Source: Anaerolineales bacterium (lineage in GTDB: Bacteria > Chloroflexota > Anaerolineae > Anaerolineales > UBA11579). Taken from it: 64,000 nt of DNA. The stretch lies in the NCBI GenBank assembly GCA_020059485.1, contig JAGVCA010000036.1:1-64000 (forward strand), read 5' to 3'. A model generated the notes under the pieces. That model had not been told where the DNA came from. It saw only the letters and a program-made list of their open reading frames with translations, and made no database searches. Shown here piece after piece: positions 1-64,000 of this stretch (position 1 is its first letter; each line of letters opens with the position of its first letter). Both the position numbers and the translations under genes were made by a program.

Positions 1-2014
<2,014 letters not shown>

Positions 2015-2405
2015 TCATGTGATGCGGAGAGATCGAAAATTTTCCGCGATCATCAGTTAGTTCCAGTTCTTGCTTGAGACAAGTCCTGGATCCACTAAGG
2101 ATCTTGATTTTTGACTTACTTCTTTAGGATTTGTTTTACTATCTATTCAATTATTAAGGTACTGGACGGAAGTTGTCTTCCGCTGGCAATCGGTTGACTG
2201 CCGAGGCGCAATCCGCAGCTCGTGCGGCGCACGCCTCGCCCTTCAACCGGCTTCAGTATTCTTTTGATAAGGTCCCGTTCAAACAGACAACCCGGCACAC
2301 CGCCGGGTTGAATTTCCCTTGCGATGGTACCATCTTGGTTTATTGTGAAGCTTCCACTCGTTGCAGTGCAGTGCTCCTGTCTGTCGGTTGTTTGCGCAGC
2401 CGCAG
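2015..2405 (-). other. Internal transcribed spacer between tRNA-Ala and 23S
   Basis: This 390-bp spacer holds no gene. Two clear hairpins are visible: CGGAAG/CTTCCG with a TTGT loop at 2167-2182, and CAACCCGG/CCGGGTTG with a 7-nt loop at 2288-2310. Near 2145-2160 there is a stretch resembling the 16S processing-stem sequence; its partner for 23S maturation would lie beyond the left edge. Function as processing signals is inferred from position. Confidence 0.7.
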
Positions 2406-2478
2406 TGGAGATGAGGGGACTCGAACCCCTGACTTCCGCCTTGCAAAGGCGGCGCTCTCCCAGCTGAGCTACATCCCC
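2406..2478 (-). tRNA. tRNA-Ala (anticodon UGC)
   Basis: The reverse complement folds as a 73-nt cloverleaf without CCA: acceptor GGGGATG/CATCTCC (one G-U pair), D arm TAGCTCAGCTGGGAGAGC, anticodon stem and loop CTTTGCAAG with TGC, and T loop GGTTCGAAC. The discriminator base is A. It lies in the 16S-23S spacer next to tRNA-Ile, the common arrangement in bacteria. Confidence 0.97.
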
Positions 2479-2518
2479 AGGTTGCTTTCGCAATCTTCCT
2501 GGTGTTCTATTTTTAAGG

Positions 2519-2592
2519 TGGGCCTGAGTGGACTCGAACCACTGGCCTCTGCGTTATCAGCACAGCGCTCTAACCATCTGAGCTACAGGCCC
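2519..2592 (-). tRNA. tRNA-Ile (anticodon GAU)
   Basis: The reverse complement folds as a 74-nt cloverleaf: acceptor GGGCCTG/CAGGCCC, D arm TAGCTCAGATGGTTAGAGC, anticodon loop CTGATAA with GAT, and T loop GGTTCGAGT. The discriminator base is A and CCA is not encoded. It is the first of the two spacer tRNAs after 16S. Confidence 0.97.
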
Positions 2593-2614
2593 GTGGTAAA
2601 CGTCGCAGACCCTC

Positions 2615-2638
2615 AACAACTCAAAAGTGACAGTAAAG
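2615..2638 (-). other. 16S processing stem, 3' arm
   Basis: In the spacer just downstream of 16S (in transcript order), these 24 nt are largely complementary to the leader segment at 4347-4370 (shared core AAAAGTGACAG in the plus-strand and leader readings). Pairing would loop out the whole 16S, as in the RNase III processing stems of other rRNA operons. The pairing is seen; the enzyme is inferred. Confidence 0.75.
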
Positions 2639-2772
2639 CCTCATCGCATCTTGCTGCCTCAACACCGTTTGAGGCCAGGCGCTCTCATGCTCTTAGAAAG
2701 CTCCTGTTTGGATCGGGGTCTGCACTACGGATGATTGCTCATCGAGTGCCGGACCTCGTCCGGTCTATCTAG

Positions 2773-4270
<1,498 letters not shown>

Positions 4271-4277
<7 letters not shown>

Positions 4278-4322
4278 AAATTCTTTTCACGTCCGAAGAC
4301 GTGTTAGGTTTTTGTTCTACGG
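4271..4322 (-). other. rRNA leader double hairpin at the 16S 5' end
   Basis: An outer stem CCGTAGAA (4271-4278) / TTCTACGG (4315-4322) encloses an inner stem CACGTC/GACGTG (4288-4303, CGAA tetraloop region). It touches the mature 16S 5' end, so it probably takes part in rRNA folding or maturation. That role is inferred from position. Confidence 0.6.
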
Positions 4323-4346
4323 CACTGAGCACAAGATTTGGTTTGA

Positions 4347-4370
4347 CTTTGCTGTCACTTTTCAATTGTT
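4347..4370 (-). other. 16S processing stem, 5' arm
   Basis: Leader segment complementary to 2615-2638 in the spacer (about 20 of 24 positions pair, plus G-U). The two arms bracket 16S. Confidence 0.75.
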
Positions 4371-4423
4371 AAGGTGCTGCGAGTGTTTTACCACCGTTTG
4401 CCTCCATCAAGGAAGCGGGCAGA

Positions 4424-4452
4424 ATTCTACCAGCCCGCTTTTTCCGTGTCAA
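4424..4452 (-). promoter_or_regulatory. rRNA operon promoter P2
   Basis: On the minus strand: TTGACA (4447-4452), 17-bp spacer, TAGAAT (4424-4429). It matches the vegetative sigma consensus at 11 of 12 positions and points into 16S, about 140 nt upstream. Confidence 0.85.
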
Positions 4453-4571
4453 GGATTTGGTGGGACAAAAAGCCGATGCCAGCATGTTTCTTTGACATCG
4501 GGGGCTCTGTCACATTCGCTCAGTTGTTAGTGATCTGCAGGTATTTTATTGCGAGATCGTCTAGCCTGATG

Positions 4572-4599
4572 ATTATACCGCGTTCGTCTCGCGCGTCAA
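4572..4599 (-). promoter_or_regulatory. rRNA operon promoter P1
   Basis: On the minus strand: TTGACG (4594-4599), 16-bp spacer, perfect TATAAT (4572-4577). With the downstream promoter at 4424-4452 it forms a tandem pair about 148 bp apart, typical of rRNA operons. The space from 4600 to the recR stop at 4757 holds no gene; a weak 5-bp hairpin is at 4656-4670. Confidence 0.8.
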
Positions 4600-4756
4600 G
4601 GGTGTTTTCAAATATTGGTCAACGAGTTTTGGAAATGACTTCTGAACGATCAAGCGCCTGGTAATCAGGCACCGAGGACAGCCATTATTTTGCTATCCTG
4701 CCCCATCACCCCCCGACCAACTTGACCCACCCCGACCTGACGATCCGGCCGCCTAC

Positions 4757-5368
4757 CTACTCTTCCATCTCCTGCCGGCCGGCCAGCGCCCGCAGCAGCG
4801 TGTTATGGTCGGCGTATTCCAGGTCGCCCCCCACCGGCAGACCGCGCGCCAGCCGGGTGATCCGGGCGCCGCTGCCTGCCAGCTGCTGCTGCAGGTACAT
4901 CGCCGTGGCGTCACCCTCCATGCTCGGGTTGGTCGCAATGATGATCTCCCCGGCCGGCGTCTTGCTCAACCGCTCCACCAGTTCGGCGATCTTGATATCC
5001 TCCGGGCCGATCCCCTCGATCGGGGAGAGTGCCCCATGCAGCACGTGGTAATGCCCTTCAAACCCCCCGGTCCGTTCCAGCGCCAGCACATCCAGCGGCT
5101 CCTCGACCACGCAGATCACCGCCGGATCGCGGCGCGGGTGGTCACAGATCTCGCACAGCGTCCGCCCGATGGTGGTGATGTTCCAGCACTGCTGGCAGTA
5201 GGCGGTATTGGCCTTTAAGCCAGCCAGGGCTTCGGCCAGTTCAACCGACAGGGTCTCATCCCCGCGCAGCAAAAAAAAGGTCAGGCGCGAGGCGGTCTTG
5301 GGGCCAACGCCCGGCAGGCGGGAGAAGGCATCGATCAGACGCTGGACAGGTTCGGGGATCAGCATCAC
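4757..5368 (-). CDS. recR: Recombination protein RecR
   Basis: RecR (203 aa, normal length) acts with RecO and RecF at gapped DNA during recombinational repair. Visible features are an N-terminal helix-hairpin-helix (LIDAFSRLPGVGPKTASRL, about residues 10-30), the C4 zinc finger (CQQCWNITTIGRTLCEIC, about 57-75), and a C-terminal Toprim domain beginning ICVVEEPLDVLALERTG with a later TNPSMEGDATAMYL segment. It follows ybaB by 6 bp, completing the dnaX-ybaB-recR cluster conserved in many bacteria. The start ATG was chosen from the MMLIPEPVQRLIDAFSRLPG alignment to the family; the second Met is also possible. Confidence 0.97.
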   Translation of the reverse strand: MMLIPEPVQRLIDAFSRLPGVGPKTASRLTFFLLRGDETLSVELAEALAGLKANTAYCQQCWNITTIGRTLCEICDHPRRDPAVICVVEEPLDVLALERTGGFEGHYHVLHGALSPIEGIGPEDIKIAELVERLSKTPAGEIIIATNPSMEGDATAMYLQQQLAGSGARITRLARGLPVGGDLEYADHNTLLRALAGRQEMEE

Positions 5369-5374
5369 GCCCGG

Positions 5375-5692
5375 CTAAAACCCCAGCATATTCTGGAAGG
5401 GTCCCAACTTGTCAGATGTCAGTTTAGCCAGCGCTTCCTGAGCCTGGTTGAAAGCCGCCTGGATCAAGTCCTGCAGCATCTCGGAATCCGCGTCCGGCAG
5501 TACCTCCGGGTCGATCTCCACACCGGTGCAGGACTGATCGCCGCGCAGGGTCACCCTGACGACCCCACCACCGGCCGAACCGACCACTTCCGCGTTGGCG
5601 ATCTCTTCCTGGGCAGCCGCCAGTTGCTGCTGCAGCGCCTGTATCTGCTGGGCCATCCCTTTCGGAAGCCCGCCTTGTTTTGGCATCTTCAT
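5375..5692 (-). CDS. YbaB/EbfC family nucleoid-associated protein
   Basis: A 105-aa protein of the YbaB/EbfC family, small dimeric DNA-binding proteins nearly always encoded between dnaX and recR. The N-terminal half is a glutamine/alanine-rich helix (QIQALQQQLAAAQEEIANAEV), followed by the family strand region with VVGSAGGGVVRVTLRGDQ and a C-terminal helix ending in GPFQNMLGF. It begins 3 bp after the dnaX stop and ends 6 bp before recR, so the three are very likely one transcript with coupled translation. Confidence 0.95.
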   Translation of the reverse strand: MKMPKQGGLPKGMAQQIQALQQQLAAAQEEIANAEVVGSAGGGVVRVTLRGDQSCTGVEIDPEVLPDADSEMLQDLIQAAFNQAQEALAKLTSDKLGPFQNMLGF

Positions 5693-5695
5693 AAT

Positions 5696-7285
5696 TTATT
5701 CCTCATCCGGAGCCGCAGCCCCGAGGTCATTGATATCCACGATCTGTCCACCCAGCCGCATCGCCGCCGCCACCCGGCCGGCGCTGTCGATCTCGGGCGG
5801 CAGGCCGCCGCTGCCGCTGGAGACGAAACACTGCACTTCCACTTCCTCGCCAAATACCTGGCCAGCGGCATGCCTCAGGGCGGCCAGATGCTTCTCGGAT
5901 TCCATCTTATCTTTTAATAACGGGCTGCTGAAATACAGGCGCAGCACACCATTCTCCCAGGTGTACTGGCAGGTCTTCGGGTTCAGCAAGCCAGTGGTAT
6001 TCGGACTATGCTCGCGCACCAACTGCACGATCTGCCCCCATTGCTTACGGATCTCGGCGCTCGGCGCGGTAGTCTTGCCAGTCTCGGGCGGAGTGCCGGG
6101 CGGAGTGCCAGTCGCCGGTTTGACCGAGGGAGGCGGTGCTTTGGTCTGCTTGGGCAGATCGCCGCTGCCTGCCAAGGGAGCCGGCCCGGCCTGTGGCGCG
6201 CCCTGCGACCCGCTCAGCGCTTCCAGGATCGCCAACTCCAGCGGCAGCGAAGGCTGCCAGTTGCCGCGCCCTTCGGTCGCTGCCGCGTTGAATGCCCGGA
6301 TCACCCGCAGCAGTTCCTCCGGGGCCGCGAAACCCTGGGCCTGCCGGGCCATATGCTGCCGGGTCTCGGCGGTTGCATCGACCATTTCGGCATTCCCCAC
6401 CCGCACCAGCATCACCCCCCGCAGGTATTCGACCACCTGACGGGCGAACTGGCGCGGGTCACTCCCGGCATCCAGGCTGGCATGCAGGATATCCATCCCC
6501 GAGGCCGCATCCTGGGACAGGACGGCATCTGTCAGATCGATCACCGCCTGGCTGGTAGCCGTCCCCAGTACGGCTTGAGCTGCTTCCAGCCCGATGCTGG
6601 TACCCATCGCCGAAAGCTGGTCCAGCAGCGAGATCGCATCCCGCAGGCTGCCGGTGGCCTGCCGGGCTACCAACTGCAGCACCTCCGGTTCCACCTCCAA
6701 ACCTTCCTTGACCGCCATTTCCTTTAAATGGTTGATGATCTCCACCAGCGGGATCCGCCGGAACTCATGACGCTGGCAGCGCGAGAGCACGGTAGCCGGG
6801 ATCTTGTGGACTTCGGTGGTTGCCAGCACAAAGATGGCGTGCGGCGGCGGTTCTTCCAGCGTCTTCAGCAAAGCATTGAAAGCCGCCGTCGAGAGCATGT
6901 GGACTTCGTCGATCAGATAAACTTTATACCGCCCCTGGTTGGGGGAGAAATTGATCTTGTCGCGCAGATCGCGCACATCTTCCACGCTGGTGTTGGAAGC
7001 CGCGTCGATCTCGATCAGGTCCAGGAAGCTGCTGGACGCCACCGCCCGGCAGTGGTCGCACTCGTCACACGGACGAGCCGATTGGTCCTCGGCCAGGCAG
7101 TTGACGGCTTTGGCCAGGATCCGGGCGACGGTCGTCTTGCCGGTACCGCGCGGCCCGGCGAACAGGTAGGCGTGCCCCTGCCGGCCAGCGCTGACGGCAT
7201 TCCGCAGCGTCTGGACGACATGCTGCTGGCCGACGACCTGGTCCCATTTGGCGGGACGCCATTTTCGATAGAAGGCTTGTGACAT
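5696..7285 (-). CDS. dnaX: DNA polymerase III subunit gamma/tau
   Basis: Clamp-loader ATPase of the replicative polymerase (529 aa, shorter than E. coli tau at 643 aa). It opens with the typical MSQAFYRKWRPAKWDQVVGQ. The Walker A motif is GPRGTGKTT (about residues 44-52), the zinc module has Cys residues at CLAEDQ and CDECDHC, Walker B is VYLIDEVHML, and sensor 1 is ATTEVHKIPATVLSRCQ. After the AAA+ and collar regions comes a Pro/Thr/Gly linker (about residues 380-425) and a short C-terminal domain resembling domain V. No obvious slippery A/T run for gamma frameshifting was noticed, but this was not searched exhaustively. It is the promoter-proximal gene of dnaX-ybaB-recR. Confidence 0.97.
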   Translation of the reverse strand: MSQAFYRKWRPAKWDQVVGQQHVVQTLRNAVSAGRQGHAYLFAGPRGTGKTTVARILAKAVNCLAEDQSARPCDECDHCRAVASSSFLDLIEIDAASNTSVEDVRDLRDKINFSPNQGRYKVYLIDEVHMLSTAAFNALLKTLEEPPPHAIFVLATTEVHKIPATVLSRCQRHEFRRIPLVEIINHLKEMAVKEGLEVEPEVLQLVARQATGSLRDAISLLDQLSAMGTSIGLEAAQAVLGTATSQAVIDLTDAVLSQDAASGMDILHASLDAGSDPRQFARQVVEYLRGVMLVRVGNAEMVDATAETRQHMARQAQGFAAPEELLRVIRAFNAAATEGRGNWQPSLPLELAILEALSGSQGAPQAGPAPLAGSGDLPKQTKAPPPSVKPATGTPPGTPPETGKTTAPSAEIRKQWGQIVQLVREHSPNTTGLLNPKTCQYTWENGVLRLYFSSPLLKDKMESEKHLAALRHAAGQVFGEEVEVQCFVSSGSGGLPPEIDSAGRVAAAMRLGGQIVDINDLGAAAPDEE

Positions 7286-7347
7286 GGATACTTTCCAGTA
7301 AGCGATAGTCGATTGTCTGAAGTTGATTTTGAGCCGTGATCAGATTA

Positions 7348-7376
7348 AGTGTAACCGAGGGGCACCCGGTTGGCAA
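7348..7376 (-). promoter_or_regulatory. Probable dnaX promoter
   Basis: Minus strand TTGCCA (7371-7376), 17-bp spacer, TACACT (7348-7353), about 63 nt upstream of the dnaX ATG. Two mismatches to consensus in all -10/-35 key positions; position and spacing support it. It lies just past the stop of the upstream DUF1992 gene. Confidence 0.6.
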
Positions 7377-7387
7377 GCAGACCAGCG

Positions 7388-7843
7388 TTATTCCGGTGTC
7401 GCCGTGCTGATCTCCTTGATCTCCCGTCCCACATCGATCACCGGCCGGCAGAACACATCTGCCGGGATCGCCAGGTTATAGGCTTTGATCCGCACATTCA
7501 GGGCTGCCGCGCTCTCGCTGAAGCGCCGGACAGCCTTGCGCCATTCCTCTTCCGCCAGCTGATCTCCATCATTATCCGCCAGGCGGTTTTGGCACCATTC
7601 CCACGAGCGGCGGAGCGCCGTCTGCGCGGCTGCCAGGGACTGCTCGATCTCTTTGCGGTCTTCGATCCAGGGCAAGGCAAAGCCGTGCTGCTCCAGCATC
7701 GAAAAAGCCAGCTGCCAATCGCGCTCCACGTGGGGATTTACTTTAAGATTGAGGGGTTGGCCTTTGCCGCGCAGGTTATCGAACTCGCCGCGTGCCATCG
7801 CCGCCTGCATGATCGTGTCAATTACCCGGTCGAGGTTAGCCAT
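7388..7843 (-). CDS. DUF1992 (DnaJ homolog subfamily C28-like) protein
   Basis: A 151-aa protein recognised by the DUF1992 signature: an N-terminal helix (DRVIDTIMQAAMARGEFDNL) followed by RGKGQPLNL, then a long helical region with HGFALPWIEDRKEIEQSL. The family occurs across bacteria and in eukaryotic DNAJC28, without a J domain here; its biochemical role is not established. It starts 12 bp after the lamin-tail gene and ends about 100 bp before the dnaX start, so it may share a transcript with the gene upstream. Prediction of family is firm, function unknown. Confidence 0.88.
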   Translation of the reverse strand: MANLDRVIDTIMQAAMARGEFDNLRGKGQPLNLKVNPHVERDWQLAFSMLEQHGFALPWIEDRKEIEQSLAAAQTALRRSWEWCQNRLADNDGDQLAEEEWRKAVRRFSESAAALNVRIKAYNLAIPADVFCRPVIDVGREIKEISTATPE

Positions 7844-7855
7844 GACCAGACGCCA

Positions 7856-8380
7856 TCACGGCACGGTGTACACCGCCCTGATCTCCCCTTGCGGATCGAT
7901 CAGGAAGGCCTGTTCTCCCGGCTGCCACACCGGGCTGTCCTGTCCCCAGTACAACTCCACTACCGTGCTGGTGCCGCTGCGGGAATACACCGTCACCGCC
8001 CCACCCTGGAACATCGTCAGGGCCGGGAAGTTGTAGGCATTGCCATCCTCGTCCCGCAGCTGCCAACCGGTCAGCGAGATCTCCTTCTGACCAATATGCT
8101 GGATCAGCACCCGCTCGGTATCCAACTCGCCGGTGCCGATGATACTCTCGATCGACAGCAAGTCCGGGGTGATCTCCACCGCCGCAGGCCCGTCCTGCCC
8201 GCCCACTGGTTGGGTCACCAGCAAAAGTTCACCGCCGCCGTTGGCCGGCGCGCTGGGCGGCAGGCTCTCCGGTCCGGACGCCGGCAGGTTGATGAACAGC
8301 GTCACCACCGTCCAGGTGGTCAGCGCTGAAACAGCCACATTCAGCAAGAGAAAATAAAAGATCCTTCGCCAGCTTTGCAT
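7856..8380 (-). CDS. Membrane-anchored lamin-tail (LTD) domain protein
   Basis: A 174-aa protein with one N-terminal membrane segment (FYFLLLNVAVSALTTWTVVT, about residues 8-27), a short linker rich in Pro/Ser/Gly, and a C-terminal beta-sandwich of the lamin-tail type: IESIIGTGELDTERVLIQ, then LTGWQLRDEDGNAYNFP and the terminal GEIRAVYTV. LTD domains in bacteria are usually extracytoplasmic and may bind ligands or other proteins; the partner cannot be seen. It lies 12 bp upstream of the DUF1992 gene in the same direction and is divergent from the NYN gene. Confidence 0.8.
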   Translation of the reverse strand: MQSWRRIFYFLLLNVAVSALTTWTVVTLFINLPASGPESLPPSAPANGGGELLLVTQPVGGQDGPAAVEITPDLLSIESIIGTGELDTERVLIQHIGQKEISLTGWQLRDEDGNAYNFPALTMFQGGAVTVYSRSGTSTVVELYWGQDSPVWQPGEQAFLIDPQGEIRAVYTVP

Positions 8381-8482
8381 ATCAATCGCCCTGTTCGTGA
8401 GTTGCCTTGATTTGAATATAACACAAAACCCGACCGCATTCGCTGGAAATCAGCACCCCTTTTTTTATCCGGCCTCCCCGGC

Positions 8483-8510
8483 TTGACATCCTCCGGGAAC
8501 AGGCTAGAAT
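8483..8510 (+). promoter_or_regulatory. Promoter of the NYN gene (leaderless arrangement)
   Basis: TTGACA (8483-8488), 16-bp spacer, TAGAAT (8505-8510). The ATG at 8517 begins exactly 6 bases after the -10 box, at the expected transcription start, and no Shine-Dalgarno is present. The mRNA is therefore probably leaderless. Confidence 0.8.
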
Positions 8511-8516
8511 TCGGTC

Positions 8517-8975
8517 ATGCCGTATCTTATCGATGGACACAACCTGATCGGGAAGATCCCCGGCCTGCGCCTGGACGACCCGGAAGACGAGCAAAAACTG
8601 GTCGAACTGCTGCAAGCATTCTGCCAGCGCTCCGGCAAGGATGTCGAGGTCTATTTTGACCATTCCGCCACCGGCCATGCCCGCGCCAGCGTGCACGGCC
8701 GCGTCACTGCCCGCTTCGTCCGCTCCGGCGAAGAAGCCGATTATGCCATCTCCCGCCACCTCAAACGCCTGGGCAATGCCGCCGCCAACTGGACGGTGGT
8801 CAGTTCAGATCACGCAGTGCAGGCCGCTACACGGCGGGCCAGGGCCAGGGTGGTGCCCTCGGAAACGTTCAGCCTGGATCTGCTGGACAGCGGGAGCAGC
8901 GACCGGCGTGATGACCTCAAGATCAGCGGTGACGAGCTCGATGAATGGCTGGATCTGTTTGGCGGGGATGACTGA
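8517..8975 (+). CDS. YacP-like NYN domain protein
   Basis: A 152-aa single-domain protein of the YacP-like NYN group (PIN-like ribonuclease fold). The start MPYLIDGHNLIG carries the first catalytic Asp (D6) and the DGHN motif. Further acidic residues follow in VYFDHS (about 45-50), SGEEADYAISRHL (about 78-90) and SSDHAVQ (about 101-107), the positions expected to bind metal. Bacillus YacP (Rae1) cleaves mRNA on the ribosome; whether this one does is unknown. The gene stands alone, with its own promoter and a terminator right after the stop. Confidence 0.88.
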   Translation: MPYLIDGHNLIGKIPGLRLDDPEDEQKLVELLQAFCQRSGKDVEVYFDHSATGHARASVHGRVTARFVRSGEEADYAISRHLKRLGNAAANWTVVSSDHAVQAATRRARARVVPSETFSLDLLDSGSSDRRDDLKISGDELDEWLDLFGGDD

Positions 8976-8985
8976 ACTGCACCAC

Positions 8986-9016
8986 GAAAAAAGCCCTTCA
9001 AAGTGAAGGGCTTTCT
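8986..9016. terminator. Bidirectional terminator
   Basis: GCCCTTCA (8993-9000), loop AAG, TGAAGGGC (9004-9011). The plus strand continues TTTCTCT and the minus strand continues TTTTTTCG, so it can end both the NYN gene and the converging gene at 9035. Confidence 0.9.
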
Positions 9017-9034
9017 CTGACGTTTGACACTGAC

Positions 9035-9409
9035 CTACTTTCCGCCGACCAGTTCGTCCTGAAGTTTTTTCAAGTCTTCCCACTTGCCGGCCGCAGCTAG
9101 CTTGGCCTGCTTCGGCCAGGACGTCTCGTCCATCGCTTTGTAGATCGACCCAGCCGCGTCCAGGATGGCATCCAGTTCCTCCGGGGTTTTGGCTGCCAGC
9201 TGGGCGAAAGTCATGATTCCAGCTTCGTTCAGCAGCCCTTTCACCTTCGGGCCGATCCCCTCAATTTTGGTCAGATCGTCGGAACTCACGGCTGCGTGAG
9301 CTTCCTCATGATGCCCGGCCTCGGGTTGGTCCTCCACCTGGCGTGAGAGCAACCACCACACGATCAGCACGATCACAATAAAGATCAACAATATCAACCA
9401 CCAGTCCAT
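9035..9409 (-). CDS. Membrane-anchored helix-hairpin-helix protein
   Basis: A 124-aa protein. Residues 3-22 form a strong membrane anchor (WWLILLIFIVIVLIVWWLLS). After an acidic/His linker comes a domain with DLTKIEGIGPKVKGLLNEAGIMTFAQLAAKTPEELDAIL, the helix-hairpin-helix signature found in proteins labelled as flap-endonuclease-like or L17/DUF4332-type. The tail ends in a lysine-rich helix. The HhH suggests nucleic-acid or protein binding at the membrane; no nuclease residues are visible. Ribosome site AGGAGG precedes the ATG by 6 nt. A TATAAT-like box is near 9444-9449 with no good -35. Confidence 0.8.
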   Translation of the reverse strand: MDWWLILLIFIVIVLIVWWLLSRQVEDQPEAGHHEEAHAAVSSDDLTKIEGIGPKVKGLLNEAGIMTFAQLAAKTPEELDAILDAAGSIYKAMDETSWPKQAKLAAAGKWEDLKKLQDELVGGK

Positions 9410-9451
9410 ATCTTCCTCCTGTAATGTTCTCTTGATTGTCAGAATTATACC

Positions 9452-10078
9452 TTAGGGCAAATACAGCCCGCCGGTCTGTTCCATCCAGTCTGCCACCCGA
9501 TCTGCCGCCGCATCCACGTTATCATCGCTGATATCGACCTCAAAGACCGGTAAACTCGACTGCGCCGCCAGCCGCTGGATCTGCTCCTGCTCGCGGATGA
9601 ACAGTCCCAGGTCGTCATATTGAGACGGGTTGCCTGAGACCTTCAACCGTTCTACTTTGGCGGCCTCAAAGGTCTCCGGCCGCCGGATGCACAACACGAT
9701 CCGGAACCCAAGCGGCAGCAGACGCTGTTCCAGCCAGGTAAAATCGTAATCTTTGTCATAGGTCATCTGCTGGTACAGCCGGGTGGAAAGATGAAAGCGG
9801 TCGATGATCCAGGAGTAATAGCGCTGCAGTTCAAATAACCGCGCCCAGGTGTGGTAGGTCTCCATGGCCAGCGCCTCCTGGTCGGGGGTAAAGTTGATCA
9901 GCCCGTGCCCCCAGGGAAAGTTTGAAAACGCACACCACTCTCCCGAGACCAGCGGGCTGTGATATTTGTACTTGCGCGGCCCGACAATCCGCGGGTGCTC
10001 GTTGAGGGCGAAGGCCAGGTCGGTCTTATGCGTCAGGCGCGTGCCTTCCAGGATGATCTTTGGAACCATTTTTGGCAT
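9452..10078 (-). CDS. P-loop kinase-like protein (thymidylate-kinase fold)
   Basis: A 208-aa protein resembling nucleoside/nucleotide kinases. The N-terminal segment IILEGTRLTHKTDLAFAL aligns with a phosphate-binding loop, but the usual GxxxxGKT/S is degraded to GTRLTHKT. Later segments fit the fold: a WIIDRFHLST (DR) motif about residues 90-100, and FRIVLCIRRPETF near 128-140. No substrate can be assigned. It is the last gene of the long minus-strand run, 31 bp after PPK2. The deviant P-loop leaves activity open. Confidence 0.6.
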   Translation of the reverse strand: MPKMVPKIILEGTRLTHKTDLAFALNEHPRIVGPRKYKYHSPLVSGEWCAFSNFPWGHGLINFTPDQEALAMETYHTWARLFELQRYYSWIIDRFHLSTRLYQQMTYDKDYDFTWLEQRLLPLGFRIVLCIRRPETFEAAKVERLKVSGNPSQYDDLGLFIREQEQIQRLAAQSSLPVFEVDISDDNVDAAADRVADWMEQTGGLYLP

Positions 10079-10109
10079 CGGTGTATCTCCGCGTTATGGC
10101 TGCTCGGGA

Positions 10110-10988
10110 TTACTCTTTTTCCAGCAGGGTGCGCATCTCGTCGAAGCGGGCTTTCTCAGCCGGGTCCACAGTCGGATAGGCGATATCCAGGGCTTTCAAA
10201 TTGTCCACTACGATCTGGGCCACCGACCGCCGCATGAACGGCTTGCTGTCCGCCGGGATCGCATACCACGGTGCCCACGGCCGCGAGGTGGCATTCAGCA
10301 TCTCCTCATACGCCTGCATATAACTGTCCCAATGACTGCGTTCTTTTACATCCCCAACCGAGAACTTCCAGTGCTTTTCCGGCTCATCCAGCCGGGAGAG
10401 GAATCGCTCCTTTTGCTCATCCCTGGAGACATTCAGCCAGAATTTCATGATCACTGTCCCGTTCCGGGCCAGGTGCTGTTCGTGCTCATTGATCGATTGG
10501 TAGCGCAGCCGCCAGAACTCGGTCAGGTCATCCGGCACCTCTGGCAGTTTTTGGCCGTCCAGGATCCCGGGATGCACACGCACCACCAGCACTTCCTCGT
10601 AATACGAACGATTGAATACCCCGATCCGGCCGCGCTCGGGCAGCCGTTTGCTGGTGCGCCACAGGAAGTCATGGTCCAATTCCTCGGCGCTGGGCACTTT
10701 AAAGGAAAATACCTGGAACCCCGCCGGGTTGACCCCGGTCATCACATTTCGGATCGTACTGTCCTTGCCGGCGGCATCCATCGCCTGGAAGATCAGCAGC
10801 ACGCTGTAGCGGTCATCGGCGTACAGCACCTGCTGCAGTTCCCGCAGTTCCGCCACCAATGATTTAAGGAGATCCTTATTGGTCTTCTTGTCAGCCTGAT
10901 CATCGGGCGGGCGGGTGGGCTGGTCGTCGATCCGAAATCCGCCCGAGAACGGGACCAGGAACGGGGAATTGATCGCTTCGAAGTTCAT
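10110..10988 (-). CDS. Polyphosphate kinase 2 family phosphotransferase
   Basis: A 292-aa single-domain PPK2 protein, which moves phosphate between polyphosphate and nucleotides. Visible motifs: Walker A in FQAMDAAGKDSTI (about residues 67-79), the lid/Walker B region RIGVFNRSYYEEVLVVRVHP, MKFWLNVSRDEQKERFLSRL, and KHWKFSVGDVKERSHWDSY. The N-terminal layout (FSGGFRIDD...KKTNKDLLKSLVAELRELQ) is that of PPK2 polyphosphate:AMP or polyphosphate:nucleotide phosphotransferases of one-domain type, but class cannot be proved here. It lies between SDR and the P-loop protein, 9 bp and 31 bp apart. Confidence 0.93.
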   Translation of the reverse strand: MNFEAINSPFLVPFSGGFRIDDQPTRPPDDQADKKTNKDLLKSLVAELRELQQVLYADDRYSVLLIFQAMDAAGKDSTIRNVMTGVNPAGFQVFSFKVPSAEELDHDFLWRTSKRLPERGRIGVFNRSYYEEVLVVRVHPGILDGQKLPEVPDDLTEFWRLRYQSINEHEQHLARNGTVIMKFWLNVSRDEQKERFLSRLDEPEKHWKFSVGDVKERSHWDSYMQAYEEMLNATSRPWAPWYAIPADSKPFMRRSVAQIVVDNLKALDIAYPTVDPAEKARFDEMRTLLEKE

Positions 10989-10997
10989 ACTTTCCTC

Positions 10998-11783
10998 CTA
11001 GAAACTCATGTTGGTCAATACGCCGCCATCCACGATCAGGTTGATCCCGCTGATCCAGCGGGAGGCCGGAGATGCCAGGAAAAGACAGGCATCAGCGATA
11101 TCGTCCGGCTGGCCCAACCGTCCCAGCGGGGCAGACTGGCGGTAATGGCGCACGCCCTCCGGCCAGCTTTCCTCGATCCCCGGCCGCCAGATCAGCCCGG
11201 GGGAGACCGCATTCACCCGGATACCCTGCCGGCCGTATTCATTGGCGGCTGAGCGTGTGAACATCAGCACCCCGGCCTTGGAGGCGTTGTAATGGCTGTA
11301 TCCAGGCGCTGGCTGGATCGCCTCCACTGTAGCAATATTGATGATCGCCCCTCCGCCCTCCTGGACGGTCATCTGGCGGGCCGCGGCCTGGGTGCACAGG
11401 AAAACGCTGCGCAAATTGGCTGCGAGGACCGCATCCCATTCACTGGCGCTCATTTCCGCCAGCATGCGCTCCGGGTATGCTCCCGCATTGTTGACCAGCA
11501 AATCCAGTCGGCCAAAGCGGGATACAGTTTCGCTCACCAGCCGTTCCACCTCGCCCTCATCGGTCACATCCGCCTGGATCACAATTACCTCTCCCCCGGC
11601 AGCGGCAAGCTCTTCGGCGATCTTTTCCGCCGCAGTCTGGCTGCTGCGGTAATTGAGAGCCACCTGCGCGCCGGTCTGGACAAAACGCCGCACGATCCCC
11701 TCCCCGATCCCGCCGGAACCGCCAGTCACCAGCACCACTCGTCCGGTGAAGTCAAAGAATTTGTCCGGTGAGTGTTCGGTCAT
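10998..11783 (-). CDS. SDR family NAD(P)-dependent oxidoreductase
   Basis: A 261-aa classical short-chain dehydrogenase/reductase. The nucleotide motif TGGSGGIG is at about residues 20-27, NNAG at about 97-100, and the catalytic pair YxxxK in GYSHYNASKAG near 161-170 with a preceding Thr/Val-rich strand (INIATVEAIQ) in place of the common catalytic Ser. The C-terminal IVDGG motif is typical of the 3-ketoacyl-ACP reductase-like subgroup. The substrate cannot be read from sequence. It is 2 bp after the cupin gene and 9 bp before ppk2, so co-transcribed. Confidence 0.9.
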   Translation of the reverse strand: MTEHSPDKFFDFTGRVVLVTGGSGGIGEGIVRRFVQTGAQVALNYRSSQTAAEKIAEELAAAGGEVIVIQADVTDEGEVERLVSETVSRFGRLDLLVNNAGAYPERMLAEMSASEWDAVLAANLRSVFLCTQAAARQMTVQEGGGAIINIATVEAIQPAPGYSHYNASKAGVLMFTRSAANEYGRQGIRVNAVSPGLIWRPGIEESWPEGVRHYRQSAPLGRLGQPDDIADACLFLASPASRWISGINLIVDGGVLTNMSF

Positions 11784-11785
11784 TG

Positions 11786-12298
11786 TTACTTCCTTGTTAA
11801 TTTCTCAATGATCTCGCCATGCTGCGGAAACCTGGTGAGTAAGTCCTTGCGGTTGGCCAGATCAAAATCCTCATCGGTGTATCCCGGCGCCATGGTGGTA
11901 CCCATCAATGCATATGCGCCTCCCGGCGCTAGTCTCAGCCCCTGCCACACCCCGGCCGGGACAGCATACTGCACCCGCTCCCCACCGAAAAGGTCCTGCC
12001 CCAGAGTCACCACATCTAGCCCTCCCGTCGGGTCGAGCAGCGTCAATCGGACCGGATCGCCGAGGTAAAAATGGTAAACCTCATCAGTCGGCAGCCGGTG
12101 GAAAGCCGAAAACGAATCCGGTTCGCCGGTTAGCAGATAGTAGATCGCCGTCCCGGCCGGCTTGGCAGAACGATAGCGGTCCGGCAGCGCGCCCAGGGGC
12201 AGCACATCCGCCGAGCGATAGGATTGGCGATACAGCCCGCCCTCGCCATGTAACGCCTCCAGTCCCAGGAGATCGATCAATTTCTGCACGTCCATCAT
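11786..12298 (-). CDS. Cupin family protein (DUF985)
   Basis: A 170-aa DUF985-type cupin. Characteristic elements are the start LIDLLGLEALHGEGGLYRQSY, then AGTAIYYLLTGEPDSFSAFHRLPTDEVYHFYLGDPV (metal/ligand pocket of the jelly roll) and the C-terminal GTTMAPGYTDEDFDLA. Relatives include yeast YML079w, whose ligand is not settled. It follows the selenoprotein-like gene by 26 bp and precedes the SDR by 2 bp. Confidence 0.92.
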   Translation of the reverse strand: MMDVQKLIDLLGLEALHGEGGLYRQSYRSADVLPLGALPDRYRSAKPAGTAIYYLLTGEPDSFSAFHRLPTDEVYHFYLGDPVRLTLLDPTGGLDVVTLGQDLFGGERVQYAVPAGVWQGLRLAPGGAYALMGTTMAPGYTDEDFDLANRKDLLTRFPQHGEIIEKLTRK

Positions 12299-12324
12299 TT
12301 CGCAGCCATCCTCTGCCGACTCAC

Positions 12325-12804
12325 TCAGGGAAGTGACTGGCGGACTCTCTCTGGATCGATCGAACCCACCATCCGCCAGACCTCTTCGCCGTCCGCATTA
12401 AAGTATATGAAGGTCGGCGTCCCAAGTGTGCCATATTCCCGGGAGATTTCCCGACCGGTTCCGGTCTGGACATCCACCACCAGCACGACCAATTGTCCTA
12501 CCAATTCTGTCTTCAGCCCATTCACGATGGGCTCGGCTGCTAGGCAGGCCAGTCAATTTGGAGACCGCACCTCCAGCAAGACCGGCATCCCTGCCCCGAT
12601 CTGATTGCGCACGCCCGCCGCGCCTGGATCCTCAACCGCAGCCGGCCGCAGCGCCAGAAACACGACGGCCAAAACGACTGTTACCGCACCCAAACTGATC
12701 AGCGCCCACTGGTCGGTTGACCGCCGCAAGATCAGCACCGCCGCCATTACCCACAGCCCGATCACCAGCAGCAGGAACGAATTCTGATTTACGATTTGAG
12801 CCAT
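12325..12804 (-). CDS. Thioredoxin-like selenoprotein with UxxC motif (TGA read as Sec)
   Basis: The ATG at 12804 (AAGGAG 6 nt upstream) opens a frame broken only by one TGA at 12553-12555, then runs to a stop at 12325; 159 residues if TGA is read through. Residues about 6-55 hold two membrane segments (SFLLLVIGLWVMAAVLIL and ALISLGAVTVVLAVVFLAL). The C-terminal part is a thioredoxin fold: PVLLEVRSPN, then U84-L-A-C87, and the cis-Pro strand GTPTFIYFNADGEEVW. The TGA stands exactly where the first Cys of CxxC is expected, and a SECIS-like hairpin follows. The product would be a membrane-bound thiol/selenol redox protein. The alternative is a pseudogene with a single nonsense mutation, but both halves look intact and the gene sits in a tight operon (7 bp after trmO). 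Confidence 0.8.
12515..12533 (-). promoter_or_regulatory. Bacterial SECIS-like hairpin
   Basis: In the mRNA, AGCCCAU pairs with AUGGGCU (7 bp, perfect) around a 5-nt loop CGUGA whose second base is G. The loop starts 26 nt after the UGA at 12553-12555. Bacterial SECIS elements are known to sit within the coding region about 16-37 nt downstream of UGA with a G in the first two loop bases; this one meets both rules. Confidence 0.75.
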
Positions 12805-12811
12805 ATGCTCC

Positions 12812-13330
12812 TTATAATTGCGAGTCGTCTTCTTTGCCAAAACGATCGTCCGATCGGGTCTGCCGCAGTTCATCACGCGATCCCCGGTACCACCCCAGGC
12901 CAGAGACCTCCCAATGATCAAAGTCCGGGATATAGGGTTTGATATCCAGCAGCGGTGTACCATCCAGGATATCCACATTCTCGATCTCCAGCCGCTTGCC
13001 GGAAACTGCCGTCAGCCGCACGATCGAAAGGCCGATCGGATTCGGACGACTGGGCGCTCGGGTGGCAAACACCCCATGCGGCTCACCATCCAGGAACGGG
13101 GTCACCTGCAGCCGGGCTGCGCCTGCCTGATGGAAGTGATACAACAGGATCAGATGAGAAAAACCTTCCAGGTCGGCCAGCCCGGGCACGAAATCCGGCT
13201 GCATCTCGATCCATCCCTTGACCCCCAACGCGGCCGCCGGCTGGATCGGCATCCCGCTGGGCTGCTTGAACGGGCTGTGGATCAGGCCGATCGGATCGAA
13301 GGATACCGGCCGCAATTCAGCGCCGCTCAT
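12812..13330 (-). CDS. trmO: tRNA (N6-threonylcarbamoyladenosine(37)-N6)-methyltransferase TrmO
   Basis: A 172-aa protein of the TsaA/VirR family, which methylates t6A37 in tRNA with SAM. Signature segments: DPIGLIHSPFKQPSGMPIQP, FSHLILLYHFHQ, and TRAPSRPNPIGLSIVRL, then NVDILDGTPLLDIKPYIPDFD. Length fits the single-domain form. The start ATG (MSGAELRPVSF) was chosen because the conserved region begins shortly after; it overlaps the end of the upstream coiled-coil gene by 14 bp, implying translational coupling. Confidence 0.93.
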   Translation of the reverse strand: MSGAELRPVSFDPIGLIHSPFKQPSGMPIQPAAALGVKGWIEMQPDFVPGLADLEGFSHLILLYHFHQAGAARLQVTPFLDGEPHGVFATRAPSRPNPIGLSIVRLTAVSGKRLEIENVDILDGTPLLDIKPYIPDFDHWEVSGLGWYRGSRDELRQTRSDDRFGKEDDSQL

Positions 13331-14441
13331 CGCCCTCCTCCAGCAGCCGTTTATCAACTGAGGCCAGACGCTCACGCAGCCGGCGGACTTGGTTCTCGAT
13401 CTGGGCATTGTGCACCCCGAGGAAGTCACTCAACTGCATCGTCGGCTGGCTCTCCTCCTCCGTGAAAACGATCTCGCGCGCCAGCGGCGCCAGCAGCACG
13501 TTCAGATACTCCATCGTGAACTTACGGATCGATTCGTCCAGGTAGGAGAAATCCACCCCCAGCGAAAGCCGGTCCATCAGCGAACTACGCTGGTCGATGG
13601 TCAGCTCTGCCAGCCGCTCATCGCCCGGCAGCACCCGCTTGGATGGCCCCTGCCCGAGCACACCGCCCCATTTCTTCTCGCGGATCTCGTACAGTTTCCA
13701 ATCTTCCTTTTCGACAAAGAACCCCTGGAATTCGGATCGAATCCCTGAAATGACCACCTGCCCGGCGTCGTTGATCCGCAGACCGACCTTTTTCATGTCC
13801 ACGCCCAGGTTGGCCTTGAACCGAGTATCCAGGATCCCTAGGTATTCCTGTTCGCTGCCCCGCCGCAGGCTGTCCGGTGGTGCGCTTTCCAGCTCTCGCA
13901 GGAGCACATCCGTGATCATCGACTTAACCTCCAGGAAGGAGACCTTCTCGATCGGGCGGATGCTGTCCACCTCGACATGCATGTTCTTCTGCTTTTCCAG
14001 CTCGCGCTCCAGGATCGCCTTCTCCTTTTGCAGCAGGATGATCTCCTCGCGCTGTTCCTCGCCAACCTCGGTTAATTGACGCAGGTCTTGCTTGAGCACC
14101 AGGTCAGTCTCGATCTGCCTCTCGATCTGACGCACACCTTCACGAACTTTAGCGCGCAGCACAGCCGGCAGAGTGAAGGCGAACACAGCCGTACCCAGGG
14201 CCGCGCCCAGCGACGCCACCAGAACGGCAGTACTTTTTTCACTCAAGGAGTTGGCGACAAAGAACGACCCGGCCGCCAGCGCTGCCCCAGCCGCCAGCAG
14301 AATCCCGAGATAGATCTGGTTGAAAAAGCCGGTCAGCGCACCCCAGTAGCGCGTCAAGCGGTGCTGAAGTCCTCGCCAAGCGCGGCGCACCCGGCGTCCC
14401 CGTTCCTGGCGGGCTCGTTTTTGATTTTGATCATTATTCAT
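13317..14441 (-). CDS. Membrane protein with coiled coil, unknown function
   Basis: A 374-aa protein not recognised as a named family. The N-terminus is strongly basic (residues 1-30), followed by two membrane segments (IYLGILLAAGAALAAGSFFVA and STAVLVASLGAALGTAVFAFTLPAV, about residues 43-92). Next is a coiled coil (about 100-155, VREGVRQIERQIETDLVLKQD ... LLQKEKAILERELEKQ) and a soluble C-terminal half with a second short helix-rich tail. It lies between the GGDEF protein and trmO in the same operon. The topology suggests an inner-membrane scaffold or sensor but no function can be assigned. Confidence 0.75.
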   Translation of the reverse strand: MNNDQNQKRARQERGRRVRRAWRGLQHRLTRYWGALTGFFNQIYLGILLAAGAALAAGSFFVANSLSEKSTAVLVASLGAALGTAVFAFTLPAVLRAKVREGVRQIERQIETDLVLKQDLRQLTEVGEEQREEIILLQKEKAILERELEKQKNMHVEVDSIRPIEKVSFLEVKSMITDVLLRELESAPPDSLRRGSEQEYLGILDTRFKANLGVDMKKVGLRINDAGQVVISGIRSEFQGFFVEKEDWKLYEIREKKWGGVLGQGPSKRVLPGDERLAELTIDQRSSLMDRLSLGVDFSYLDESIRKFTMEYLNVLLAPLAREIVFTEEESQPTMQLSDFLGVHNAQIENQVRRLRERLASVDKRLLEEGDERR

Positions 14442-14494
14442 GGGGCAATTATAACGGTGATTTGCCGGGACCTTGATCCGGAAGCAGCAGAGAG

Positions 14495-15844
14495 TTATTT
14501 CGTCGGCTGCTGGGTTTCCAGGTCTTCTCTCGGCGGTTCGTAAACGTACGTCCGGACCCGGTCATCCAGGTCTACCATGCGTTCTTCCGCCCGGTAGTTG
14601 GGATCCATCCCGATCAGATTGGCAAGTACAGAAGAATACAATCTCGCCCGGTTGCGGCCTTCCTGCTTGGCGGCATACAGGGCGATATCCGCATTATGGA
14701 TCAGATCACGGGCGGAAGTGGCATCCCCCGTGCGCCCAGCGATCCCAAAACTGAGCGTGACCTTGATCGGCCTCGGACTGGTGGCAACTTCAAATCCGGC
14801 TTCCTCGATCAGTTTACGGATCCTGTCAATGGGCGGGTAGGCATCCTCAGGGGACATCTCGGGAAACATAATGGCAAATTCCTCACCGCCAAAACGGGCA
14901 ACAATATCATATTCCCGCACGTTGGTGCGCAGGATATCGGCCACGCCCTTTAGCACCACATCTCCGGCCAGATGCCCGTAAGTATTATTGATATTGCGCA
15001 GCAGATCGAGGTCGGCCATCACGATCGTCAGCGGCCGCTGGTAACGGTTCGCACGCGCCAGTTCTTCCTCCAGGTTTTTGACCAGGTAACGGGCATTGAA
15101 AACCCCGGTCTTGGCATCCATCATGCTCTCACGCTCAAGCGCCGGCACACGCAGCACGCTGTATAAGATATAAAGCGAGACCAGCAGCAGCACAACCAGC
15201 AACGGATGCGTGCCCCACAGAATGAAGCCCGCCGCGCCCATACACACCAGCGTAAAATCGATCATCAGCGGCAGAAAGTTAAACACCCCGGACTTTTTAA
15301 AGCCGATCCCCCGTGTCAGGTAGATCACCAACCCCACCAGCAGCGCATTCAGCAGCACGAACGTCAGCAATGCTGCAAACAGTGCTGCCACACCGCCGGT
15401 AGACGTAAATTCGGCTGCCGGGTTCAGCAGCCTGAAGATCAATCCGGCCGTATATCCGGTGATGATGTACTGGCCGATATTGAAGGTCTGGATGAACCAG
15501 CTCCACTTATTCACCGGCCACTCGATCAGATGCGCCAATGTGATCACCACCGCCAGTTCTGGCGCACCCAATTGGAACAGCGTAAAACTGAATACCATCA
15601 GGCAGATGTTGTAATGGGTGTTCTCGGTCGTCCCCAGCGCATTGAAAATCAGAGCCAGCCCGCCCAGGACGGATAATGCCAGGACCTCAGGCCAGCGCGC
15701 CAGGTCCAGACGCGGCACTCCCAGCCCCAGGAGGATTGCCCCGATTGCGGTGACGGTCAGGATATAGAACTGAGCCCTTTTTGGAAAAGATCGCATACGA
15801 TCGCTTGCCTGCGCTGGTATAAATTCAAATGTGCGAAAAGACAC
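14495..15844 (-). CDS. Membrane-bound diguanylate cyclase (GGDEF)
   Basis: Up to 449 aa. The N-terminal 230 residues contain about seven hydrophobic segments, forming an integral membrane sensor. The C-terminal GGDEF domain has MADLDLLRNINNTYGH, the active-site GGEEF, and an RxxD inhibitory site (REYD) five residues before it. It should make cyclic di-GMP and be feedback inhibited. The frame begins with GTG at 15844; an ATG at 15796 (MRSFPKRAQFYIL) is an equally good or better start. Probable first gene of the operon running to 9452. Confidence 0.92.
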   Translation of the reverse strand: MSFRTFEFIPAQASDRMRSFPKRAQFYILTVTAIGAILLGLGVPRLDLARWPEVLALSVLGGLALIFNALGTTENTHYNICLMVFSFTLFQLGAPELAVVITLAHLIEWPVNKWSWFIQTFNIGQYIITGYTAGLIFRLLNPAAEFTSTGGVAALFAALLTFVLLNALLVGLVIYLTRGIGFKKSGVFNFLPLMIDFTLVCMGAAGFILWGTHPLLVVLLLVSLYILYSVLRVPALERESMMDAKTGVFNARYLVKNLEEELARANRYQRPLTIVMADLDLLRNINNTYGHLAGDVVLKGVADILRTNVREYDIVARFGGEEFAIMFPEMSPEDAYPPIDRIRKLIEEAGFEVATSPRPIKVTLSFGIAGRTGDATSARDLIHNADIALYAAKQEGRNRARLYSSVLANLIGMDPNYRAEERMVDLDDRVRTYVYEPPREDLETQQPTK

Positions 15845-15899
15845 CTGCCTCTGCAGGAGGTAGGCACAGCCCCCGATCTGAAGTTATGCGTAGGGTTTG

Positions 15900-16007
15900 T
15901 CAGCCAGCCCAGGAAACCAGCGGCTTGGGCAGGTAAGGCCAGACGATAAAGAATGCAAACAGGGCTGTGGTCAGGATAATAAGTGCGTATTTCTTGATGG
16001 TATGCAT
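15900..16007 (-). CDS. 35-residue single-span membrane peptide
   Basis: An ATG at 16007 with GGAGG placed 5 nt upstream opens a 36-codon frame. The product starts MHTIKKYALIILTTALFAFF and ends IVWPYLPKPLVSWAG. It has a short basic N-terminus and one clear transmembrane helix, giving a likely N-in topology. It lies alone between the DinB-like gene and the diguanylate cyclase. No family recognised; the ribosome site and clean helix argue that it is real. The rest of the 15845-16114 interval shows nothing else. Confidence 0.6.
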   Translation of the reverse strand: MHTIKKYALIILTTALFAFFIVWPYLPKPLVSWAG

Positions 16008-16114
16008 GTTTCCTCCATGGATATTGACTAACCTTACTATAGCACCGGCGGTACTGATTTCCTACTTACAATTTTGTTAGGTCGGAGGGCCTGATCCCTG
16101 CCCAAAAGTTGGGA

Positions 16115-16609
16115 TTACACCCCTTCCGGTCGGTGCCCAACCCAGCGGATTTCAATACCAGCCACCTGCCACAGCCGTTCAGCCAGTTCTCCGGTATGCT
16201 GCATCAGATGCCGGATGTTGTAGAACTGCAGCTCGAACTTGGTCATATCCAGCCAATGAAAGCCGGATCCGGCCTCCAGGTTCAGGGCGTTGACCAGGTC
16301 ATTGATCTGCGCTGAGAATTGGTCGATCAGGCCCAGGAGTTCAGCCTGTGTCTGCGGTTCCTGCTGGCCATCGTCGCCGGTCGGGTCGAATCGATGACTG
16401 TCAGCCCGTAGTCCCCGGAGAGGCTGGAAATCCTCGGCTGAGGGATGCAGGTAAAAATGGGAATAGAACAGGGTATGGGCGGCAATCTGCCAGTAGCGGT
16501 TCTTATAAGCCGGGTCATCCCACAGCACAGCCGGGCACAGTTCCACCACCTGCCGCAGCATCGCCAGCGAGGCGTGATATTGGGATTGGATCGCGGTCTT
16601 CATCTTCAT
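16115..16609 (-). CDS. DinB-like superfamily protein
   Basis: A 164-aa four-helix protein. It begins MKMKTAIQSQYHASLAMLRQ and contains YWQIAAHTLFYSHFYL and a later YNIRHLMQHTGELAERL, with His residues spaced as in DinB/YfiT metal-binding folds. Family members include thiol-dependent enzymes and many without known reaction. The start at 16609 has GGAG 6 nt upstream. It is transcribed away from fadR; the two share a 160-bp intergenic region. Confidence 0.8.
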   Translation of the reverse strand: MKMKTAIQSQYHASLAMLRQVVELCPAVLWDDPAYKNRYWQIAAHTLFYSHFYLHPSAEDFQPLRGLRADSHRFDPTGDDGQQEPQTQAELLGLIDQFSAQINDLVNALNLEAGSGFHWLDMTKFELQFYNIRHLMQHTGELAERLWQVAGIEIRWVGHRPEGV

Positions 16610-16704
16610 GATTTTCTCCTCTGCAGCACGCTCTAAGCAATTCCGGATAGGATTTCCCAGCATTATATCGCCGGAAGAATTTGACTGGCGCGGTATTTTC
16701 CTTC

Positions 16705-16733
16705 TGGACAGGCAAGGAGAAAATCTATATACT
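16705..16733 (+). promoter_or_regulatory. fadR operon promoter
   Basis: TGGACA (16705-16710), 17-bp spacer, TATACT (16728-16733). The expected start is about 16740, which coincides with the first base of the FadR-type operator. Confidence 0.75.
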
Positions 16734-16739
16734 GAAGAT

Positions 16740-16756
16740 AGCTGGTCAGACCACTT
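16740..16756 (+). promoter_or_regulatory. FadR-type operator
   Basis: AGCTGGTCAGACCACTT, centred on the perfect palindrome TGGTC-A-GACCA (16743-16753). The E. coli FadR consensus is AGCTGGTCCGAYNTGTT; 13 of 16 defined positions match. Its place at the transcription start predicts autorepression of the fadR operon, relieved by long-chain acyl-CoA if the family mechanism holds. Confidence 0.8.
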
Positions 16757-16772
16757 ACCAGAGGAGAGCTTC

Positions 16773-17480
16773 ATGAATTGGATCACCCCTGCCAAACCGG
16801 CTGAGATCACCGAAACCCGCCTGATCGAGGCTATCCTCAGCGGGTATTTCCCCGTCAATACTACCTTGCCTGGTGAACGCGAACTGGCCACCCAGTTAGG
16901 CGTCACCCGGCCCACCCTGCGGGAAGCTCTGCAGCGGCTGGCTCGTGATGGCTGGATCGAGATCCAGCATGGGAAACCCACCCGGATATGTAATTACTGG
17001 GAGGAAGGCAGCCTCGGTGTCCTGGCCGCCATCGCCCGGCATGCCAACAACCTGCCGGAGAAGTTCATCGAAAACCTGCTCGCCGTCCGAGCTTTGCTGG
17101 CCCCGGCCTACGCTCGCGCTGCCGTCGAGAACCAAGCGACCGGGTTGATTGCCCTGCTGGCAGACAATCTCACCCTGCCTGCAGAAGCCGAGGCCTACGC
17201 CCAGGCAGACTGGGCGCTGCACCACCACCTGACGATCGCCTCTGGCAACCCGGTCTTCACCTTGATCCTGAACGGCTTCCGCGAGTTGTACCCCGCCCTG
17301 GGCCGGCGCTACTTCCGCAGCCCGGCGGCCCGGACCGCCTCACACGATTTCTACCGGCACCTGCAGGCCAGCGCCGCAGCCGGGGACCCGCACCAGGCGG
17401 AAACCGTCACCCGGCAGGCAATGCTGATCTCCCAGCAGTTATGGGCACAACAGGGGGAAGGAGCGGGGCAGAATGACTGA
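16773..17480 (+). CDS. fadR: GntR-family fatty-acid regulator FadR
   Basis: A 235-aa protein with the same length and layout as E. coli FadR (239 aa). The winged helix reads LPGERELATQLGVTRPTLREALQRLARDGWIEIQHGKPT, nearly identical to the E. coli DNA-reading segment including the Arg residues that contact the operator. The C-terminal acyl-CoA-binding domain keeps FASGNP-like IASGNPVFTLILNGFRELY and GRRYF. Starts at ATG 16773 with GAGGAG 6 nt upstream. It overlaps the next gene by 8 bp. FadR of this type is best known in gammaproteobacteria, so its presence here is notable. In E. coli it represses fad genes and activates fab genes; here its local targets are itself and the two lipid genes downstream. 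Confidence 0.93.
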   Translation: MNWITPAKPAEITETRLIEAILSGYFPVNTTLPGERELATQLGVTRPTLREALQRLARDGWIEIQHGKPTRICNYWEEGSLGVLAAIARHANNLPEKFIENLLAVRALLAPAYARAAVENQATGLIALLADNLTLPAEAEAYAQADWALHHHLTIASGNPVFTLILNGFRELYPALGRRYFRSPAARTASHDFYRHLQASAAAGDPHQAETVTRQAMLISQQLWAQQGEGAGQND

Positions 17481-19224
17481 TCGGGACAAAACCCCAAACT
17501 GGTACCAGGGCCCACTCCCGGAACGCTCTTTCCGGTCGATCTTCCGCTGGGGCGCGCCGGACCGCTTTAAACATCCCGGCCGCGGGATGGTTGCGATGAT
17601 CCACGAACTGCTGGCCGTGCCCACCGACGGATTCGACAAGCCGGCCAATCTCGGTCTGGATCTGGTTCCCGACCAGCCGCCGGCCACGCTAATACCGGAA
17701 CACCGCCGTGTACTGGCCGCTATCGTCGGCGAAGACAACATCCAGACCGACGGCTACCACCGTTTGCGGGCCAGTTACGGCCAGGGGATGATCGACAGCC
17801 TACGCCTGCGCTCCGGCGTGATCGAAAACCTGCCGGATGTGGTCGTCCATCCCCGCAGCCCGGAAGACATCACCCGGATCGTCCGCTTCTGCCACCAGGA
17901 GCGCATCCCGCTGTATGTGGTCAGCGGACGGTCGTCGGTCACCCGCGGTTTTGAAGCCGTCCAGGGCGGGGTCACGCTGGATATGTCCACCCACATGAAC
18001 AAGGTGCTGGCGATCAACGAGACCAACCAGACCGTCACCGTGCAGCCCGGAATCTTCGGGCCGGCACTGGAAACCGCGCTCAATCACGCGGCCGAACGGT
18101 TCGGCTGCCGGCGCAATTACACCTGCGGCCACTTTCCGCAATCCTTCCAGTTCTCCACCGTCGGCGGCTGGGTTGCCACCCGCGGCGCCGGGCAGAACTC
18201 CACTTACTATGGCAAGATCGAAGGCCTGGTCATCGCCCAGGAAGTCGTCACCCCAGCCGGGACCATCGCCACCCAGCCTTATCCCCGCCAGGCGACCGGC
18301 CCGGACCTCAACCAGATCCTGACCGGCAGCGAAGGCACTTTCGGCGTGCTGGTCGAGGTGACCCTCAAGATCTTCCGCCACCAGCCGGAGAACACCCGCC
18401 GCTTTAGCTATATGTTCCGCACCTGGGATCAGGCCTGCCGGGCCGCCCGCGAGATCATGCAGTCCGAAGCCGGTTATCCCTCGGTCTTCCGCATCTCAGA
18501 CCCGGAAGAGACCGATGTCGCCATGCAAATGTACAACCTGGCCGGTACCCCGGCAGAAGCCGCCCTGGCCGCGCTCGGGTACCGCACTGGCGAGAAATGC
18601 CTGCTGATCGGTACCGCCGACGGCGATCGTCGTTTGACTCGCGCCATTCACCGTAACGTCCGGCAGGTCTGCCGGTCATATGGGGCTTTCCCACTGACCG
18701 CCTTTGGCGTCGTCCAGCGCTGGGAGCACAGCCGCTTCCTCGACCCCTACCTGCGGGATGATCTCGCAGATTTCGGCGTCATAATCGACACACTGGAATG
18801 CAGCGTCACCTGGGAATCCTTGCCGGCAGTCCATGCCGGGGTACGGGAGGTTGTCAAAGCCAAGCCGCACACCGTCTGCATGACCCACATCTCCCATTTC
18901 TACCCCCAGGGCGCCAACCTGTACTTCATCTTTATCACCCGCTGCACCGACCGGGAGGATTACCTCCGTCTGCAGTATACGGTCTTGCAGGCCATCCGCG
19001 ACTACGGCGGGTCCGCCAGCCACCATCACGGCGTCGGCAAGGCGTTCGCGCCCTGGCTGCCCGACCAATTGGGTGATAGTGGGATGGCAGTGCTGCACGC
19101 GCTCAAAGGCCACTTCGACCCCCATGGGATCATGAACCCGGGCGGCACGCTCGGACTGGACCTGACCGCCGAGCAGCGCAGCAAGCGCTGGGGGCTTACT
19201 CCCCGCACCCAGGAGGAGGACTAA
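17473..19224 (+). CDS. Alkyldihydroxyacetonephosphate synthase-like FAD enzyme
   Basis: A 583-aa FAD-binding oxidase of the vanillyl-alcohol-oxidase fold. PLYVVSGRSSVTRGFEAVQGG forms the FAD pyrophosphate loop and GGWVATRGAGQNSTYYGKIE the second FAD segment. The C-terminal SASHHHGVGKAFAPW carries the His triad that is diagnostic for alkyl-DHAP synthases (AGPS), and the NLYFIF Tyr region is also kept. AGPS swaps the acyl group of acyl-DHAP for a fatty alcohol, the committed step of ether-lipid synthesis. Bacterial relatives are not all characterised, so D-lactate/glycolate oxidase-like activity remains possible. It overlaps fadR by 8 bp and glpD follows after 1 bp. Confidence 0.8.
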   Translation: MTDRDKTPNWYQGPLPERSFRSIFRWGAPDRFKHPGRGMVAMIHELLAVPTDGFDKPANLGLDLVPDQPPATLIPEHRRVLAAIVGEDNIQTDGYHRLRASYGQGMIDSLRLRSGVIENLPDVVVHPRSPEDITRIVRFCHQERIPLYVVSGRSSVTRGFEAVQGGVTLDMSTHMNKVLAINETNQTVTVQPGIFGPALETALNHAAERFGCRRNYTCGHFPQSFQFSTVGGWVATRGAGQNSTYYGKIEGLVIAQEVVTPAGTIATQPYPRQATGPDLNQILTGSEGTFGVLVEVTLKIFRHQPENTRRFSYMFRTWDQACRAAREIMQSEAGYPSVFRISDPEETDVAMQMYNLAGTPAEAALAALGYRTGEKCLLIGTADGDRRLTRAIHRNVRQVCRSYGAFPLTAFGVVQRWEHSRFLDPYLRDDLADFGVIIDTLECSVTWESLPAVHAGVREVVKAKPHTVCMTHISHFYPQGANLYFIFITRCTDREDYLRLQYTVLQAIRDYGGSASHHHGVGKAFAPWLPDQLGDSGMAVLHALKGHFDPHGIMNPGGTLGLDLTAEQRSKRWGLTPRTQEED

Positions 19225-19225
19225 C

Positions 19226-20809
19226 ATGTGGCAGCCCGGATGGCGTGACGAGATCTGGTCCCGACTGGACGAAGACTGGGACATCATCGTGGTGGGCGGG
19301 GGCATTACCGGCGCGGGCATCCTGCGGGAAGCGGTTCGGGCCGGGTACCGGGCACTGCTGGTGGAAGCGCAGGACTTCGCCGGCGGCACTTCCAGCCGCT
19401 CCTCTAAGCTGGTGCATGGCGGGCTGCGCTACCTGGCCAACGCCCAGTTCAGGGTGACCTATGAATCCGTCCACGAGCGCGAACTGCTGCTGAAAGGCGG
19501 CTGCGGCCTGGTCAACCGTCTGGACATCCTGATGCCCAACGCCGACAGCAACCGAGTCCCCCCCTGGGCCTTCGGCCTCGGCCTGGTGCTCTACAGCCTG
19601 ATGGCCCGGAAGCGCTCCTTTGGTTTCAAAACCAGGGCGAACCTGACTGCCATGATCCCGCAGTTAAGCCCCTCCGGGCTGAGCAGCGCCTTCCAGTATT
19701 ACGATGCCAACGCCGACGACGCCCGGTTGACCTTACGGGTCATCCGGGAGGCTGTGGCGGCTGGCGGGACCGCGATCAATTACGTCCGGGCAGCCGATGT
19801 ACTGCGGGACCAAACCGGTCGTGTCCGCGGCGTCCGGGCGGAAGACCGGGCCGGGGACCGTCAATCGGTCGAGGTGCGTGCCCGGCTGGTGATCAACGCC
19901 GCCGGAGCCTGGGCAGATGGCCTGCGGGAAAAAGTCGGCGGCGCTCGCCGTCTGCGCCCGCTGCAAGGCAGCCACCTGGTGCTGCCCTTTGACCGCCTGC
20001 CGCTCAAGCAGTCCGTCTCCGTCTTTCATCCCCGGGACGGCCGCCCGGTCTTCACCCTGCCCTGGGAGAGCGTCACCCTGGTTGGGACCACCGATATCGA
20101 TATCGGCCACCAGTTTTCCGAAAACCCCTCTATCACCGCCGACGAGACCGGTTATCTGCTGGAGTTCCTGGCCCACACCTACCCCATGGAGCGGATCGGC
20201 CCCGAGGATGTGCTCTGCACACTGTACGGCATCCGCCCGGTGATCGATACCGGCAAGGCCAACCCTTCAAAGGAATCGCGCGAACACGCCATCTGGCTGG
20301 AGGACGGCCTGCTGACTGTCACTGGCGGCAAGCTGACCACCTTCCGGCTGATGGCGCGGGATGTGATGAAAGCCGCCAGGAAGCTGGCAGCCCCCTCCCT
20401 GCCTGGGAATGACGCCCACTCCTGCCTGCAGGCCGTCCCACCGGAAGCAGTCGAAACTGCCGCCGGGCAGATCGCGCCGGCGTCCGCCCTGCGGCTAGCC
20501 GGCCGCTACGGAGGCGAGGCTGCTGTCCTGCTGGCCGAGGCCGACCCCGGGAGCTTGACACCGATCGAGGATACGCCCTATCTGTGGGCGGAACTGCGCT
20601 GGGCGGCCGGGATGGAAGGTATTGTCCACCTCGACGACCTGCTGCTGCGCCGCGTCCGGCTCGGTTTGCTGCTGCCCGCAGGCGGCATCCCGCTGCTGCC
20701 GCGCATCCGCGAAACCGCCCAGCCGGAATTGGGCTGGGACGACGCCCGCTGGGAGCGCGAAACCGAGCGGTATATCGGCATCTGGAATACCGGTTACCGC
20801 GTTAAGTAG
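19226..20809 (+). CDS. glpD: Glycerol-3-phosphate dehydrogenase (FAD)
   Basis: A 527-aa FAD-dependent glycerol-3-phosphate dehydrogenase, which makes DHAP at the membrane. The N-terminal dinucleotide fold reads IIVVGGGITGAGILREAVRAG, then TSSRSSKLVHGGLRYL (substrate/FAD site), QYYDANADDARLTL, LVINAAGAWAD, TLVGTTDID and LTVTGGKLTTFRLMA near the C-terminal part of the domain; an alpha-helical C-terminal extension follows. It is the last gene of the fadR operon. DHAP is the substrate of acyl-DHAP and ether-lipid synthesis, consistent with its neighbour. A damaged copy of its 3' end lies at 23255-23427. Confidence 0.95.
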   Translation: MWQPGWRDEIWSRLDEDWDIIVVGGGITGAGILREAVRAGYRALLVEAQDFAGGTSSRSSKLVHGGLRYLANAQFRVTYESVHERELLLKGGCGLVNRLDILMPNADSNRVPPWAFGLGLVLYSLMARKRSFGFKTRANLTAMIPQLSPSGLSSAFQYYDANADDARLTLRVIREAVAAGGTAINYVRAADVLRDQTGRVRGVRAEDRAGDRQSVEVRARLVINAAGAWADGLREKVGGARRLRPLQGSHLVLPFDRLPLKQSVSVFHPRDGRPVFTLPWESVTLVGTTDIDIGHQFSENPSITADETGYLLEFLAHTYPMERIGPEDVLCTLYGIRPVIDTGKANPSKESREHAIWLEDGLLTVTGGKLTTFRLMARDVMKAARKLAAPSLPGNDAHSCLQAVPPEAVETAAGQIAPASALRLAGRYGGEAAVLLAEADPGSLTPIEDTPYLWAELRWAAGMEGIVHLDDLLLRRVRLGLLLPAGGIPLLPRIRETAQPELGWDDARWERETERYIGIWNTGYRVK

Positions 20810-20837
20810 CACAGGGATCTATTTTTTCTTTAACGCC

Positions 20838-20884
20838 TGGACCGCTATAAATCCTGGAATCATCCTGCTGGGTTTAGCGGTCCA
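20838..20884. terminator. Long hairpin between convergent genes
   Basis: TGGACCGCTA (20838-20847) and TAGCGGTCCA (20875-20884) are perfect 10-bp inverted repeats; the stem extends by AAATCC/GGGTTT with G-U pairs. It lies between the glpD stop and the stop of the FGE-like gene, so it probably ends both transcripts, though long T runs are weak. Confidence 0.6.
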
Positions 20885-20920
20885 ACCTACCGGTTTTGTT
20901 ATGCTCAAGAGCAGTTCGCC

Positions 20921-22837
20921 TCAAGGCATGTAACATCCGAAAAGCCCGCCCGTTAGAGGCATCCGCCAGTCACAATTCGCCGCTTCACACGAGTTCTGGT
21001 CATTATATTGGCTGGGGTTCACGCAGCTCACCACAGTCGGGGTCGGGCATGGCGGGACATAGACCGTGATCTCCGTGCACGACATGCCCCCGAATTCGAT
21101 CGGGATACAAGCGTTGGTCACCGGGTCAAACCGCGTCCATGGTGGGCAGATCGGGGCCGGGGTTTCCGGGATACAACACCCCGCTGCCGGGTCCATCTGG
21201 TAGCCCTCTGGGCATTCCGGGTTGAGGAACAACGACCAGCAGATCGGGCAGTCGCCCAGATCAAGCAGGATCATGTTCGGCGGGCAAGCCTCAAAAAGAT
21301 CAAACGGCCAGCATTCATCCGGCTGCGGCACAGTGCCTGGATTAACCTCAAACTCACCGGCCAGGAGGGGGAAGGCGGGCATGAAGTTGATAAAGTCGTC
21401 CGGATCAGATCCCTCCTCTCCCGGAGCACCCTCCACATTACAATTTAGCAGGTAGGGCAGGCACCCGCACTTAAGGTCATAGTGATACCCGGGGGGGCAG
21501 GTTGCCACAGCGGGGTCCCCTTCGGGAACGCAACCAAAACCATCCAGCCAGTAAGTACCATACGGGCAAGAATTCTCTTCCTCAGACGGGCTGACCAGAT
21601 CAACATCGATACTGACCATAGACTGACAGTGACCGCTCTCACGGTTGAAGAAGAATCCCGGATCACACTGCGGGCACAGGCTGATGGTCACATTGGTTCC
21701 CGGTTTGACCGCCGCCCCGTAGCACACCACCATATCGTTCACCGGGTCGCAGGAAATCGCTCCATTGGGGCTGGTGATCTCGAACTGGGTCAGGTCCACC
21801 TCATCGGGTGAAGACAGCACCACCCCGGCAGACTGGCCCGCCCCGCGCAGTTCACAATACCCCTCGCCTGTGATACGGGGGGGTTCAGACGCAGGCGTGT
21901 CCTCCGGTGGATCTCCACCAATGACAGGAGGCAGCTGGCACAACTGAGGTGGGACCGTCTCGCCGCAGCTCCAGGAGCAGCGAAAGCCCAGGTCTGTCCG
22001 GGCGTGGTCCGGCTCCAGGGCATCCCGCAGATACGCCTGCAGTTCTTCCGCCGGCGTCTGGTAACCGCCGCCCCGGAAGACGCGCAGAGTGCCCGTCTCC
22101 GGGCCTTGCGGGTTGGAAGCGGGGGAATTCTGGTAATAATCCGCGCCATACCAGTCTGCCACCCATTCATGCACATTGCCGCTCATATCCAGCATTTCAA
22201 ACGGGCTTTTCCCGTCCGGGAGAATGCCGCTGAAAATAGGCTGGTCGTCCTCAGGTGCCAGACATCCGGCAAAATTGGCGTTTTCGCAGTCCGGCTCGTC
22301 CTCCCCCCATGGGTACGTGAAGGATCCTGCTCCCCGGGCCGCGTATTCCCACTCGGCTTCCGTCGGTAGGCGTGTCCCGATCCACTCGCAATAGGCATCC
22401 GCCTGCTCCCAGGAAACCCCCACCACAGGTGTGTCAAGCCGTTCAACATCTTCGTACCAGTACGGCTGGTCCGTGGATTCTGCCGGCGGCTCACAAACGC
22501 CGGCAGTCACACAGTTGGCATACTGCCGGTTAGTGACCTCGCCCTCGTGCATCCAGAGACCCGGCAGGGAGACGGAGTGCACCGGCTCAAAGTCTTGCTC
22601 GGCATCCGGGTCCTCAAAGCCCATCTGGAAATCGTTTTCGCGGATGAAAATGAACGTGCTGAGGTCGAACCAGGTCAGGCGCGTTCCCTGCGGTAAGTCA
22701 CAATAGTCAAATTCTGCTTCCGTTTCCCCAGGCAAATCAGGTACAGGGGCCTCTTCGTCAGGCTCAACTGGAAAGTTGCAAGCTGCCAGGAGTGTGACCA
22801 GCAGGAGCGCTAGCAAACCGCCGGCTATCCTTTTCAT
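20921..22837 (-). CDS. FGE-like (SUMF1 fold) lipoprotein A, Cys-rich
   Basis: A 638-aa predicted lipoprotein: signal peptide with lipobox LLAAC at residue about 21. Residues about 45-300 are a formylglycine-generating-enzyme-type domain (MHEGEVTNRQYANC, VSWEQADAYCEWIGTRLPTEAEWEYAARG, MSGNVHEWVADWY, VFRGGGY, LGFRC). The two catalytic Cys of true FGE, expected after the RGG motif, are absent (GGGYQTPAEELQAYL), so it is probably a binding module rather than a modifying enzyme. The remainder is Cys- and Pro-rich with repeated CPPG/CP-type motifs, suggesting disulfide-linked extracellular repeats. ATG chosen at 22837, 8 nt after AGGAGG. A paralog lies at 24135-26168. Confidence 0.85.
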   Translation of the reverse strand: MKRIAGGLLALLLVTLLAACNFPVEPDEEAPVPDLPGETEAEFDYCDLPQGTRLTWFDLSTFIFIRENDFQMGFEDPDAEQDFEPVHSVSLPGLWMHEGEVTNRQYANCVTAGVCEPPAESTDQPYWYEDVERLDTPVVGVSWEQADAYCEWIGTRLPTEAEWEYAARGAGSFTYPWGEDEPDCENANFAGCLAPEDDQPIFSGILPDGKSPFEMLDMSGNVHEWVADWYGADYYQNSPASNPQGPETGTLRVFRGGGYQTPAEELQAYLRDALEPDHARTDLGFRCSWSCGETVPPQLCQLPPVIGGDPPEDTPASEPPRITGEGYCELRGAGQSAGVVLSSPDEVDLTQFEITSPNGAISCDPVNDMVVCYGAAVKPGTNVTISLCPQCDPGFFFNRESGHCQSMVSIDVDLVSPSEEENSCPYGTYWLDGFGCVPEGDPAVATCPPGYHYDLKCGCLPYLLNCNVEGAPGEEGSDPDDFINFMPAFPLLAGEFEVNPGTVPQPDECWPFDLFEACPPNMILLDLGDCPICWSLFLNPECPEGYQMDPAAGCCIPETPAPICPPWTRFDPVTNACIPIEFGGMSCTEITVYVPPCPTPTVVSCVNPSQYNDQNSCEAANCDWRMPLTGGLFGCYMP

Positions 22838-22862
22838 CTGACACCTCCTTTTGTACACATCC

Positions 22863-22891
22863 ATTGTAGGAGTTTTCACAAATAAACGCAA
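22863..22891 (-). promoter_or_regulatory. Promoter of lipoprotein A
   Basis: Minus strand TTGCGT (22886-22891), 17-bp spacer, TACAAT (22863-22868), about 25 nt upstream of the ATG. Confidence 0.6.
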
Positions 22892-22934
22892 TCAGGAATG
22901 TCTCACCAGGGTAAGCAAACATTGCGCAAAAAAA

Positions 22935-23053
22935 TGGTAGAAGAGTTCAAGCAGGAGCAAGCCTCCTTGCCCGCCGACGGTATCGAGGTGCTCCTCTGGG
23001 CACTCTCGGTGGTCTTCTATCCCAGTTTCCACCACCAATCTCCGGAACAGTAA
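22935..23053 (+). pseudogene. 3' remnant of the HTH regulator gene (copy of 26338-26970)
   Basis: The stretch EEFKQEQASLPADGIEVLLWALSVVFYPSFHHQ matches the last 40 residues of the intact regulator at 26338-26970, with most bases the same. The start and DNA-binding domain are missing, so it cannot function. It is followed, as in the intact locus, by an MFS gene start. Confidence 0.85.
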
Positions 23054-23054
23054 A

Positions 23055-23254
23055 ATGAATAACACTACCGATCAAAACCACAGCCCCAAAACCATGCGCA
23101 CCTTTATGGTGATCTGAGCCGGGCAGTTCATCTCCCTGGTCGGCTCCGGACTGACCAGTTTCGGGCTGAGCGTGTGGGTTTTCACCCAGACCGGCAAAGC
23201 CACCCAGATCACCATCAAAGCACTGCTGTGGCCGCATATCCCGCAGCCCCTTTT
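23055..23254 (+). pseudogene. Decayed MFS transporter fragment (copy of 26975-28381)
   Basis: Begins ATG AAT AAC as the intact gene, then has TGA in place of Trp21 (23115-23117). The alignment runs to about KATQITI, jumps past roughly 400 bp of the intact gene to ALLWPHIPQP, and stops. Nonsense mutation plus internal deletion show it is dead. Confidence 0.88.
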
Positions 23255-23427
23255 ACCTGTTGCTGTGCCGCGTCCGACTAGGCTTGCTGCTGCCCGCAGG
23301 CGGCATCCCGCTGCTGCCGCTCATCCGCGAAACCGCCCGGTAGGAATTAGGCTGGGACGACGCCCGCTGGGCGCGTGAAACCGAGCGGTATATCGACATC
23401 TGGAATACCGGTTACCGCCTAAAGTAG
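23255..23427 (+). pseudogene. 3' fragment of glpD (copy of about 20637-20809)
   Basis: From LLLCRVRLGLLLPAGGIPLLP to the final YRLK-stop this repeats the end of glpD with scattered changes, including a TAG in place of a codon of AQPE. It is joined directly to the MFS fragment, so the junction is a deletion scar or recombination point. Confidence 0.88.
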
Positions 23428-23439
23428 CGCAAGATTTGC

Positions 23440-24024
23440 CTATTCTTCGGGTTGCTCCGACTCAGGTTCCGCAGTCGGTTCTGTGATTGTGATGCATCGG
23501 TCGGCGAATTCTTCCAGCGGTTCCACGGCCGCCACCAACTCCTCGTACGAGACCGGCTCAATCACGTGCAGGACATCGTACCTGGTGTCGGCGGTCGGCA
23601 GACCGCGCCGCACAACCGCGCTGAACTGTCCGACATCGGACCCGCACAGCCAATTAAAGGCCTCGGTCACTTCGATCTCGACCAGCCAATCATCGGTATA
23701 GCAGTAGGTATCGCCATATTCGGCAGCCTGGACAACACACTCCTCGCCTCCGCTGCGTCTGACGGTCCCGATCTTGTGCAAGATCACAATGCCAGCAGCA
23801 TCCGGGTTTCCTTCAGGATCGTAGGGCGAGACAGCCTCGCTGACCAGGGTATCGATCTCAGCCTGGGTCATCTCCAAGCTGTCGATGTCGTCACCGCCGG
23901 GGTAGATTACGGTGTATAGGATGAATCCGAGTACGACTACGGCCACAACGGCTGCGGCCCCGATCAGGATCCTGCGATTCTGTTCCATTTTGGGCTTTTC
24001 TGCTGATTCTGGTGTTTCTCCCAT
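23440..24024 (-). CDS. Membrane-anchored protein of unknown function
   Basis: A 194-aa protein with a charged N-terminus, one membrane segment (ILIGAAAVVAVVVLGFILYTVIY, about residues 19-41) and a 150-residue extracytoplasmic part with four Cys (ECVVQ, DTYCYTDD, WLCGSD, DRCITI), which could form two disulfides. The C-terminus is acidic (EPTAEPESEQPEE). No family is recognised. ATG has GGAGG 7 nt upstream. It lies between the dead glpD fragment and lipoprotein B, and is oriented like the latter. Confidence 0.75.
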   Translation of the reverse strand: MGETPESAEKPKMEQNRRILIGAAAVVAVVVLGFILYTVIYPGGDDIDSLEMTQAEIDTLVSEAVSPYDPEGNPDAAGIVILHKIGTVRRSGGEECVVQAAEYGDTYCYTDDWLVEIEVTEAFNWLCGSDVGQFSAVVRRGLPTADTRYDVLHVIEPVSYEELVAAVEPLEEFADRCITITEPTAEPESEQPEE

Positions 24025-24032
24025 TACAAATC

Positions 24033-24066
24033 CTCCTTGATTTGATGTGCCAAGGAGATTATATCA
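24033..24066 (-). promoter_or_regulatory. Extended -10 promoter with overlapping inverted repeat
   Basis: Minus strand TGATATAAT (24058-24066) is an extended -10 box with no good -35. Immediately downstream is the inverted repeat CTCCTTG (24051-24057) / CAAGGAG (24033-24039), spaced by 11 nt, whose second arm contains the ribosome site. With a start near 24051 most of the first arm is not transcribed, so an operator is more likely than an RBS hairpin. Confidence 0.5.
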
Positions 24067-24134
24067 AAGTAACGTTAAGCAGGCTACGTAATTGGCTTTC
24101 TTCCCGCGGTTGTTTGGAGTCCTGGTAGTTTTTT

Positions 24135-26168
24135 CTACGGTTGCACGCACCGTCCTGCCGCCAAATCGCTTGGCACCCAGCGGCAGTTGGCTTCTTCACA
24201 CGAAGTCTGATTGCTGTACTGATCCGGATTGGTGCAGGTCGGCTGGGTCGGCTCCGGACAGGCCGGCACGTTCACGGTGATCTCGAAGCATGTCTGACCA
24301 ACCGGGATCGGCACACAACTGTTCGTCACCGGATCAAAAACGGTCCCCGGCGGGCAGGTCGATACCGGCACCTCCGGGACACAGCAGTTGGCATCCGGGT
24401 CAAAGTAGTACCCATCCGGGCAATCCGATTGCTGCGGGAACGGCCAGCACACCTGGCACCCGCCGACCTCGATGCTGAAAGTATTCGGCGGGCAGTTCAG
24501 TTCGGTCCCCGGCGGGGCACACACCTCCGGATCAATCCCATTATTGGGATCGTCATCCAGCATTCCAGGGACATACGGGATCAGCAGTTCCGGCAGATCG
24601 GGGAACAACCCGGCCAACGGATCCTCCTCATCGTCACAGCAGAACGGATCGAATAGATCGGTGGGGGTCGGTGTCGGTCCACCCTCGATCACCAAGACGA
24701 TCGGGGTCGGTGTTTCAATCACCAACTCAAGCGTCGGCACTTCTACTTCGGCCTCAACCGGCGTCGGGTCCACTACTATGCCACACAATACACCTTGAGG
24801 GATGCAGCCGCAGGGAGTAGTGTAGTAATAGCCCGGCTCGCAGGTCGGGGGCGGCGGAGGCGGCAGGTCGGGGACGCAGCCATATTCGGTTGGAATATAG
24901 CCCTCGGCGCACTCAAGTTCGGTTGGAGAGAGCAGGCTGACATCCACGTTCAGGATCGGCCGGCAGATGTCAAAATTCTGATCGAAATAGTAGCCAGGGC
25001 CGCAGTCTGGACAAACCGTGATCGTCACCTGGCTTGCAGGCTGAACTGCCGGGCCAAAGCACACCATCTTTTCATTCACCGGGGTGCAGGTCACCGGTCC
25101 GTCCGGGCTGGAATAATCATACTGGCTCAGGTCTGCGCCGCCGGATGGAGATAACACCACCCCGGCTTTGTTGCCACCAGCACTCGGTTCACAGTACGCC
25201 ACCGCGGTTACATTCGGCTGGGGCGGGTTGGGGTTGGTCACCGGCAGATCACCGCCAACGGTCGGCGGCAGTTGGCATAGTTTCGGGTTCGAAGAAGCAC
25301 CGCAATCCAGCGCGCAGCGGAAACCGAGGTCCGGGCTGGCAAACTCAGGTTCGAGAGAACCGCGCAGAAAAGCCGGCAATTCCTCTGTCGTTGACCCGAA
25401 ATTGCCGCCCCTCAAAACACGCTGCTCGCCATGCTCTGGCCCGTCCGGATCAACCGATGGAGAGTTCAGATAATAATCCGGGGCATACCAGTCATTGACC
25501 CACTCGGCCACATTCCCGCTCAGGTCCAGCACATCCAGCGGATTCCCGCCATCGACGAGCAGTCCGGACAAAACCGGCGCATCCGGATCAGGATCCAGAC
25601 AACCGGTGAAGTTCGCCAGGTCACAGTCAGGTTCTTCATTGCCCCAGGGGAATACATCAGTGGAGAAACCGCGGGCGGCATACTCCCATTCCGCCTCGGT
25701 CGGCAGACGGGCGCCGATCCAGCCGCAGTAGTCATCGGCCTGCTCCCAGGACACCCCCGAGACCGGCGCGTCCAGGTAATCAGGGCGGTCAGCCCAATAG
25801 GGGAAATCCGTCCGCTCGATTGGCGGTGAACAAGCCCCGGACTTGACACACTCCGCATACTGGCGGTTGGTGACTTCTGTTTCATGGATCCAGAAGGCCG
25901 GCAGATCGATAGTGTGCACCGGCTCAAAATCCTGTTCTTCTTCCGGATCATCGAACCCCATCGCGAAGGAACCTTCCGGCATGAAGATGAAGGTGCTGAG
26001 ATCGAACCAGGTCGTCTTCGTCCCGGCCGGCAAGCTGCAATAATCGATCGAGACATCCTCAGCGCCAGCGCCTTGCCTTGATTGTGGGGATTGACCATCT
26101 GGAGAGCCGCAAGCGGCCATAAAGACAACCAAGACACATACCGAGCAAATACCAATAAACCACTTCAC
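24135..26168 (-). CDS. FGE-like (SUMF1 fold) lipoprotein B, Cys-rich
   Basis: A 677-aa predicted lipoprotein (signal peptide with lipobox FMAAC, about residue 20), GTG start with GGAGG 7 nt upstream. The architecture is the same as the protein at 20921-22837: an FGE-type domain (FWIHETEVTNRQYAEC, VSWEQADDYCGWIGARLPTEAEWEY, LSGNVAEWVNDWY, VLRGGNF, LGFRC), then Cys/Pro-rich repeats including CPDCGPGYYFDQ and CPPGTVFDPVTNSC units, ending in the shared Asn-Pro-x-Gln-Tyr/Cys-rich tail. Catalytic FGE cysteines are missing here too. A Thr/Pro/Val linker (TPTPIVLVIEGGPTPTPTD) is unique to this copy. Together the two genes form a diverged pair. Confidence 0.85.
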   Translation of the reverse strand: MKWFIGICSVCVLVVFMAACGSPDGQSPQSRQGAGAEDVSIDYCSLPAGTKTTWFDLSTFIFMPEGSFAMGFDDPEEEQDFEPVHTIDLPAFWIHETEVTNRQYAECVKSGACSPPIERTDFPYWADRPDYLDAPVSGVSWEQADDYCGWIGARLPTEAEWEYAARGFSTDVFPWGNEEPDCDLANFTGCLDPDPDAPVLSGLLVDGGNPLDVLDLSGNVAEWVNDWYAPDYYLNSPSVDPDGPEHGEQRVLRGGNFGSTTEELPAFLRGSLEPEFASPDLGFRCALDCGASSNPKLCQLPPTVGGDLPVTNPNPPQPNVTAVAYCEPSAGGNKAGVVLSPSGGADLSQYDYSSPDGPVTCTPVNEKMVCFGPAVQPASQVTITVCPDCGPGYYFDQNFDICRPILNVDVSLLSPTELECAEGYIPTEYGCVPDLPPPPPPTCEPGYYYTTPCGCIPQGVLCGIVVDPTPVEAEVEVPTLELVIETPTPIVLVIEGGPTPTPTDLFDPFCCDDEEDPLAGLFPDLPELLIPYVPGMLDDDPNNGIDPEVCAPPGTELNCPPNTFSIEVGGCQVCWPFPQQSDCPDGYYFDPDANCCVPEVPVSTCPPGTVFDPVTNSCVPIPVGQTCFEITVNVPACPEPTQPTCTNPDQYSNQTSCEEANCRWVPSDLAAGRCVQP

Positions 26169-26269
26169 AATAATCCTCCAATCACCTGATCATGGTTCAG
26201 GCTTCCCTATAAGGAATAACCGGAGAAGCCCGCCTGAGTTACGGGTGCCCCCGCATTTTCTCCTAACAC

Positions 26270-26297
26270 TTGACAGCAGCGATCTTCTCGCTATAAT
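26270..26297 (+). promoter_or_regulatory. Promoter of the HTH-MFS operon, with possible operator
   Basis: TTGACA (26270-26275), 16-bp spacer, TATAAT (26292-26297). Downstream, TAAAA-ATTA-TTTTA (26310-26323) is palindromic and CGCTA/TAGCG repeats flank the region, so autoregulation by the HTH protein is plausible. Confidence 0.8.
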
Positions 26298-26337
26298 TGT
26301 GTTTGACGATAAAAATTATTTTAGCGAAAGAATATTT

Positions 26338-26970
26338 ATGAACAAAAACTATCCCACCCCCGAACCTGTCATCATCCTCGAAAACCTGGAAACCCTCAAG
26401 GTTGTCACCGATCCGCTGCGTAACCAGATCCTCGAAACCCTCACCCCCGCCCCGCAGACGGTCGGCCAGATCGCCACCAAACTCGGCCTGGAAACCTCAC
26501 GGTTGTATTACCATTTCAATCTACTGGAAAAACACGGCTTCATCCAGGTAGTCGATACCTCTGTGCAGGGCAACTTGATCGAGAAGACCTACTGGTTGAC
26601 CGCCTACCGCTTCGAGGTTGATCCCGAAGCCTTCAATTTCAACGTCGACACCCTGGAGGGGACCGAAAGCATCATCGCCCTGCTGCTTGCCAACATCAAC
26701 GCCACCCGCGAAGACCTGCAGCGCAGCATCTATGCCCGCCACGAGCAGATCGCCCAGGGCGCGCCGAAGAATCCCCGCCATGTCCTCGATACCCGCGAAG
26801 TCTTCTACCTCCCGGATGACAAAGCCGCCGAGTTCCATGCCCGTCTGAACGCACTGGTGGAAGAGTTCAAGCACGAGCAAGCCTCTCTGCCCGCCGACGG
26901 TCTTGAAGTACTCCCCTGGGCACTCTCGGTGATCTTTTATCCAAGTTTCCACTATCAATCGCAGGAATAG
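26338..26970 (+). CDS. ArsR-like winged-helix transcriptional regulator
   Basis: A 210-aa protein. An N-terminal winged helix is evident: LKVVTDPLRNQILETLTPAPQTVGQIATKLGLETSRLYYHFNLLEKHGFIQVV (about residues 17-70), of the ArsR type lacking metal-binding Cys. The C-terminal 130 residues are helical and of unknown ligand. Start ATG 26338 is the Met at the -10-led transcript; a longer frame upstream covers the promoter and is not used. It is followed 4 bp later by an MFS exporter, a common regulator-transporter pair. A remnant of its 3' end lies at 22935. Confidence 0.88.
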   Translation: MNKNYPTPEPVIILENLETLKVVTDPLRNQILETLTPAPQTVGQIATKLGLETSRLYYHFNLLEKHGFIQVVDTSVQGNLIEKTYWLTAYRFEVDPEAFNFNVDTLEGTESIIALLLANINATREDLQRSIYARHEQIAQGAPKNPRHVLDTREVFYLPDDKAAEFHARLNALVEEFKHEQASLPADGLEVLPWALSVIFYPSFHYQSQE

Positions 26971-26974
26971 AAAA

Positions 26975-28381
26975 ATGAATAACGGACCCGATCAAAACCA
27001 CAGCCCCAAAACCATGCGCACCTTCCTGGTGATCTGGGCCGGGCAATTCATCTCCCTGGTCGGCTCCGGCCTGACCAGTTTCGGACTGAGCGTGTGGGTT
27101 TTCACCCAGACAGGAAAAGCCACCCCGATCGCCATCACCGCCCTAGTTTCCAACCTGCCGCGCATCCTGCTCTCCCCCATCGCCGGCTCGGTCGCCGACC
27201 GATTCAACCGCAAGCGCCTGATGGTGCTGGCCGACACCGCCGCCGTGCTGGTCACCGTCGGCTTTGCCGTCCTGATCTTCATGGATACCTTGCAGATCTG
27301 GCACATCTACCTCGGCGCCTTCCTCTCGGCCCTTTTCGGCGCGTTCCAGGAGCCCGCTTACCGCGCTTCGATCACCATGATCGTCCCCAAGAAAGATCTC
27401 GCCCGGGCCGCCGGCATCCAGCAGATCGGCTCAGCCATGCAGATCATCCTGGTGCCGGTGCTGGCCGGCGTGCTCTACGGGCTGATCGGCTTTCGCGGCA
27501 TCATCCTGATCGACATCATCACCTACTTCTTCGCCCTCGCCGCCCTGCTGTGGGCCCACATCCCCCAACCCCACCAGGTCACCCTGCCGGAGGATGGCCA
27601 GCCTCGTTCCATGCTGCGCGACGCCCTGTTCGGCTGGCGCTACTTGCAGGACCGCCCCGGCATGATCAGCCTGCTGCTGTACTTTGCGGTCGTCAATTTC
27701 TTCCTCAGCCTGTCCACCGTACTGATGGCCCCGCTGGTGCTCTCGTTCGGGACCCCCGAGCAAATGGGCCTGGTGCAGATGGCCGGCGGCGCGGCCATGC
27801 TGATCGGCGGGTTGCTGATCGGCATCTGGGGCGGGCCGAAGACCAAACGCCTGTGGACGGTTATCCTGACGATTTTCCTCTCCGGGTTCGGTTTTTTCAT
27901 CGTCGCCCTGCGCCCTCAGGTGTGGACGATCTCCCTGGGTATGTTCGTATTCCTGTTTTTCATCCCGATCGCCGCGGCCATCAATCAGGCCATCTGGCAG
28001 GTCAAGATCCCGGCTGACCTGCAAGGGCGGGTGTTCGCTATCCGCTCGATGATCGCCACCTCGATCATACCGCTCGCCAACCTGGCCGCCGGCCCGCTGG
28101 CCGACAACCTGTTTGAGCCGCGCATGGCCGCCGGCGGCGCGTTGGCCGCCACCTTTCTGGGCGAACTCATCGGGACCGGCCCTGGCCGCGGGATCGCCGT
28201 GCTCTTCCTGATCTCGGCCGTCTTCCTGTGGGCTTCCAGCCTGGTGATCTTCTCATCTCCGCGTGTGCGCAACCTGGAGGACGAACTCCCGGACGCCATC
28301 CCGGACGACGAACCTGCCGAGACCCCAGACGCCAATCCGGAACCCTTGAGCGGAGCCGTCGCCGAAAACTTGCCAACCTGA
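26975..28381 (+). CDS. MFS transporter
   Basis: A 468-aa major facilitator with about 12 membrane segments. The N-terminal segment FLVIWAGQFISLVGSGLTSFGLSVWVFTQTG and the loop GSVADRFNRKRLMVLADT (motif A) place it in the MFS subfamily of macrolide/drug-type effluxers. It has an acidic C-terminal tail (PDAIPDDEPAETPDANPE). The substrate is unknown. It is translated 4 bp after the winged-helix regulator and ends before a clear terminator. Confidence 0.9.
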   Translation: MNNGPDQNHSPKTMRTFLVIWAGQFISLVGSGLTSFGLSVWVFTQTGKATPIAITALVSNLPRILLSPIAGSVADRFNRKRLMVLADTAAVLVTVGFAVLIFMDTLQIWHIYLGAFLSALFGAFQEPAYRASITMIVPKKDLARAAGIQQIGSAMQIILVPVLAGVLYGLIGFRGIILIDIITYFFALAALLWAHIPQPHQVTLPEDGQPRSMLRDALFGWRYLQDRPGMISLLLYFAVVNFFLSLSTVLMAPLVLSFGTPEQMGLVQMAGGAAMLIGGLLIGIWGGPKTKRLWTVILTIFLSGFGFFIVALRPQVWTISLGMFVFLFFIPIAAAINQAIWQVKIPADLQGRVFAIRSMIATSIIPLANLAAGPLADNLFEPRMAAGGALAATFLGELIGTGPGRGIAVLFLISAVFLWASSLVIFSSPRVRNLEDELPDAIPDDEPAETPDANPEPLSGAVAENLPT

Positions 28382-28436
28382 ATCCAGGCCTTTTGCCGGT
28401 CAAGTACGAGCGAATATTTTTTCCGACTACAGAATC

Positions 28437-28462
28437 AAAACCTCCTTACAGAGGTTTTTTCT
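28437..28462 (+). terminator. Terminator of the HTH-MFS operon
   Basis: AAAACCTC (28437-28444), loop CTTACA, GAGGTTTT (28451-28458), followed by TT and CTG. The run of A before and T after also lets it work in reverse. Confidence 0.85.
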
Positions 28463-28561
28463 GAAAAAAGTCTGAATAGGTTAGGTCGGCCAGGCGACCT
28501 TACTTGGAAAACCCATCTGACCTGACATCGATCCGCCTGGCCTCACATTGAGGGGGTTTGG

Positions 28562-28677
28562 GGGGATCACCAATCCCCGATCAAAAGGCAAAGCCTTTTG
28601 ATTCTGGAGTTCGCAAAGCGAACTCGTAAACAAAGCGTAGGCTTTGTCCGGGGGAGCAGGGGTCGGCAGATCCCTGC
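28562..28677. repeat. Array of five consecutive hairpins
   Basis: Perfect inverted repeats follow each other: GGGGAT/ATCCCC (28562-28578, loop 5); TCAAAAGGC/GCCTTTTGA (28581-28601, loop AAA); GAGTTCGC/GCGAACTC (28607-28625, loop AAA); ACAAAGC/GCTTTGT (28630-28647, loop GTAG); GCAGGG/CCCTGC (28656-28677, loop 10). CAAAG occurs in three of them. It may be a structured RNA or a mobile repeat; no coding frame is convincing here. Confidence 0.75.
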
Positions 28678-29021
28678 AAGAAACCCAACAATATCAAAAT
28701 CTAGTCTTCGCTGCCAACAACTGACTCCATCATAAAATCCATTCATTCTGGTGGAAACCCTCATAGGGACAACATTACCCCTCGGACCCATCAAAAGAGG
28801 ACAACCTTGTTGACACCAACCAGCGAAGAAGGAATCAATATATTGAGCTTAGTTAGTTTAATATGAGGGAATGCATCAACTATCGAGAAAGTATTCTAAC
28901 TCTAACCAAGTTTATATCCACTCAACCAGACTTAACAAACGATACTATTCAATAAATCCATCGTTGAATATATTATCATCCAACCTCGTAACACTACGGT
29001 CCGCATCCAGGATAAATCGAA
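28678..29021. other. AT-rich intergenic stretch without recognisable gene
   Basis: About 340 bp with many stops in all frames and much lower GC than the flanking genes. Nothing further was recognised. Confidence 0.6.
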
Positions 29022-29535
29022 CTATTCCTCCTGATGATCCTCACAATAGGTGCTATCGACTTGCCGATAACCCCATAAAGTGATGGCCATGTTTGCTGGA
29101 AGGTCATTATCAGAAATATCAAACGCTACTGGAATAACCAACTTTGAGTTGTTGGATCCTGATGGACCTAAGATCAAAGATGTATCAATTTCACTACGAA
29201 GAAGATTTCCCATACTTCTCCAATTATTTTCACTAGTTTCTATCCACATAATTAAATTCAGTTGCGGAGGGAACCAAATTTGGACGTCCGTTGTGTTCTC
29301 AACTTCCAATGACAGGTGAATACGTTCTGGAGATGTAGTCAAGTGCTCATACAATGACAACTGGACAGACTTGTACATCAATGGTATTCCAACTGAAGAA
29401 AAGTTTTCATCCAATGGACTCGGAAAACAATCAAACCTGGAATACCTGTTTTTTTTCTTTGCATCCTGAGAGAGGTTAAACGACAAGGCATATTGACAAT
29501 AGAAAGAAGAATAATACTGTCCTATCTCGATTCAC
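29022..29535 (-). pseudogene. Broken lipoprotein gene in the AT-rich island
   Basis: A GTG at 29535 with GGAGGA upstream begins VNRDRTVLFFFLLSICLVV, a signal sequence, then TAA at 29476-29478; the same frame continues PLSGCKEKKQ, a lipobox (LSGC), before being lost. The next part, NRYSRFDCFPSPLDENFSS onward, is in another frame, with the switch at a run of eight A (plus-strand T) bases. The rest (about 140 residues, ending VDSTYCEDHQEE) is a beta-rich domain of no known family. So the original was a lipoprotein of about 170 aa with one stop and one frameshift. A sequencing error in the A run could explain the frameshift but not the TAA. Confidence 0.7.
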
Positions 29536-29602
29536 TTCATCTCCTCCAATGCCAATTTTAGATACAATCTGATTGTTTAAAAATCACCAAGCGTCCTCCC
29601 CC

Positions 29603-30547
29603 TCACTTCCCCCCAAAATATACCTGCATCAACTCCGACAGCGTCAGGTAATGGGTCACCCGGTAATGCTTGTTCACCACCGGCAGGCCGGTCAGCCCCT
29701 GCGCCTGGAACTCCAGGAAGGCGTCCTCCAGCGAGCTCTCGTTCAGGATAAAGACCGGCTCCTCCATAATGTCAAACGCCCGCTGGCTCTTCTCCATCCG
29801 GGCGTACGCGATCGCCTTCTCATACTGCTCCGGCTTCTGGATGAACTGCTCCGGCATCGCCGGCACCAGCATCATTTCCGCAAACACCTGCTGGCGGATG
29901 ATCCCCACCAGCCGCTCCGCCCGGTTGACCACGCACGCCAGCGGCACATGCGGGTTCGCCAGGAACGCCGCCATCACCTTGTTCATGTCGTCGTCCACCG
30001 TCACGACCACCGGCTCGTCCAGATACTCCTTGAACACCACCGAGATGATCTGCTTGCGCTGCTTGCGCCAGCCGGTCAGGGTTGCATCGCCATGCAGCCC
30101 GCGCACCTCTTCCTCAAACCAGCCCAGCAGGTTCTCCCCGCCCTTGTCAACCTGTTTCTTCTCCCGTGCCGAAAGGTGAGCCTTCTCCTCTAGCCGGCGG
30201 GTCTCGCCCCACTTGCGCAAACCAAGCGCCTGGCCCACTTCAACCGTGAATAGGATCCCACTGTTCGGCCGGTCAAACCCGCCCACCACCCGCTCCGCTT
30301 CCGAGATGGCGATCCCCAGCGTCTCCTTGTTGTCGATCAGGCTCAGGATCATCCGCTGGCTCGGACTGGCCTGTTCCATCAGGCTCAGCAGGCTCTTCAG
30401 TCCGCCCCGGTTCAGCTGGTCCACCGCCTGATAACCGCCCACGCTCGGCAGCAGGGTTGTGCCGGGGATCCCGACCTGTTTCCAGGCTTCCATCAGTTCC
30501 GGCAGCAGGTCAAGGTTATGCAGGATCACAACAAGTAATGTATACAT
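29603..30547 (-). CDS. PII-like domain plus CBS pair protein
   Basis: A 314-aa protein. The N-terminal ~110 residues resemble a PII/GlnB-type ferredoxin-like fold (YTLLVVILHNLDLLPELMEAWKQVGIPGTT..., then GILFTVEVGQALGL). The C-terminal part (about 165-314) contains two CBS motifs: PVVVTVDDDMNKVMAAFLANPHVPLACVVN and PVFILNESSLEDAFLEFQAQGLTGLPVVN. CBS pairs usually bind adenine nucleotides. ATG 30547 preferred (AAGGAG 6 nt upstream). It is the last gene of the glycosyltransferase operon, 15 bp after the previous stop, so a link between energy sensing and glycan synthesis is possible but only inferred. Confidence 0.75.
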   Translation of the reverse strand: MYTLLVVILHNLDLLPELMEAWKQVGIPGTTLLPSVGGYQAVDQLNRGGLKSLLSLMEQASPSQRMILSLIDNKETLGIAISEAERVVGGFDRPNSGILFTVEVGQALGLRKWGETRRLEEKAHLSAREKKQVDKGGENLLGWFEEEVRGLHGDATLTGWRKQRKQIISVVFKEYLDEPVVVTVDDDMNKVMAAFLANPHVPLACVVNRAERLVGIIRQQVFAEMMLVPAMPEQFIQKPEQYEKAIAYARMEKSQRAFDIMEEPVFILNESSLEDAFLEFQAQGLTGLPVVNKHYRVTHYLTLSELMQVYFGGK

Positions 30548-30562
30548 CGCCAACTCCTTCCG

Positions 30563-31684
30563 TTATTTCTTCCGGAGATCCCGGACCGACTCCACTGCCT
30601 GCAGGAACTCGGCCGCCATCACATCCAGGTTGATCTCCTTTGCCGCGATCCGGTACGACTCCGCCCCCATCCGCCGCAGCCGTTCCGGGTCGGAGAGTGC
30701 ATCTGACAGCGCCGCTTCCAGCGCAGACTGGTCATCCGGCCGGATCAGCCAGCCGTTGTTCGGGCCAACCAGGTCTTCCTGGGTACCGTCGCCGCGTGCC
30801 ACGATCACCGGCAGGGCGTGCGCCATGGCCTGCTGCACCGCCAGCCCGCCCGTCCCCGGCAGTACGAACAGGTCCGCCTGAGCAAAATACGGGCGCAACT
30901 CAGCGCCATGCACCGCCCCGGTGAACTGCGTCTGCGGGTACAGTTGCCGGGCTTGCGCCTCAAAATAATCCCGGTCAGGCCCATCCCCCACCACCACCAG
31001 GTCTGGCTGCTGGGATTCCGGCAGCGCCGCGCAGGCGGCAAACAACCGCTCCAGCCGCTTGCGGGCTTGCAGCCGCCCGACAAACAGCACTGTCGCCCGC
31101 CCTTCCAGCGCACCGCGCACCGGAGGCGGCGCATCCGGCCGCGGCGCGGCTGCGTTATGGGCCACAAACACCCGCTCTTCCGGAATCCCCACCGCGCGGT
31201 ATTCCGCCGCGCCGCGCTCGCTGTACGCGATCAACCCATCCAGTTCGGCCAGGAACCGGCGGCGCATCATCTCGCGCACACCAGCCAGCGGGCCAGGTAT
31301 CGCCGGCGCGCCCAGCCCCCAGCCCAGCACCGGTCGGCCGCGCGTCCGCATCCAGCGTACCGCCGACCGGGTATTCGGATACCGGCTGTTGGCCTCCACC
31401 ACCAGTGCGTCGGGCTGCCAGCTTTCCAGCCAGCGCAGGATACCCGGCTGGTAACACAAATACAACGGGCCGTTGAGCAGATGCAGGTTGCGGGCCGGGA
31501 CCAGCACCCCGGAGTTAAGCCAGCCCGCAGTTTTGATCGCTTCGCTCGGGCGCGGCTCCCCGGCAAACAGACTGAACCCGCCGTGGCAAGTCCGCGCCAA
31601 AGTCTCAAAGAACGGGGCGCGGTAGTCCGGCAGCACCCGCTGCTGCACAGCCAGACGGCCTTCAAAACGTGCTGGCTCGCTCAT
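30563..31684 (-). CDS. Glycosyltransferase, GT4-like (a)
   Basis: A 373-aa GT-B fold glycosyltransferase. The C-terminal half carries the nucleotide-sugar motifs: LFVGRLQARKRLERLFAACAAL, DLVVVGDGPDRDYFEAQAR, and the acidic EX7E-like segment VLPGTGGLAVQQAMAHALPVIVARG. The N-terminal acceptor domain includes VLPDYRAPFFETLARTC. The donor and acceptor sugars are not predictable. It overlaps the upstream glycosyltransferase by 4 bp (31681-31684) and is followed by the PII-CBS gene. Confidence 0.9.
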   Translation of the reverse strand: MSEPARFEGRLAVQQRVLPDYRAPFFETLARTCHGGFSLFAGEPRPSEAIKTAGWLNSGVLVPARNLHLLNGPLYLCYQPGILRWLESWQPDALVVEANSRYPNTRSAVRWMRTRGRPVLGWGLGAPAIPGPLAGVREMMRRRFLAELDGLIAYSERGAAEYRAVGIPEERVFVAHNAAAPRPDAPPPVRGALEGRATVLFVGRLQARKRLERLFAACAALPESQQPDLVVVGDGPDRDYFEAQARQLYPQTQFTGAVHGAELRPYFAQADLFVLPGTGGLAVQQAMAHALPVIVARGDGTQEDLVGPNNGWLIRPDDQSALEAALSDALSDPERLRRMGAESYRIAAKEINLDVMAAEFLQAVESVRDLRKK

Positions 31685-32709
31685 ACTTTTGCCAATGCCT
31701 CCAGATAGCGGCAGGTGGTCTCGCGGATATCATACGCCTCCACCGCCCGGCGGCGGGCCCCTTCCCGGAAGCGCGGCTGATCCAGCAATATCTCGGCAGC
31801 TGCCTGGGCCAGCGCCGGGATATCCGGCTGTTCCAGCGCCCACGAATCTGCGCCGTAAGGCACCACATGACCGGCATTTCCGCGCACGATCTCCGGCAGC
31901 GCGCCAGTATCGAAAGCCGCCACCGGCAGACCACAGGCCAGCGCCTCGATCACCGCATTCGGGCAGGCCGGGTGCAGCTCACCGGAGAAGTACAGGTGCG
32001 CCGAGCGGTGCAGGTACGGAATCTCGGACCGGGGCACCACCCCCAGCCAGCGTACCGGCACCCTCGCATACGCCGCCCACTGGGCCTGCACTTCCGGCCG
32101 GATCTTGCCGGCTACCGCCACCTCGATCTCCAGGCGGTGCAGTTCCCGCAGGACGGCGGCCAGGTCCAGGCCCAGCTTGAGGCCAAAGTCGTACCCGCCC
32201 TCAAAGGCGCCTTCCAGCATCATCAACCGGAAGTGTGCGGTCGGCCTCTCATCCGGTCCCTCCGGCATAAACTCGCCCAGGTCGATCCCATTATGAATGA
32301 CATCAAACGGTTTGGAAACCGCGCCAAAGGCCTGCTGCCAGCGCCGGACGACAAATTCGCTCTGATACACGATCCGGTCGGCCAGATACCGCCGGATGAT
32401 CCACAGGATCCAATTACGGAACTCGGCCCGCAGCCGGTAGGTCAGGCTCGTCGGGATCCGCCGGTGCAGCCAGTTGAAACCGTCCAGCCGCTGTACGATC
32501 GGGATGCCGCTGTGCCGCGCCCGCCACAACTTGCCCAGTTGTCGGGTGCCGCCGATCACGAGGATGGCATCATACGGGCCATCATCCAGGTCATGGCTGA
32601 CCGCCACACCTTGCCGGGCGGCTTCCTGAGCGAAACGCAGCTGGAAACTGGCCGGTCCGCCCACCCCGGAATAGGACGGTACCAGGCACACCCGTTTGAT
32701 CGTCCTCAT
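31681..32709 (-). CDS. Glycosyltransferase, GT4-like (b)
   Basis: A 342-aa family-4-type glycosyltransferase. It begins KRVCLVPSYSGVGGPASFQLR (glycine-rich N-terminal loop typical of retaining GT-B enzymes) and has the C-terminal donor-site pattern LYFSGELHPACPNAVIEALACGLPVAAFDTGALPEIV. It overlaps the neighbouring genes by 4 bp at each end, so translation is coupled across the three-gene set. Confidence 0.9.
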   Translation of the reverse strand: MRTIKRVCLVPSYSGVGGPASFQLRFAQEAARQGVAVSHDLDDGPYDAILVIGGTRQLGKLWRARHSGIPIVQRLDGFNWLHRRIPTSLTYRLRAEFRNWILWIIRRYLADRIVYQSEFVVRRWQQAFGAVSKPFDVIHNGIDLGEFMPEGPDERPTAHFRLMMLEGAFEGGYDFGLKLGLDLAAVLRELHRLEIEVAVAGKIRPEVQAQWAAYARVPVRWLGVVPRSEIPYLHRSAHLYFSGELHPACPNAVIEALACGLPVAAFDTGALPEIVRGNAGHVVPYGADSWALEQPDIPALAQAAAEILLDQPRFREGARRRAVEAYDIRETTCRYLEALAKV

Positions 32710-33464
32710 GTCACCGCCAGTCCCCGGACTTCGATCCAGGCTTCTGGTCCCGCCAGCGTGCCATACCCAAGCCGGCCGTCCGGCCTCCAGGCAGCATACT
32801 GGTTATCGATCCACACCACCAGTCCCAGCGGGCCGGTCGGCGAAACAGGAGACTCATCAACGACCTGCCCGTCGACCGAAAAAATGACCCCATCCGACCG
32901 CCAGTCGATCGCGTAATTGTGCCAGCGGGTCACATCCAGCCCAAGGGCTGCCGCATGCTCACGCACGATCCCGGCCGCCATCCGTCGCCCAATCCGGGCG
33001 AGCGGTCGGACCGCCAGCAGCACGGCCAGCGGAGCCAGCGGCAAAAATGGCCACACCGGCAGAGATGGCGAGCGAAATACCCCGGCCAACGCGCCGTGCG
33101 CCGGCTGGTCGTTCCGGAAAGAGAGGTAATTCTGTTCAGAGGCGAAAAAGAACCAGGCTGCCTTCGGCAGCGCCGGGAGCAGGCGCGTCCCACCATAGGC
33201 TAGCCCGTTCCCAAACGGATCGTTCCACAAGCCAAACCCCCAGGTGCCCGGCAGATTATCGGCGGAAGCGCGCGCCTCCAGGGTCAGGCGCAGCGGCGGC
33301 TGCCAAGGAAAGGCTTGCCGCGAGAGCGAGCGGTAATCATCCAGCTGCGCCAGACGGTATTGGCCCGCTCGCCCGGCAGGGATCACCAACCGCCACGCGC
33401 CGGCGGCAATCTCGGCCACCTCGGCAGCCGGCGTCTGGTGTGGCTTCAATCCTGTATCAGACAT
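32706..33464 (-). CDS. Concanavalin-A-like (GH16-type lectin) domain protein
   Basis: A 252-aa beta-sandwich protein. WGFGLWNDPFGNGLAYGG and the strand NYAIDWRSDGVIFSVDGQVVDESPVSPTGPLGLVVWIDNQYA are typical of concanavalin-A/GH16-like folds, but the GH16 catalytic EXDXXE motif is not present, so it is probably a sugar-binding or structural domain rather than an active hydrolase. A central hydrophobic stretch (LPVWPFLPLAPLAVLLAV) could be a membrane segment or buried strand. First gene of the operon; the ATG is 6 nt after a TATAAT. Confidence 0.75.
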   Translation of the reverse strand: MSDTGLKPHQTPAAEVAEIAAGAWRLVIPAGRAGQYRLAQLDDYRSLSRQAFPWQPPLRLTLEARASADNLPGTWGFGLWNDPFGNGLAYGGTRLLPALPKAAWFFFASEQNYLSFRNDQPAHGALAGVFRSPSLPVWPFLPLAPLAVLLAVRPLARIGRRMAAGIVREHAAALGLDVTRWHNYAIDWRSDGVIFSVDGQVVDESPVSPTGPLGLVVWIDNQYAAWRPDGRLGYGTLAGPEAWIEVRGLAVT

Positions 33465-33470
33465 GGCTGT

Positions 33471-33476
33471 ATTATA
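33471..33476 (-). promoter_or_regulatory. -10 box of the GT operon (leaderless arrangement)
   Basis: Minus strand TATAAT lies exactly 6 bases before the ATG at 33464; no Shine-Dalgarno. The -35 is poor (CTGAAG at a 17-bp spacing). Confidence 0.55.
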
Positions 33477-33594
33477 GTGGATTTCCCGCCCCTCTTCAGC
33501 CCCTCACCAACGCCTGCCCGGCACCGTCCTCCTGACGCGGTGTTACAATACAGAGCGAACAAATCTTGTTCCCGTTGTTAGGAGGATCTGTCAC

Positions 33595-34128
33595 TTGAAG
33601 CCCCCTGAGATCTTTGAAACCCACCGGCTTTCTCTTCGTCCACCCCAAATGAAGGATGCAGAAGCAGTTTTCCAAAACTATGCCCGGGATAAACTCGTCA
33701 CCCGCTACTTGCACTGGAACCCCCACGAAACCATCGAGCAGACCAAAACCTTCCTCAAGCGCTGTGTCCATGTCTGGCAGGCCGGGACAGCCTTCCCCTG
33801 GGTCATGACGCTCAAGGACACCAGCGAAGTCATCGGGATGATCGAATTACGGATCGAAGAACACCGCGCCGACCTGGGTTATGTACTGGCTCGGGAGTAC
33901 TGGGAGCAAGGCCTGGCCACCGAGGCCGCCAAACTGGTGATCGACTGGGCGATTGCCCAACCCGGCATCTTCCGAGTCTGGGCGGTCTGCGATGTCGACA
34001 ACCACGGCTCAGCCCGGGTGCTGGAAAAGGCTGGCATGGAGCGGGAAGGCATCCTGCGCCGCTGGCTGTACCATCCCAATGTCGATAAGGAACCTCGGGA
34101 CTGTTATTCTTATTCGATCGTCAAATAG
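33595..34128 (+). CDS. GNAT family N-acetyltransferase (RimJ/RimL-type)
   Basis: A 177-aa acetyltransferase with TTG start (AGGAGG 9 nt upstream). It has the RimJ/RimL layout: FETHRLSLRPPQMKDAEAVFQNYARD, then the acetyl-CoA site ADLGYVLAREYWEQGLATEAAKLVIDWA, and DVDNHGSARVLEKAGMEREGILRRWLYHPN. It likely transfers acetyl to an amine, perhaps a protein N-terminus or a small molecule; the substrate is unknown. Convergent with the MFS gene that follows. Confidence 0.92.
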   Translation: MKPPEIFETHRLSLRPPQMKDAEAVFQNYARDKLVTRYLHWNPHETIEQTKTFLKRCVHVWQAGTAFPWVMTLKDTSEVIGMIELRIEEHRADLGYVLAREYWEQGLATEAAKLVIDWAIAQPGIFRVWAVCDVDNHGSARVLEKAGMEREGILRRWLYHPNVDKEPRDCYSYSIVK

Positions 34129-34143
34129 ATCTTCCCGAAAAAA

Positions 34144-35397
34144 TTAAACCACCGGCATTTGCGGCAGCATGGCGTCTTTTTGTCTTCGCAACCACAGGAT
34201 AGTGATCCCAAACAAACCCAGGGATATGATCGCACCTGTCACTGTCATGACGCTGAAACCAGTCCCGGCGTAGATCAAACCGCTGCCTAAACTGCCGATG
34301 GCTGACACAAAACTGACCAGCAGGTCATTGAAGCCCTGCGTCTGGGTGCGTTCAGCCGGCCTGAGTTGATCAGATAATAGCGTTGAACCTCCGACATAGC
34401 AAAAATTCCAGCCCAAACCCAGCAGAAACAACGCCACCGCCAGCGGGAAGACCTGGCCAGACAAAGGAGCCAAAACGCAAGCCGCCACCAGAGTCCCCGC
34501 CCCGATCGCAATCACCTTGCCTCGGCCCAAGCTGTCTGTCAACCGACCAGAGATGATTGAGAACGCGTACATTCCTAAGGTGTGCGATGAGAAAACCAGA
34601 GAGATTGCGCTGAGTTCATGTTGGTGATTCCTCATATGCAATGATGTAATCACCATCACCATCACCATCACCAATTGTCCAAATACCATTGCCAGGATTG
34701 CCAGCCGGGTAGAGCTCTGCGCCAGGATAACGCTAATTGTCCGCTTTTCACCTGAATCCAGCATGGCTTCAGGATACATTTGACTAATTTGATCCCCAAT
34801 CAGCTTCGGCTCCGGCCTCAGACCAAAGAAGACCACCAAGGCTGCCAGTATGAACAATACACTACCAAAAACATACGCGCCCCCCAACTCGCTTGCGCCG
34901 AACATCACCGCCGCCTGGCCGGTCGGCCCCACCATCAGCGGGCCAAAAATCGCGCCTACCGTCCCACCCAGAACAACAGTGGAAACCGCTTTGCCGCGTG
35001 AAACCGGCGGATTCACCTCAGCGGCAGCAAACCGGCTGAGACTCATTGCCGCTGAACCCACTCCGATCAAGACCATCGAGAACAGGATCAGGGTCCAGGA
35101 ATTGATCTGGATTGCCACGAAACTGAACGCACCACCCACCCCGCCGATCATCAGCCCTGCCGACAACCCGATCCGCCAGCCTGCTTTGGTGATCACATTT
35201 CCCCAGACATATGCTGCCAGTGCAATCGATACCAGATACACCGCAGCGGGGATCCCGGCCAAATTCTCCTGACCGCTGATCCGGGCACCAACGATCGCAC
35301 TCAGCGTAGACATCGCAATCATCCCGGCAGAAAAAATGCTCTGGGTAATAAAAAGTAAAGTGGTGATCTTCCGGGAATTATTAGTCAAAGTCTCCAT
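34144..35397 (-). CDS. MFS transporter (second)
   Basis: A 417-aa major facilitator with about 12 hydrophobic helices, starting METLTNNSRKITTLLFITQSIFSAG. A GRLTDSLGRGKVIAIGAG segment matches motif A in the second half, and an AEVNPPVSRGKAVSTVVLGGTVGA segment follows in the first half. The substrate is unknown. ATG at 35397 is preferred (GGGAGGG about 8 nt upstream); a longer frame to 35484 exists. It is divergent from the MBL-fold gene. Confidence 0.88.
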   Translation of the reverse strand: METLTNNSRKITTLLFITQSIFSAGMIAMSTLSAIVGARISGQENLAGIPAAVYLVSIALAAYVWGNVITKAGWRIGLSAGLMIGGVGGAFSFVAIQINSWTLILFSMVLIGVGSAAMSLSRFAAAEVNPPVSRGKAVSTVVLGGTVGAIFGPLMVGPTGQAAVMFGASELGGAYVFGSVLFILAALVVFFGLRPEPKLIGDQISQMYPEAMLDSGEKRTISVILAQSSTRLAILAMVFGQLVMVMVMVITSLHMRNHQHELSAISLVFSSHTLGMYAFSIISGRLTDSLGRGKVIAIGAGTLVAACVLAPLSGQVFPLAVALFLLGLGWNFCYVGGSTLLSDQLRPAERTQTQGFNDLLVSFVSAIGSLGSGLIYAGTGFSVMTVTGAIISLGLFGITILWLRRQKDAMLPQMPVV

Positions 35398-35580
35398 CTG
35401 AAGCCCTCCCAAATGATAGTTCACGCGGTTGATCTGTAATTCAGACAATTCTACTACGAATACTCCGGGCTCTTGGGTCGACACTCAAACCCTGGATGGT
35501 TTTTTTAGTACCGTAGTGAGGACCGCCATCCATTTGACTTTACACAACCGCCTCCTGTTTGTGTGCGACTCCGATTGGAA

Positions 35581-35589
35581 TGTTATAAT
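35581..35589 (+). promoter_or_regulatory. Extended -10 promoter of the MBL gene
   Basis: TGTTATAAT is an extended -10 box; -35 is poorly defined. The ribosome site CTGGAGG (35600-35606) and ATG 35612 follow. Confidence 0.6.
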
Positions 35590-35611
35590 TAACCTGATCT
35601 CTGGAGGTTCA

Positions 35612-36253
35612 ATGGAAATTACCTGGTACGGACATTCTTGCTTTCGGATCACCGAACGCGGTATGGCAACTGTGGTCACAGACCCATACGATCATACCGT
35701 CATTGGCTATTCCGAACTCTCTCTGCGGGCGGATATAGTCACCATCAGCCACAACGCTCCCGGACACAACCACATCGACGCCGTTAAAGGGGCCAAATGG
35801 CATCTGGACGGACCCGGCGAATACGAGATCGGCGGCGTCTTCCTGACCGCCGTCCCGGTCGGCAATCACGACCAGAACGGCAACGGCCGTAACATGGTCT
35901 TCGTCTTTGACTACGACGGGATCACCGTCGGCCACCTCGGCGACCTGACCACCGTCCCCTCCCGCAAAGATGTTGAAGCTTTCGGCAATGTCGATATCCT
36001 GCTCGTCCCGGTGGGCGGCGGGAATAGCCTTCCGGCTGCCAAAGCGGCGGAAGTGGTCAACCTGATCGAACCTGGCATCGTTGTCCCGATGCACTACAAT
36101 ACCCCGGAAGTTAAAGCGAAACTGGATGGCCTCTCAGGCTTCCTTAAGCAGATCGGGATGAGCGACCAGGTCACCCCGGAGGAAAGTCTCAAGGTCAACG
36201 CCCGCGAGATCCCGGAAGAGACCCGGGTGGTTGTCCTCAAATACAAACACTAA
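35612..36253 (+). CDS. MBL-fold metal-dependent hydrolase (UlaG-like)
   Basis: A 213-aa metallo-beta-lactamase-fold protein of the UlaG-like group. MEITWYGHSCFRI opens with the typical first strand; VTISHNAPGHNHIDAV stands at the metal-binding HxHxDH position but is altered (HNAPGHNH), then GVFLTAVPVGNHD, HLGDLTTVPS and VVPMHYN supply later metal ligands. The first motif deviates, so activity needs testing. It precedes a small gene by 18 bp and shares its direction. Confidence 0.85.
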   Translation: MEITWYGHSCFRITERGMATVVTDPYDHTVIGYSELSLRADIVTISHNAPGHNHIDAVKGAKWHLDGPGEYEIGGVFLTAVPVGNHDQNGNGRNMVFVFDYDGITVGHLGDLTTVPSRKDVEAFGNVDILLVPVGGGNSLPAAKAAEVVNLIEPGIVVPMHYNTPEVKAKLDGLSGFLKQIGMSDQVTPEESLKVNAREIPEETRVVVLKYKH

Positions 36254-36271
36254 GACCGAAGGAGCGCCCGG

Positions 36272-36580
36272 ATGAGCGGCGAAGTCAAATTGATGATGAC
36301 CTGGGATATCCTGCCCGGCCGTGAAGAGGACTATTTCGAATTTCACATCCGGCAGTTTGTCCCCGCCCTGGAGAAGATGGGCCTTGTGCTGCACGAAGCC
36401 TGGCTGACGCAGTATGGTGAACAACCGCGCTTGATGGTCGAAGCCCTCGTCCCCAGCCTGACCCGTGCCCGCAACATCCTGGTCTCAAATGATTGGGACC
36501 ATCTCGGCATGCTGCTCCAGGACCTGGTCGAAAACTTTGATTACAAGGTCGTCCCCAACCGCACCCGCTGGCAGATGTGA
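36272..36580 (+). CDS. Small dimeric alpha/beta-barrel-like protein
   Basis: A 102-aa protein: KLMMTWDILPGREEDYFEFHIRQFVPALEKMG and later LLQDLVENFDYKVVPNRTRWQM give the beta-alpha-beta pattern of NIPSNAP/antibiotic-monooxygenase-like small folds. No catalytic residues are evident. AAGGAG precedes the ATG. It lies 18 bp after the MBL gene, so is probably co-transcribed, and a terminator follows. Confidence 0.7.
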   Translation: MSGEVKLMMTWDILPGREEDYFEFHIRQFVPALEKMGLVLHEAWLTQYGEQPRLMVEALVPSLTRARNILVSNDWDHLGMLLQDLVENFDYKVVPNRTRWQM

Positions 36581-36613
36581 TCCCGGCCTGCCGTCACCCT
36601 TTCGATCCTCTGC

Positions 36614-36639
36614 GAGGCCGGGTTAACCTGGCCTCTTTT
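36614..36639 (+). terminator. Terminator after the MBL operon
   Basis: GAGGCC (36614-36619) and GGCCTC (36630-36635) with inner GGTT/AACC form a near-perfect hairpin, followed by TTTT. It ends 9 nt before the mutY ATG. Confidence 0.8.
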
Positions 36640-36647
36640 ATTTGAAC

Positions 36648-37718
36648 ATGCCAAACGCACTCTCAAACCAATTATTGTCCTGGTATGCCGATCACGGCCG
36701 CAGCCTGCCCTGGCGCGAACGCCCGGAACCGTATGCCGTCTGGATCTCCGAGATCATGGCCCAGCAAACCCGTCTGGAAACAGTGCTGCCCTACTACCGG
36801 CGCTGGATGACCCTATTCCCGGACATCGCCACTCTGGCCGCCGCCAGCCAGCAGGATGTGCTCAACGCCTGGGAGGGGTTGGGGTACTACAGCCGGGCGC
36901 GCAATCTGCACAAAGCTGCTGGCATCGTGGTTCGCGAGCACGGCGGCCAACTCCCCGCAGACCCCACCCGCCTGCAATCCCTCCCCGGAATCGGCCGCTA
37001 TACCGCCGGTGCGGTCGCCTCGATCGCCTTTGGCCGGGACGAACCAGTGGTGGACGGCAACGTCAAACGGGTCTACGCCCGGTTGTTTCTGGTCGAAGAA
37101 CCAATCAATACCCCTCAGGGAGAACAGGCCATCTGGTCGCTGGCCGCAGCGCATTTGCCGGCTGGCCAGGCGGGAAACTTCAACCAGGCGCTGATGGACC
37201 TCGGTGCGCTGGTCTGCTTGCCAAAACAGCCCGACTGTCCGGCCTGCCCGCTCAATGCCATCTGCCTGGCAGCCCAACAGGGCAAAACAGGCGCATATCC
37301 GCGTAAAAAGCCCCGCCCGGAGGTGCCCCATTACACCGTCACTGCCGCCGTCATCCGGGACCAACACGGCCAGGTACTGCTCACCCAGCGCCCGGAGAAT
37401 GTCCTGCTCGGGGGGTTGTGGGAGTTCCCGGGTGGCAAACAGGAAGCGGGGGAAACCCTGAAATCCTGCCTGAAACGCGAGATCCGCGAGGAACTTGCAT
37501 GTACAATAGATGTGCACGAAGCGCTGGGGATCTTCCGGCATGCCTACACCCACTTCAAAGTCACCCTACACGCCTTCCATGCCCGGCTCGCCACTGAGCG
37601 CTTTGAGCTTCTCTATCATCAGGCTGCCCGCTGGGTGCCGCCTGAATTACTGGATGAGTACCCGATGGGCAAGATCGACCGGATGATCGCCCGACAACTG
37701 CAGGACAATACAGGCTGA
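36648..37718 (+). CDS. mutY: A/G-specific adenine glycosylase MutY
   Basis: A 356-aa adenine DNA glycosylase that removes A opposite 8-oxoG. The N-terminal domain starts SWYADHGRSLPWRERPEPYAVWISEIMAQQTRLETVLPYY, followed by helix-hairpin-helix LPGIGRYTAGAVASIAFGRDEPVVDGNVKRV with the catalytic Asp. The 4Fe-4S cluster ligands are CLPKQPDCPACPLNAIC. The C-terminal NUDIX-like domain (TVTAAVIRDQHGQVLLTQRPENVLLGGLWEFPGGKQEAGE) recognises 8-oxoG. The ATG at 36648 was chosen; no strong ribosome site is seen. It is followed 3 bp after its stop by the RNHCP gene. Confidence 0.96.
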   Translation: MPNALSNQLLSWYADHGRSLPWRERPEPYAVWISEIMAQQTRLETVLPYYRRWMTLFPDIATLAAASQQDVLNAWEGLGYYSRARNLHKAAGIVVREHGGQLPADPTRLQSLPGIGRYTAGAVASIAFGRDEPVVDGNVKRVYARLFLVEEPINTPQGEQAIWSLAAAHLPAGQAGNFNQALMDLGALVCLPKQPDCPACPLNAICLAAQQGKTGAYPRKKPRPEVPHYTVTAAVIRDQHGQVLLTQRPENVLLGGLWEFPGGKQEAGETLKSCLKREIREELACTIDVHEALGIFRHAYTHFKVTLHAFHARLATERFELLYHQAARWVPPELLDEYPMGKIDRMIARQLQDNTG

Positions 37719-37721
37719 CCG

Positions 37722-38036
37722 ATGGAATCTCCCCGCTTCCAACGCAATATCGAGGACTTCCGCTGCGAGCACTGCGGGCGGCTGGTGGAGGGCGACGGTT
37801 TCACCAACCACTGCCCGGCCTGCCTGTGGAGCAAACATGTCGATATTCACCCCGGCGACCGGGCCGAGGAATGCGGCGGCCTGATGGAACCGGTGGCGGT
37901 CGAAAACCGCAAGGACGGCTACCGCCTGCTGTTCCGCTGTACCCGCTGCGGAGCCGAACGCTGGAACAAGACCCGCCCGGAGGATGATTTTCAGCGCCTG
38001 CTGGAGATCGCCCGCGGGCAAGGCAGGGAACCATGA
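37722..38036 (+). CDS. RNHCP domain protein
   Basis: A 104-aa protein with the RNHCP-type Cys pattern: FRCEHCGRLV, FTNHCPACLWSKHVDIHPGDRAEECGGLMEPVAVENR, and RCTRCGAERWNKTRPED. The Cys residues form probable zinc-binding sites; the family is found in many bacteria without a settled role. It begins 3 bp after mutY and overlaps pcm by 4 bp, so the three form one operon. Confidence 0.93.
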   Translation: MESPRFQRNIEDFRCEHCGRLVEGDGFTNHCPACLWSKHVDIHPGDRAEECGGLMEPVAVENRKDGYRLLFRCTRCGAERWNKTRPEDDFQRLLEIARGQGREP

Positions 38037-38704
38037 ACGAGGAGAAATTCGCCCGTCAGCGCCATGAGATGGTCGCTGAACAGATCGAAGCCCGGCATCT
38101 GCGCGATCCCCGGCTGCTGGACGCCATGCGTCGTATCCCCCGGCATGCCTTCATCCCCCCGACCTACCACGACCTAGCCTATCAGGACCGCCCGGTGCTG
38201 ATCGGCGAAAACCAGACCATCTCCCAGCCCTATATCGTTGCCCTGATGACCAACCTGCTGCAGCTGCAAGGCGAGGAGCGCGTGCTGGAGATCGGGACCG
38301 GTTCAGGTTACCAGGCCGCCATCCTGGCCGCCATGGCCCGCCAGGTATACACCATCGAACGTCATGAGCTACTGGCCGAAAGGGCGGCCGAGATCCTGGA
38401 AAAGTTGGGGATCAAAAATGTTGCCATCCGGCAAGGGGATGGCTCGCGCGGCTGGCCGGAAGAAGCACCCTTCGATGCCATCATGGTGACAGCCGCCGCC
38501 CCACGCGTGCCAAAACCGTTATCTGACCAACTCGCCGAGGGCGGGCGGATGGTGATTCCGGTCGGCCCGGCCGGAATGCAGCAGCTTGAGGTCTGGACCC
38601 GCCAGTCCGGTCAGCTCAAACAGGACGTGATCGTCCCAGTCTCGTTCGTACCCTTGCGCGGGGAATTCGGTTTCGAGGACGATTGGACCACAGGGATTTT
38701 ATAG
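38033..38704 (+). CDS. pcm: Protein-L-isoaspartate O-methyltransferase
   Basis: A 223-aa enzyme that methylates damaged isoaspartyl residues with SAM. Motifs: MRRIPRHAFIP, the PIMT loop with ENQTISQPYIVALM (active site), then VLEIGTGSGYQAAILA (SAM site), IERHELLAERAAEIL and DAIMVTAAAPRVPKPLSDQLAEGGRMVIPVG. Size is typical. It is the last gene of the mutY-RNHCP-pcm run and converges with queG, with 34 bp between stops. Confidence 0.96.
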   Translation: MNEEKFARQRHEMVAEQIEARHLRDPRLLDAMRRIPRHAFIPPTYHDLAYQDRPVLIGENQTISQPYIVALMTNLLQLQGEERVLEIGTGSGYQAAILAAMARQVYTIERHELLAERAAEILEKLGIKNVAIRQGDGSRGWPEEAPFDAIMVTAAAPRVPKPLSDQLAEGGRMVIPVGPAGMQQLEVWTRQSGQLKQDVIVPVSFVPLRGEFGFEDDWTTGIL

Positions 38705-38738
38705 CCGGGCCAAAATTTGTCTCAACGTCCCTTCATAC

Positions 38739-39869
38739 CTAGGGTTCCTCACCAGCGTCAGATGTTAGCGCCCTGCGGATCTCCCCCCGCACCCAGTCAT
38801 CTCCCTCCTCCCCCTCTGCCTTCTCCAACGCTCGCCGCCCCGTCTGCCCGCCGATCTGCCCCAGCGCCCAGGCGGCATGACCGCGCACCAGCGGTTCGTC
38901 ATCCTGCAGCGCGGCCGCCAGTGCCGCTCCCGCCCCTTCCTCACCCCGGTTGCCCAGCGCCACTGCCGTGTTCCGCAGTAGTCCCCGCCGCTTGGCGCGT
39001 TTGATCGGGCTGCCCTGATACCGCCGGCTGAACGTCTCCGGCGTTAGGCGCAGCGTATCCACCGGCGGGTGGGCCGGCCGCGGCCGGAGAGCGGGATCGA
39101 TCTCGTCCGGCGCAAACCGGTTCCACGGGCACACCTGCTGGCAGACATCGCAGCCGAACTGCCACTCGCCCATCAACCCCCGCAGGTCCGCCGGGATCTC
39201 GCCCTTGTTTTCGATCGTCAGGTACGAAATGCACCGGCCGGCATCCAGTGTGCGGTCCGGGCGGATGCAGGCCGTCGGGCAAGCCTCCAGACAGCGGGTG
39301 CAGCTGCCGCAATGATCACTCTCAAATTGTGCATCCGGCAGGAGATCGATCCCCAGCAGGATCTCGGCAAGCAGGAAGTACGATCCGGCCTGCGGGTGGA
39401 TCAGCATGCTGTTCTTCCCGATCCAGCCCAGACCAGCCCGCCGTGCCAGGTCTCGCTCCAATACCGGGCCGGTGTCGGTGTACCAGCGGCTCGGGACTGG
39501 TTCGCCAATGCGTTTTTCGAGGAAATCGACCAGGGCTGCCAGCCGCGGCACCAGCACATCGTGGTAATCATCCCCCTGAGCATATGCTGCCAGCCCGCCG
39601 CGCGCATCGCCCGCCGGCTGGTATGGGATCCCGAGCACCAGCACCGATCTGCATTCCGGCAGGATCGCCCGCAGATCTGCCCGGCGGGTAAGATTACGCT
39701 CCAATGCCAGGTAACCCATATCCGCGTGCCGGCCGGCTTGTACCCAGGCCGCAAAGCGCTGAAAACTCTCCGGCGGTTCAGCCGTGGTCACCCCCGCCAG
39801 CATGAACCCCAACCGGCGCGCTTCCGCGAGCAAGGCTTGTTTTAATTTTTCCTGCTCAGGTTGAACCAT
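38739..39869 (-). CDS. queG: Epoxyqueuosine reductase QueG
   Basis: A 376-aa B12- and 4Fe-4S-dependent enzyme for the last step of queuosine synthesis. The clusters are marked by CGSCTRCLEACPTACI and CDVCQQVCPWNRFA. The N-terminal part has MGYLALERNLTRRADLRAILPECRSVLVLGIPY and RWYTDTGPVLERDLARRAGLGWIGKNSMLIHPQAGSYFLLAEILL, which line the substrate/cobalamin site. A C-terminal HEAT-like repeat (LAAALQDDEPLVRGHAAWALGQIGG) is as usual in this family. The start overlaps the NBR1 gene's stop by one base. Confidence 0.96.
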   Translation of the reverse strand: MVQPEQEKLKQALLAEARRLGFMLAGVTTAEPPESFQRFAAWVQAGRHADMGYLALERNLTRRADLRAILPECRSVLVLGIPYQPAGDARGGLAAYAQGDDYHDVLVPRLAALVDFLEKRIGEPVPSRWYTDTGPVLERDLARRAGLGWIGKNSMLIHPQAGSYFLLAEILLGIDLLPDAQFESDHCGSCTRCLEACPTACIRPDRTLDAGRCISYLTIENKGEIPADLRGLMGEWQFGCDVCQQVCPWNRFAPDEIDPALRPRPAHPPVDTLRLTPETFSRRYQGSPIKRAKRRGLLRNTAVALGNRGEEGAGAALAAALQDDEPLVRGHAAWALGQIGGQTGRRALEKAEGEEGDDWVRGEIRRALTSDAGEEP

Positions 39870-40843
39870 CAGGGCAGCTTCCAGGTAATGTAAGCAAGCT
39901 CCAGGGTCTGGACCTGGGAAATATCATCCGGTTTCAGGGCAACGACCCGGAAGCGGCCAATCCGCCCTTCACTGGTCTTGAAGCACACCCATTGCCCCAC
40001 CAGGTCGCTGTCAACCTCGATTGGATCAGAGGTCAGGTCCGCACCCTCGCATGCACCGTAGGCTGGCTTATCCTCCCCCATCAATTCGAACACCGCCGTG
40101 TTTTCCGCCTCGATGCGCTTATCGTTGGCCGTCACCGCCCGGAAGGTGAAGTCTTCGATCCCGAGTGCCGGCGAAGCGCCGTCATCCAGATCGGCGTCAA
40201 AGGTTTGCTGGATCTGGAAACTGACCTTGCTGCTGAAGACCTCCGGCTCAACCACTTCGATCTCCGCCCAGAAACCGCCGACCGTGAAGATCACATCCTG
40301 ATCGTTGCGCAGCTGCCACACACCGCGGTACACGCCGGGGGTTTCCGGCGCCACCAGATCGATCGAAATATCCACCTCAGAACCAGCGGGCACCGTCCCC
40401 TTGGTGACTGGGGTGGAAGCCGGACCGCCCATCGCCGCGCCCTCATCAAACACCAGGTCGTAGGCCGTGTTCCAGTCGCACGTGCCCTCGTTCAGGATCC
40501 GCCAGGTCTTGGTGAAGGCTTCACCGGGCTGCATTTCCGTTCCGTCCGGGATGGTCACATCCCGGATAAAACCGGCCGCGTCGCAGGGGTCTGCTTTAGT
40601 GGTGGCCGACGGCTGGGGGGTGGTCGTCGGGGCTAGAGTGATGGTCGGCGCACCGCCATTCGCGCTGGTGGACTGCGGTGCCGGCAGGGTCATCGCATTC
40701 ACCGTCATCTGGGCTTCCACCGTCTGCGCCGCCAGGGTCAACGCCCCGGTCCCGGGCTCCTCATTCACGCGGGCAGGCAGGTTGCAGCCGGCCAGCAGCA
40801 CGATCAACACACCAGCGCTCAGGGGTTTCAGCCATTTCACCAT
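39869..40843 (-). CDS. NBR1-Ig-like domain lipoprotein
   Basis: A 324-aa predicted lipoprotein (signal peptide, lipobox LLAGC at about residue 20). A Thr/Pro-rich linker (residues ~45-85) leads to an NBR1-Ig-like domain: DVTIPDGTEMQPGEAFTKTWRILNEGTCDWNTAYDLVF ... GTVPAGSEVDISIDLVAPETPGVYRGVWQLRNDQD. A second beta-rich C-terminal domain follows. The domain type is common in Anaerolineae extracellular proteins; function unknown. ATG at 40843 has AAGGAG 8 nt upstream; a Met six codons earlier is less likely. Confidence 0.85.
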   Translation of the reverse strand: MVKWLKPLSAGVLIVLLAGCNLPARVNEEPGTGALTLAAQTVEAQMTVNAMTLPAPQSTSANGGAPTITLAPTTTPQPSATTKADPCDAAGFIRDVTIPDGTEMQPGEAFTKTWRILNEGTCDWNTAYDLVFDEGAAMGGPASTPVTKGTVPAGSEVDISIDLVAPETPGVYRGVWQLRNDQDVIFTVGGFWAEIEVVEPEVFSSKVSFQIQQTFDADLDDGASPALGIEDFTFRAVTANDKRIEAENTAVFELMGEDKPAYGACEGADLTSDPIEVDSDLVGQWVCFKTSEGRIGRFRVVALKPDDISQVQTLELAYITWKLP

Positions 40844-40911
40844 TGCCAGGCTCCTTTTCATCTCTGCTTGGTATTTTACACTACACTTCCAGGATCGTTA
40901 TCCCAGACGAC

Positions 40912-41589
40912 TTAAGACCGCCCGCACACCAGAAATGCCCCCGCCATGATCTCTAACAGAGGCAGGGCCTGATCATACACTTTCAGATCGGCGGCATCAT
41001 CAAATACCAGGCTGTACGCCGAGATATTCTCACTCACCGTCAGCAGCAACGCCCCGAGCTGTACCGCCAGCAGATCGACTGCCGCCCGGTCCCCCGCATC
41101 TTCCTGCCAGCGCTGGTAGGCCGGCCGGTCCACCGGACTCCACACCGGATACTCATCTGAGATCGTATTGGCTACATGAATAACCCCGTTCAGCCGTTGA
41201 CCGAAGGCATCCACCGCTACCGGTTTCCCGCGCCAATAAGGCGTCCGCTCTACAAAGAACTTTACCGCTGGATGGGCGGTCAGCCTGAGCCGGGCATCTT
41301 CGGGGAGTGAGGCAACCGCCAAAGATACCATCTGGTCTGCGCCAACCGGCTCGACCAGCGCGACCCGCACACTCCCGTTCTCCCGGGAAAGGACCTCTCC
41401 GGCACCATCCCGCACCAGGATGGTGGTCAGGCCGTGCTCGGCTGCCAGGACTGTATAGATCTGACTGAAAGCCCGCCACCACAGAAAGAATTTCTCCACT
41501 CCTTCCCGGCCGTCGCGCCGCGGCTTCATTCTCTCGGCTGATTCGATCATGGCATACGCCATCGGCAGCTGGCTGCGTTTGAATTTCAT
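40912..41589 (-). CDS. Conserved protein of unknown function
   Basis: A 225-aa soluble protein with no recognised family. It begins MKFKRSQLPMAYAMIESAERMKPRRDG, then a mixed alpha/beta region with LTTILVRDGAGEVLSRE and DEYPVWSPVDRPAYQRWQED. GGGAGG is present 7 nt upstream of the ATG at 41589; the longer frame upstream is not used. It is 86 bp downstream of the hydrolase-containing operon, in the same direction, and may be a separate transcript. Confidence 0.6.
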   Translation of the reverse strand: MKFKRSQLPMAYAMIESAERMKPRRDGREGVEKFFLWWRAFSQIYTVLAAEHGLTTILVRDGAGEVLSRENGSVRVALVEPVGADQMVSLAVASLPEDARLRLTAHPAVKFFVERTPYWRGKPVAVDAFGQRLNGVIHVANTISDEYPVWSPVDRPAYQRWQEDAGDRAAVDLLAVQLGALLLTVSENISAYSLVFDDAADLKVYDQALPLLEIMAGAFLVCGRS

Positions 41590-41675
41590 CAGAACACCTC
41601 CCGGTTTGGCCACCACCCTGATTAAAGCACGAAATCCGCCTGCGCGGATCCCGATCTCTGCCCTCTTCGCCCCGA

Positions 41676-42464
41676 TCAGCGCACGCGGCGGCGCCATTCA
41701 TCCTTCAGCTGCAGCTGACTCATGCTCTGCCCTGAAGGCAGGTCGAGGAAATCGTTCATCAGCCGGTGGAACTTGTTGGGCTGGTCGAGCATCGGAAAGT
41801 GTCCGGATTCATCGAACACGATCTGATGCGCCATACCCGGCAGATTGCCGTTGTCACCCAGGTTCGGGGCTTCGATCAGCGGGTCGCGCAGGCCGTGCAC
41901 CAGCAGCGATGCCGTGGTGGTTTGCTTGACGATCTCGGACAGGTTAATATAATTCAGCTCATCGAAGGAGGTCGCAATCGCGGCCGGATCGGTCTTGTTG
42001 GCCTCACTGCGGGCAGCCTCGCCGCCGGATTTGGTATCCACCACCCGGGCTGCCATCTCCACCGGGTCCAGCGTACCGGCCTTTTCGGCCAGCCCGCGAC
42101 CGTTGGTCGGGATCGAGACCACCATCGCCCGGTCAACCACATACGCATGTTTGGAGGCAAACAGCAGCGCCACCACCGCCCCCAGACCGTGCCCCACCAG
42201 CGCCACTTTCCCGATCCCCATCGCATTCATAAACTTATCCAGCAGCACAGTCTGCTCTTCCAGAGAATAATTCACCGTTTCCTTAGCGCTTTCTCCAAAG
42301 CCCCATAGGTCAAAGGCATACGCCCGGTAATTTTGGGACGCGGCCTGCATTGCCGGGATCCAGTACCGCCAGGACCCGATCCAGGAGTGCAGAAAGATGA
42401 TCGGCTTGCCCCGGCCGAGCACCTCGTAATGGACCATCTTTTCATCTATGATGATCGCGCTCAT
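41676..42464 (-). CDS. Alpha/beta hydrolase fold protein lacking nucleophile Ser
   Basis: A 262-aa alpha/beta hydrolase fold protein. The oxyanion segment FLHSWIGSWRYW, YAFDLWGFGESA and the terminal DESGHFPMLDQP (catalytic His) are intact. At the nucleophile elbow the expected GxSxG reads G91-H-G93-L-G95, with Gly in place of Ser, so normal hydrolysis is unlikely and a binding or sensing role is more plausible. It lies 12 bp after the response regulator at 42477 and closes the kinase operon. A paralog with intact GHSMG is at 54826-55605. Confidence 0.88.
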   Translation of the reverse strand: MSAIIIDEKMVHYEVLGRGKPIIFLHSWIGSWRYWIPAMQAASQNYRAYAFDLWGFGESAKETVNYSLEEQTVLLDKFMNAMGIGKVALVGHGLGAVVALLFASKHAYVVDRAMVVSIPTNGRGLAEKAGTLDPVEMAARVVDTKSGGEAARSEANKTDPAAIATSFDELNYINLSEIVKQTTTASLLVHGLRDPLIEAPNLGDNGNLPGMAHQIVFDESGHFPMLDQPNKFHRLMNDFLDLPSGQSMSQLQLKDEWRRRVR

Positions 42465-42476
42465 CCCAATCCCGTC

Positions 42477-43076
42477 TTACTTGTTGGTCCGATCCTTGTC
42501 ATCCCGATCCAGCCAGCTTGGCCGTCTCGGTGGCCATGTGCTGGCTGGTTTTTCACCGGCCGGTCTGTCGCTGGCCGTTCTGTCGCTTCCCGGCGGGGTA
42601 CTCGACGGAGGGCTGGCCGGCGGATCGCCTGCCGGTGGCCTGCTGGAAATCGGGCCGCCCTGCCCTGGTTGGGGCTGAGATGAGCTGGCCGCCGCAGGTT
42701 TGCCTTTGTGCTTTTCCAGGATCTCGGCCACCTTGGCGGTCAGTTCCATCGGCGCAAAAGGCTTGAGGATATATTCCACCGCGCCCGCCTCCAGCCCGGC
42801 TGAGACCTCCGATTCCTGCCCCTTGGCGGACAGGAACACCACCGGCACCGGTTTCAGCGTATCGATCTCTTTCATCAGCCGGCAGGCCTCATACCCGGTC
42901 ATGCGCGGCATGCGCACATCCATCATGATCAGGTCCGGAATGATCTCCTGGGCTTTTTCGAATGCCTCTTCACCGTTGCTGGTCGCCACCACATCATGCC
43001 CCGCAAATCGCAGCGTCAGGGAGATCAGGTCTCGGATATCACGTTCGTCTTCTGCAATCAGAATCTTGGCCATCAT
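42477..43076 (-). CDS. Response regulator receiver protein with Pro/Ser-rich tail
   Basis: A 199-aa protein. Residues 1-122 form a receiver domain: KILIAEDERDIRDLISLTL (acidic pocket), phospho-acceptor D53 in LIMMDVRMPRMTGYEACRLM, and VVFLSAKGQ / LKPFAPMELTAKV later. There is no DNA-binding or enzymatic output; instead a 75-residue low-complexity Pro/Ser/Asp/Arg tail. It overlaps the kinase stop by 4 bp and precedes the hydrolase by 12 bp, making it a partner of the giant kinase. Confidence 0.93.
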   Translation of the reverse strand: MMAKILIAEDERDIRDLISLTLRFAGHDVVATSNGEEAFEKAQEIIPDLIMMDVRMPRMTGYEACRLMKEIDTLKPVPVVFLSAKGQESEVSAGLEAGAVEYILKPFAPMELTAKVAEILEKHKGKPAAASSSQPQPGQGGPISSRPPAGDPPASPPSSTPPGSDRTASDRPAGEKPASTWPPRRPSWLDRDDKDRTNK

Positions 43077-46000
43077 TCATCCTCTAGTCGAATGGTCTCG
43101 CGTTCATCTTCATACTGCGGTAAGGTGCAGGAGAAAGTGCTGCCCTCGCCGGGCACACCGGTGCTCCGCACCCAGATCTTTCCATTGTGCATCTCCACCA
43201 GTTCCCGCACGATCGGCAGACCCAGCCCGGTGCCGGCAGTCGCCATCACCAGATGGTTCTCGCCGCGGTAGAAACGTTCAAAGATCTTGTCGTGCTCATC
43301 CGGGAAGATCCCGATCCCCTGGTCGATCACATCGATCTGAACCGAATTATCCACCGGGTACAAGTTTAGTGTCACCGTGCTGTTCTCCGGCGAATATTTG
43401 CAGGCATTGTCCACCAGGTTGGTCACGATCTGGCGGACGCGCTCGGCGTCGCCATACACGCTCGGCAGGTCATCGGGGATGTCCACGACGATCTTTACTG
43501 GCCGCTGGTCATCCTCCGAGCGCTGCTGGATCACACCTAATACCTCCTCGACCACTTCATGCAGGTCGATCGGCTGCATATTGAGGGCTACCTTGCCGGC
43601 CTCGATCCTCGAGACATCCAGCAAGTCGTTCACCAGGACGCTCAGTCGGTCGATATTCGTCTTGATGACATTAACAAACTCCATCTGCTGCGGGTTCAGC
43701 TCGCCCGCCCCGCCCATAAGCAGGAACTCGACATACCCCTTGATCGGTGTCATCGGCGTGCGCAGCTCATGGCTGACCGTGGCAACGAACTCTGACTTCA
43801 ATCGGTCAACCTCCACCTGGTGGGTGATATCCCGGAAGATCGAGATCGTCCCCAGGAATTCCTGCCGGTCGGAGACCGGGGAGAGGTGGACTGACAGCAC
43901 TCGCCCATCTTCCAGATACAACCGCTCCTGGTACATCTCGGCGTCCTCGGGCTGATGCGGGCTGACCGACCATACCCGGATCGTATCCATCCAGGCCCGC
44001 GCCGCGCCGCCGAACAGGCCGACAAATTCATCCAGCGATTTACCCATGACCTGTACCCGTGCCAGGTCCAGCATCTTCTCGGCGGCAGCATTGAACAGTG
44101 TGATGACGTTCTGACTGTCGGTCACCAGCACCCCATCACCCACCCCTTCCAGCATAGCCGTCGAACGGCTGAACTCGATCTGCTGCGCTCGCAGCATATT
44201 GCCAAGATCTTCAGCCTGGTCGCGGATCAGTTGGAACAATTCGCCGTTGTTGATCGTGACCGCGAACTGGTTGGCAGCCGCCTGGATCGGGTCTGCCAAT
44301 CCATGCTTGAAATGGTTCGGCTGGCGGTGGAAGAGCATCAAACAGCCGAGCACATCCTGTCCGACGATCAGTGGAGTGGCGATCGTGCTGCGGTATACCT
44401 GGTTCAGGCCGTGTTTTTGCTGCCAGACACTATCGGTCAGCAGATCATCGATTACCAGCGGGCGTTGCTGCTTAAACAACCAACCGGCGATCCCTTCCTT
44501 CTGCGTCAATTTGGATGCCGTCCCATCCATCGGCGGCGATTCATGGATCCCGGCGCCGGCCCGGAACAGCAAGCTCGGCGTTCCCAGCTGGGAAATGTAG
44601 ATATTGCATTGTTCTGCCCCCGCCGCCTCACACAGCATCTCCAGCGACCGGTTGAGCACCATGTTCAGGTCCAGGCTGGAAGACAGCTCTGAACTGATCT
44701 TCAGCAGGATCTGGGAGAACTGGTGCTCTTCTGCCAGTTCCTGCGTACGTTCGGCCACGCGCTGCTCCAGGGCTTCGTTGACCCGCCGCGTTTCGGCATA
44801 CAGCCGGGCATTTTCCAGCGCCAGGGCAGTCTGCTGAGCGAGGGACTCGATCAGCGCCTGGTCCTCGGCGGTAAAGGCCGCCGCGGTGTTGAAGTTATCC
44901 AGCTCGATCACGCCCTCCACCTGGTCAGGTGATTTGATCGGGATCAGCAGCATCGATACTGGCAGCCGGCCTCCGGTGGCCTCACGGTATTTCAGCAGGT
45001 TATCGGGAGAAAGATCGAAATCAGTGGCAAAGTCCACCTCGGCGATATTCAGCGTCTCGCCTTTTTGGAACACCCGGCCGATCACCGAGGTATTCATGCG
45101 GTGATTGATCTCCGTCAGGCGCTCGTTATCATTGTAACCAGCGGCGGCTTCCGTCCGCAGCAGCGCTTCTTCTTCATGCCACATCACCACCCGGACGCCG
45201 TGAGCGTGCGGCAGTACTCGCCGCACCGACCCGACCAACGTATTCAGGTTTTCATTCGGATCCAGGCTGCCCAACTGGCGGCTGAAGTCCAGCAGCAGAT
45301 TGACTTCCCGCAGGCGGCGGCGTGTCTCGGTCAGCAGGGTCAGATTTTGCAGTGTCAGCGAAACCTGAGATGAGATCAACTCATAGACCTGCTCATCTTC
45401 CAGGGTGACATCTCCCAGCGGCACTGTCGAGATCGCCAGCAAAGCGGCATCAACCTTGCCATTCGAAGAGATTGGCAGGGAGATAAACCCGCGCGCACCC
45501 AGAGTCTTCAGCAGCGGCGAATTGCGCCACTCACGGCTGTCCTCCAGGTTGGGCACAAACACCATCTGCCCGCTGTGCAGTGTCTCCCGCAGCGGGTTGC
45601 GCTGCCCAAGCAACGCGCTCGGGTTGGCGTTTGGCGGCATCGGCCCAAACTGCCCGACCAACTGTAAACCGGTTCCGGCCGGTTCAGCCACCAATGCAAT
45701 ATCGAGCTCCATCTCGGTCAGCATCTGGCTCGCCACCGAGTGCAGCACGGATTGTCGGTCGGGCTGGCGGTTGACATTCTCGGCAATGCCCAGGCCGATC
45801 CGGATATTGCGCGACCGGCGATACAGTTGCTGCAACGCCAGGGTTTGCTCCAGATCCTTTTGCAGCAGGGTAGTTAGCTGCGGGAACTGCTGGGCGGCCA
45901 ATGCCTCTGCCTCAGCCTGGCGGATGCGGGTCTCAACCTGGTCGATCTGCTGCCGCAATTCAGCCACTTTGGCGCTCCGCTCCATCACCAGCCCAACATC

Positions 46001-49000
46001 GGCTGCAAACAATTCCAACATCTCCAGGCGGAGATCCGAAGGGATCATACCGTCCACCGGCACATCCAGCGCGATCAACCCCAGCGGCTGACCATGCCCG
46101 TCAGAGACCGGCATCAACAACTGGGTACCAGGGATCCAGGCCTCTTCGGTATCCAGCGGAACGGTGAAATCAAACTGCAGGTGCTTTGGCACCAGCGAAA
46201 ATTGCGCCTGGCTCTGGTCGTGCGGCACCAGATAAGAACGGCTACGTTGATATTCAGGCAGGATCAACTGCTGGATATTTTCCCAGGGATGGCTGATCTC
46301 CGAGACCACCTCTGCGTCTGATTTGCTGAAACCCTGCATGGCCGCCGGTTCCAGCATCCGGTACTGCCGGTCATATCTGTAGATCAGCACGACCTCAAAC
46401 TGGCTGATCTGCTGGATGGCATCGGCGAGCAGGTCCAGCGCTTTATCCAGGGGAAGATCCGGCGAAAGTTGCTTGCGGGTCAGGAGCAGGTGGTTGAGCG
46501 CTTCGGCCTGATCACTCAGCAACGAGGTGCGTCGGATAGCCTGCTGGTAGTCCCAGATATTGGAGAGCGCTACCCCGGCCTGCGAGGTCAGGGCCTGGAT
46601 CAAGTCCTGGATCGTGGTGTCAAAATGGTCCTTCCGGCGTGAGAACAGGCGCAACACCCCGACAACGTGGCCAAACTTGGTGATCGGTAAGAACATTCCG
46701 CTGGCCATGCCGTCCACATCCGGCGAAAAAGCATGATTGGCAAAATTATTGACAATCATCGTTTCTTTATGGGTTGCGGCGTGGATATCAAGAGCGGTGA
46801 TGGTCGGCGGTGTTATGCCCACCCGCTCCTGGATGATCACCGGGGTCGAGTTGGTGAACTCGTACTGAAAAACCATGATTCCGCCGCTGTCCGCCCCGCT
46901 GATCCTCATCGCCTCGTTGTGAATGACTCTGAGCAGATTCTCGACATTGTCGGTCACGGCGAACTGGCGGGCTAGCCGGTGAATGGCGCCCATCTCATCG
47001 GCGCGTCGCTGCAGGGTTTCATCGGTCTGGTCGGCCATGCTGGCGCGTTCGACAGAGATCGCCACCTGACTGGCCGCGGTCTCCAGGGTCTGGTAATCGT
47101 TCTGGTCGAACTGGCCGCGGTGCTCACTCCCAACCAGCACTTCCCCCACTCCCCGGCCTCGCACCACCATTGGCACCACCATCAACGAATGGATGTTCGG
47201 CAGCATCGGCTGCAAAGCCCGGTACGGCAGTGGCAGTTCAGCCTCTTCCGGCATATCTTCGCTAAAGAGCGGCTGCAGCGTCTCGGTGACGGTATTCCGG
47301 ATATTGGCCTGGGTCGCCAGATGCAGGGAGATCTGACCAATCTTCTCCGGCGCAATCCCAACCGCTGAGCGTTCATGCAGCTGAAGCGTGCCGAGCGTAT
47401 TGTCCAGCAGGAAGATCGCCGCCATATCTGCCTGCAGAAAGCGGCTCAACTCCAGCAGGGAGAACTGCAGGGATTCATCGACCGTGGCTTCCGACCCGGC
47501 CAGGCTGGCGATCCGCCGCAGGGCCTCGGCTCGCTGGGCGCGCCGTCGGGCCTGATGGATCAGGTTGGCATTCTCCAGGATCGGGGATACCTGTCCGGCA
47601 ATGATCCGCATCAACCGCAGGTCATCCTCATTGAAGCGGGCGCCATCCAACTTGTTGGCGGCCTGTAAATAGCCGAGGCTGCGGCCGGCACTAGTCAGCG
47701 GGACCAGCACGGTCTCGCGCATGGCACTGGCCTGGGCCAAGGGCGACAGCCCCAGAGCGCCCATCAGCGAATCCGGACCCATATCATCGGTGATGATCAC
47801 ATCACCTTCCAGCCAGACCCGCTCTCCCGGGCTTTCCGGTTCGATCGTGGTCCGGTAAAGTTCAATAAACGGCTCCGGCAGCCCGTGGAACGGGATCTGG
47901 CCTTCCAGTGAGCGGGTTTGCTCATCGTAGATCAGGAAGCCAAGGATCTCTGCCTCGACCAGCGGAGAGATCGTCTCCAGGATCTGGCCGTACAGCACTT
48001 GGGCCGAGGATGCCGAGCGGCTAACCTGAGCCAGTTCAGCCAGGCCGGCCATCTCCCGGATGCGGAGTTTTTCCTTATTGTGGATGAAGGCATTCTGCAG
48101 CGCCACAGCGGCATGTCCCGAGAGCAGGTCCAGCACTTCCCTGTCCTGATCGGTGAAGGCATCCACACTCTGGGAGGCCAGCTCGATCGTGCCGATCAGC
48201 ATCCCTCCAATGCGGAGCGGAATACCCAGGTACGAGCGGATCGGGAACTGCCCCCGGCTAACGGCCGGGCGGGCATCCTGGAATTCAACCACATCCCGCA
48301 CCAGCAGAGCTTCACTGCGCGAGGACAGATACCCGGTGTACCCTTTATCCAGTGTGTAATTGACCGCCACCAGGTTTAACCGCCGAATGCCGTCCTCTTC
48401 TGTCAGGTAGCGGTAAGGGGTGAAATCGATAGTCTCGGTATTGAACAGGTTGATCTCCGAGAAATCGGAGGGGATCAACTTTTCAATGCTCTCCAGAATG
48501 GTCTCGATGGTCGTTTCAAGTTCCAGGCTGGCCGACATCGCCTGACTGATCTCATTGAAGATCGTGACCGCAAAACTGGAAAGCGTATCCTGGCCTTCCT
48601 CCGTCCCGCCAAGATGCGGCCGTTTCAGTGTCACCAGCACCGCCGCCGATTCCTGGTAAGGTACAGCATACGAGACCCCTTCCACCAGGTTGTGGTCCAG
48701 ATTGAAACGGGTCTGCCCCTCACCAGCGCACAGACTGAAGAACGCATCTGCCGGCCGGATGCGGCGAGCCATTCGTTCCAGGTTGGGGTTCTCATTGACA
48801 GAAAGACCAAACCACTCCCGGGCCAGCGGGTTCAGATAGACCACGCGGCCACCGCGCATCACCAGCAAGGTGGCACTCTCATTGACCGGCAGGTTTGGGT
48901 CCACCACCGGCTGCATGTCCTCGCTCACAACCTTGCCTGACCGCCGAGGCAGCCGGCGCAAGGCCAACGGAATGATCCCCAGCAAGCCTATGCCCACCAG

Positions 49001-49048
49001 GACCAATACCAACCCAACGCCCAAATTCTGTGACAGGACCATCGACAC
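43073..49048 (-). CDS. Giant multi-GAF/PAS sensor histidine kinase (1991 aa)
   Basis: An unusually long kinase. After one N-terminal membrane segment (LGVGLVLVLVGIGLLGIIPLALRR) and a PAS-like region, there is a chain of about eight GAF-like domains (e.g. DREVLDLLSGHAAVALQNAF, DLRLMRIIAGQVSPILENA, DYQTLETAASQVAISVERA, DLIQALTSQAGVALSNIW, DEQVYELISSQVSLTLQNL, DQALIESLAQQTALALENARLY, ADPIQAAANQFAVTINN), then a PAS domain near 1630-1740 and the kinase core: VSHELRTPMTPIKGYVEF with H1760, N-box NLVDNACKYSPE, GIGIFPDEHDKIFERFYRG and GTGLGLPIVRELVEMHNG. The frame starts with GTG at 49048 directly after the upstream stop; ATG at 49042 is also possible. Operon partner of two response regulators. Confidence 0.93.
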   Translation of the reverse strand: MSMVLSQNLGVGLVLVLVGIGLLGIIPLALRRLPRRSGKVVSEDMQPVVDPNLPVNESATLLVMRGGRVVYLNPLAREWFGLSVNENPNLERMARRIRPADAFFSLCAGEGQTRFNLDHNLVEGVSYAVPYQESAAVLVTLKRPHLGGTEEGQDTLSSFAVTIFNEISQAMSASLELETTIETILESIEKLIPSDFSEINLFNTETIDFTPYRYLTEEDGIRRLNLVAVNYTLDKGYTGYLSSRSEALLVRDVVEFQDARPAVSRGQFPIRSYLGIPLRIGGMLIGTIELASQSVDAFTDQDREVLDLLSGHAAVALQNAFIHNKEKLRIREMAGLAELAQVSRSASSAQVLYGQILETISPLVEAEILGFLIYDEQTRSLEGQIPFHGLPEPFIELYRTTIEPESPGERVWLEGDVIITDDMGPDSLMGALGLSPLAQASAMRETVLVPLTSAGRSLGYLQAANKLDGARFNEDDLRLMRIIAGQVSPILENANLIHQARRRAQRAEALRRIASLAGSEATVDESLQFSLLELSRFLQADMAAIFLLDNTLGTLQLHERSAVGIAPEKIGQISLHLATQANIRNTVTETLQPLFSEDMPEEAELPLPYRALQPMLPNIHSLMVVPMVVRGRGVGEVLVGSEHRGQFDQNDYQTLETAASQVAISVERASMADQTDETLQRRADEMGAIHRLARQFAVTDNVENLLRVIHNEAMRISGADSGGIMVFQYEFTNSTPVIIQERVGITPPTITALDIHAATHKETMIVNNFANHAFSPDVDGMASGMFLPITKFGHVVGVLRLFSRRKDHFDTTIQDLIQALTSQAGVALSNIWDYQQAIRRTSLLSDQAEALNHLLLTRKQLSPDLPLDKALDLLADAIQQISQFEVVLIYRYDRQYRMLEPAAMQGFSKSDAEVVSEISHPWENIQQLILPEYQRSRSYLVPHDQSQAQFSLVPKHLQFDFTVPLDTEEAWIPGTQLLMPVSDGHGQPLGLIALDVPVDGMIPSDLRLEMLELFAADVGLVMERSAKVAELRQQIDQVETRIRQAEAEALAAQQFPQLTTLLQKDLEQTLALQQLYRRSRNIRIGLGIAENVNRQPDRQSVLHSVASQMLTEMELDIALVAEPAGTGLQLVGQFGPMPPNANPSALLGQRNPLRETLHSGQMVFVPNLEDSREWRNSPLLKTLGARGFISLPISSNGKVDAALLAISTVPLGDVTLEDEQVYELISSQVSLTLQNLTLLTETRRRLREVNLLLDFSRQLGSLDPNENLNTLVGSVRRVLPHAHGVRVVMWHEEEALLRTEAAAGYNDNERLTEINHRMNTSVIGRVFQKGETLNIAEVDFATDFDLSPDNLLKYREATGGRLPVSMLLIPIKSPDQVEGVIELDNFNTAAAFTAEDQALIESLAQQTALALENARLYAETRRVNEALEQRVAERTQELAEEHQFSQILLKISSELSSSLDLNMVLNRSLEMLCEAAGAEQCNIYISQLGTPSLLFRAGAGIHESPPMDGTASKLTQKEGIAGWLFKQQRPLVIDDLLTDSVWQQKHGLNQVYRSTIATPLIVGQDVLGCLMLFHRQPNHFKHGLADPIQAAANQFAVTINNGELFQLIRDQAEDLGNMLRAQQIEFSRSTAMLEGVGDGVLVTDSQNVITLFNAAAEKMLDLARVQVMGKSLDEFVGLFGGAARAWMDTIRVWSVSPHQPEDAEMYQERLYLEDGRVLSVHLSPVSDRQEFLGTISIFRDITHQVEVDRLKSEFVATVSHELRTPMTPIKGYVEFLLMGGAGELNPQQMEFVNVIKTNIDRLSVLVNDLLDVSRIEAGKVALNMQPIDLHEVVEEVLGVIQQRSEDDQRPVKIVVDIPDDLPSVYGDAERVRQIVTNLVDNACKYSPENSTVTLNLYPVDNSVQIDVIDQGIGIFPDEHDKIFERFYRGENHLVMATAGTGLGLPIVRELVEMHNGKIWVRSTGVPGEGSTFSCTLPQYEDERETIRLEDE

Positions 49049-50014
49049 CTACTTCCGCAGTCGTCTCCAGATGGATGTTTTTTCTGGTTTGTTCTCCTCT
49101 TTCCGGGCCGGTTTTTCTGAACCGGTCTGCATCTCCTTGCGCCGTTCTTCTGCCGCCAGTTCGGTGATCTGGCGGATATCGGCGATCGGGAATTCGCCCG
49201 GAGTGACCACGCCGATCGCGACCGTCATCAGCCCGGTCTGCTCCTGCTCGCCGTCGCCGCTGACCGTTTCGATATAACCGCGCTCACGGTCGATGAAGTT
49301 GTAGTGCGAGAGCACCTGTTCTCTGAAACGGGTCTTGATGCCCTCCTCGATCCGGTCCTGATTCCCATCGGTCGTGATGACCACGAAATTATTGCCGCCG
49401 GGATGTCCGATAAAGTCATCCGGGGACCCTAGTTCATCCACCACCTCACTCAGCAGCAGGGTTGTAAAGCGGATCACATTATCGGCAGCCACAAAGCCGT
49501 ATACATCCGCGAACGGTTCAAAATGATTGATCCGGATATCTAGGTATGCCCAGCCCTCCCGGCGGATGATCTGCCGCAACTGGTCTTCGATCAGGCGGCC
49601 GGATGGCAGCCCCGAACGTGGGTCGGTCAGACTTTCGCGCTCGGCCCTGGCGATCGCGTTCTGCACCCTCAGGCGCAGTTCCTCGACATCGAACGGCTTG
49701 GTGACATAGTCGTCCGCGCCCAGTTCCAGGCCCTGCAGCTTGTCGCTGCGTTCATCCTTCTGTGTCAGGAAGATCACCGGGATATGGCTGGTACGGGTGC
49801 TGGTGCGCAGCTGGCGGCAGACCTCATACCCGTCAATATCCGGCAGCATGATATCCAGCACGATCAGGTGCGGCAGGTTTTGCCGGGTCATCTCCAGGGC
49901 AGCGCTGCCCCGGCCAGCCACATCCACCTCAAAACCCTGCCCCCCGAAGTAGATCTTCAACATGTTGGCAATATCGAAATCGTCTTCTACCACCAAAATC
50001 CTTGCTTTTCCCAT
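49049..50014 (-). CDS. Response regulator with degenerate GGDEF domain
   Basis: A 321-aa protein: receiver domain with D54 (LIVLDIMLPDIDGYEVC), TKPF Lys near 106, then a GGDEF-like domain beginning LTDPRSGLPSGRLIEDQLRQII. The active-site motif is degenerate (GHPGGNNFVVI in place of GGDEF), so cyclase activity is doubtful and c-di-GMP or protein binding is more likely. The C-terminal tail is lysine/glutamate rich. GGAGG precedes the ATG at 50014. It lies 15 bp after the reductase gene and next to the giant kinase. Confidence 0.9.
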   Translation of the reverse strand: MGKARILVVEDDFDIANMLKIYFGGQGFEVDVAGRGSAALEMTRQNLPHLIVLDIMLPDIDGYEVCRQLRTSTRTSHIPVIFLTQKDERSDKLQGLELGADDYVTKPFDVEELRLRVQNAIARAERESLTDPRSGLPSGRLIEDQLRQIIRREGWAYLDIRINHFEPFADVYGFVAADNVIRFTTLLLSEVVDELGSPDDFIGHPGGNNFVVITTDGNQDRIEEGIKTRFREQVLSHYNFIDRERGYIETVSGDGEQEQTGLMTVAIGVVTPGEFPIADIRQITELAAEERRKEMQTGSEKPARKEENKPEKTSIWRRLRK

Positions 50015-50029
50015 ACGGCCCTCCAAATA

Positions 50030-51124
50030 CTAGGATGATTGCAGGACAGCCTGTGCACGCAGCCTGGTCCGGTCGATCTGCTCCACGCTGAGGCTCTTCT
50101 CAAATGAACGGTATCCGCTCAACCTGAACCCGTGTCGCTCCGCAATTGTATCAATTTCCTCCACCTGGCTGAGGGACAGCGCTTTCCCCAGGGTGTAATC
50201 CTCAAAACGACCCTCCAGGGTCAGGGCGATTGTCTCAGCCTTGCAGGCATAGGCTTTCCCCGTGGGAAAACCGAAATCAAAATGAAAATCTGGCATCCCG
50301 GGCACATCCACGATCCCGCCGTCGATCACCAGCACATCACTTCGGCTGGCGGCCACGTCAGCCGAGACATCCCGCGGCCGGGAGACATCGCATACCACCG
50401 CGCCAGGCCGCAAATGCCTGGAATGGATGATCGTCTCGGTATCGCTGGTCACGGTCAGGATCAGGTTGGCTTTCCGCACATCGTCCACATTCACGGACGG
50501 GTGCAGCCGGGCCCGCGGCCGGCCGCGTTCGATCTCTGCCGCCGTTCGTTCGGTCTTCTCCCAGTCACGCCCGATCAAATACAGATCGGCGACCTTGCCG
50601 GCCAGCAGCTGCGCACACACCTTGCCGATCGCACCTGTCGCTCCGACCACGGCCGCGCTGGCCTGACCGGGTTCAATGTGCATCTCAGCCGCCGCCCGCA
50701 GCACGGCTCTGATCGCGGTCGCCACTGTGTACGAATCCCCGGTCGTCACCGGAATCTCTAACCGCTCGGCGATCGTGATGCCGGCATCCCCGACCACTGA
50801 GGTGAACGCCCCCAGACCGAGCATCCTGGCGCCCAGTTTCTGCGCCATCCGGCCGGTTTGCACGATCTTGTCGTACACCACCGGGACCGGCAGCTGCAGC
50901 ATCCGACGCGGGGTGTACGGGCAGGCCACAAACCATCCCTTGACCTCCTTGCCGGTCGCCGCCGACCGGATCCCGGTGATCTCGGAGATATACACCGGAG
51001 GGAAGTAGGTCGAGAAAAAGTCGATCTGCCGGGCGGTCAGCACGCGCCCCAGCAGCGGGAACTTGCGTTCCACATCCCGCTTGGGGTCGATCGGGTGAAT
51101 GATAAAGGCAAAGGTATCCATCAT
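50030..51124 (-). CDS. Long-chain acyl-ACP reductase (AAR)-like protein
   Basis: About 364 aa with the layout of cyanobacterial AAR: an N-terminal segment with ITGIRSAATGKEVKGWFVACPYTPRRML, GLGAFTSVVGDAGITIAERL and TTGDSYTVATAIRAVLRAA, followed by a Rossmann domain with VVGATGAIGKVCAQLL. The Cys in KAYACKAETIALTLEG (about 295) matches the catalytic thiol that forms the acyl intermediate in AAR. AAR makes fatty aldehyde from acyl-ACP with NADPH. No aldehyde-deformylating oxygenase is nearby. ATG overlaps the upstream stop (TGATG). In the same operon as a giant histidine kinase, which is unusual for this enzyme. Confidence 0.8.
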   Translation of the reverse strand: MMDTFAFIIHPIDPKRDVERKFPLLGRVLTARQIDFFSTYFPPVYISEITGIRSAATGKEVKGWFVACPYTPRRMLQLPVPVVYDKIVQTGRMAQKLGARMLGLGAFTSVVGDAGITIAERLEIPVTTGDSYTVATAIRAVLRAAAEMHIEPGQASAAVVGATGAIGKVCAQLLAGKVADLYLIGRDWEKTERTAAEIERGRPRARLHPSVNVDDVRKANLILTVTSDTETIIHSRHLRPGAVVCDVSRPRDVSADVAASRSDVLVIDGGIVDVPGMPDFHFDFGFPTGKAYACKAETIALTLEGRFEDYTLGKALSLSQVEEIDTIAERHGFRLSGYRSFEKSLSVEQIDRTRLRAQAVLQSS

Positions 51125-52422
51125 CACCAGGTATCCACTTGGCGCCGGTCGGTGGCGTACAGCTGGCGGTGCAGCTCAGCCGCCGTCAGCTCATGATGAT
51201 CGCTCTGTTCGAATTTGACATTCTTGTTAATGACCCGGCGGGAATCAGAGGCCACGATGACCACATCCGATTCGATCGTCCTGGCAGGATGGATGATCAC
51301 CCCGGCGCCGATCCGGCAATTGTGTCCCACGCAGCTTCCGAGCACATCCTGCTTGATCTCCCGCAGTTCGCCATTCCCGTCCAGCGCACGCAGCGGCTTG
51401 GGCAGCAGGTTGAAATCGGTGAATGTATTCCCGGCGCCGATGAAGGTATTCCGGCCGATCACGCACATCTGCAGGCAGGTATTTTGGGCCACCATACTGT
51501 TTTCCATCAGTGTGGTCATGAACAGCGCAGCCCGGAACGGCAGGAACGCGCCATCCCCGACCACCGAGAGCATCAACTGGCAGCCCTGCGAAATATTGAC
51601 ATTGTCTCCGATGACACAGTTCTCGATCACCGTGCCTGCCCCAATGGTCACATTGTTGCCGATGGTGGTTGGGCCGTGGATCACCGCCGTCGGGTCGATC
51701 ACACAGTTGCTGCCCACTTCCACCACCCGGGCAGATTCCAGCAGTTGCTTGCCCTGATACATGGCATTGAAGAACACCTGGAGCTTGAATTTCAGGTCAC
51801 TGTCCAGACGCTGTTCAAAACGGGCACCGCGGCCGAACAGACCAAAGACCACATCGGCGACAAAGATATGCACCCACGAATCGATCGCCAGGAAAGCCTT
51901 CAGAGGCACCTGGTAGGTCAGGTCTCCCTGCTGCGAGGCCATGTAGCTCGGGACGTGGTAATACCCGATCTCGCGGGCTTCCAGGTCGATGATCAGCGGT
52001 TCTGGCTCTTCGTGCGTCGGTCCGTCAGGGAAATACCACAGGTCGGCCAGATACAGCCCGCCGCCCGGCGTATAGGAGGTCGAAAGCGGCAAGGCGTGCT
52101 CGCGGAAGGCCGCATCGGTCGGCAGGAAGGCCGCCCGCGAAGGTTTTTGGCGAGCCTTGGCCTGCTGCAGGAATTCTTCAATATAGATCCGGTCAAAATA
52201 CAGGTTGTCGCGGTACACAATACACGCTCTGTCCCCCTCGCGCGGCAGGGTGATCGGGGAGAAGATATCCTCCCAGGCATCCACCTGCCTTTCGCCGTCC
52301 ACATACGGGGACAGCAGGTCGCGGTGATGCAGCCAGAGCGGCTTGTTCAGGATTCGCAGGTCCCGGGCATAGTCATTGAACGGGGACAGGTATCGGTGAT
52401 CTCTCAGGCTAATTCTGATCAT
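51124..52422 (-). CDS. Left-handed beta-helix (hexapeptide repeat) protein
   Basis: A 432-aa protein. The first ~220 residues are of unknown fold (IRISLRDHRYLSPFNDYARDLRILNKPLWLHHRDLL). The C-terminal part is a hexapeptide-repeat beta helix with VGSNCVIDPTAVIHGPTTIGNNVTIGAGTVIENCVIGDNVNI and later FIGAGNTFTDF and SCVGHNCRIGAGVIIHPARTI, as in GlmU-like nucleotidyltransferases and acyl/acetyltransferases. No nucleotide-binding GxGTR motif is visible at the N-terminus, so GlmU activity is not assigned. First gene of the AAR-kinase operon, coupled to AAR by stop/start overlap. Confidence 0.75.
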   Translation of the reverse strand: MIRISLRDHRYLSPFNDYARDLRILNKPLWLHHRDLLSPYVDGERQVDAWEDIFSPITLPREGDRACIVYRDNLYFDRIYIEEFLQQAKARQKPSRAAFLPTDAAFREHALPLSTSYTPGGGLYLADLWYFPDGPTHEEPEPLIIDLEAREIGYYHVPSYMASQQGDLTYQVPLKAFLAIDSWVHIFVADVVFGLFGRGARFEQRLDSDLKFKLQVFFNAMYQGKQLLESARVVEVGSNCVIDPTAVIHGPTTIGNNVTIGAGTVIENCVIGDNVNISQGCQLMLSVVGDGAFLPFRAALFMTTLMENSMVAQNTCLQMCVIGRNTFIGAGNTFTDFNLLPKPLRALDGNGELREIKQDVLGSCVGHNCRIGAGVIIHPARTIESDVVIVASDSRRVINKNVKFEQSDHHELTAAELHRQLYATDRRQVDTW

Positions 52423-52454
52423 ACTGTTCTCTTTGCATGTAGCATGCCGAATTT

Positions 52455-52497
52455 GCAGACCGACTGCCCATCATCGGTCTGCTCTGATTTGAGTATA
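52455..52497 (-). promoter_or_regulatory. -10 box and 5'-terminal hairpin of the AAR-kinase operon
   Basis: Minus strand TATACT (52492-52497) with a poor -35 would start the mRNA near 52485. The transcript then folds at once into GCAGACCGA / TCGGTCTGC (52474-52482 and 52455-52463, 10-nt loop). The AUG follows 33 nt downstream. A stabilising or regulatory 5' stem is likely. Confidence 0.5.
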
Positions 52498-52585
52498 CCT
52501 GCCATTCATGCCGACAATATGATAATTTCAGGATAGTTCCAAATCACCCCTCAGACGCTCTATCGCCCCCCGGTTCAGCGCCTGG

Positions 52586-54580
52586 TTAAGCCTCCGGCTC
52601 CGCGCCCTGTTGGGCCGCCGGCTCATCGCCCGGCTCCCCGGCCGACTCCCCGGCCGGTTCAGCATCCCGCAGCATCGAATGGATGTGGTACGGGACATCG
52701 ATCACCACGACATCCTGGTATTGGCGCAGACTGGCGCGCAGACGCCGGGCTGTCTGGTTATGCAGGAAGCCGGCCGCCTCGGTCTCCGGGATGAATTCCG
52801 GCACCACGATCGTGGTCAGCTGGCCGGAGAATTCCTGGGCGCTGATCTTGGCAATATACTCCACCAACGGAGCCAGCACATCCCGGTAATCGTACTCGAT
52901 CAACACCAGCATCAAGTCCGAAGTGATCTCGGGGAAGCGGTTCCAGCGGCGCATGAAACGCTCCTCCGCCTCCGGCGATGTGATGATCGTCAGCACGCGC
53001 ACATCCCGCGAGATCCGCTTGGCGTACGAGATCGCCTGGATCGAACCGCGGTGAATATCAGCGATCGGCACAAAGACCACATCCGCCACCTTGGTCACAT
53101 TCTCATCGGACAGGCCGGTGGTGCTGAGCGAATCCGCCACCCGCTCGTAGTGCCGGTGGATGGCATTGAAACCGATCACCATCAAGGGGATCAACAGCAC
53201 CACCACCCAGGCCCCTTCCAGAAACTTGGTAAACACCAGAATAATGAAGACCACGAAAGTGACCACTGCGCCAAGGGCATTGAAAGCCTGTTTCAGCCGA
53301 GCGCTCTTCTCATAATGGATCACGGTGACGTTGGTATGAATTGACTCTCCTGGTTTGAGATGCGCGATCTTTCCCATCAGCAGGAACATGCCGGATTGCG
53401 ATAAACTGAAGCTTAGCATCACGCCCAGGGCATACAGCGGCAGCATGGCGATCTCGTCCGCCTGGAAGATGATCACCAGCAGCGAGGAAAGGGCTGCCAG
53501 TACCAAGATCCCGGAACTGAACACCAGCCGGTCGCCGCGGTTCTGCATCCAGCGCGGTAAAAAACTATCTTTAGCAAGAAAAGAGCCCAGACGAGGGAAG
53601 TCCTGGTAGCCGGTATTGGCCGCCAGGAACAGGATCATGGCGGTGAAGAACTGCACCCAGTAATACATAAAGCCGCGGCCGGTGATCTGGCGCGTCATCT
53701 GCGAGAGGATGCTCTCAGCTTCATCCGGTACCAGCGAGAGATGGGTTGCCAGGAAGGTGATCCCGATGAACAACGACATCGCCATCAGGCCCATTGCCAC
53801 CATCGTGATGGCCGCATTTTTGGATTCCGGCGGCTTGAAAGCCTGCACGCCGTTGCTGATCGCCTCGATCCCGGTCAGGGCTGTACAGCCACCGGCGAAT
53901 GCCCGCAGCAGCAGCCAGATGTAGGCGAATCCAGCCAACTGCGCGTGGGCAGCCACCTGCTCGGCTTCGATCACGATCGGCGCAGCCCCAAACCAGCCAA
54001 AATAGCGCACCAGCCCGATCAGAATGACGACCAGCACGCCGGCGACAAAGGCATAGGTCGGAATAGCAAATACCGTTCCGGATTCCCGGACGCCACGAAG
54101 GTTCACCCAGGTGATGATCAGGATCGCACCCAGCGCAATCCACACCCGCAGATCGAACAATTCAGGAAAAGCCGAAGTAACCGCCCGCACGCCGGCGGAA
54201 ACCGAGACCGAGACGGTCAGGATGTAGTCAGTCAGCAGGGCCGCAGCCGCGATCAGGGCCGGCTTGGTTCCCAGATTGTCTTTGGCAACCGTGTACGCGC
54301 CGCCGCCATCCGGATAGTGCAGGATCGTCTGGATATAACTTGAAACCACCAGCAGCACCAGGCCGGCGACTGCCAGGCCGAGCGGCAGGGTCAGCGACAG
54401 AGCGCCACTGCCCAGCACGATCAGCACGCTCATGATCGCCTCGGTGGCATAAGCATTGCTCGAGATCGGGTCGGAGGCGAACACCGCCAGCGCCCGCACC
54501 TTGTCCAGCCGCTCGTGCAATTCCTGGCTGGTCGGGAACGGATCGCCGATCAGTAATTTCTTGATGTCTGAAAATCCCAT
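52586..54580 (-). CDS. KimA-like APC-family transporter (potassium or amino acid)
   Basis: A 664-aa protein with about 12 membrane segments in its first 480 residues. It starts MGFSDIKKLLIGDPFPTSQELHERL and has SSNAYATEAIMSVLIVLG, YPDGGGAYTVAKDNLGTKPALIAAAALLTDYILTVSVSV and AGFAYIWLLLRAFAGGCTALTGIEAISNGV, as in the APC subgroup containing the Bacillus potassium importer KimA (YdaO). A C-terminal cytoplasmic domain of about 150 residues (VTKVADVVFVPIADIHRGSIQAIS) resembles the regulatory domain of KimA. It ends in an Ala/Gly/Pro/Glu-rich tail. No c-di-AMP riboswitch was recognised in its short leader. Confidence 0.85.
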   Translation of the reverse strand: MGFSDIKKLLIGDPFPTSQELHERLDKVRALAVFASDPISSNAYATEAIMSVLIVLGSGALSLTLPLGLAVAGLVLLVVSSYIQTILHYPDGGGAYTVAKDNLGTKPALIAAAALLTDYILTVSVSVSAGVRAVTSAFPELFDLRVWIALGAILIITWVNLRGVRESGTVFAIPTYAFVAGVLVVILIGLVRYFGWFGAAPIVIEAEQVAAHAQLAGFAYIWLLLRAFAGGCTALTGIEAISNGVQAFKPPESKNAAITMVAMGLMAMSLFIGITFLATHLSLVPDEAESILSQMTRQITGRGFMYYWVQFFTAMILFLAANTGYQDFPRLGSFLAKDSFLPRWMQNRGDRLVFSSGILVLAALSSLLVIIFQADEIAMLPLYALGVMLSFSLSQSGMFLLMGKIAHLKPGESIHTNVTVIHYEKSARLKQAFNALGAVVTFVVFIILVFTKFLEGAWVVVLLIPLMVIGFNAIHRHYERVADSLSTTGLSDENVTKVADVVFVPIADIHRGSIQAISYAKRISRDVRVLTIITSPEAEERFMRRWNRFPEITSDLMLVLIEYDYRDVLAPLVEYIAKISAQEFSGQLTTIVVPEFIPETEAAGFLHNQTARRLRASLRQYQDVVVIDVPYHIHSMLRDAEPAGESAGEPGDEPAAQQGAEPEA

Positions 54581-54666
54581 ACTGTTTTCCTGTTCAAAAC
54601 TGCTAAAAAATAAAAACGCCAGACACCAAGTGAAAATGGCATGCCCGACGGCTCCACAACCAACGC

Positions 54667-54694
54667 ATTATAGTCCTGTTTATTGGGTTGTCAA
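54667..54694 (-). promoter_or_regulatory. Promoter of the KimA-like gene
   Basis: Minus strand TTGACA (54689-54694), 16-bp spacer, TATAAT (54667-54672). A leader of about 80 nt contains GGCATGCC and ends with a T-rich stretch (54607-54618). Confidence 0.85.
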
Positions 54695-54825
54695 TCGACA
54701 ACTATGCAAACTCATCTGGGGCTTACCTGGTGGACACACCTAACATACCTCGGATATCCCGACGATATGGCATTGCGATCGAGACGCTGCCAGGCGTCGA
54801 AAGAAGCAATCTCTCTATTCAGGAA

Positions 54826-55605
54826 CTAATTCGCCAGGAAATCCTGCACGACGGAAATGAACGTCTCTGGGTCGTCCAGCATCGGGAAGTGACCGGCATC
54901 CGGCAGATACACCACCACCGGCTGGCTGGCATACTCCTCCACCAACTTGTGCTGGTTGGGATTGACGATCACATCTTTGCGGCCGTAGATGCCCAGCAGC
55001 GGGACCTCGATCTTGTGCAGGTCTTGCCGCAGGTCGGTATAACGCAGCGATTTGATGCTCAGGAGGAAGGACTCCAGCGTGGTCTGCGAAAGGTCGGCGG
55101 CGATCATCTCCGGCCAGCGTTTGTCCCTGGTCACCAGCGGCCAGCCGATGCGGATGCCCAGGTTGAGCGCCCACAGGCTGTTGTGCACCACCGCCGCCAC
55201 CAGTTTCATCCCGGCCAATTTGAGCAGGAAAGCCAGCGAATCCCCCACCACCGGCGAACCGATCACACCGGCCTTGGTCACCCGCTCCGGGTGTTGGATG
55301 GCAAACGACATCGTCACCGTCCCGCCCATGCTGTGGCCGATGATCGGCGCTTGCTCGATGCCCAGCTGGTCCATGAATTGTGCCACCAGACTGACAAAAT
55401 CGCTGATATTGTAGGTCTCGCGCTTCTTGCCAGACTCGCCAAACCCCCAGAAATCCAGCGCATAGGTGCGGTAGTGCTGCAAGCCTTTCATCGTATCCTG
55501 CCACAGATACCACGAGCCTAGCCAGCCATGCAGCAGGATTACCGGCTGGCCGCGGCCATACACTTCATAATGAACGATCCCCTGGTCGGTTGTGATAGTA
55601 GACAC
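54826..55605 (-). CDS. Alpha/beta hydrolase
   Basis: A 259-aa alpha/beta hydrolase with full catalytic machinery: oxyanion segment LLHGWLGSWYLWQ, nucleophile elbow GHSMGG (S92), acid in GIYGRKDVIVNP and His in PDAGHFPMLDDPE. It is close to the C-C hydrolase/esterase type; substrate unknown. It is paralogous to the protein at 41676-42464 (shared pattern VHYEV-GRG-P, GFGES, GHFPMLD). It is 37 bp after the GTPase gene and likely in the same transcript as the PATAN protein. Confidence 0.93.
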   Translation of the reverse strand: MSTITTDQGIVHYEVYGRGQPVILLHGWLGSWYLWQDTMKGLQHYRTYALDFWGFGESGKKRETYNISDFVSLVAQFMDQLGIEQAPIIGHSMGGTVTMSFAIQHPERVTKAGVIGSPVVGDSLAFLLKLAGMKLVAAVVHNSLWALNLGIRIGWPLVTRDKRWPEMIAADLSQTTLESFLLSIKSLRYTDLRQDLHKIEVPLLGIYGRKDVIVNPNQHKLVEEYASQPVVVYLPDAGHFPMLDDPETFISVVQDFLAN

Positions 55606-55642
55606 GGCCTGGCTGTCCTTCCCTCCTGCGCTCGGATCCCGG

Positions 55643-56176
55643 TTATTTGCTGATCTCGCGCATAATGATCTGCAGCAGTTCGATCAGTACGGTTTTCACC
55701 GATTCCTTGTCCCGGGCCACTGCTGGCAGCAGCGGGATATTTTTGTCCAGCCGCAGGGCGATCCGCATATCCTCCACGTCCCAGGCATCCGGTTTGTCCT
55801 GCTTGTTGGCGGCCACCACATACGGCGTCGGCGCATACGCCCGGAAGGTCTCCAGGATCGTGCGGGCCTCGCGAAAGGTCTCCGGCCTGGTGCTGTCCAC
55901 CATCACAATAAATCCCAGCATCCCTTCCGAGAGGATCTCCCACATGAAGTCAAAACGTTTCTGACCGGGCGTCCCAAAAAGGTACAGTACCAGTTCGTCG
56001 TCCACCGTGATGCGCCCAAAATCCATCGCCACCGTGGTCGATTCCTTGATCTTTTCCGCCTCGGCAGTGATCTTGCGTTCAGTGGAGACCACATCAATCT
56101 CGCTGACCGTCTGGATGAACTCGGTCTTGCCTGAGTTGAATGGTCCGGTAACCACCATTTTGACTGTTTGCATCAT
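55643..56176 (-). CDS. Small Ras-like GTPase (MglA/Arf-like group)
   Basis: A 177-aa GTPase. P-loop GPFNSGKTEFIQ (about residues 11-22), the switch II region with LFGTPGQKRFDFMWE (the usual DxxG Asp is replaced), and NKQD at G4 (about 120). Bacterial members of this group often act in polarity or with roadblock proteins. Starts at ATG (MMQTV); 22 bp after the PATAN gene, which suggests a linked signalling pair. Confidence 0.93.
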   Translation of the reverse strand: MMQTVKMVVTGPFNSGKTEFIQTVSEIDVVSTERKITAEAEKIKESTTVAMDFGRITVDDELVLYLFGTPGQKRFDFMWEILSEGMLGFIVMVDSTRPETFREARTILETFRAYAPTPYVVAANKQDKPDAWDVEDMRIALRLDKNIPLLPAVARDKESVKTVLIELLQIIMREISK

Positions 56177-56198
56177 GAATATTCCTTCAATGATTTCA

Positions 56199-57020
56199 TT
56201 ATAATGATCTGATCCGCCCGATCAACCGGTTGACCAGGTTCTTTTGCTCTTCCTTGCTCTTGCCGGCCAGGGTCTGTTCCAGACCCGGCAGGCTTTGTTC
56301 GATGCCTTCCGGCCGCACCAGTTCCACCAGCCCGGCTTGCAGCAGACTATAAACCACGCGGCGGATCTCCAGGTCGGACATCCGCGAGGCTTTGGCGATC
56401 TGCCTGATGGAGTTTTTGGGGTTGATATAGGAGACGACCTTCCATTCCTCCACGCTCATATTCAGCTTCTGAATATTCACGCCCGGGCGGTCGGTGAACT
56501 TCAGCGCCAGGTCCAGGTTGGGCAGCTCGTCCTGCAGCTGCTCCCACTCCCGCAGGCGGCGCGAGCCTTCGATGATGATGTTCTCCAGATCCATGCGGAT
56601 TGGGATCCGGTCGGGGGGCAAGGCTTCGCCGTTATTAAAATAGAACTGGCCTTCATCCCAATTAAACAGCCGCTGCAGGATATCGAGGAAATGGTTCTGC
56701 AGGCTGGTGATCACATCCCGCTGGGTGACATGGCCGGAATTGATCAGCAGCAATCCCAGTTCTTTGTCGCTGATATTGCCAGCGCGCTGGCTGATGGTCC
56801 TGTACTGGGCCGGGGTGAGCACATTGGCCTTGTGCAGGATCGCCCCCAAACGGCTGTCCTCATTGCTGATCTCGGCGTAAGCCAGTTTGCCCTCCCGGAA
56901 AGTGATCCGTGCGGCCTGGCTGGCGCTCTCCACCACAAGCGTCCCGGTCTTTTTGGCAAGGTTGACCAGGTTAAGTAGTTGTGTGATGGTGAAATCTCTT
57001 AAATTGCCCTTCAGCGCCAT
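56199..57020 (-). CDS. PATAN/DUF4388 domain protein
   Basis: A 273-aa protein beginning MALKGNLRDFTITQLLNLVNLAKKTGTLVVES, the DUF4388 (PATAN) signature, followed by ARITFREGKLAYAEISNEDS and FNWDEGQFYFNNGE. The C-terminal portion has a winged-helix-like NPKNSIRQIAKASRMSDLEIRRVVYSLLQAGLVE. PATAN domains are thought to mediate protein-protein contacts in two-component systems. It is the first gene of the PATAN-GTPase-hydrolase group. Confidence 0.9.
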   Translation of the reverse strand: MALKGNLRDFTITQLLNLVNLAKKTGTLVVESASQAARITFREGKLAYAEISNEDSRLGAILHKANVLTPAQYRTISQRAGNISDKELGLLLINSGHVTQRDVITSLQNHFLDILQRLFNWDEGQFYFNNGEALPPDRIPIRMDLENIIIEGSRRLREWEQLQDELPNLDLALKFTDRPGVNIQKLNMSVEEWKVVSYINPKNSIRQIAKASRMSDLEIRRVVYSLLQAGLVELVRPEGIEQSLPGLEQTLAGKSKEEQKNLVNRLIGRIRSL

Positions 57021-57127
57021 AGAAAATCTCTTTGCAGTCGAAATGATTGATAAAAAATTATACTGTAAAACAAACTATCCCGCCTTTTAGGAACATGGGT
57101 CAGAGTTTACAGCTTTGTTGGGCAGTC

Positions 57128-58312
57128 TCACCGGATCTCCTCCCCCGCCATCACCACCACCGGCCGCCCCTCCATCTGCGTCAGGAACACGGTCATTTCG
57201 CCGTCTCCTTCCAGGCGCAGCTGCTGGATCAGGTCTTCCGGCAAGATCGGTGAGCCGCGCTTCTTGACCGTCAACCGCCCAATGCCGCGTTCGCGCAGCG
57301 CTGCCCGCAGCCGTTTCAGCTGGAACGGCATCCAGTCCTCCACCGGCCACACACGGGCGAAAGGTGTCGTCACCAGCTCATCGGCCGTCAGGTAAGCGAT
57401 CTGCGGATCCAGTTGGGCTGCACCCAGTTCGGCCCCCAGCATCTCCACCAGGCCCGCCCGCAGCACGGCCGGGTCCGGTTCATACAGATACCCGCCCGGC
57501 TCACCAAGCGGCAGGCGCGGCTGTTCGGCCTCCGGACCCAACGCCAGCGTATGCACCGCCTCGCCGGTCAGCAGCGTCGCCCGCCGTCCTGTCGTCCGGA
57601 ACTGCCCAAACCACAGGGCGGCCTCTTTCAGATCGCCATCCTGGGATACAAATTCCACTTCGCAGTCATAGCCGGAGATCTCATTCAGATCCACCCCAGG
57701 CGAAACCTTGACGCACAGTCCAGCCGCATCCGGCAGCCAGCCCGCGATGATCGAAAGCGGCGGCTGGTAATCCTCGACCGAAAAAATCCGCTGGTGGTCC
57801 TGCCGCCGGGCCGGATCAAAGAACACCGCCTCGCGCCCGGTCAGCCTGAACGGCAGCTCGGTCACATCGGCCTGCACCACCTGTACATCGGCCCGCAGCG
57901 CTCGCGCATTCAGCCTGACCATCGCCGTTCGCACCTCGTCCAGCTCCACGCCGATCACCGGCCCGGCCGCCGCCAGCGCCAGCGCATCCCCCCCAATCGA
58001 GCAGCCCAGGTCGAGGATCCGTTCCGCCCCGGTGAACCGCCGCGCCCGGTGGGCGGCCACCGCCCATGGCGTGGCCTGTTCCAGCGCCTCGCGGGTGAAG
58101 TACATTTTTTCAGCGTTGGGAAATTTAGCAGCAGCCTCGCCGCGCAGGATCGCGATCGTCAACGCTGCCCGGGCGGTCTCGCGCGGGAAGCGCTTGGCCA
58201 GCATCGCAAAATCGGGCAGGAAATCCTTCTCGCGCGGCTCAAAAGCCATCGCAGATTCCAACGCCCACCGGCCTTCGCGCGTCAGCAGCGCGTACAAATC
58301 TGGCAGATGCAC
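57128..58312 (-). CDS. SAM-dependent methyltransferase with THUMP-like domain
   Basis: A 394-aa protein. The central methyltransferase has motif I ILDLGCSIGGDALALAAAG, VIGVELDEVRTAMVRLN and VFFDPARRQDHQRIFS (motif IV-like). The C-terminal LKRLRAALRERGIGRLTVKKRGSPILPEDLIQQLRLEGDGEMTVFLTQMEGRPVVVMA matches the THUMP-like segment of a bacterial family annotated as class I methyltransferases, probably acting on RNA. It precedes the FAD gene's stop by 4 bp, so is last in that cluster. Confidence 0.88.
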   Translation of the reverse strand: MHLPDLYALLTREGRWALESAMAFEPREKDFLPDFAMLAKRFPRETARAALTIAILRGEAAAKFPNAEKMYFTREALEQATPWAVAAHRARRFTGAERILDLGCSIGGDALALAAAGPVIGVELDEVRTAMVRLNARALRADVQVVQADVTELPFRLTGREAVFFDPARRQDHQRIFSVEDYQPPLSIIAGWLPDAAGLCVKVSPGVDLNEISGYDCEVEFVSQDGDLKEAALWFGQFRTTGRRATLLTGEAVHTLALGPEAEQPRLPLGEPGGYLYEPDPAVLRAGLVEMLGAELGAAQLDPQIAYLTADELVTTPFARVWPVEDWMPFQLKRLRAALRERGIGRLTVKKRGSPILPEDLIQQLRLEGDGEMTVFLTQMEGRPVVVMAGEEIR

Positions 58313-58316
58313 CGGT

Positions 58317-59615
58317 TTACTCCTCCCCCATCATCAACCGCGCCGCCCGCCGTCCGATCTCCACCGCGAAATTCGTCCCCCGGTCCCACGGATACACCTG
58401 GCTCATGCTGGCAAAGTACAACCCCTTGACCGGCGTCTGGATCGACGGGATATTGCGTGAGTGGTTCACCAGCGGCACCGGCTGGGCATAGTTCGCGCGG
58501 TGCAGCCAGGTCTTGATCACCCAGTCCTCCCGGAAATCCGGGTTGATGCGCTGGATGGCCGGCAGGAAGCGGGCCAGCAGCTGCTCTTTCGTCAGGGAGA
58601 AGTACTCATGCCCGGGCTCAAGATAATCGCCGGCATACACAATATGTTCACCCCCAAAATGCGCTGGCGAGACATAATTGGTATGCTCGACCAACGCCAG
58701 GAACGGGAACCCGGCCCGCTTTGGCAGGTTGAACCAGTAATAACCCTCGGTGGAAAGCTGCTGCCTGAGCGACATCGTCAGCACCACCGCGCCCATGCTC
58801 TTCAGTTCCAGCAGCCCTTTAAGGTACCCTTCGGGCAGGGCTGGCGCTAACCCCGCCAGCATATGCGGCGAAGTGGTCACCAGCACCTGGTCAAATGTGA
58901 TCTGGTCGTACTGCCCGGCCTTGACGGTCAGCTGCTCGTCCGGGGTCGTGACGATCCCGGAGACCGGCATATTCAGCCGGAAGCGTACTCCCATCCCGGT
59001 CAGGATCTCGGCGAAGTCGTCCGCAAAGGCCTGAAACCCGCCCTGGTAGGTGCCCAGCCGCGAGGTGCGCGCCTTGAGCCGTGCCCACATCCAGGCCATA
59101 TTGACCTGGTTGGCATAACGCTCACCGAACTTGCCAACCACCAGCGGTTCCCACATTTCCCGGTACACCTTTTCGCCCGCCCACTTCCGCATCCAGGTTT
59201 CCACCGTCACGGCTTCGAGCCGCTTCCAGTTGTTGGTTAACTTAAGATACAGGCCAACCAGCCCAAATCGGATCTTATTGATGCCCCATCCCAGCCCTGG
59301 GTACCGCAGGGCGTTCAGGATCGAGTCGAACGGATACCATTTCCCTTCATGCAGCAGCACGGTCAGCGGCCGTGGGAACAGCACCTTGTCACTTAATCCC
59401 AGCTCAGCGATCAAACCGAGCATGTGCCGGTCGCTCTGGAACCAGTGATGGTAAAACTTTTCCACCGACCAGTCCCAATGTGGTTCCTTGAACCCGGCCG
59501 CCAGTCCGCCGACATGATCGGCACCCTCAAATATCGTGACCTCATGCCCGGCCCGTGTCAGGTCGTTGGCAGCCGCCATCCCGCCAAATCCAGCCCCGAT
59601 GATTGCGATCTTCAT
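58317..59615 (-). CDS. FAD/NAD(P)-dependent oxidoreductase (protoporphyrinogen-oxidase-like)
   Basis: A 432-aa flavoprotein. The N-terminal dinucleotide-binding fold is KIAIIGAGFGGMAAANDLTRAGHEVTIFEGADHVGGLA; later ATHKLVLTSSP-like VLVTTSPHMLAGLAPALPEGYL and C-terminal GLYFASMSQVYPWDRGTNFAVEIGRRAA complete the FAD site. The family includes amine oxidases, desaturases and UDP-galactopyranose-mutase-like proteins; substrate unknown. It overlaps the flippase-like gene by 4 bp and is 4 bp from the methyltransferase, one operon. Confidence 0.9.
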   Translation of the reverse strand: MKIAIIGAGFGGMAAANDLTRAGHEVTIFEGADHVGGLAAGFKEPHWDWSVEKFYHHWFQSDRHMLGLIAELGLSDKVLFPRPLTVLLHEGKWYPFDSILNALRYPGLGWGINKIRFGLVGLYLKLTNNWKRLEAVTVETWMRKWAGEKVYREMWEPLVVGKFGERYANQVNMAWMWARLKARTSRLGTYQGGFQAFADDFAEILTGMGVRFRLNMPVSGIVTTPDEQLTVKAGQYDQITFDQVLVTTSPHMLAGLAPALPEGYLKGLLELKSMGAVVLTMSLRQQLSTEGYYWFNLPKRAGFPFLALVEHTNYVSPAHFGGEHIVYAGDYLEPGHEYFSLTKEQLLARFLPAIQRINPDFREDWVIKTWLHRANYAQPVPLVNHSRNIPSIQTPVKGLYFASMSQVYPWDRGTNFAVEIGRRAARLMMGEE

Positions 59616-60664
59616 TCTTGGGATCCTCCCTCAAGCGGCATTTCAGGCTCAGGCATAGGCTTTTGCCGCAACTCGCCCACCTGCCGCCACGAGATCCCCT
59701 CCCGGGCAAGATAGGCCAGCCCGACGACCAGCACCGGCAGCCACAAAGAGAAATGCAGCACAAACGCGTAGCTGGTAGCGATCTCGTTGGGGACATTGTA
59801 AAGCCCCAGCACGGCGATCGCGGCCAGATGAAAGACGCCGAAATACCCCGGTGCCGAAGGGATCGAGGTTGCCAGGTTGATCACGCCGATCATCAGCAGC
59901 AACGCCATGAAATCCACGCTGAAATCGAAGGCGTGCATCACGAGCCAGGCATTGGCGGTCTCCAGCAGCCAGACCACGATCGAAGTCAATGAGACCTGCA
60001 GGATATCGAGTGGAGAACGCAGCGAAGCCAGGCCGTCCAGGAACGGGGTCGCAAAATCAAGCACCCGCGCCTGGATGCGCTCCGGCAGCAGGCGGACGGC
60101 GAACCAACGCAGCACGCTCTCCGCCTGGCGCGGCAGCAAGGCCACCAGCACAAAAACCCCCAGCAGCCCGCCGATCACCGCGCCACCCCAGATCCCCACA
60201 TCCCGGATCGAAACATCCCCAAACAGGATCAAGTCCTCATTCGCCTGGGTAAGTCCGGTCACGCCGATGAAAACGAAAGCCAGCATGGTCAGCCCATCAT
60301 AGATCCGTTCCACCACGATCGTCGCCAGGGATGCCGAGATCGGGACTTCCTCCCGCGACTTGAGTACGACCGCCCGCAGCACCTCGCCGGCTCGAGCCGG
60401 GAAGATGTTGTTGCCGGCATATCCGATCGTGATCACCGGGTAGATCCGGCTGGGGGGAATGCGCTTAACCGGCCGCAGCAGGGATTGCCACCGCCAGGCG
60501 CGCACCCACAGGGACAGGAAATACACGGCCACCCCAGGGACGAGCCACCAGTACTTTGCCTGGGCAGTCTCCACCCACAGTCTGGCAAAATCTACGTCCT
60601 TCAGAGCCAAATACAGGAACAGTGCGCTGATCAGCACACCCAGCCAAAAGATCCATCTTTTCAT
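59612..60664 (-). CDS. Flippase-like (lysylphosphatidylglycerol synthase TM region) protein
   Basis: A 350-aa integral membrane protein of the UPF0104/LPG-synthase transmembrane family with about eight segments, including WLVPGVAVYFLSLWVRAWRW, PARAGEVLRAVVLKSREEVPISASLATIVVERIYD and SIPSAPGYFGVFHLAAIAVL. Such proteins are thought to flip or transport lipid-linked sugars. It starts the three-gene operon; the next two genes could act on its substrate. The FAD enzyme overlaps its stop. Confidence 0.9.
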   Translation of the reverse strand: MKRWIFWLGVLISALFLYLALKDVDFARLWVETAQAKYWWLVPGVAVYFLSLWVRAWRWQSLLRPVKRIPPSRIYPVITIGYAGNNIFPARAGEVLRAVVLKSREEVPISASLATIVVERIYDGLTMLAFVFIGVTGLTQANEDLILFGDVSIRDVGIWGGAVIGGLLGVFVLVALLPRQAESVLRWFAVRLLPERIQARVLDFATPFLDGLASLRSPLDILQVSLTSIVVWLLETANAWLVMHAFDFSVDFMALLLMIGVINLATSIPSAPGYFGVFHLAAIAVLGLYNVPNEIATSYAFVLHFSLWLPVLVVGLAYLAREGISWRQVGELRQKPMPEPEMPLEGGSQE

Positions 60665-60718
60665 AACAGGACGATTCTACCACCGGGAGCCAATCCGGAC
60701 AGATAATCGAGGCTTTGA

Positions 60719-61564
60719 TCAGGATGCCATCTCTGAAAGCAACCGCTTAATGTGCGGCAGCACCTCCCGAGTCGCTTCCGCCCCTTTCTCGATGATCTCC
60801 GGAATCCGGTCGACATCAAACAAAGACAGATTCTGCTCAAACTCCGGCATGATCAGAAAGATCTCGGCGTGATGGGCCAGGTTGTAGAAGGCATAGGTCG
60901 CCTTGAGGATATTATTCATATAGATGCTGTTCATCTGCTCCTGGACCGCCGCCATCGAGCGCAGGCGGTTGCGATAACTCAGCGTGAATCCCATCGCGAT
61001 GATGATATCCGCCCCATCCTGAATGGCGACGTCCACCGGCAACGGATCAGACACTCCGCCGTCGATCAGCAGCCGTCCATCCACTTCCCACGGTGGGAAG
61101 ATCATCGGAATCGCCAGGCTCGCCCGGACGGCATCCTTGACCCGGCCTTCCGACAGGATCACCTTCTCCCCATCTGCCAGATCGGTCGCAACCAGCTTAA
61201 GGGGTATCTTCGTCTGATCAAAGGTCAGGTCGGAGGCCACATTTTCCAGCGCCATATTCAGATATTGGTCATCCACCAGCCCACTGCGTTCATCGAATTT
61301 CATTGAACCATTCCGGGCGGCCCTCAGGTTCGTGGTGTACCCTTCCATGATCTCACTGGTCCAGATCGCCTTTGATCCCTCCATCATATACTCAATATCC
61401 GCGCCCTGCGCGATCAGCGCACCATACACACTACCGCCACTGCACCCGATGATCGAATCTACCTCAATCTCGTTCCTCAGCACTTCCCACATCCCGATCG
61501 CAGCCGCGCACTTGATCCCGCCGGATCCGATCACCAGAGCCGTTCTCTTACCATTAATATTCAT
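60719..61564 (-). CDS. Patatin-like phospholipase
   Basis: A 281-aa patatin family protein. The nucleophile elbow GxSxG is in DSIIGCSGGSVYGALIAQGA and the Asp of the dyad is in LLIDGGVSDPLPVDVA. The oxyanion-loop GSGG is in LVIGSGGIKCAAAIGMWEVL. It should hydrolyse acyl lipids. It lies 15 bp after the STAS gene, so the anti-anti-sigma protein and the lipase may be co-transcribed. Confidence 0.92.
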   Translation of the reverse strand: MNINGKRTALVIGSGGIKCAAAIGMWEVLRNEIEVDSIIGCSGGSVYGALIAQGADIEYMMEGSKAIWTSEIMEGYTTNLRAARNGSMKFDERSGLVDDQYLNMALENVASDLTFDQTKIPLKLVATDLADGEKVILSEGRVKDAVRASLAIPMIFPPWEVDGRLLIDGGVSDPLPVDVAIQDGADIIIAMGFTLSYRNRLRSMAAVQEQMNSIYMNNILKATYAFYNLAHHAEIFLIMPEFEQNLSLFDVDRIPEIIEKGAEATREVLPHIKRLLSEMAS

Positions 61565-61579
61565 TTTTATTTCAGTTTC

Positions 61580-61912
61580 CTAGAAATTACTGATCGCGCT
61601 GTCCACATCCGGGAACAACTTAATAATGCTGGTAAACCCGGTCAGGCTGAGCACCTTTTCCACCTGTTTCTGCACGCCGGCCAGGAACAGATCCCCCCCA
61701 TTGCCACGAGCCGCCTTCGCCGCCAACAAAACCACCCGCAGTCCTGCGCTGCTGGTGTAGTCCACCTGACTGAAATCCGCCACGATCTTGCTGGCCCCCC
61801 CGGCGATCAAACCGTCCATATGAGCCGAGATCTGCTGAGCGGTCAGTGAATCAATGCTGCCGGCAAAGCCGACCACCGTGATGTCATTAATCTTGCGATC
61901 TTTAATTTCCAT
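61580..61912 (-). CDS. STAS-domain anti-anti-sigma factor
   Basis: A 110-aa STAS protein. The strand-helix pattern VVGFAGSIDSLTAQQIS and the phospho-Ser segment VDYTSSAGLRVVLLAAKAARGNGGDL are typical of SpoIIAA/RsbV type, with the Ser at 54 or 55 phosphorylatable by a partner kinase. ATG at 61912 preferred (AAAGGA 5 nt upstream); three earlier Met codons are less likely. The RsbW-like gene lies 132 bp upstream. Confidence 0.92.
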   Translation of the reverse strand: MEIKDRKINDITVVGFAGSIDSLTAQQISAHMDGLIAGGASKIVADFSQVDYTSSAGLRVVLLAAKAARGNGGDLFLAGVQKQVEKVLSLTGFTSIIKLFPDVDSAISNF

Positions 61913-61942
61913 TCGAATCCTTTCGATCATCCCCATATCCCA

Positions 61943-61986
61943 ACCGGGCAAGCGGGGGGGATTATTGTCAATGAACTTTGCCCGGT
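61943..61986 (-). promoter_or_regulatory. Inverted repeat in the STAS leader
   Basis: ACCGGGCAA (61943-61951) and TTGCCCGGT (61978-61986) are perfect 9-bp inverted repeats around 26 nt, in the 132-bp gap before the STAS gene. It could form a leader stem; TTGACA occurs inside the loop but no -10 was found. Confidence 0.4.
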
Positions 61987-62044
61987 AATTAAACCTAACC
62001 AGTTCTGCCTTGCTGTGGCTGCCGCGAATGCAGTCGGAAGGAGG

Positions 62045-62461
62045 TCAATCTAACTTCTTTTGCAGCGTCAGCACATTGCCCGCCCCGGAATGCTCATAAG
62101 CAACCGAATCCATCGTCTGAAAGATCAGGTGCCAGCCCAATCCGCCAGCCCGGCGATCCTCCAGCGGACCATCCAGGTCGGGTGCCGGCGTCTGGTCGGG
62201 AGAAAAGACCTGACCGAAATCCGTGATCTGCACGGTCACCCGGTCCGGCCAGAACTGCAGCGCCAGGATGATTGATCCGGGGGGCATCCCCTTGTATCCG
62301 TGCATGACGACATTGCTGCAGACCTCATCCACCGCCAGTTTCAGATCAAAGACCACCTCCTCCGGGATGCCAAACCGGCTGCATTCGTCCTCAATGAATG
62401 TCCGAAAAATACCCAGGGCCTCCGGTTCAGCGGCGCAGGTGATCTCGACGGTATTTGCCAT
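62045..62461 (-). CDS. RsbW-like serine kinase/anti-sigma factor
   Basis: A 138-aa HATPase_c (GHKL) protein. VVFDLKLAVDEVCSNVVMHGYKG carries the N-box Asp/Asn pattern and DRRAGGLGWHLIFQTMD the ATP-lid glycines, as in RsbW/SpoIIAB. It would bind a sigma factor or phosphorylate the STAS partner. ATG at 62461 preferred over the earlier GTG (GGGAG in place). It is upstream of STAS and patatin in the same direction. No sigma factor gene is visible in the window. Confidence 0.93.
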   Translation of the reverse strand: MANTVEITCAAEPEALGIFRTFIEDECSRFGIPEEVVFDLKLAVDEVCSNVVMHGYKGMPPGSIILALQFWPDRVTVQITDFGQVFSPDQTPAPDLDGPLEDRRAGGLGWHLIFQTMDSVAYEHSGAGNVLTLQKKLD

Positions 62462-62517
62462 ACCCACTCCCGATAATGCGCTTCAGATCATCCGCTTGCC
62501 GACAGCCAGAGCGTTCA

Positions 62518-62865
62518 CTAAAACTGCAGGAAATACGACTCCGTTTCGGCATCATTGTAGAACACCAGCACCAGGATCCCCGCCACCATCGACAGGATAT
62601 TGGCCCACAGGAGGCTGGCGATCTCCAGCCCGGCCACCAGACGGATGTTGCGGGCCGGTTTGCCGGAGATCGTGTTCACCCCCGTGATTACCTCGTAAAT
62701 GCCGATCCCGATCGGGATCAACAGCACGGGCAGGCAGATCAACCCGACGAAAAAAGTGCCAAAAATAATGGCGATCGCGATCCCGCTGCCGGTCAGGATG
62801 TTCAACACCCCGCTGGCCAGCATCAGGATCCCAATGATCAGGACATTCCCTGGTTTCGGTTCCAT
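62518..62865 (-). CDS. Small integral membrane protein
   Basis: A 115-aa protein with three hydrophobic segments (NVLIIGILMLASGVLNILTG, AIIFGTFFVGLICLPVLLIPIGIGIYEVI, IASLLWANILSMVAGILVLVFYN). It has the look of small DUF-type membrane proteins in this group, but no family was confirmed. AAGGAG precedes the ATG. It is first in the partner-switch gene run and divergent from the gene at 62987. Confidence 0.75.
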   Translation of the reverse strand: MEPKPGNVLIIGILMLASGVLNILTGSGIAIAIIFGTFFVGLICLPVLLIPIGIGIYEVITGVNTISGKPARNIRLVAGLEIASLLWANILSMVAGILVLVFYNDAETESYFLQF

Positions 62866-62974
62866 TTACTCTCCTTGTTCCGCCTAGGCGGTCCTTGTGG
62901 ACTTTTCTGATCCTATTTTACATGAAATCGCCGCTCTGTTCGTCAGTTGGACCAACCAAACGCCCCAAATCAAT

Positions 62975-62980
62975 TAGAAT
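62975..62980 (+). promoter_or_regulatory. -10 box of the terminal gene (leaderless arrangement)
   Basis: TAGAAT lies 6 bases before the ATG at 62987, exactly as for the gene at 8517. No -35 at normal spacing and no usable ribosome site. Confidence 0.5.
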
Positions 62981-62986
62981 TAAGGT

Positions 62987-64000
62987 ATGTCAATCCCACG
63001 CCGATGGATCCTGATCGCTGTTGTCGCTTTGCTGCTTGCCGCGGTGATCGCCTCGTTGCTGCTGCTGCCGGAGGTGGAGGACTTTGCTCCTCAACCAGTC
63101 TCGGGCGGCCACGCCAATACCACCGCCTTTGAGATCACCTTCACCCGCCGCATGAACCGCGAGGATGTGGCCGACGCGCTGCAGATCATGCCTGAGATCG
63201 AAGGCAAACTTATTTGGGAAGAGAATACCCTGATCTTCACCCCGATGGAGCGCTGGCCTGCCGGCGCGGAGGTCCAGGTCTCGCTGCCGGCCGGGGTCCG
63301 TTCGGTCATTGGCTTGCCTCTGCTGCGCGCCGCCGGCTGGCGCTTCCAGATCACCCCCGTCCAGCTAGCCTACCTCTGGCCGGCCTCCGGCAGCAGCCAG
63401 CTCTACCTGCTTGACCCGGATTCCGGCGATACCCAGCAGCTGACTGCCGGCAGCCCGGTGCTGTCCTACGGTTTCTCTCCCGACGGTCTGACCGCATATT
63501 ACTTTTCCGAGAACAGCCTGGGGGGATCAGACCTGTTCACCCTGCCGCGCTTTGAACCGGACGCGGAACCAGCCCGCCTGCTGACCTGTCAGCGGGCGAT
63601 CTGCAATGCGCTGCAGGTCTCACCGGACGGCGAATGGCTGGCCTATACCCGCAACGACGCCGAGATCTGGCTGCTGCCCCTGCTCCAGCCTGGCGAAGCC
63701 CGCCAGGTCAGCACCGAAGACCAGATCTGCTACCAGCCGTTATGGTCAAACCGCGGCCTGCTGAGCTATTACAACGCTGACCGCCTGACGTACACGGTCG
63801 TCGATCCCAATGGCGGCGCTGAAGCCTCCTGGCCAAATGAGAATGGCGAGACGGCCGTCTGGTCTCCGGGTGGGTCGGCACTGGTCGCCCCGGATGCCTT
63901 CCTGGTCGAGACCGATATCCTACGCGGCCCATCCGGCGAGCGAGCCTTGCAGGAAGTGGATGAAGAAGAACTGGAACCGGTCCGGGTGCTTGCCAGCCGC
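62987..64000 (+). CDS. Signal-anchored Ig-like/TolB-like beta-propeller protein (cut by window)
   Basis: An open frame of 338 codons that leaves the window without a stop. MSIPRRWILIAVVALLLAAVIASLLLLP is a signal anchor. Residues about 35-120 resemble a bacterial Ig-like (Big_5) domain: TTAFEITFTRRMNREDVADALQIMPE and LIFTPMERWPAGAEVQVSLPAG. From about 125 on, repeats such as LYLLDPDSGDTQQLTAGSPVLSYGFSPDG, LQVSPDGEWLAYTRNDAEIWLLP and AVWSPGGSALVAPDAF indicate a TolB-like propeller. It probably acts outside the membrane; the end is missing. Confidence 0.85.
   Translation, partial: MSIPRRWILIAVVALLLAAVIASLLLLPEVEDFAPQPVSGGHANTTAFEITFTRRMNREDVADALQIMPEIEGKLIWEENTLIFTPMERWPAGAEVQVSLPAGVRSVIGLPLLRAAGWRFQITPVQLAYLWPASGSSQLYLLDPDSGDTQQLTAGSPVLSYGFSPDGLTAYYFSENSLGGSDLFTLPRFEPDAEPARLLTCQRAICNALQVSPDGEWLAYTRNDAEIWLLPLLQPGEARQVSTEDQICYQPLWSNRGLLSYYNADRLTYTVVDPNGGAEASWPNENGETAVWSPGGSALVAPDAFLVETDILRGPSGERALQEVDEEELEPVRVLASR

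Follow-up and report, generated by a model that had tools for sequence, protein, structure and literature searches.

A Very Likely Selenocysteine-Containing, Membrane-Anchored Thioredoxin Family in Anaerolineales and Other Chloroflexota

Gene Structure

The DNA analyzed here, called the window, is a stretch of 64,000 nucleotides from an Anaerolineales bacterium (contig JAGVCA010000036.1). On its minus strand, a reading frame runs from 12804 to 12325. It begins with ATG (12804–12802), contains 159 sense codons and ends with the stop codon TGA (12327–12325). The only in-frame interruption is another TGA at 12555–12553. The protein read through this TGA has two hydrophobic segments followed by a thioredoxin-like domain, which contains PVLLEVRSPN-U-L-A-C-LAAEPIVNGL and, further downstream, GTPTFIYF. 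The features are listed in Table 1.

Table 1. Features of the putative selenoprotein gene in the window
Feature	Position	Strand	Evidence
Shine-Dalgarno-like AAGGAG, three bases 5' of ATG	12808–12813	minus	Sequence
Putative selenoprotein gene, thioredoxin with two TM helices, 159 residues with Sec84	12325–12804	minus	Frame and homologs
Two predicted TM helices (residues 3–28 and 32–51) with a positively charged loop between them	12652–12798	minus	AlphaFold, hydropathy, charge counts
Predicted thioredoxin domain (residues 73–159), cis-Pro strand TPTF	12328–12588	minus	PF00085 23.5 bits, at the cut-off; top Foldseek matches are thioredoxins
In-frame UGA, codon 84, first residue of UxxC	12553–12555	minus	Homolog alignment
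Putative resolving cysteine Cys87 (TGC) of UxxC	12544–12546	minus	Invariant in the alignment
Bacterial SECIS hairpin, 7-bp stem AGCCCAU/AUGGGCU, apical loop CGUGA at 12522–12526	12515–12533	minus	Fold, covariation, invariant loop GU

The original prediction for this DNA described one TGA in an otherwise intact 159-codon frame, placed at the first Cys of a CxxC motif (U-L-A-C), with membrane segments before it and GTPTFIYF after it. It also described a 7-bp stem with the loop CGUGA, 26 nt after the UGA. All of these are seen in the minus-strand frame, and the hairpin is found exactly at 12533–12515; the strand itself was absent from the prediction, as were the membrane topology and the membership in a lineage-wide family. 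The plus-strand translation of 12325–12804 was rejected, as there is no gene there. Annotation with the standard code stops the gene at the internal TGA and the active site is missed.

On the same strand (11786–13429 of the window), a TrmO-like gene (PF01980) lies upstream and a DUF985 cupin gene (PF06172) lies downstream. Neither has an obvious redox link.

Fold and Membrane Topology

In the AlphaFold model (pLDDT 88.9), two long helices at the N-terminus are followed by a thioredoxin fold. In the Foldseek comparison with PDB, nearly all of the leading matches are thioredoxins. The score against PF00085 equals the cut-off (23.5 bits for both), and all 30 of the family members compared match this model at E up to 1e-3.

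Among 25 members with two helices, the inter-helix loops contain 72 K/R and 17 D/E, while the N-termini contain one K/R and eight D/E. Based on the positive-inside rule, this charge pattern places the inter-helix loop inside and the thioredoxin domain outside. The active site is thus apparently extracytoplasmic. In relatives with a single helix (L034 is one), the N-terminus that precedes the helix is basic, from which the same outside location is predicted.

Homologs and the Codon at the Active Site

The read-through protein has matches in 189 of 396 genomes of the same class, and many of these contain exactly one internal TGA and no other stop. From the best homologs in the class, 70 were aligned. 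At the active-site column, 56 of them have TGA and 14 have TGC or TGT; no other codon is seen. In all 56 homologs the TGA is at this column, and they come from many families. Thus, a single in-frame UGA is aligned to the redox Cys of homologs, as in bacterial selenoproteins. When the alignment was used to search 400 genomes of the phylum, further members with one TGA appeared outside the class. With the single protein as the query, a contig scan gave only a distant match, in Roseivirga. This redox protein is spread through a large bacterial lineage, and its annotation is probably wrong in many genomes.

The SECIS Hairpin

Bacterial SECIS elements are located in the coding sequence, around 16–37 nt after the UGA, and have a G early in the apical loop. 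In the window, 26 nt separate the UGA from the loop of the hairpin, and G31-U32 of the loop is invariant in UGA-bearing sequences. When the window sequence is folded alone, z is −1.87 and 9 of 200 shuffled sequences are as stable. The hairpin of this one sequence could be chance. A chance hairpin is ruled out by the covariation across the family.

No gaps are needed to align the codons 3' of the UGA. Among 54 distinct sequences with UGA, 91.9% of the hairpin cells are paired. Double changes are seen in 52 cells, against 17.6 ± 3.5 in shuffles (0 of 500 reached this count). The covariation score is 0.358, against 0.171 ± 0.012 in shuffles (again 0 of 500), and slid structures score 0.10 or less; when the 3' arm is slid by 1–3 bases, the signal is gone. 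Pair 28–36 is G-C in 30 sequences, A-U in 22 and C-G in 1, and pair 27–37 is C-G in 35, U-A in 12 and G-C in 4. The paired changes of the stem include CCC-AUC...GAU-GGG, CCC-GUC...GAC-GGG, CCU-GUC...GAC-AGG, and CCG...CGG. Where the 3' arm encodes Gly, the codon is GGG in 32 of 32 cases, compared with 28% of the Gly codons in the long ORFs of the window. Codon choice in the hairpin tracks pairing, not usage.

The mean folding energy of this segment is −9.8 kcal/mol in the Sec forms and −3.7 kcal/mol in the Cys forms, and the hairpin is absent from most Cys homologs. One Cys homolog, L087, keeps a similar stem and is placed among Sec relatives in the tree; it looks like a recent conversion. In the window member, an Asp-to-Asn change breaks the innermost C-G pair, which is present in most homologs. 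Searched with Rfam at gathering thresholds, the window contains matches to rRNA and tRNA only, with no match to a SECIS family.

Selenocysteine Machinery

The genome encodes SelA (423 bits), SelD (366 bits) and a tRNA-Sec (selC) with the anticodon TCA (73.4 bits). In this same genome (G000:C47), at around positions 1501–1560 of L015, SelD appears from its sequence to be a selenoprotein itself, with an in-frame TGA in SYSRCAGUASK. SelB was not found in the window's assembly, either with the family model or with the SelB of a relative as the query. This assembly is around 70% complete and has no match of EF-Tu strength either. SelB matches over the cut-off were obtained in 39 of 61 genomes sampled in the order. 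The missing SelB is read here as a probable assembly gap.

A tRNA-Sec turns up in 295 of the 396 class genomes. Among carriers of the UGA form it is there in 73 of 88 genomes, as against 9 of 24 that have only the no-stop form (Fisher p = 3e-5, which overstates the case since related genomes are treated as independent). The 15 genomes that have the UGA form and no tRNA-Sec match are all 92% complete or less. Five genomes of a sister genus are without tRNA-Sec, SelB and the membrane-anchored UxxC thioredoxin, and have only shorter no-stop thioredoxin-like matches.

The original prediction took the TGA for a selenocysteine codon, and left to be checked which residues homologs carry at the aligned position, whether the hairpin is conserved, and whether the four sel genes are present. 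Only Sec (UGA) or Cys (UGC/UGU) occupies this position in the 70 homologs. The hairpin is maintained by compensatory changes in the Sec forms and mostly lost in the Cys forms. As for the sel genes, the expectation holds for selA, selC and selD, and selB is the one not found in the 70%-complete assembly. The Sec/Cys interchange, the covarying hairpin and these three genes support the predicted decoding. Judging from the sequence data, we estimate a probability of about 95% that the UGA is a selenocysteine codon and that Sec is inserted at residue 84.

Proposed Function

The SECIS hairpin just 3' of the UGA would recruit SelB carrying Sec-tRNA-Sec, and the ribosome would insert Sec84 to produce a protein of 159 residues. 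Its two N-terminal helices would hold it in the cytoplasmic membrane, and the thioredoxin domain would lie on the outer side. There, Sec84 could serve as the attacking selenolate on disulfides of targets, or on other oxidised thiols, and Cys87 could resolve the mixed selenenyl-sulfide. The electrons may come from the cytoplasm via a membrane carrier of the CcdA/DsbD type, and a candidate domain is present in the genome (68.7 bits). By analogy, the protein is probably an extracytoplasmic thiol-disulfide reductase with Sec as the attacking residue. Sec is the N-terminal residue of UxxC, the attacking position, which suggests disulfide reduction. We infer both the reductive direction and the electron donor. 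No conserved functional or redox partner was found in the gene neighborhood, and the neighbors differ between families.

Alternative Interpretations

If the gene were a pseudogene or contained a sequencing error, the TGA would be a nonsense mutation or a misread TGC, TGT or TGG in a Cys thioredoxin. Only one base separates TGA from TGC and TGT, and the assembly is an incomplete draft. Yet the same TGA is at the same column in homologs of many families, the frame is conserved past it, and the hairpin covaries. The independent recurrence of TGA refutes this explanation, to which we give almost no weight. The frame would stay open, too, if the whole lineage had reassigned UGA to Trp (code 4) or Gly (code 25); this reading is even less credible. 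The window gene and several homologs end in TGA, and homologs have Cys at the column, never Trp or Gly; these two observations refute reassignment, while the tRNA-Sec with anticodon TCA and the covarying hairpin also argue against it. It could also be speculated that SelB has been lost in this species, that UGA is no longer decoded, and that the gene is a recent relic encoding a membrane stub of 83 residues. The lack of a SelB match in the assembly fits this, and so do the sister-genus genomes, which are 92–96% complete and lack both SelB and tRNA-Sec. However, it would be odd for SelB to be lost while selA and selC are intact, along with a selD that contains an in-frame TGA; the 70%-complete assembly lacks an EF-Tu-strength match as well, and neither the stem nor the frame shows decay. 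Such a relic is quite improbable, if less so than the other two explanations.

Even with selenocysteine insertion accepted, the main role of the protein might be that of an oxidant or isomerase, or the handling of metal(loid)s, instead of disulfide reduction. In one related family, a methyltransferase with similarity to TPMT/TehB and a protein of a metalloenzyme superfamily come next; in two other families, a gene for a zinc-ribbon FmdB-like protein directly follows; and no conserved redox partner gene adjoins. These neighbors vary from family to family and are not kept in the window, and Sec as the N-terminal nucleophile of UxxC, the classical thioredoxin fold and the cis-Pro fit reduction best by analogy. 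We regard a non-reductase role as unlikely, but as the one alternative of some weight.

The neighboring genes were observed as follows. In the relatives of the family f2 (L098, L100, L103, L107, and L112), the methyltransferase gene with weak TPMT/TehB similarity and the metalloenzyme-superfamily gene follow in most genomes, and not in the window. That these neighbors are connected with methylation of metalloids or selenium is a guess. The zinc-ribbon FmdB-like gene is at about +259 to +472 relative to the UGA in L113 and at +247 to +460 in L115.

Comparison with Known Thioredoxins and Selenoproteins

Proteins of the ResA/TlpA/DsbE type are membrane-anchored extracytoplasmic thioredoxins, likely fed by CcdA/DsbD. 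The window family shares the predicted anchoring and location, but those families are Cys-based and few members of the window family match them, weakly. In addition, the Pfam match of the window protein is PF00085, not AhpC-TSA or Redoxin. SaoT (NF040730) and the HUIPC-motif selenoprotein (NF047660) are also small thioredoxin-like UxxC selenoproteins. Neither model matches the window protein at E up to 1 or the 30 members at E up to 1e-3, and the window family has no HUIPC motif.

Bacterial Sec thioredoxins (Trx, PF00085, UxxC) are an established kind (PMC1794560, PMC13188914). The window family resembles them in having Sec for the first Cys of CxxC, the thioredoxin fold, and a UGA whose SECIS lies within the coding sequence. 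Unlike them, it has two N-terminal membrane helices (or one), its catalytic domain apparently lies outside, and it is mostly Sec across a large lineage. The window protein is also far under the cut-off of the NCBIfam thioredoxin equivalog TIGR01068 (28.7 vs. 96.8 bits). The thiol:disulfide interchange selenoprotein (PF13098 Thioredoxin_2; PMC13188914) shares UxxC and the thioredoxin-like fold. The window member scores 25.1 bits against a PF13098 cut-off of 27, and the best stretch omits the active site; 25 of 30 members match this model at E up to 1e-3.

Only three selenoproteins were counted in Chloroflexi in the 2006 survey (PMC1794560), and the text of the 2026 inventory makes no mention of Chloroflexi or Chloroflexota (PMC13188914). 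Titles and abstracts on selenoproteins in Chloroflexi, Chloroflexota or Anaerolineae include none that describes this thioredoxin family, and NCBIfam has no model dedicated to a lineage-wide membrane-anchored Sec thioredoxin family. With subscription literature mostly outside this search, we call it a new membrane-anchored family within the known kind of Sec thioredoxins.

Evolution of the Sec and Cys Forms

In the maximum-likelihood tree, Cys members are scattered among Sec members. There are seven label changes, at least six of which are on well-supported branches. Ancestral Sec with repeated Sec-to-Cys conversion is the simplest reading. The direction of change is not proven by this tree, which is unrooted (drawn with a midpoint) and whose members were chosen for their similarity to a Sec form. 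We lean toward a membrane-anchored extracytoplasmic thioredoxin family that is spread through Chloroflexota, had Sec ancestrally, and has repeatedly given rise to Cys forms. If true, this is the reverse of the Cys-to-Sec trend that a 2006 survey reported for most families of thiol-redox selenoproteins (PMC1794560). One small thioredoxin here offers many natural Sec/Cys switches, accompanied by the matching presence or absence of the SECIS. They are good material for studying why an extracytoplasmic redox enzyme keeps or loses Sec.

In some relatives, two UGA-bearing thioredoxin copies adjoin (G514:C25:16925-17971, G475:C20:73923-75114, and G715:C326:482-1528). Another genome, which has a typical member, also contains a divergent second UxxC thioredoxin-like selenoprotein (positions 1–1601 of L089, G018:C42), and it is on a long branch of the tree.

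Follow-up and report, generated by a model that had tools for sequence, protein, structure and literature searches.

Among described enzymes, the closest to the protein analyzed here is AGPS, also called ADPS (EC 2.5.1.26), which is represented by structures from guinea pig (4bby) and Dictyostelium (2uuu) and, in bacteria, by MXAN_1676. AGPS swaps the acyl chain of its substrate for a fatty alcohol, yielding alkyl-DHAP, and a flavin adduct has been proposed for this reaction; in the Dictyostelium enzyme R352, R447 and Y508 are important by mutation, and Tyr508 (guinea-pig Tyr578) is the proposed proton-abstracting base (PMC3509576). In the MXAN_1676–1674 layout, AGPS lies beside FAR/acyltransferase genes (PMC9131029), as it does in the myxobacterial loci that we scanned. 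Homologs of Agps in metagenome-assembled genomes (MAGs) of Chloroflexota and Desulfobacterota have been counted as ether-lipid potential (PMC11868695). For the cleavage of alkyl ethers, the only enzyme described in the paper abstracts found is the tetrahydrobiopterin-using AGMO (PMC9192799, PMC7911779).

The locus described here shares with AGPS the fold including the N-terminal region, the FAD domain, the Arg/Arg/Tyr/His residues and the HHHGVG motif. However, its AGPS-like protein falls in a separate clade, carries GHFPQS instead of GH[ED]PDS, and has GlpD and FadR as partners, with neither FAR nor a DHAP acyltransferase encoded in the operon. We tentatively read the operon, with somewhat less than even confidence, as the greater part of a conserved regulon of four genes (fadR, AGPS-like gene, glpD and an FGGY kinase gene) that uses glycerol substituted at C1, most likely 1-O-alkylglycerols derived from ether lipids. 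A limited literature search returned no description of such a four-gene regulon, of its operator or of the D/Q rule given below, and nothing relevant on YgcU together with YgcE, on Desulfatibacillum ethers or on anaerobic alkylglycerol breakdown; searches for the operon itself yielded glycerol-metabolism papers only, with AGPS in none among the matches listed. The gene set is widely conserved and apparently undescribed.

A tight operon preceded by a predicted FadR operator

The window, a 64,000-nt stretch of DNA from an Anaerolineales bacterium, is part of a genome assembly of 2.22 Mb in 63 contigs that is 70% complete. Three genes on the + strand form a tight operon at positions 16773–20809, all with stop-free ORFs: fadR, encoding a FadR-type GntR regulator (16773–17480, 235 aa), the AGPS-like flavoenzyme gene (17473–19224, 583 aa) and glpD, encoding a paralog of the FAD-dependent glycerol-3-phosphate dehydrogenase (19226–20809, 527 aa). 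The first two genes overlap by 8 bp, and a gap of 1 bp separates the second from the third. Pfam domains are GntR and FadR_C in the first protein, FAD_binding_4 and FAD-oxidase_C in the middle one, and DAO and DAO_C in the third. The genome has one match to the AGPS-like protein, whereas two sampled genomes of the same genus have none, one genome of the same family encodes a 64% relative, and 89 of 400 sampled genomes of the phylum match at E 1e-40 or better, indicating a patchy distribution of the gene.

Upstream of the operon we predict a sigma-70-type promoter on the + strand (16705–16733; −35 box TGGACA at 16705–16710, 17-bp spacer, −10 box TATACT at 16728–16733), which has 10 of 12 consensus matches, compared to a mean of 0.3 per region in shuffled sequences. 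Six bp past the −10 hexamer and upstream of the fadR ATG lies a predicted FadR operator, AGCTGGTCAGACCACTTACCAG (16740–16761, + strand), with two mismatches to the E. coli FadR box AACTGGTCNGACCAGTT; within it, a TGGTCNGACCA-type box at 16740–16756 is the predicted FadR recognition site. Since the operator overlaps the expected transcription start, FadR probably represses its own operon.

The extended 20-bp operator CTGGTNNGACCNCTTACCAG is present in exactly one exact copy, at the regulator's own operon, in each of the genomes G000, G005, G048, G036 and G061, and the genome scan found no exact copy in G038 and G051, where the locus lacks fadR. With zero to two mismatches it occurs at 15 of 16 fadR-bearing loci (the exception is L215), and it is absent within three mismatches from all 20 searched loci without fadR. 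A wider FadR regulon was considered and rejected: the loose 17-bp box matched 18 sites genome-wide, fewer than the 40 of a reversed-pattern control, and our claim is therefore limited to the extended operator of the operon.

The regulator itself passes the cut-off of the NCBIfam FadR model NF003444 (220 bits, cut-off 189), falls below that of the stricter fadR_gamma model TIGR02812 (209.5 vs 249.2 bits) and keeps the DNA-contact residues of E. coli FadR. Of the residues that we take to form the acyl-CoA pocket of the E. coli protein, R105, Y172, Y179, Y193, S219 and W223 are kept and F149 is His. The likeness to E. coli FadR extends from the cut-off and the DNA contacts to the operator, which differs in its extension by CTTACCAG and in its single exact copy at the operon; nearly all regulators of this gene set have Met in place of G216 of the E. 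coli protein.

The middle protein belongs by sequence and predicted fold to the AGPS branch

The best PDB sequence matches of the AGPS-like protein are Dictyostelium AGPS (5e-71) and guinea-pig AGPS (1.6e-54), followed by a D-lactate dehydrogenase (9e-27). An AlphaFold2 model, built from 22 aligned rows with a pLDDT of 84.8, aligns at residues 16/21–561 with AGPS (Z 34–37, rmsd 2.0–2.6 over about 500 residues), including the AGPS-specific N-terminal region, whereas its alignments with D-LDH begin at residue 73 and reach a Z of at most 30.4. Against TIGR00387 the protein scores 149.6 bits, compared to a cut-off of 567.9. In a quick 82-row tree, with support by SH-aLRT only, its clade occupies a long branch separate from the three GlcD-type rows. 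A D-lactate/glycolate oxidase of the GlcD type is thus ruled out by profile scores, PDB matches, fold and tree, and sequence, tree and predicted fold all place it in the AGPS branch within the superfamily.

Within this branch, the window protein groups in a 19-row clade termed AGPS1 (SH-aLRT 100), whose members from Desulfobacterota, Caldiserica, Caloramator, Myxococcota and Actinomycetota are 48–56% identical to it. Eukaryotic and myxobacterial AGPS form a 13-row clade of their own (SH-aLRT 98), and AGPS1 falls outside of it. The myxobacterial members, sampled from genomes of the phylum of MXAN_1676 with the same operon layout and standing in for MXAN_1676, share ∼50% identity with guinea-pig AGPS. 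Chloroflexota, the phylum of the window, also has members of a third clade, AGPS2.

Arg340 (18490–18492), Arg428 (18754–18756) and Tyr484 (18922–18924), all encoded on the + strand, are the counterparts of guinea-pig Arg419, Arg515 and Tyr578 and of Dictyostelium Arg352, Arg447 and Tyr508, respectively. In our alignment every row of AGPS1 and AGPS2 keeps these three residues, which the GlcD-type rows lack. HHHGVG (residues 517–522; 19021–19038, + strand) contains the His triad H517–519; 22 of 24 AGPS2 rows have Q instead of H616. The deviation from AGPS proper lies in GHFPQS (residues 219–224; 18127–18144, + strand), where guinea-pig E301-P-D303, part of GHEPDS and with the D also found in Dictyostelium, reads F-P-Q. 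GHEPDS is present in 20/20 myxobacterial AGPS loci, whereas the other relatives never carry D at those loci where the motif was readable: they have GHxPQS, apart from one GHFPSS. GH[ED]PDS versus GHxPQS is a subfamily marker found in the present analysis rather than a published definition.

An earlier note on this DNA had described three coupled genes for a FadR-family regulator, an AGPS-type enzyme with the HHHGVG triad and FAD loops, and GlpD. Our analysis reproduced the ORF coordinates, strands and spacing exactly, and agrees on the regulator, on the enzyme and on the dehydrogenase. The phylogeny that it had proposed, with AGPS on one side and other VAO-fold oxidases on the other, gave a third placement: the protein is AGPS-like and does not group with the GlcD-type oxidases, but it also stays outside the eukaryotic and myxobacterial AGPS clade, in a distinct AGPS-like clade.

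The gene set recurs in Chloroflexota and Desulfobacterota

Neighboring genes were counted by tblastn with marker proteins within 4.5 kb of AGPS-like genes, which gives lower bounds because some contigs end inside the cluster. GlpD was found at no fewer than 18 of 23 AGPS1 and 20 of 25 AGPS2 loci, the FGGY kinase at 16/23 and 10/25 or more, and a FadR or similar GntR regulator at least at 7/23 and 11/25, respectively. Linkage of the AGPS-like gene with GlpD and the FGGY kinase spans Chloroflexota and Desulfobacterota, and the recurrence of the same genes together in two phyla argues against a grouping by chance. Several relatives of the window have the order FadR-AGPS-GlpD-FGGY, whereas Desulfobacterota and some others have FadR-GlpD-AGPS-FGGY, and the same operon slot is filled by members of two distinct clades, AGPS1 and AGPS2. 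An ortholog of the FGGY kinase neither adjoins the operon in the window nor was found in the 70%-complete genome.

Some loci deviate from this arrangement. In Caldiserica and Myxococcota (L002, L003), an FAD oxidoreductase and a DUF1667 protein take the place of GlpD. The actinobacterial AGPS-like genes have GlpD at 10/10 loci and, at 6/10, a YegS/DAGK-type lipid kinase instead of the FGGY kinase. Likewise, the mycobacterial GlpD/AGPS-like/DAGK cluster combines a GlpD gene adjoining an AGPS-like gene with a kinase, but its AGPS-like protein belongs to another clade, its GlpD is divergent, the kinase is of the YegS/DAGK type, and there is no FadR within 4.5 kb. Clustering of all neighboring ORFs revealed no further clearly recurring family beyond shadow ORFs and small sets.

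GlpD, the kinase pocket and ordinary glycerol use

R54, H233, R317, R332 and K354 of E. coli GlpD, which we take to be its G3P-site residues, are kept in 27/27 GlpD proteins of the gene set. The window GlpD nevertheless falls below the NCBIfam equivalog cut-offs (NF008899, 282 vs 360 bits; NF009906, 252 vs 352 bits), which indicates a paralog rather than GlpD proper, and a second GlpD is encoded in the same genome. The FGGY kinase of the gene set is of the sugar-kinase (FGGY/XylB-like) type. It retains the catalytic Asp residues D10 and D245 as well as R83 of GlpK but not E84, Y135, Q246 and F270, which presumably belong to the glycerol site: K replaces Q246 in 28/28 kinases, small residues mostly occupy the E84 position and L or F the Y135 position, and T is found at F270. 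Judged from these residues, the polyol pocket is altered, and opened rather than lipid-specific.

These data bear on a reading that we regard as unlikely, which takes the AGPS-like protein for an ordinary FAD dehydrogenase that oxidizes a small glycerol-derived metabolite and the genes for a glycerol/polyol catabolic operon under FadR in lipid-eating bacteria. Catabolic operons commonly combine a kinase with GlpD and an FAD oxidase, but the AGPS catalytic Tyr and Arg residues, absent from GlcD-type dehydrogenases, are kept, and the kinase has lost glycerol-site residues. Moreover, the window genome has a separate GlpK (L153), 53% identical to E. coli GlpK and with all glycerol-site residues kept, so that, together with the second GlpD, it has other genes for ordinary glycerol use. 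This disfavors a plain glycerol operon, though not fully, since the GlpD of the gene set is the only close GlpD in G005, G048, G038 and G051 and may also serve plain glycerol there. The same reading draws on E. coli YgcU, an AGPS-like protein whose diagnostic position holds Q, encoded a few genes from the FGGY kinase YgcE, which has the same D-K signature (K246). YgcU is distant (end branch 1.69), YgcE is 31% identical to the kinase of the gene set, and the E. coli stretch has putative flavoprotein genes, ygcQ and ygcR, instead of GlpD and FadR. YgcU is listed as a putative FAD dehydrogenase and YgcE as a putative sugar kinase.

Partners of ether-lipid synthesis

The earlier note had proposed acyl-chain-controlled synthesis of ether-type glycerolipids. 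In such a scheme, the middle protein would be a working AGPS that makes alkyl ether lipids, GlpD would supply DHAP, and FadR would fit expression to the acyl-CoA supply. We consider this distinctly improbable, although the protein retains the counterparts of R419, R515, Y578, H300, H615 and H617 along with the N-terminal region specific to AGPS, and although Chloroflexota and Desulfobacterota MAGs with Agps homologs appear among potential producers of ether lipids in a published list (PMC11868695). When AGPS1 and true AGPS are constrained to be sister groups, the AU test does not reject the tree (p 0.69), nor does it show that relation; in the unconstrained tree the protein lies outside the true AGPS clade, and it has Q instead of D at position 303.

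The gene context differs as well. GlpD, FGGY kinase, FadR and DAGK were found at 0/14 myxobacterial true-AGPS loci, and at the four loci where the next gene was scanned it encodes a FAR-acyltransferase fusion (L271, L281, L282) or a FAR (L277), so that FAR/GNPAT partners in the myxobacterial operon stand against GlpD and a kinase in the present gene set. For acyl-DHAP formation, which the earlier note had suggested looking for, the 70%-complete window genome showed no acyltransferase of GNPAT/PlsB size, with all PF01553 matches in short frames of 222–307 aa. It also has no strong FAR: its best PF07993 match reaches 38 bits, compared to 218 bits for one strong match in G005 and 165–215 bits for myxobacterial FARs, and G048, G036, G038, G051 and G061 likewise lack a strong FAR. 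As the genome is incomplete, the absence of FAR and GNPAT is suggestive only. The proposal of ether-lipid synthesis is thus not borne out by clade, by the Q-for-D exchange, by the GlpD and kinase partners or by the genes found.

A possible oxygen-free route for 1-O-alkylglycerols

Breakdown of ether-type glycerol lipids, without oxygen, is a more likely role for the gene set than their synthesis. Sequence comparisons support the regulon, its FadR with the promoter operator, the catalytic residues of GlpD and the AGPS-like protein, and the altered kinase pocket; the cleavage step and the substrate we infer. The kinase would phosphorylate C3 to give 1-O-alkyl-glycerol-3-phosphate, and the GlpD paralog would then oxidize the C2 hydroxyl to yield 1-O-alkyl-DHAP. 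In the AGPS-like enzyme, the C2 ketone and a flavin adduct could allow release of the C1 substituent, i.e., AGPS chemistry in the releasing direction, in which water or a fatty acid would replace the fatty alcohol to leave DHAP (or acyl-DHAP) and the free fatty alcohol. Conversion of the released chain to acyl-CoA would take FadR off the promoter and derepress the operon, and no step along this route would need oxygen. None of the sources searched describes AGPS as running in this direction with water.

The YegS/DAGK-type lipid kinase at actinobacterial AGPS-like loci points to a glycerolipid as the kinase substrate, and together with the fatty-acid-sensing repressor it favors an alkyl chain. 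The lack of the kinase in the window, the Met at G216 in nearly all FadR proteins of the gene set and the four genomes in which its GlpD is the only close one speak against breakdown. The same three steps might instead act on 1-substituted glycerols that are not lipids, e.g., glycosylglycerols derived from glycolipids or osmolytes. This would fit the FGGY/XylB-like kinase with its opened rather than lipid-specific pocket, but is very unlikely given control by a FadR with an acyl-CoA-type pocket, the lipid-kinase-type partner in Actinobacteria and the fact that such compounds are normally cleaved by glycosidases.

Breakdown of 1-O-alkylglycerols by this route would have a broader, and rather doubtful, extension: a catabolic branch of AGPS chemistry, in which bacterial AGPS-like flavoenzymes under FadR control cleave the ether bond of 1-O-alkyl-DHAP without oxygen and YgcU/YgcE are distant relatives. 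AGMO uses oxygen, and an anaerobic route of ether cleavage would be important for the turnover of lipids in sediments and digesters. Our finding also provides a testable lead for the uncharacterized E. coli genes ygcU and ygcE. Moreover, going by the GHxPQS rule and by gene context, many of the bacterial AGPS homologs that surveys take as evidence for ether-lipid synthesis would belong to a different pathway.

Features of the window beyond those in the earlier note are the promoter with the FadR operator (16705–16761), the missing FGGY kinase that is otherwise conserved, and a glpD relic on the + strand (23255–23431), in which 177 bp of the 3′ end of glpD are repeated at 91% identity with an in-frame stop.

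Downstream of the operon

A copy of the glpD 3′ end lies at 23255–23431 (+ strand), starting 2.4 kb 3′ of glpD itself (19226–20809, + strand); this 177-bp stretch is 91% identical to the corresponding part of the gene and carries a TAG in frame. It is a remnant of a duplication, perhaps linked to the absence of the kinase gene from the window. The remnant sits between two long, mutually similar ORFs on the minus strand (20921–22891 and 24135–26168), the place which in relatives is occupied by the FGGY kinase gene, and both ORFs were read as formylglycine-enzyme-like (SUMF1) proteins with Cys-rich tails.

Divergence of the AGPS-like proteins

The FAD loop of the window's AGPS-like protein reads SGRSS (residues 151–155), most proteins of its clade, AGPS1, having GGGSS, and its terminal branch measures 0.35 versus 0.18 for the nearest relative. 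Among proteins of AGPS2, the second clade found in this operon slot, the central His of the HHH triad is replaced by Gln in 22 of 24 (e.g., L122 and L123).

Partner enzymes at other loci

In six actinobacterial loci (L015, L044, L067, L068, L075, and L077), the AGPS-like gene, a divergent GlpD gene, and a YegS/DAGK-type kinase gene adjoin one another. At L002 and L003, GlpD is replaced upstream of the AGPS1 gene by an FAD oxidoreductase and a DUF1667 protein, which may constitute an alternative G3P dehydrogenase system. An ORF at 1252–3000 of L007, upstream of an AGPS1 gene on a Desulfobacterales contig, was read as a putative aldehyde:ferredoxin oxidoreductase, which would suit oxidation of fatty aldehyde. 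In E. coli K-12 (L125, 2897964–2903374), a few genes separate ygcU, which is AGPS-like with Q at the diagnostic position (D303 of guinea-pig AGPS), from ygcE, which encodes an FGGY kinase sharing the K246 signature of the module kinases; the two genes carry only putative annotations.
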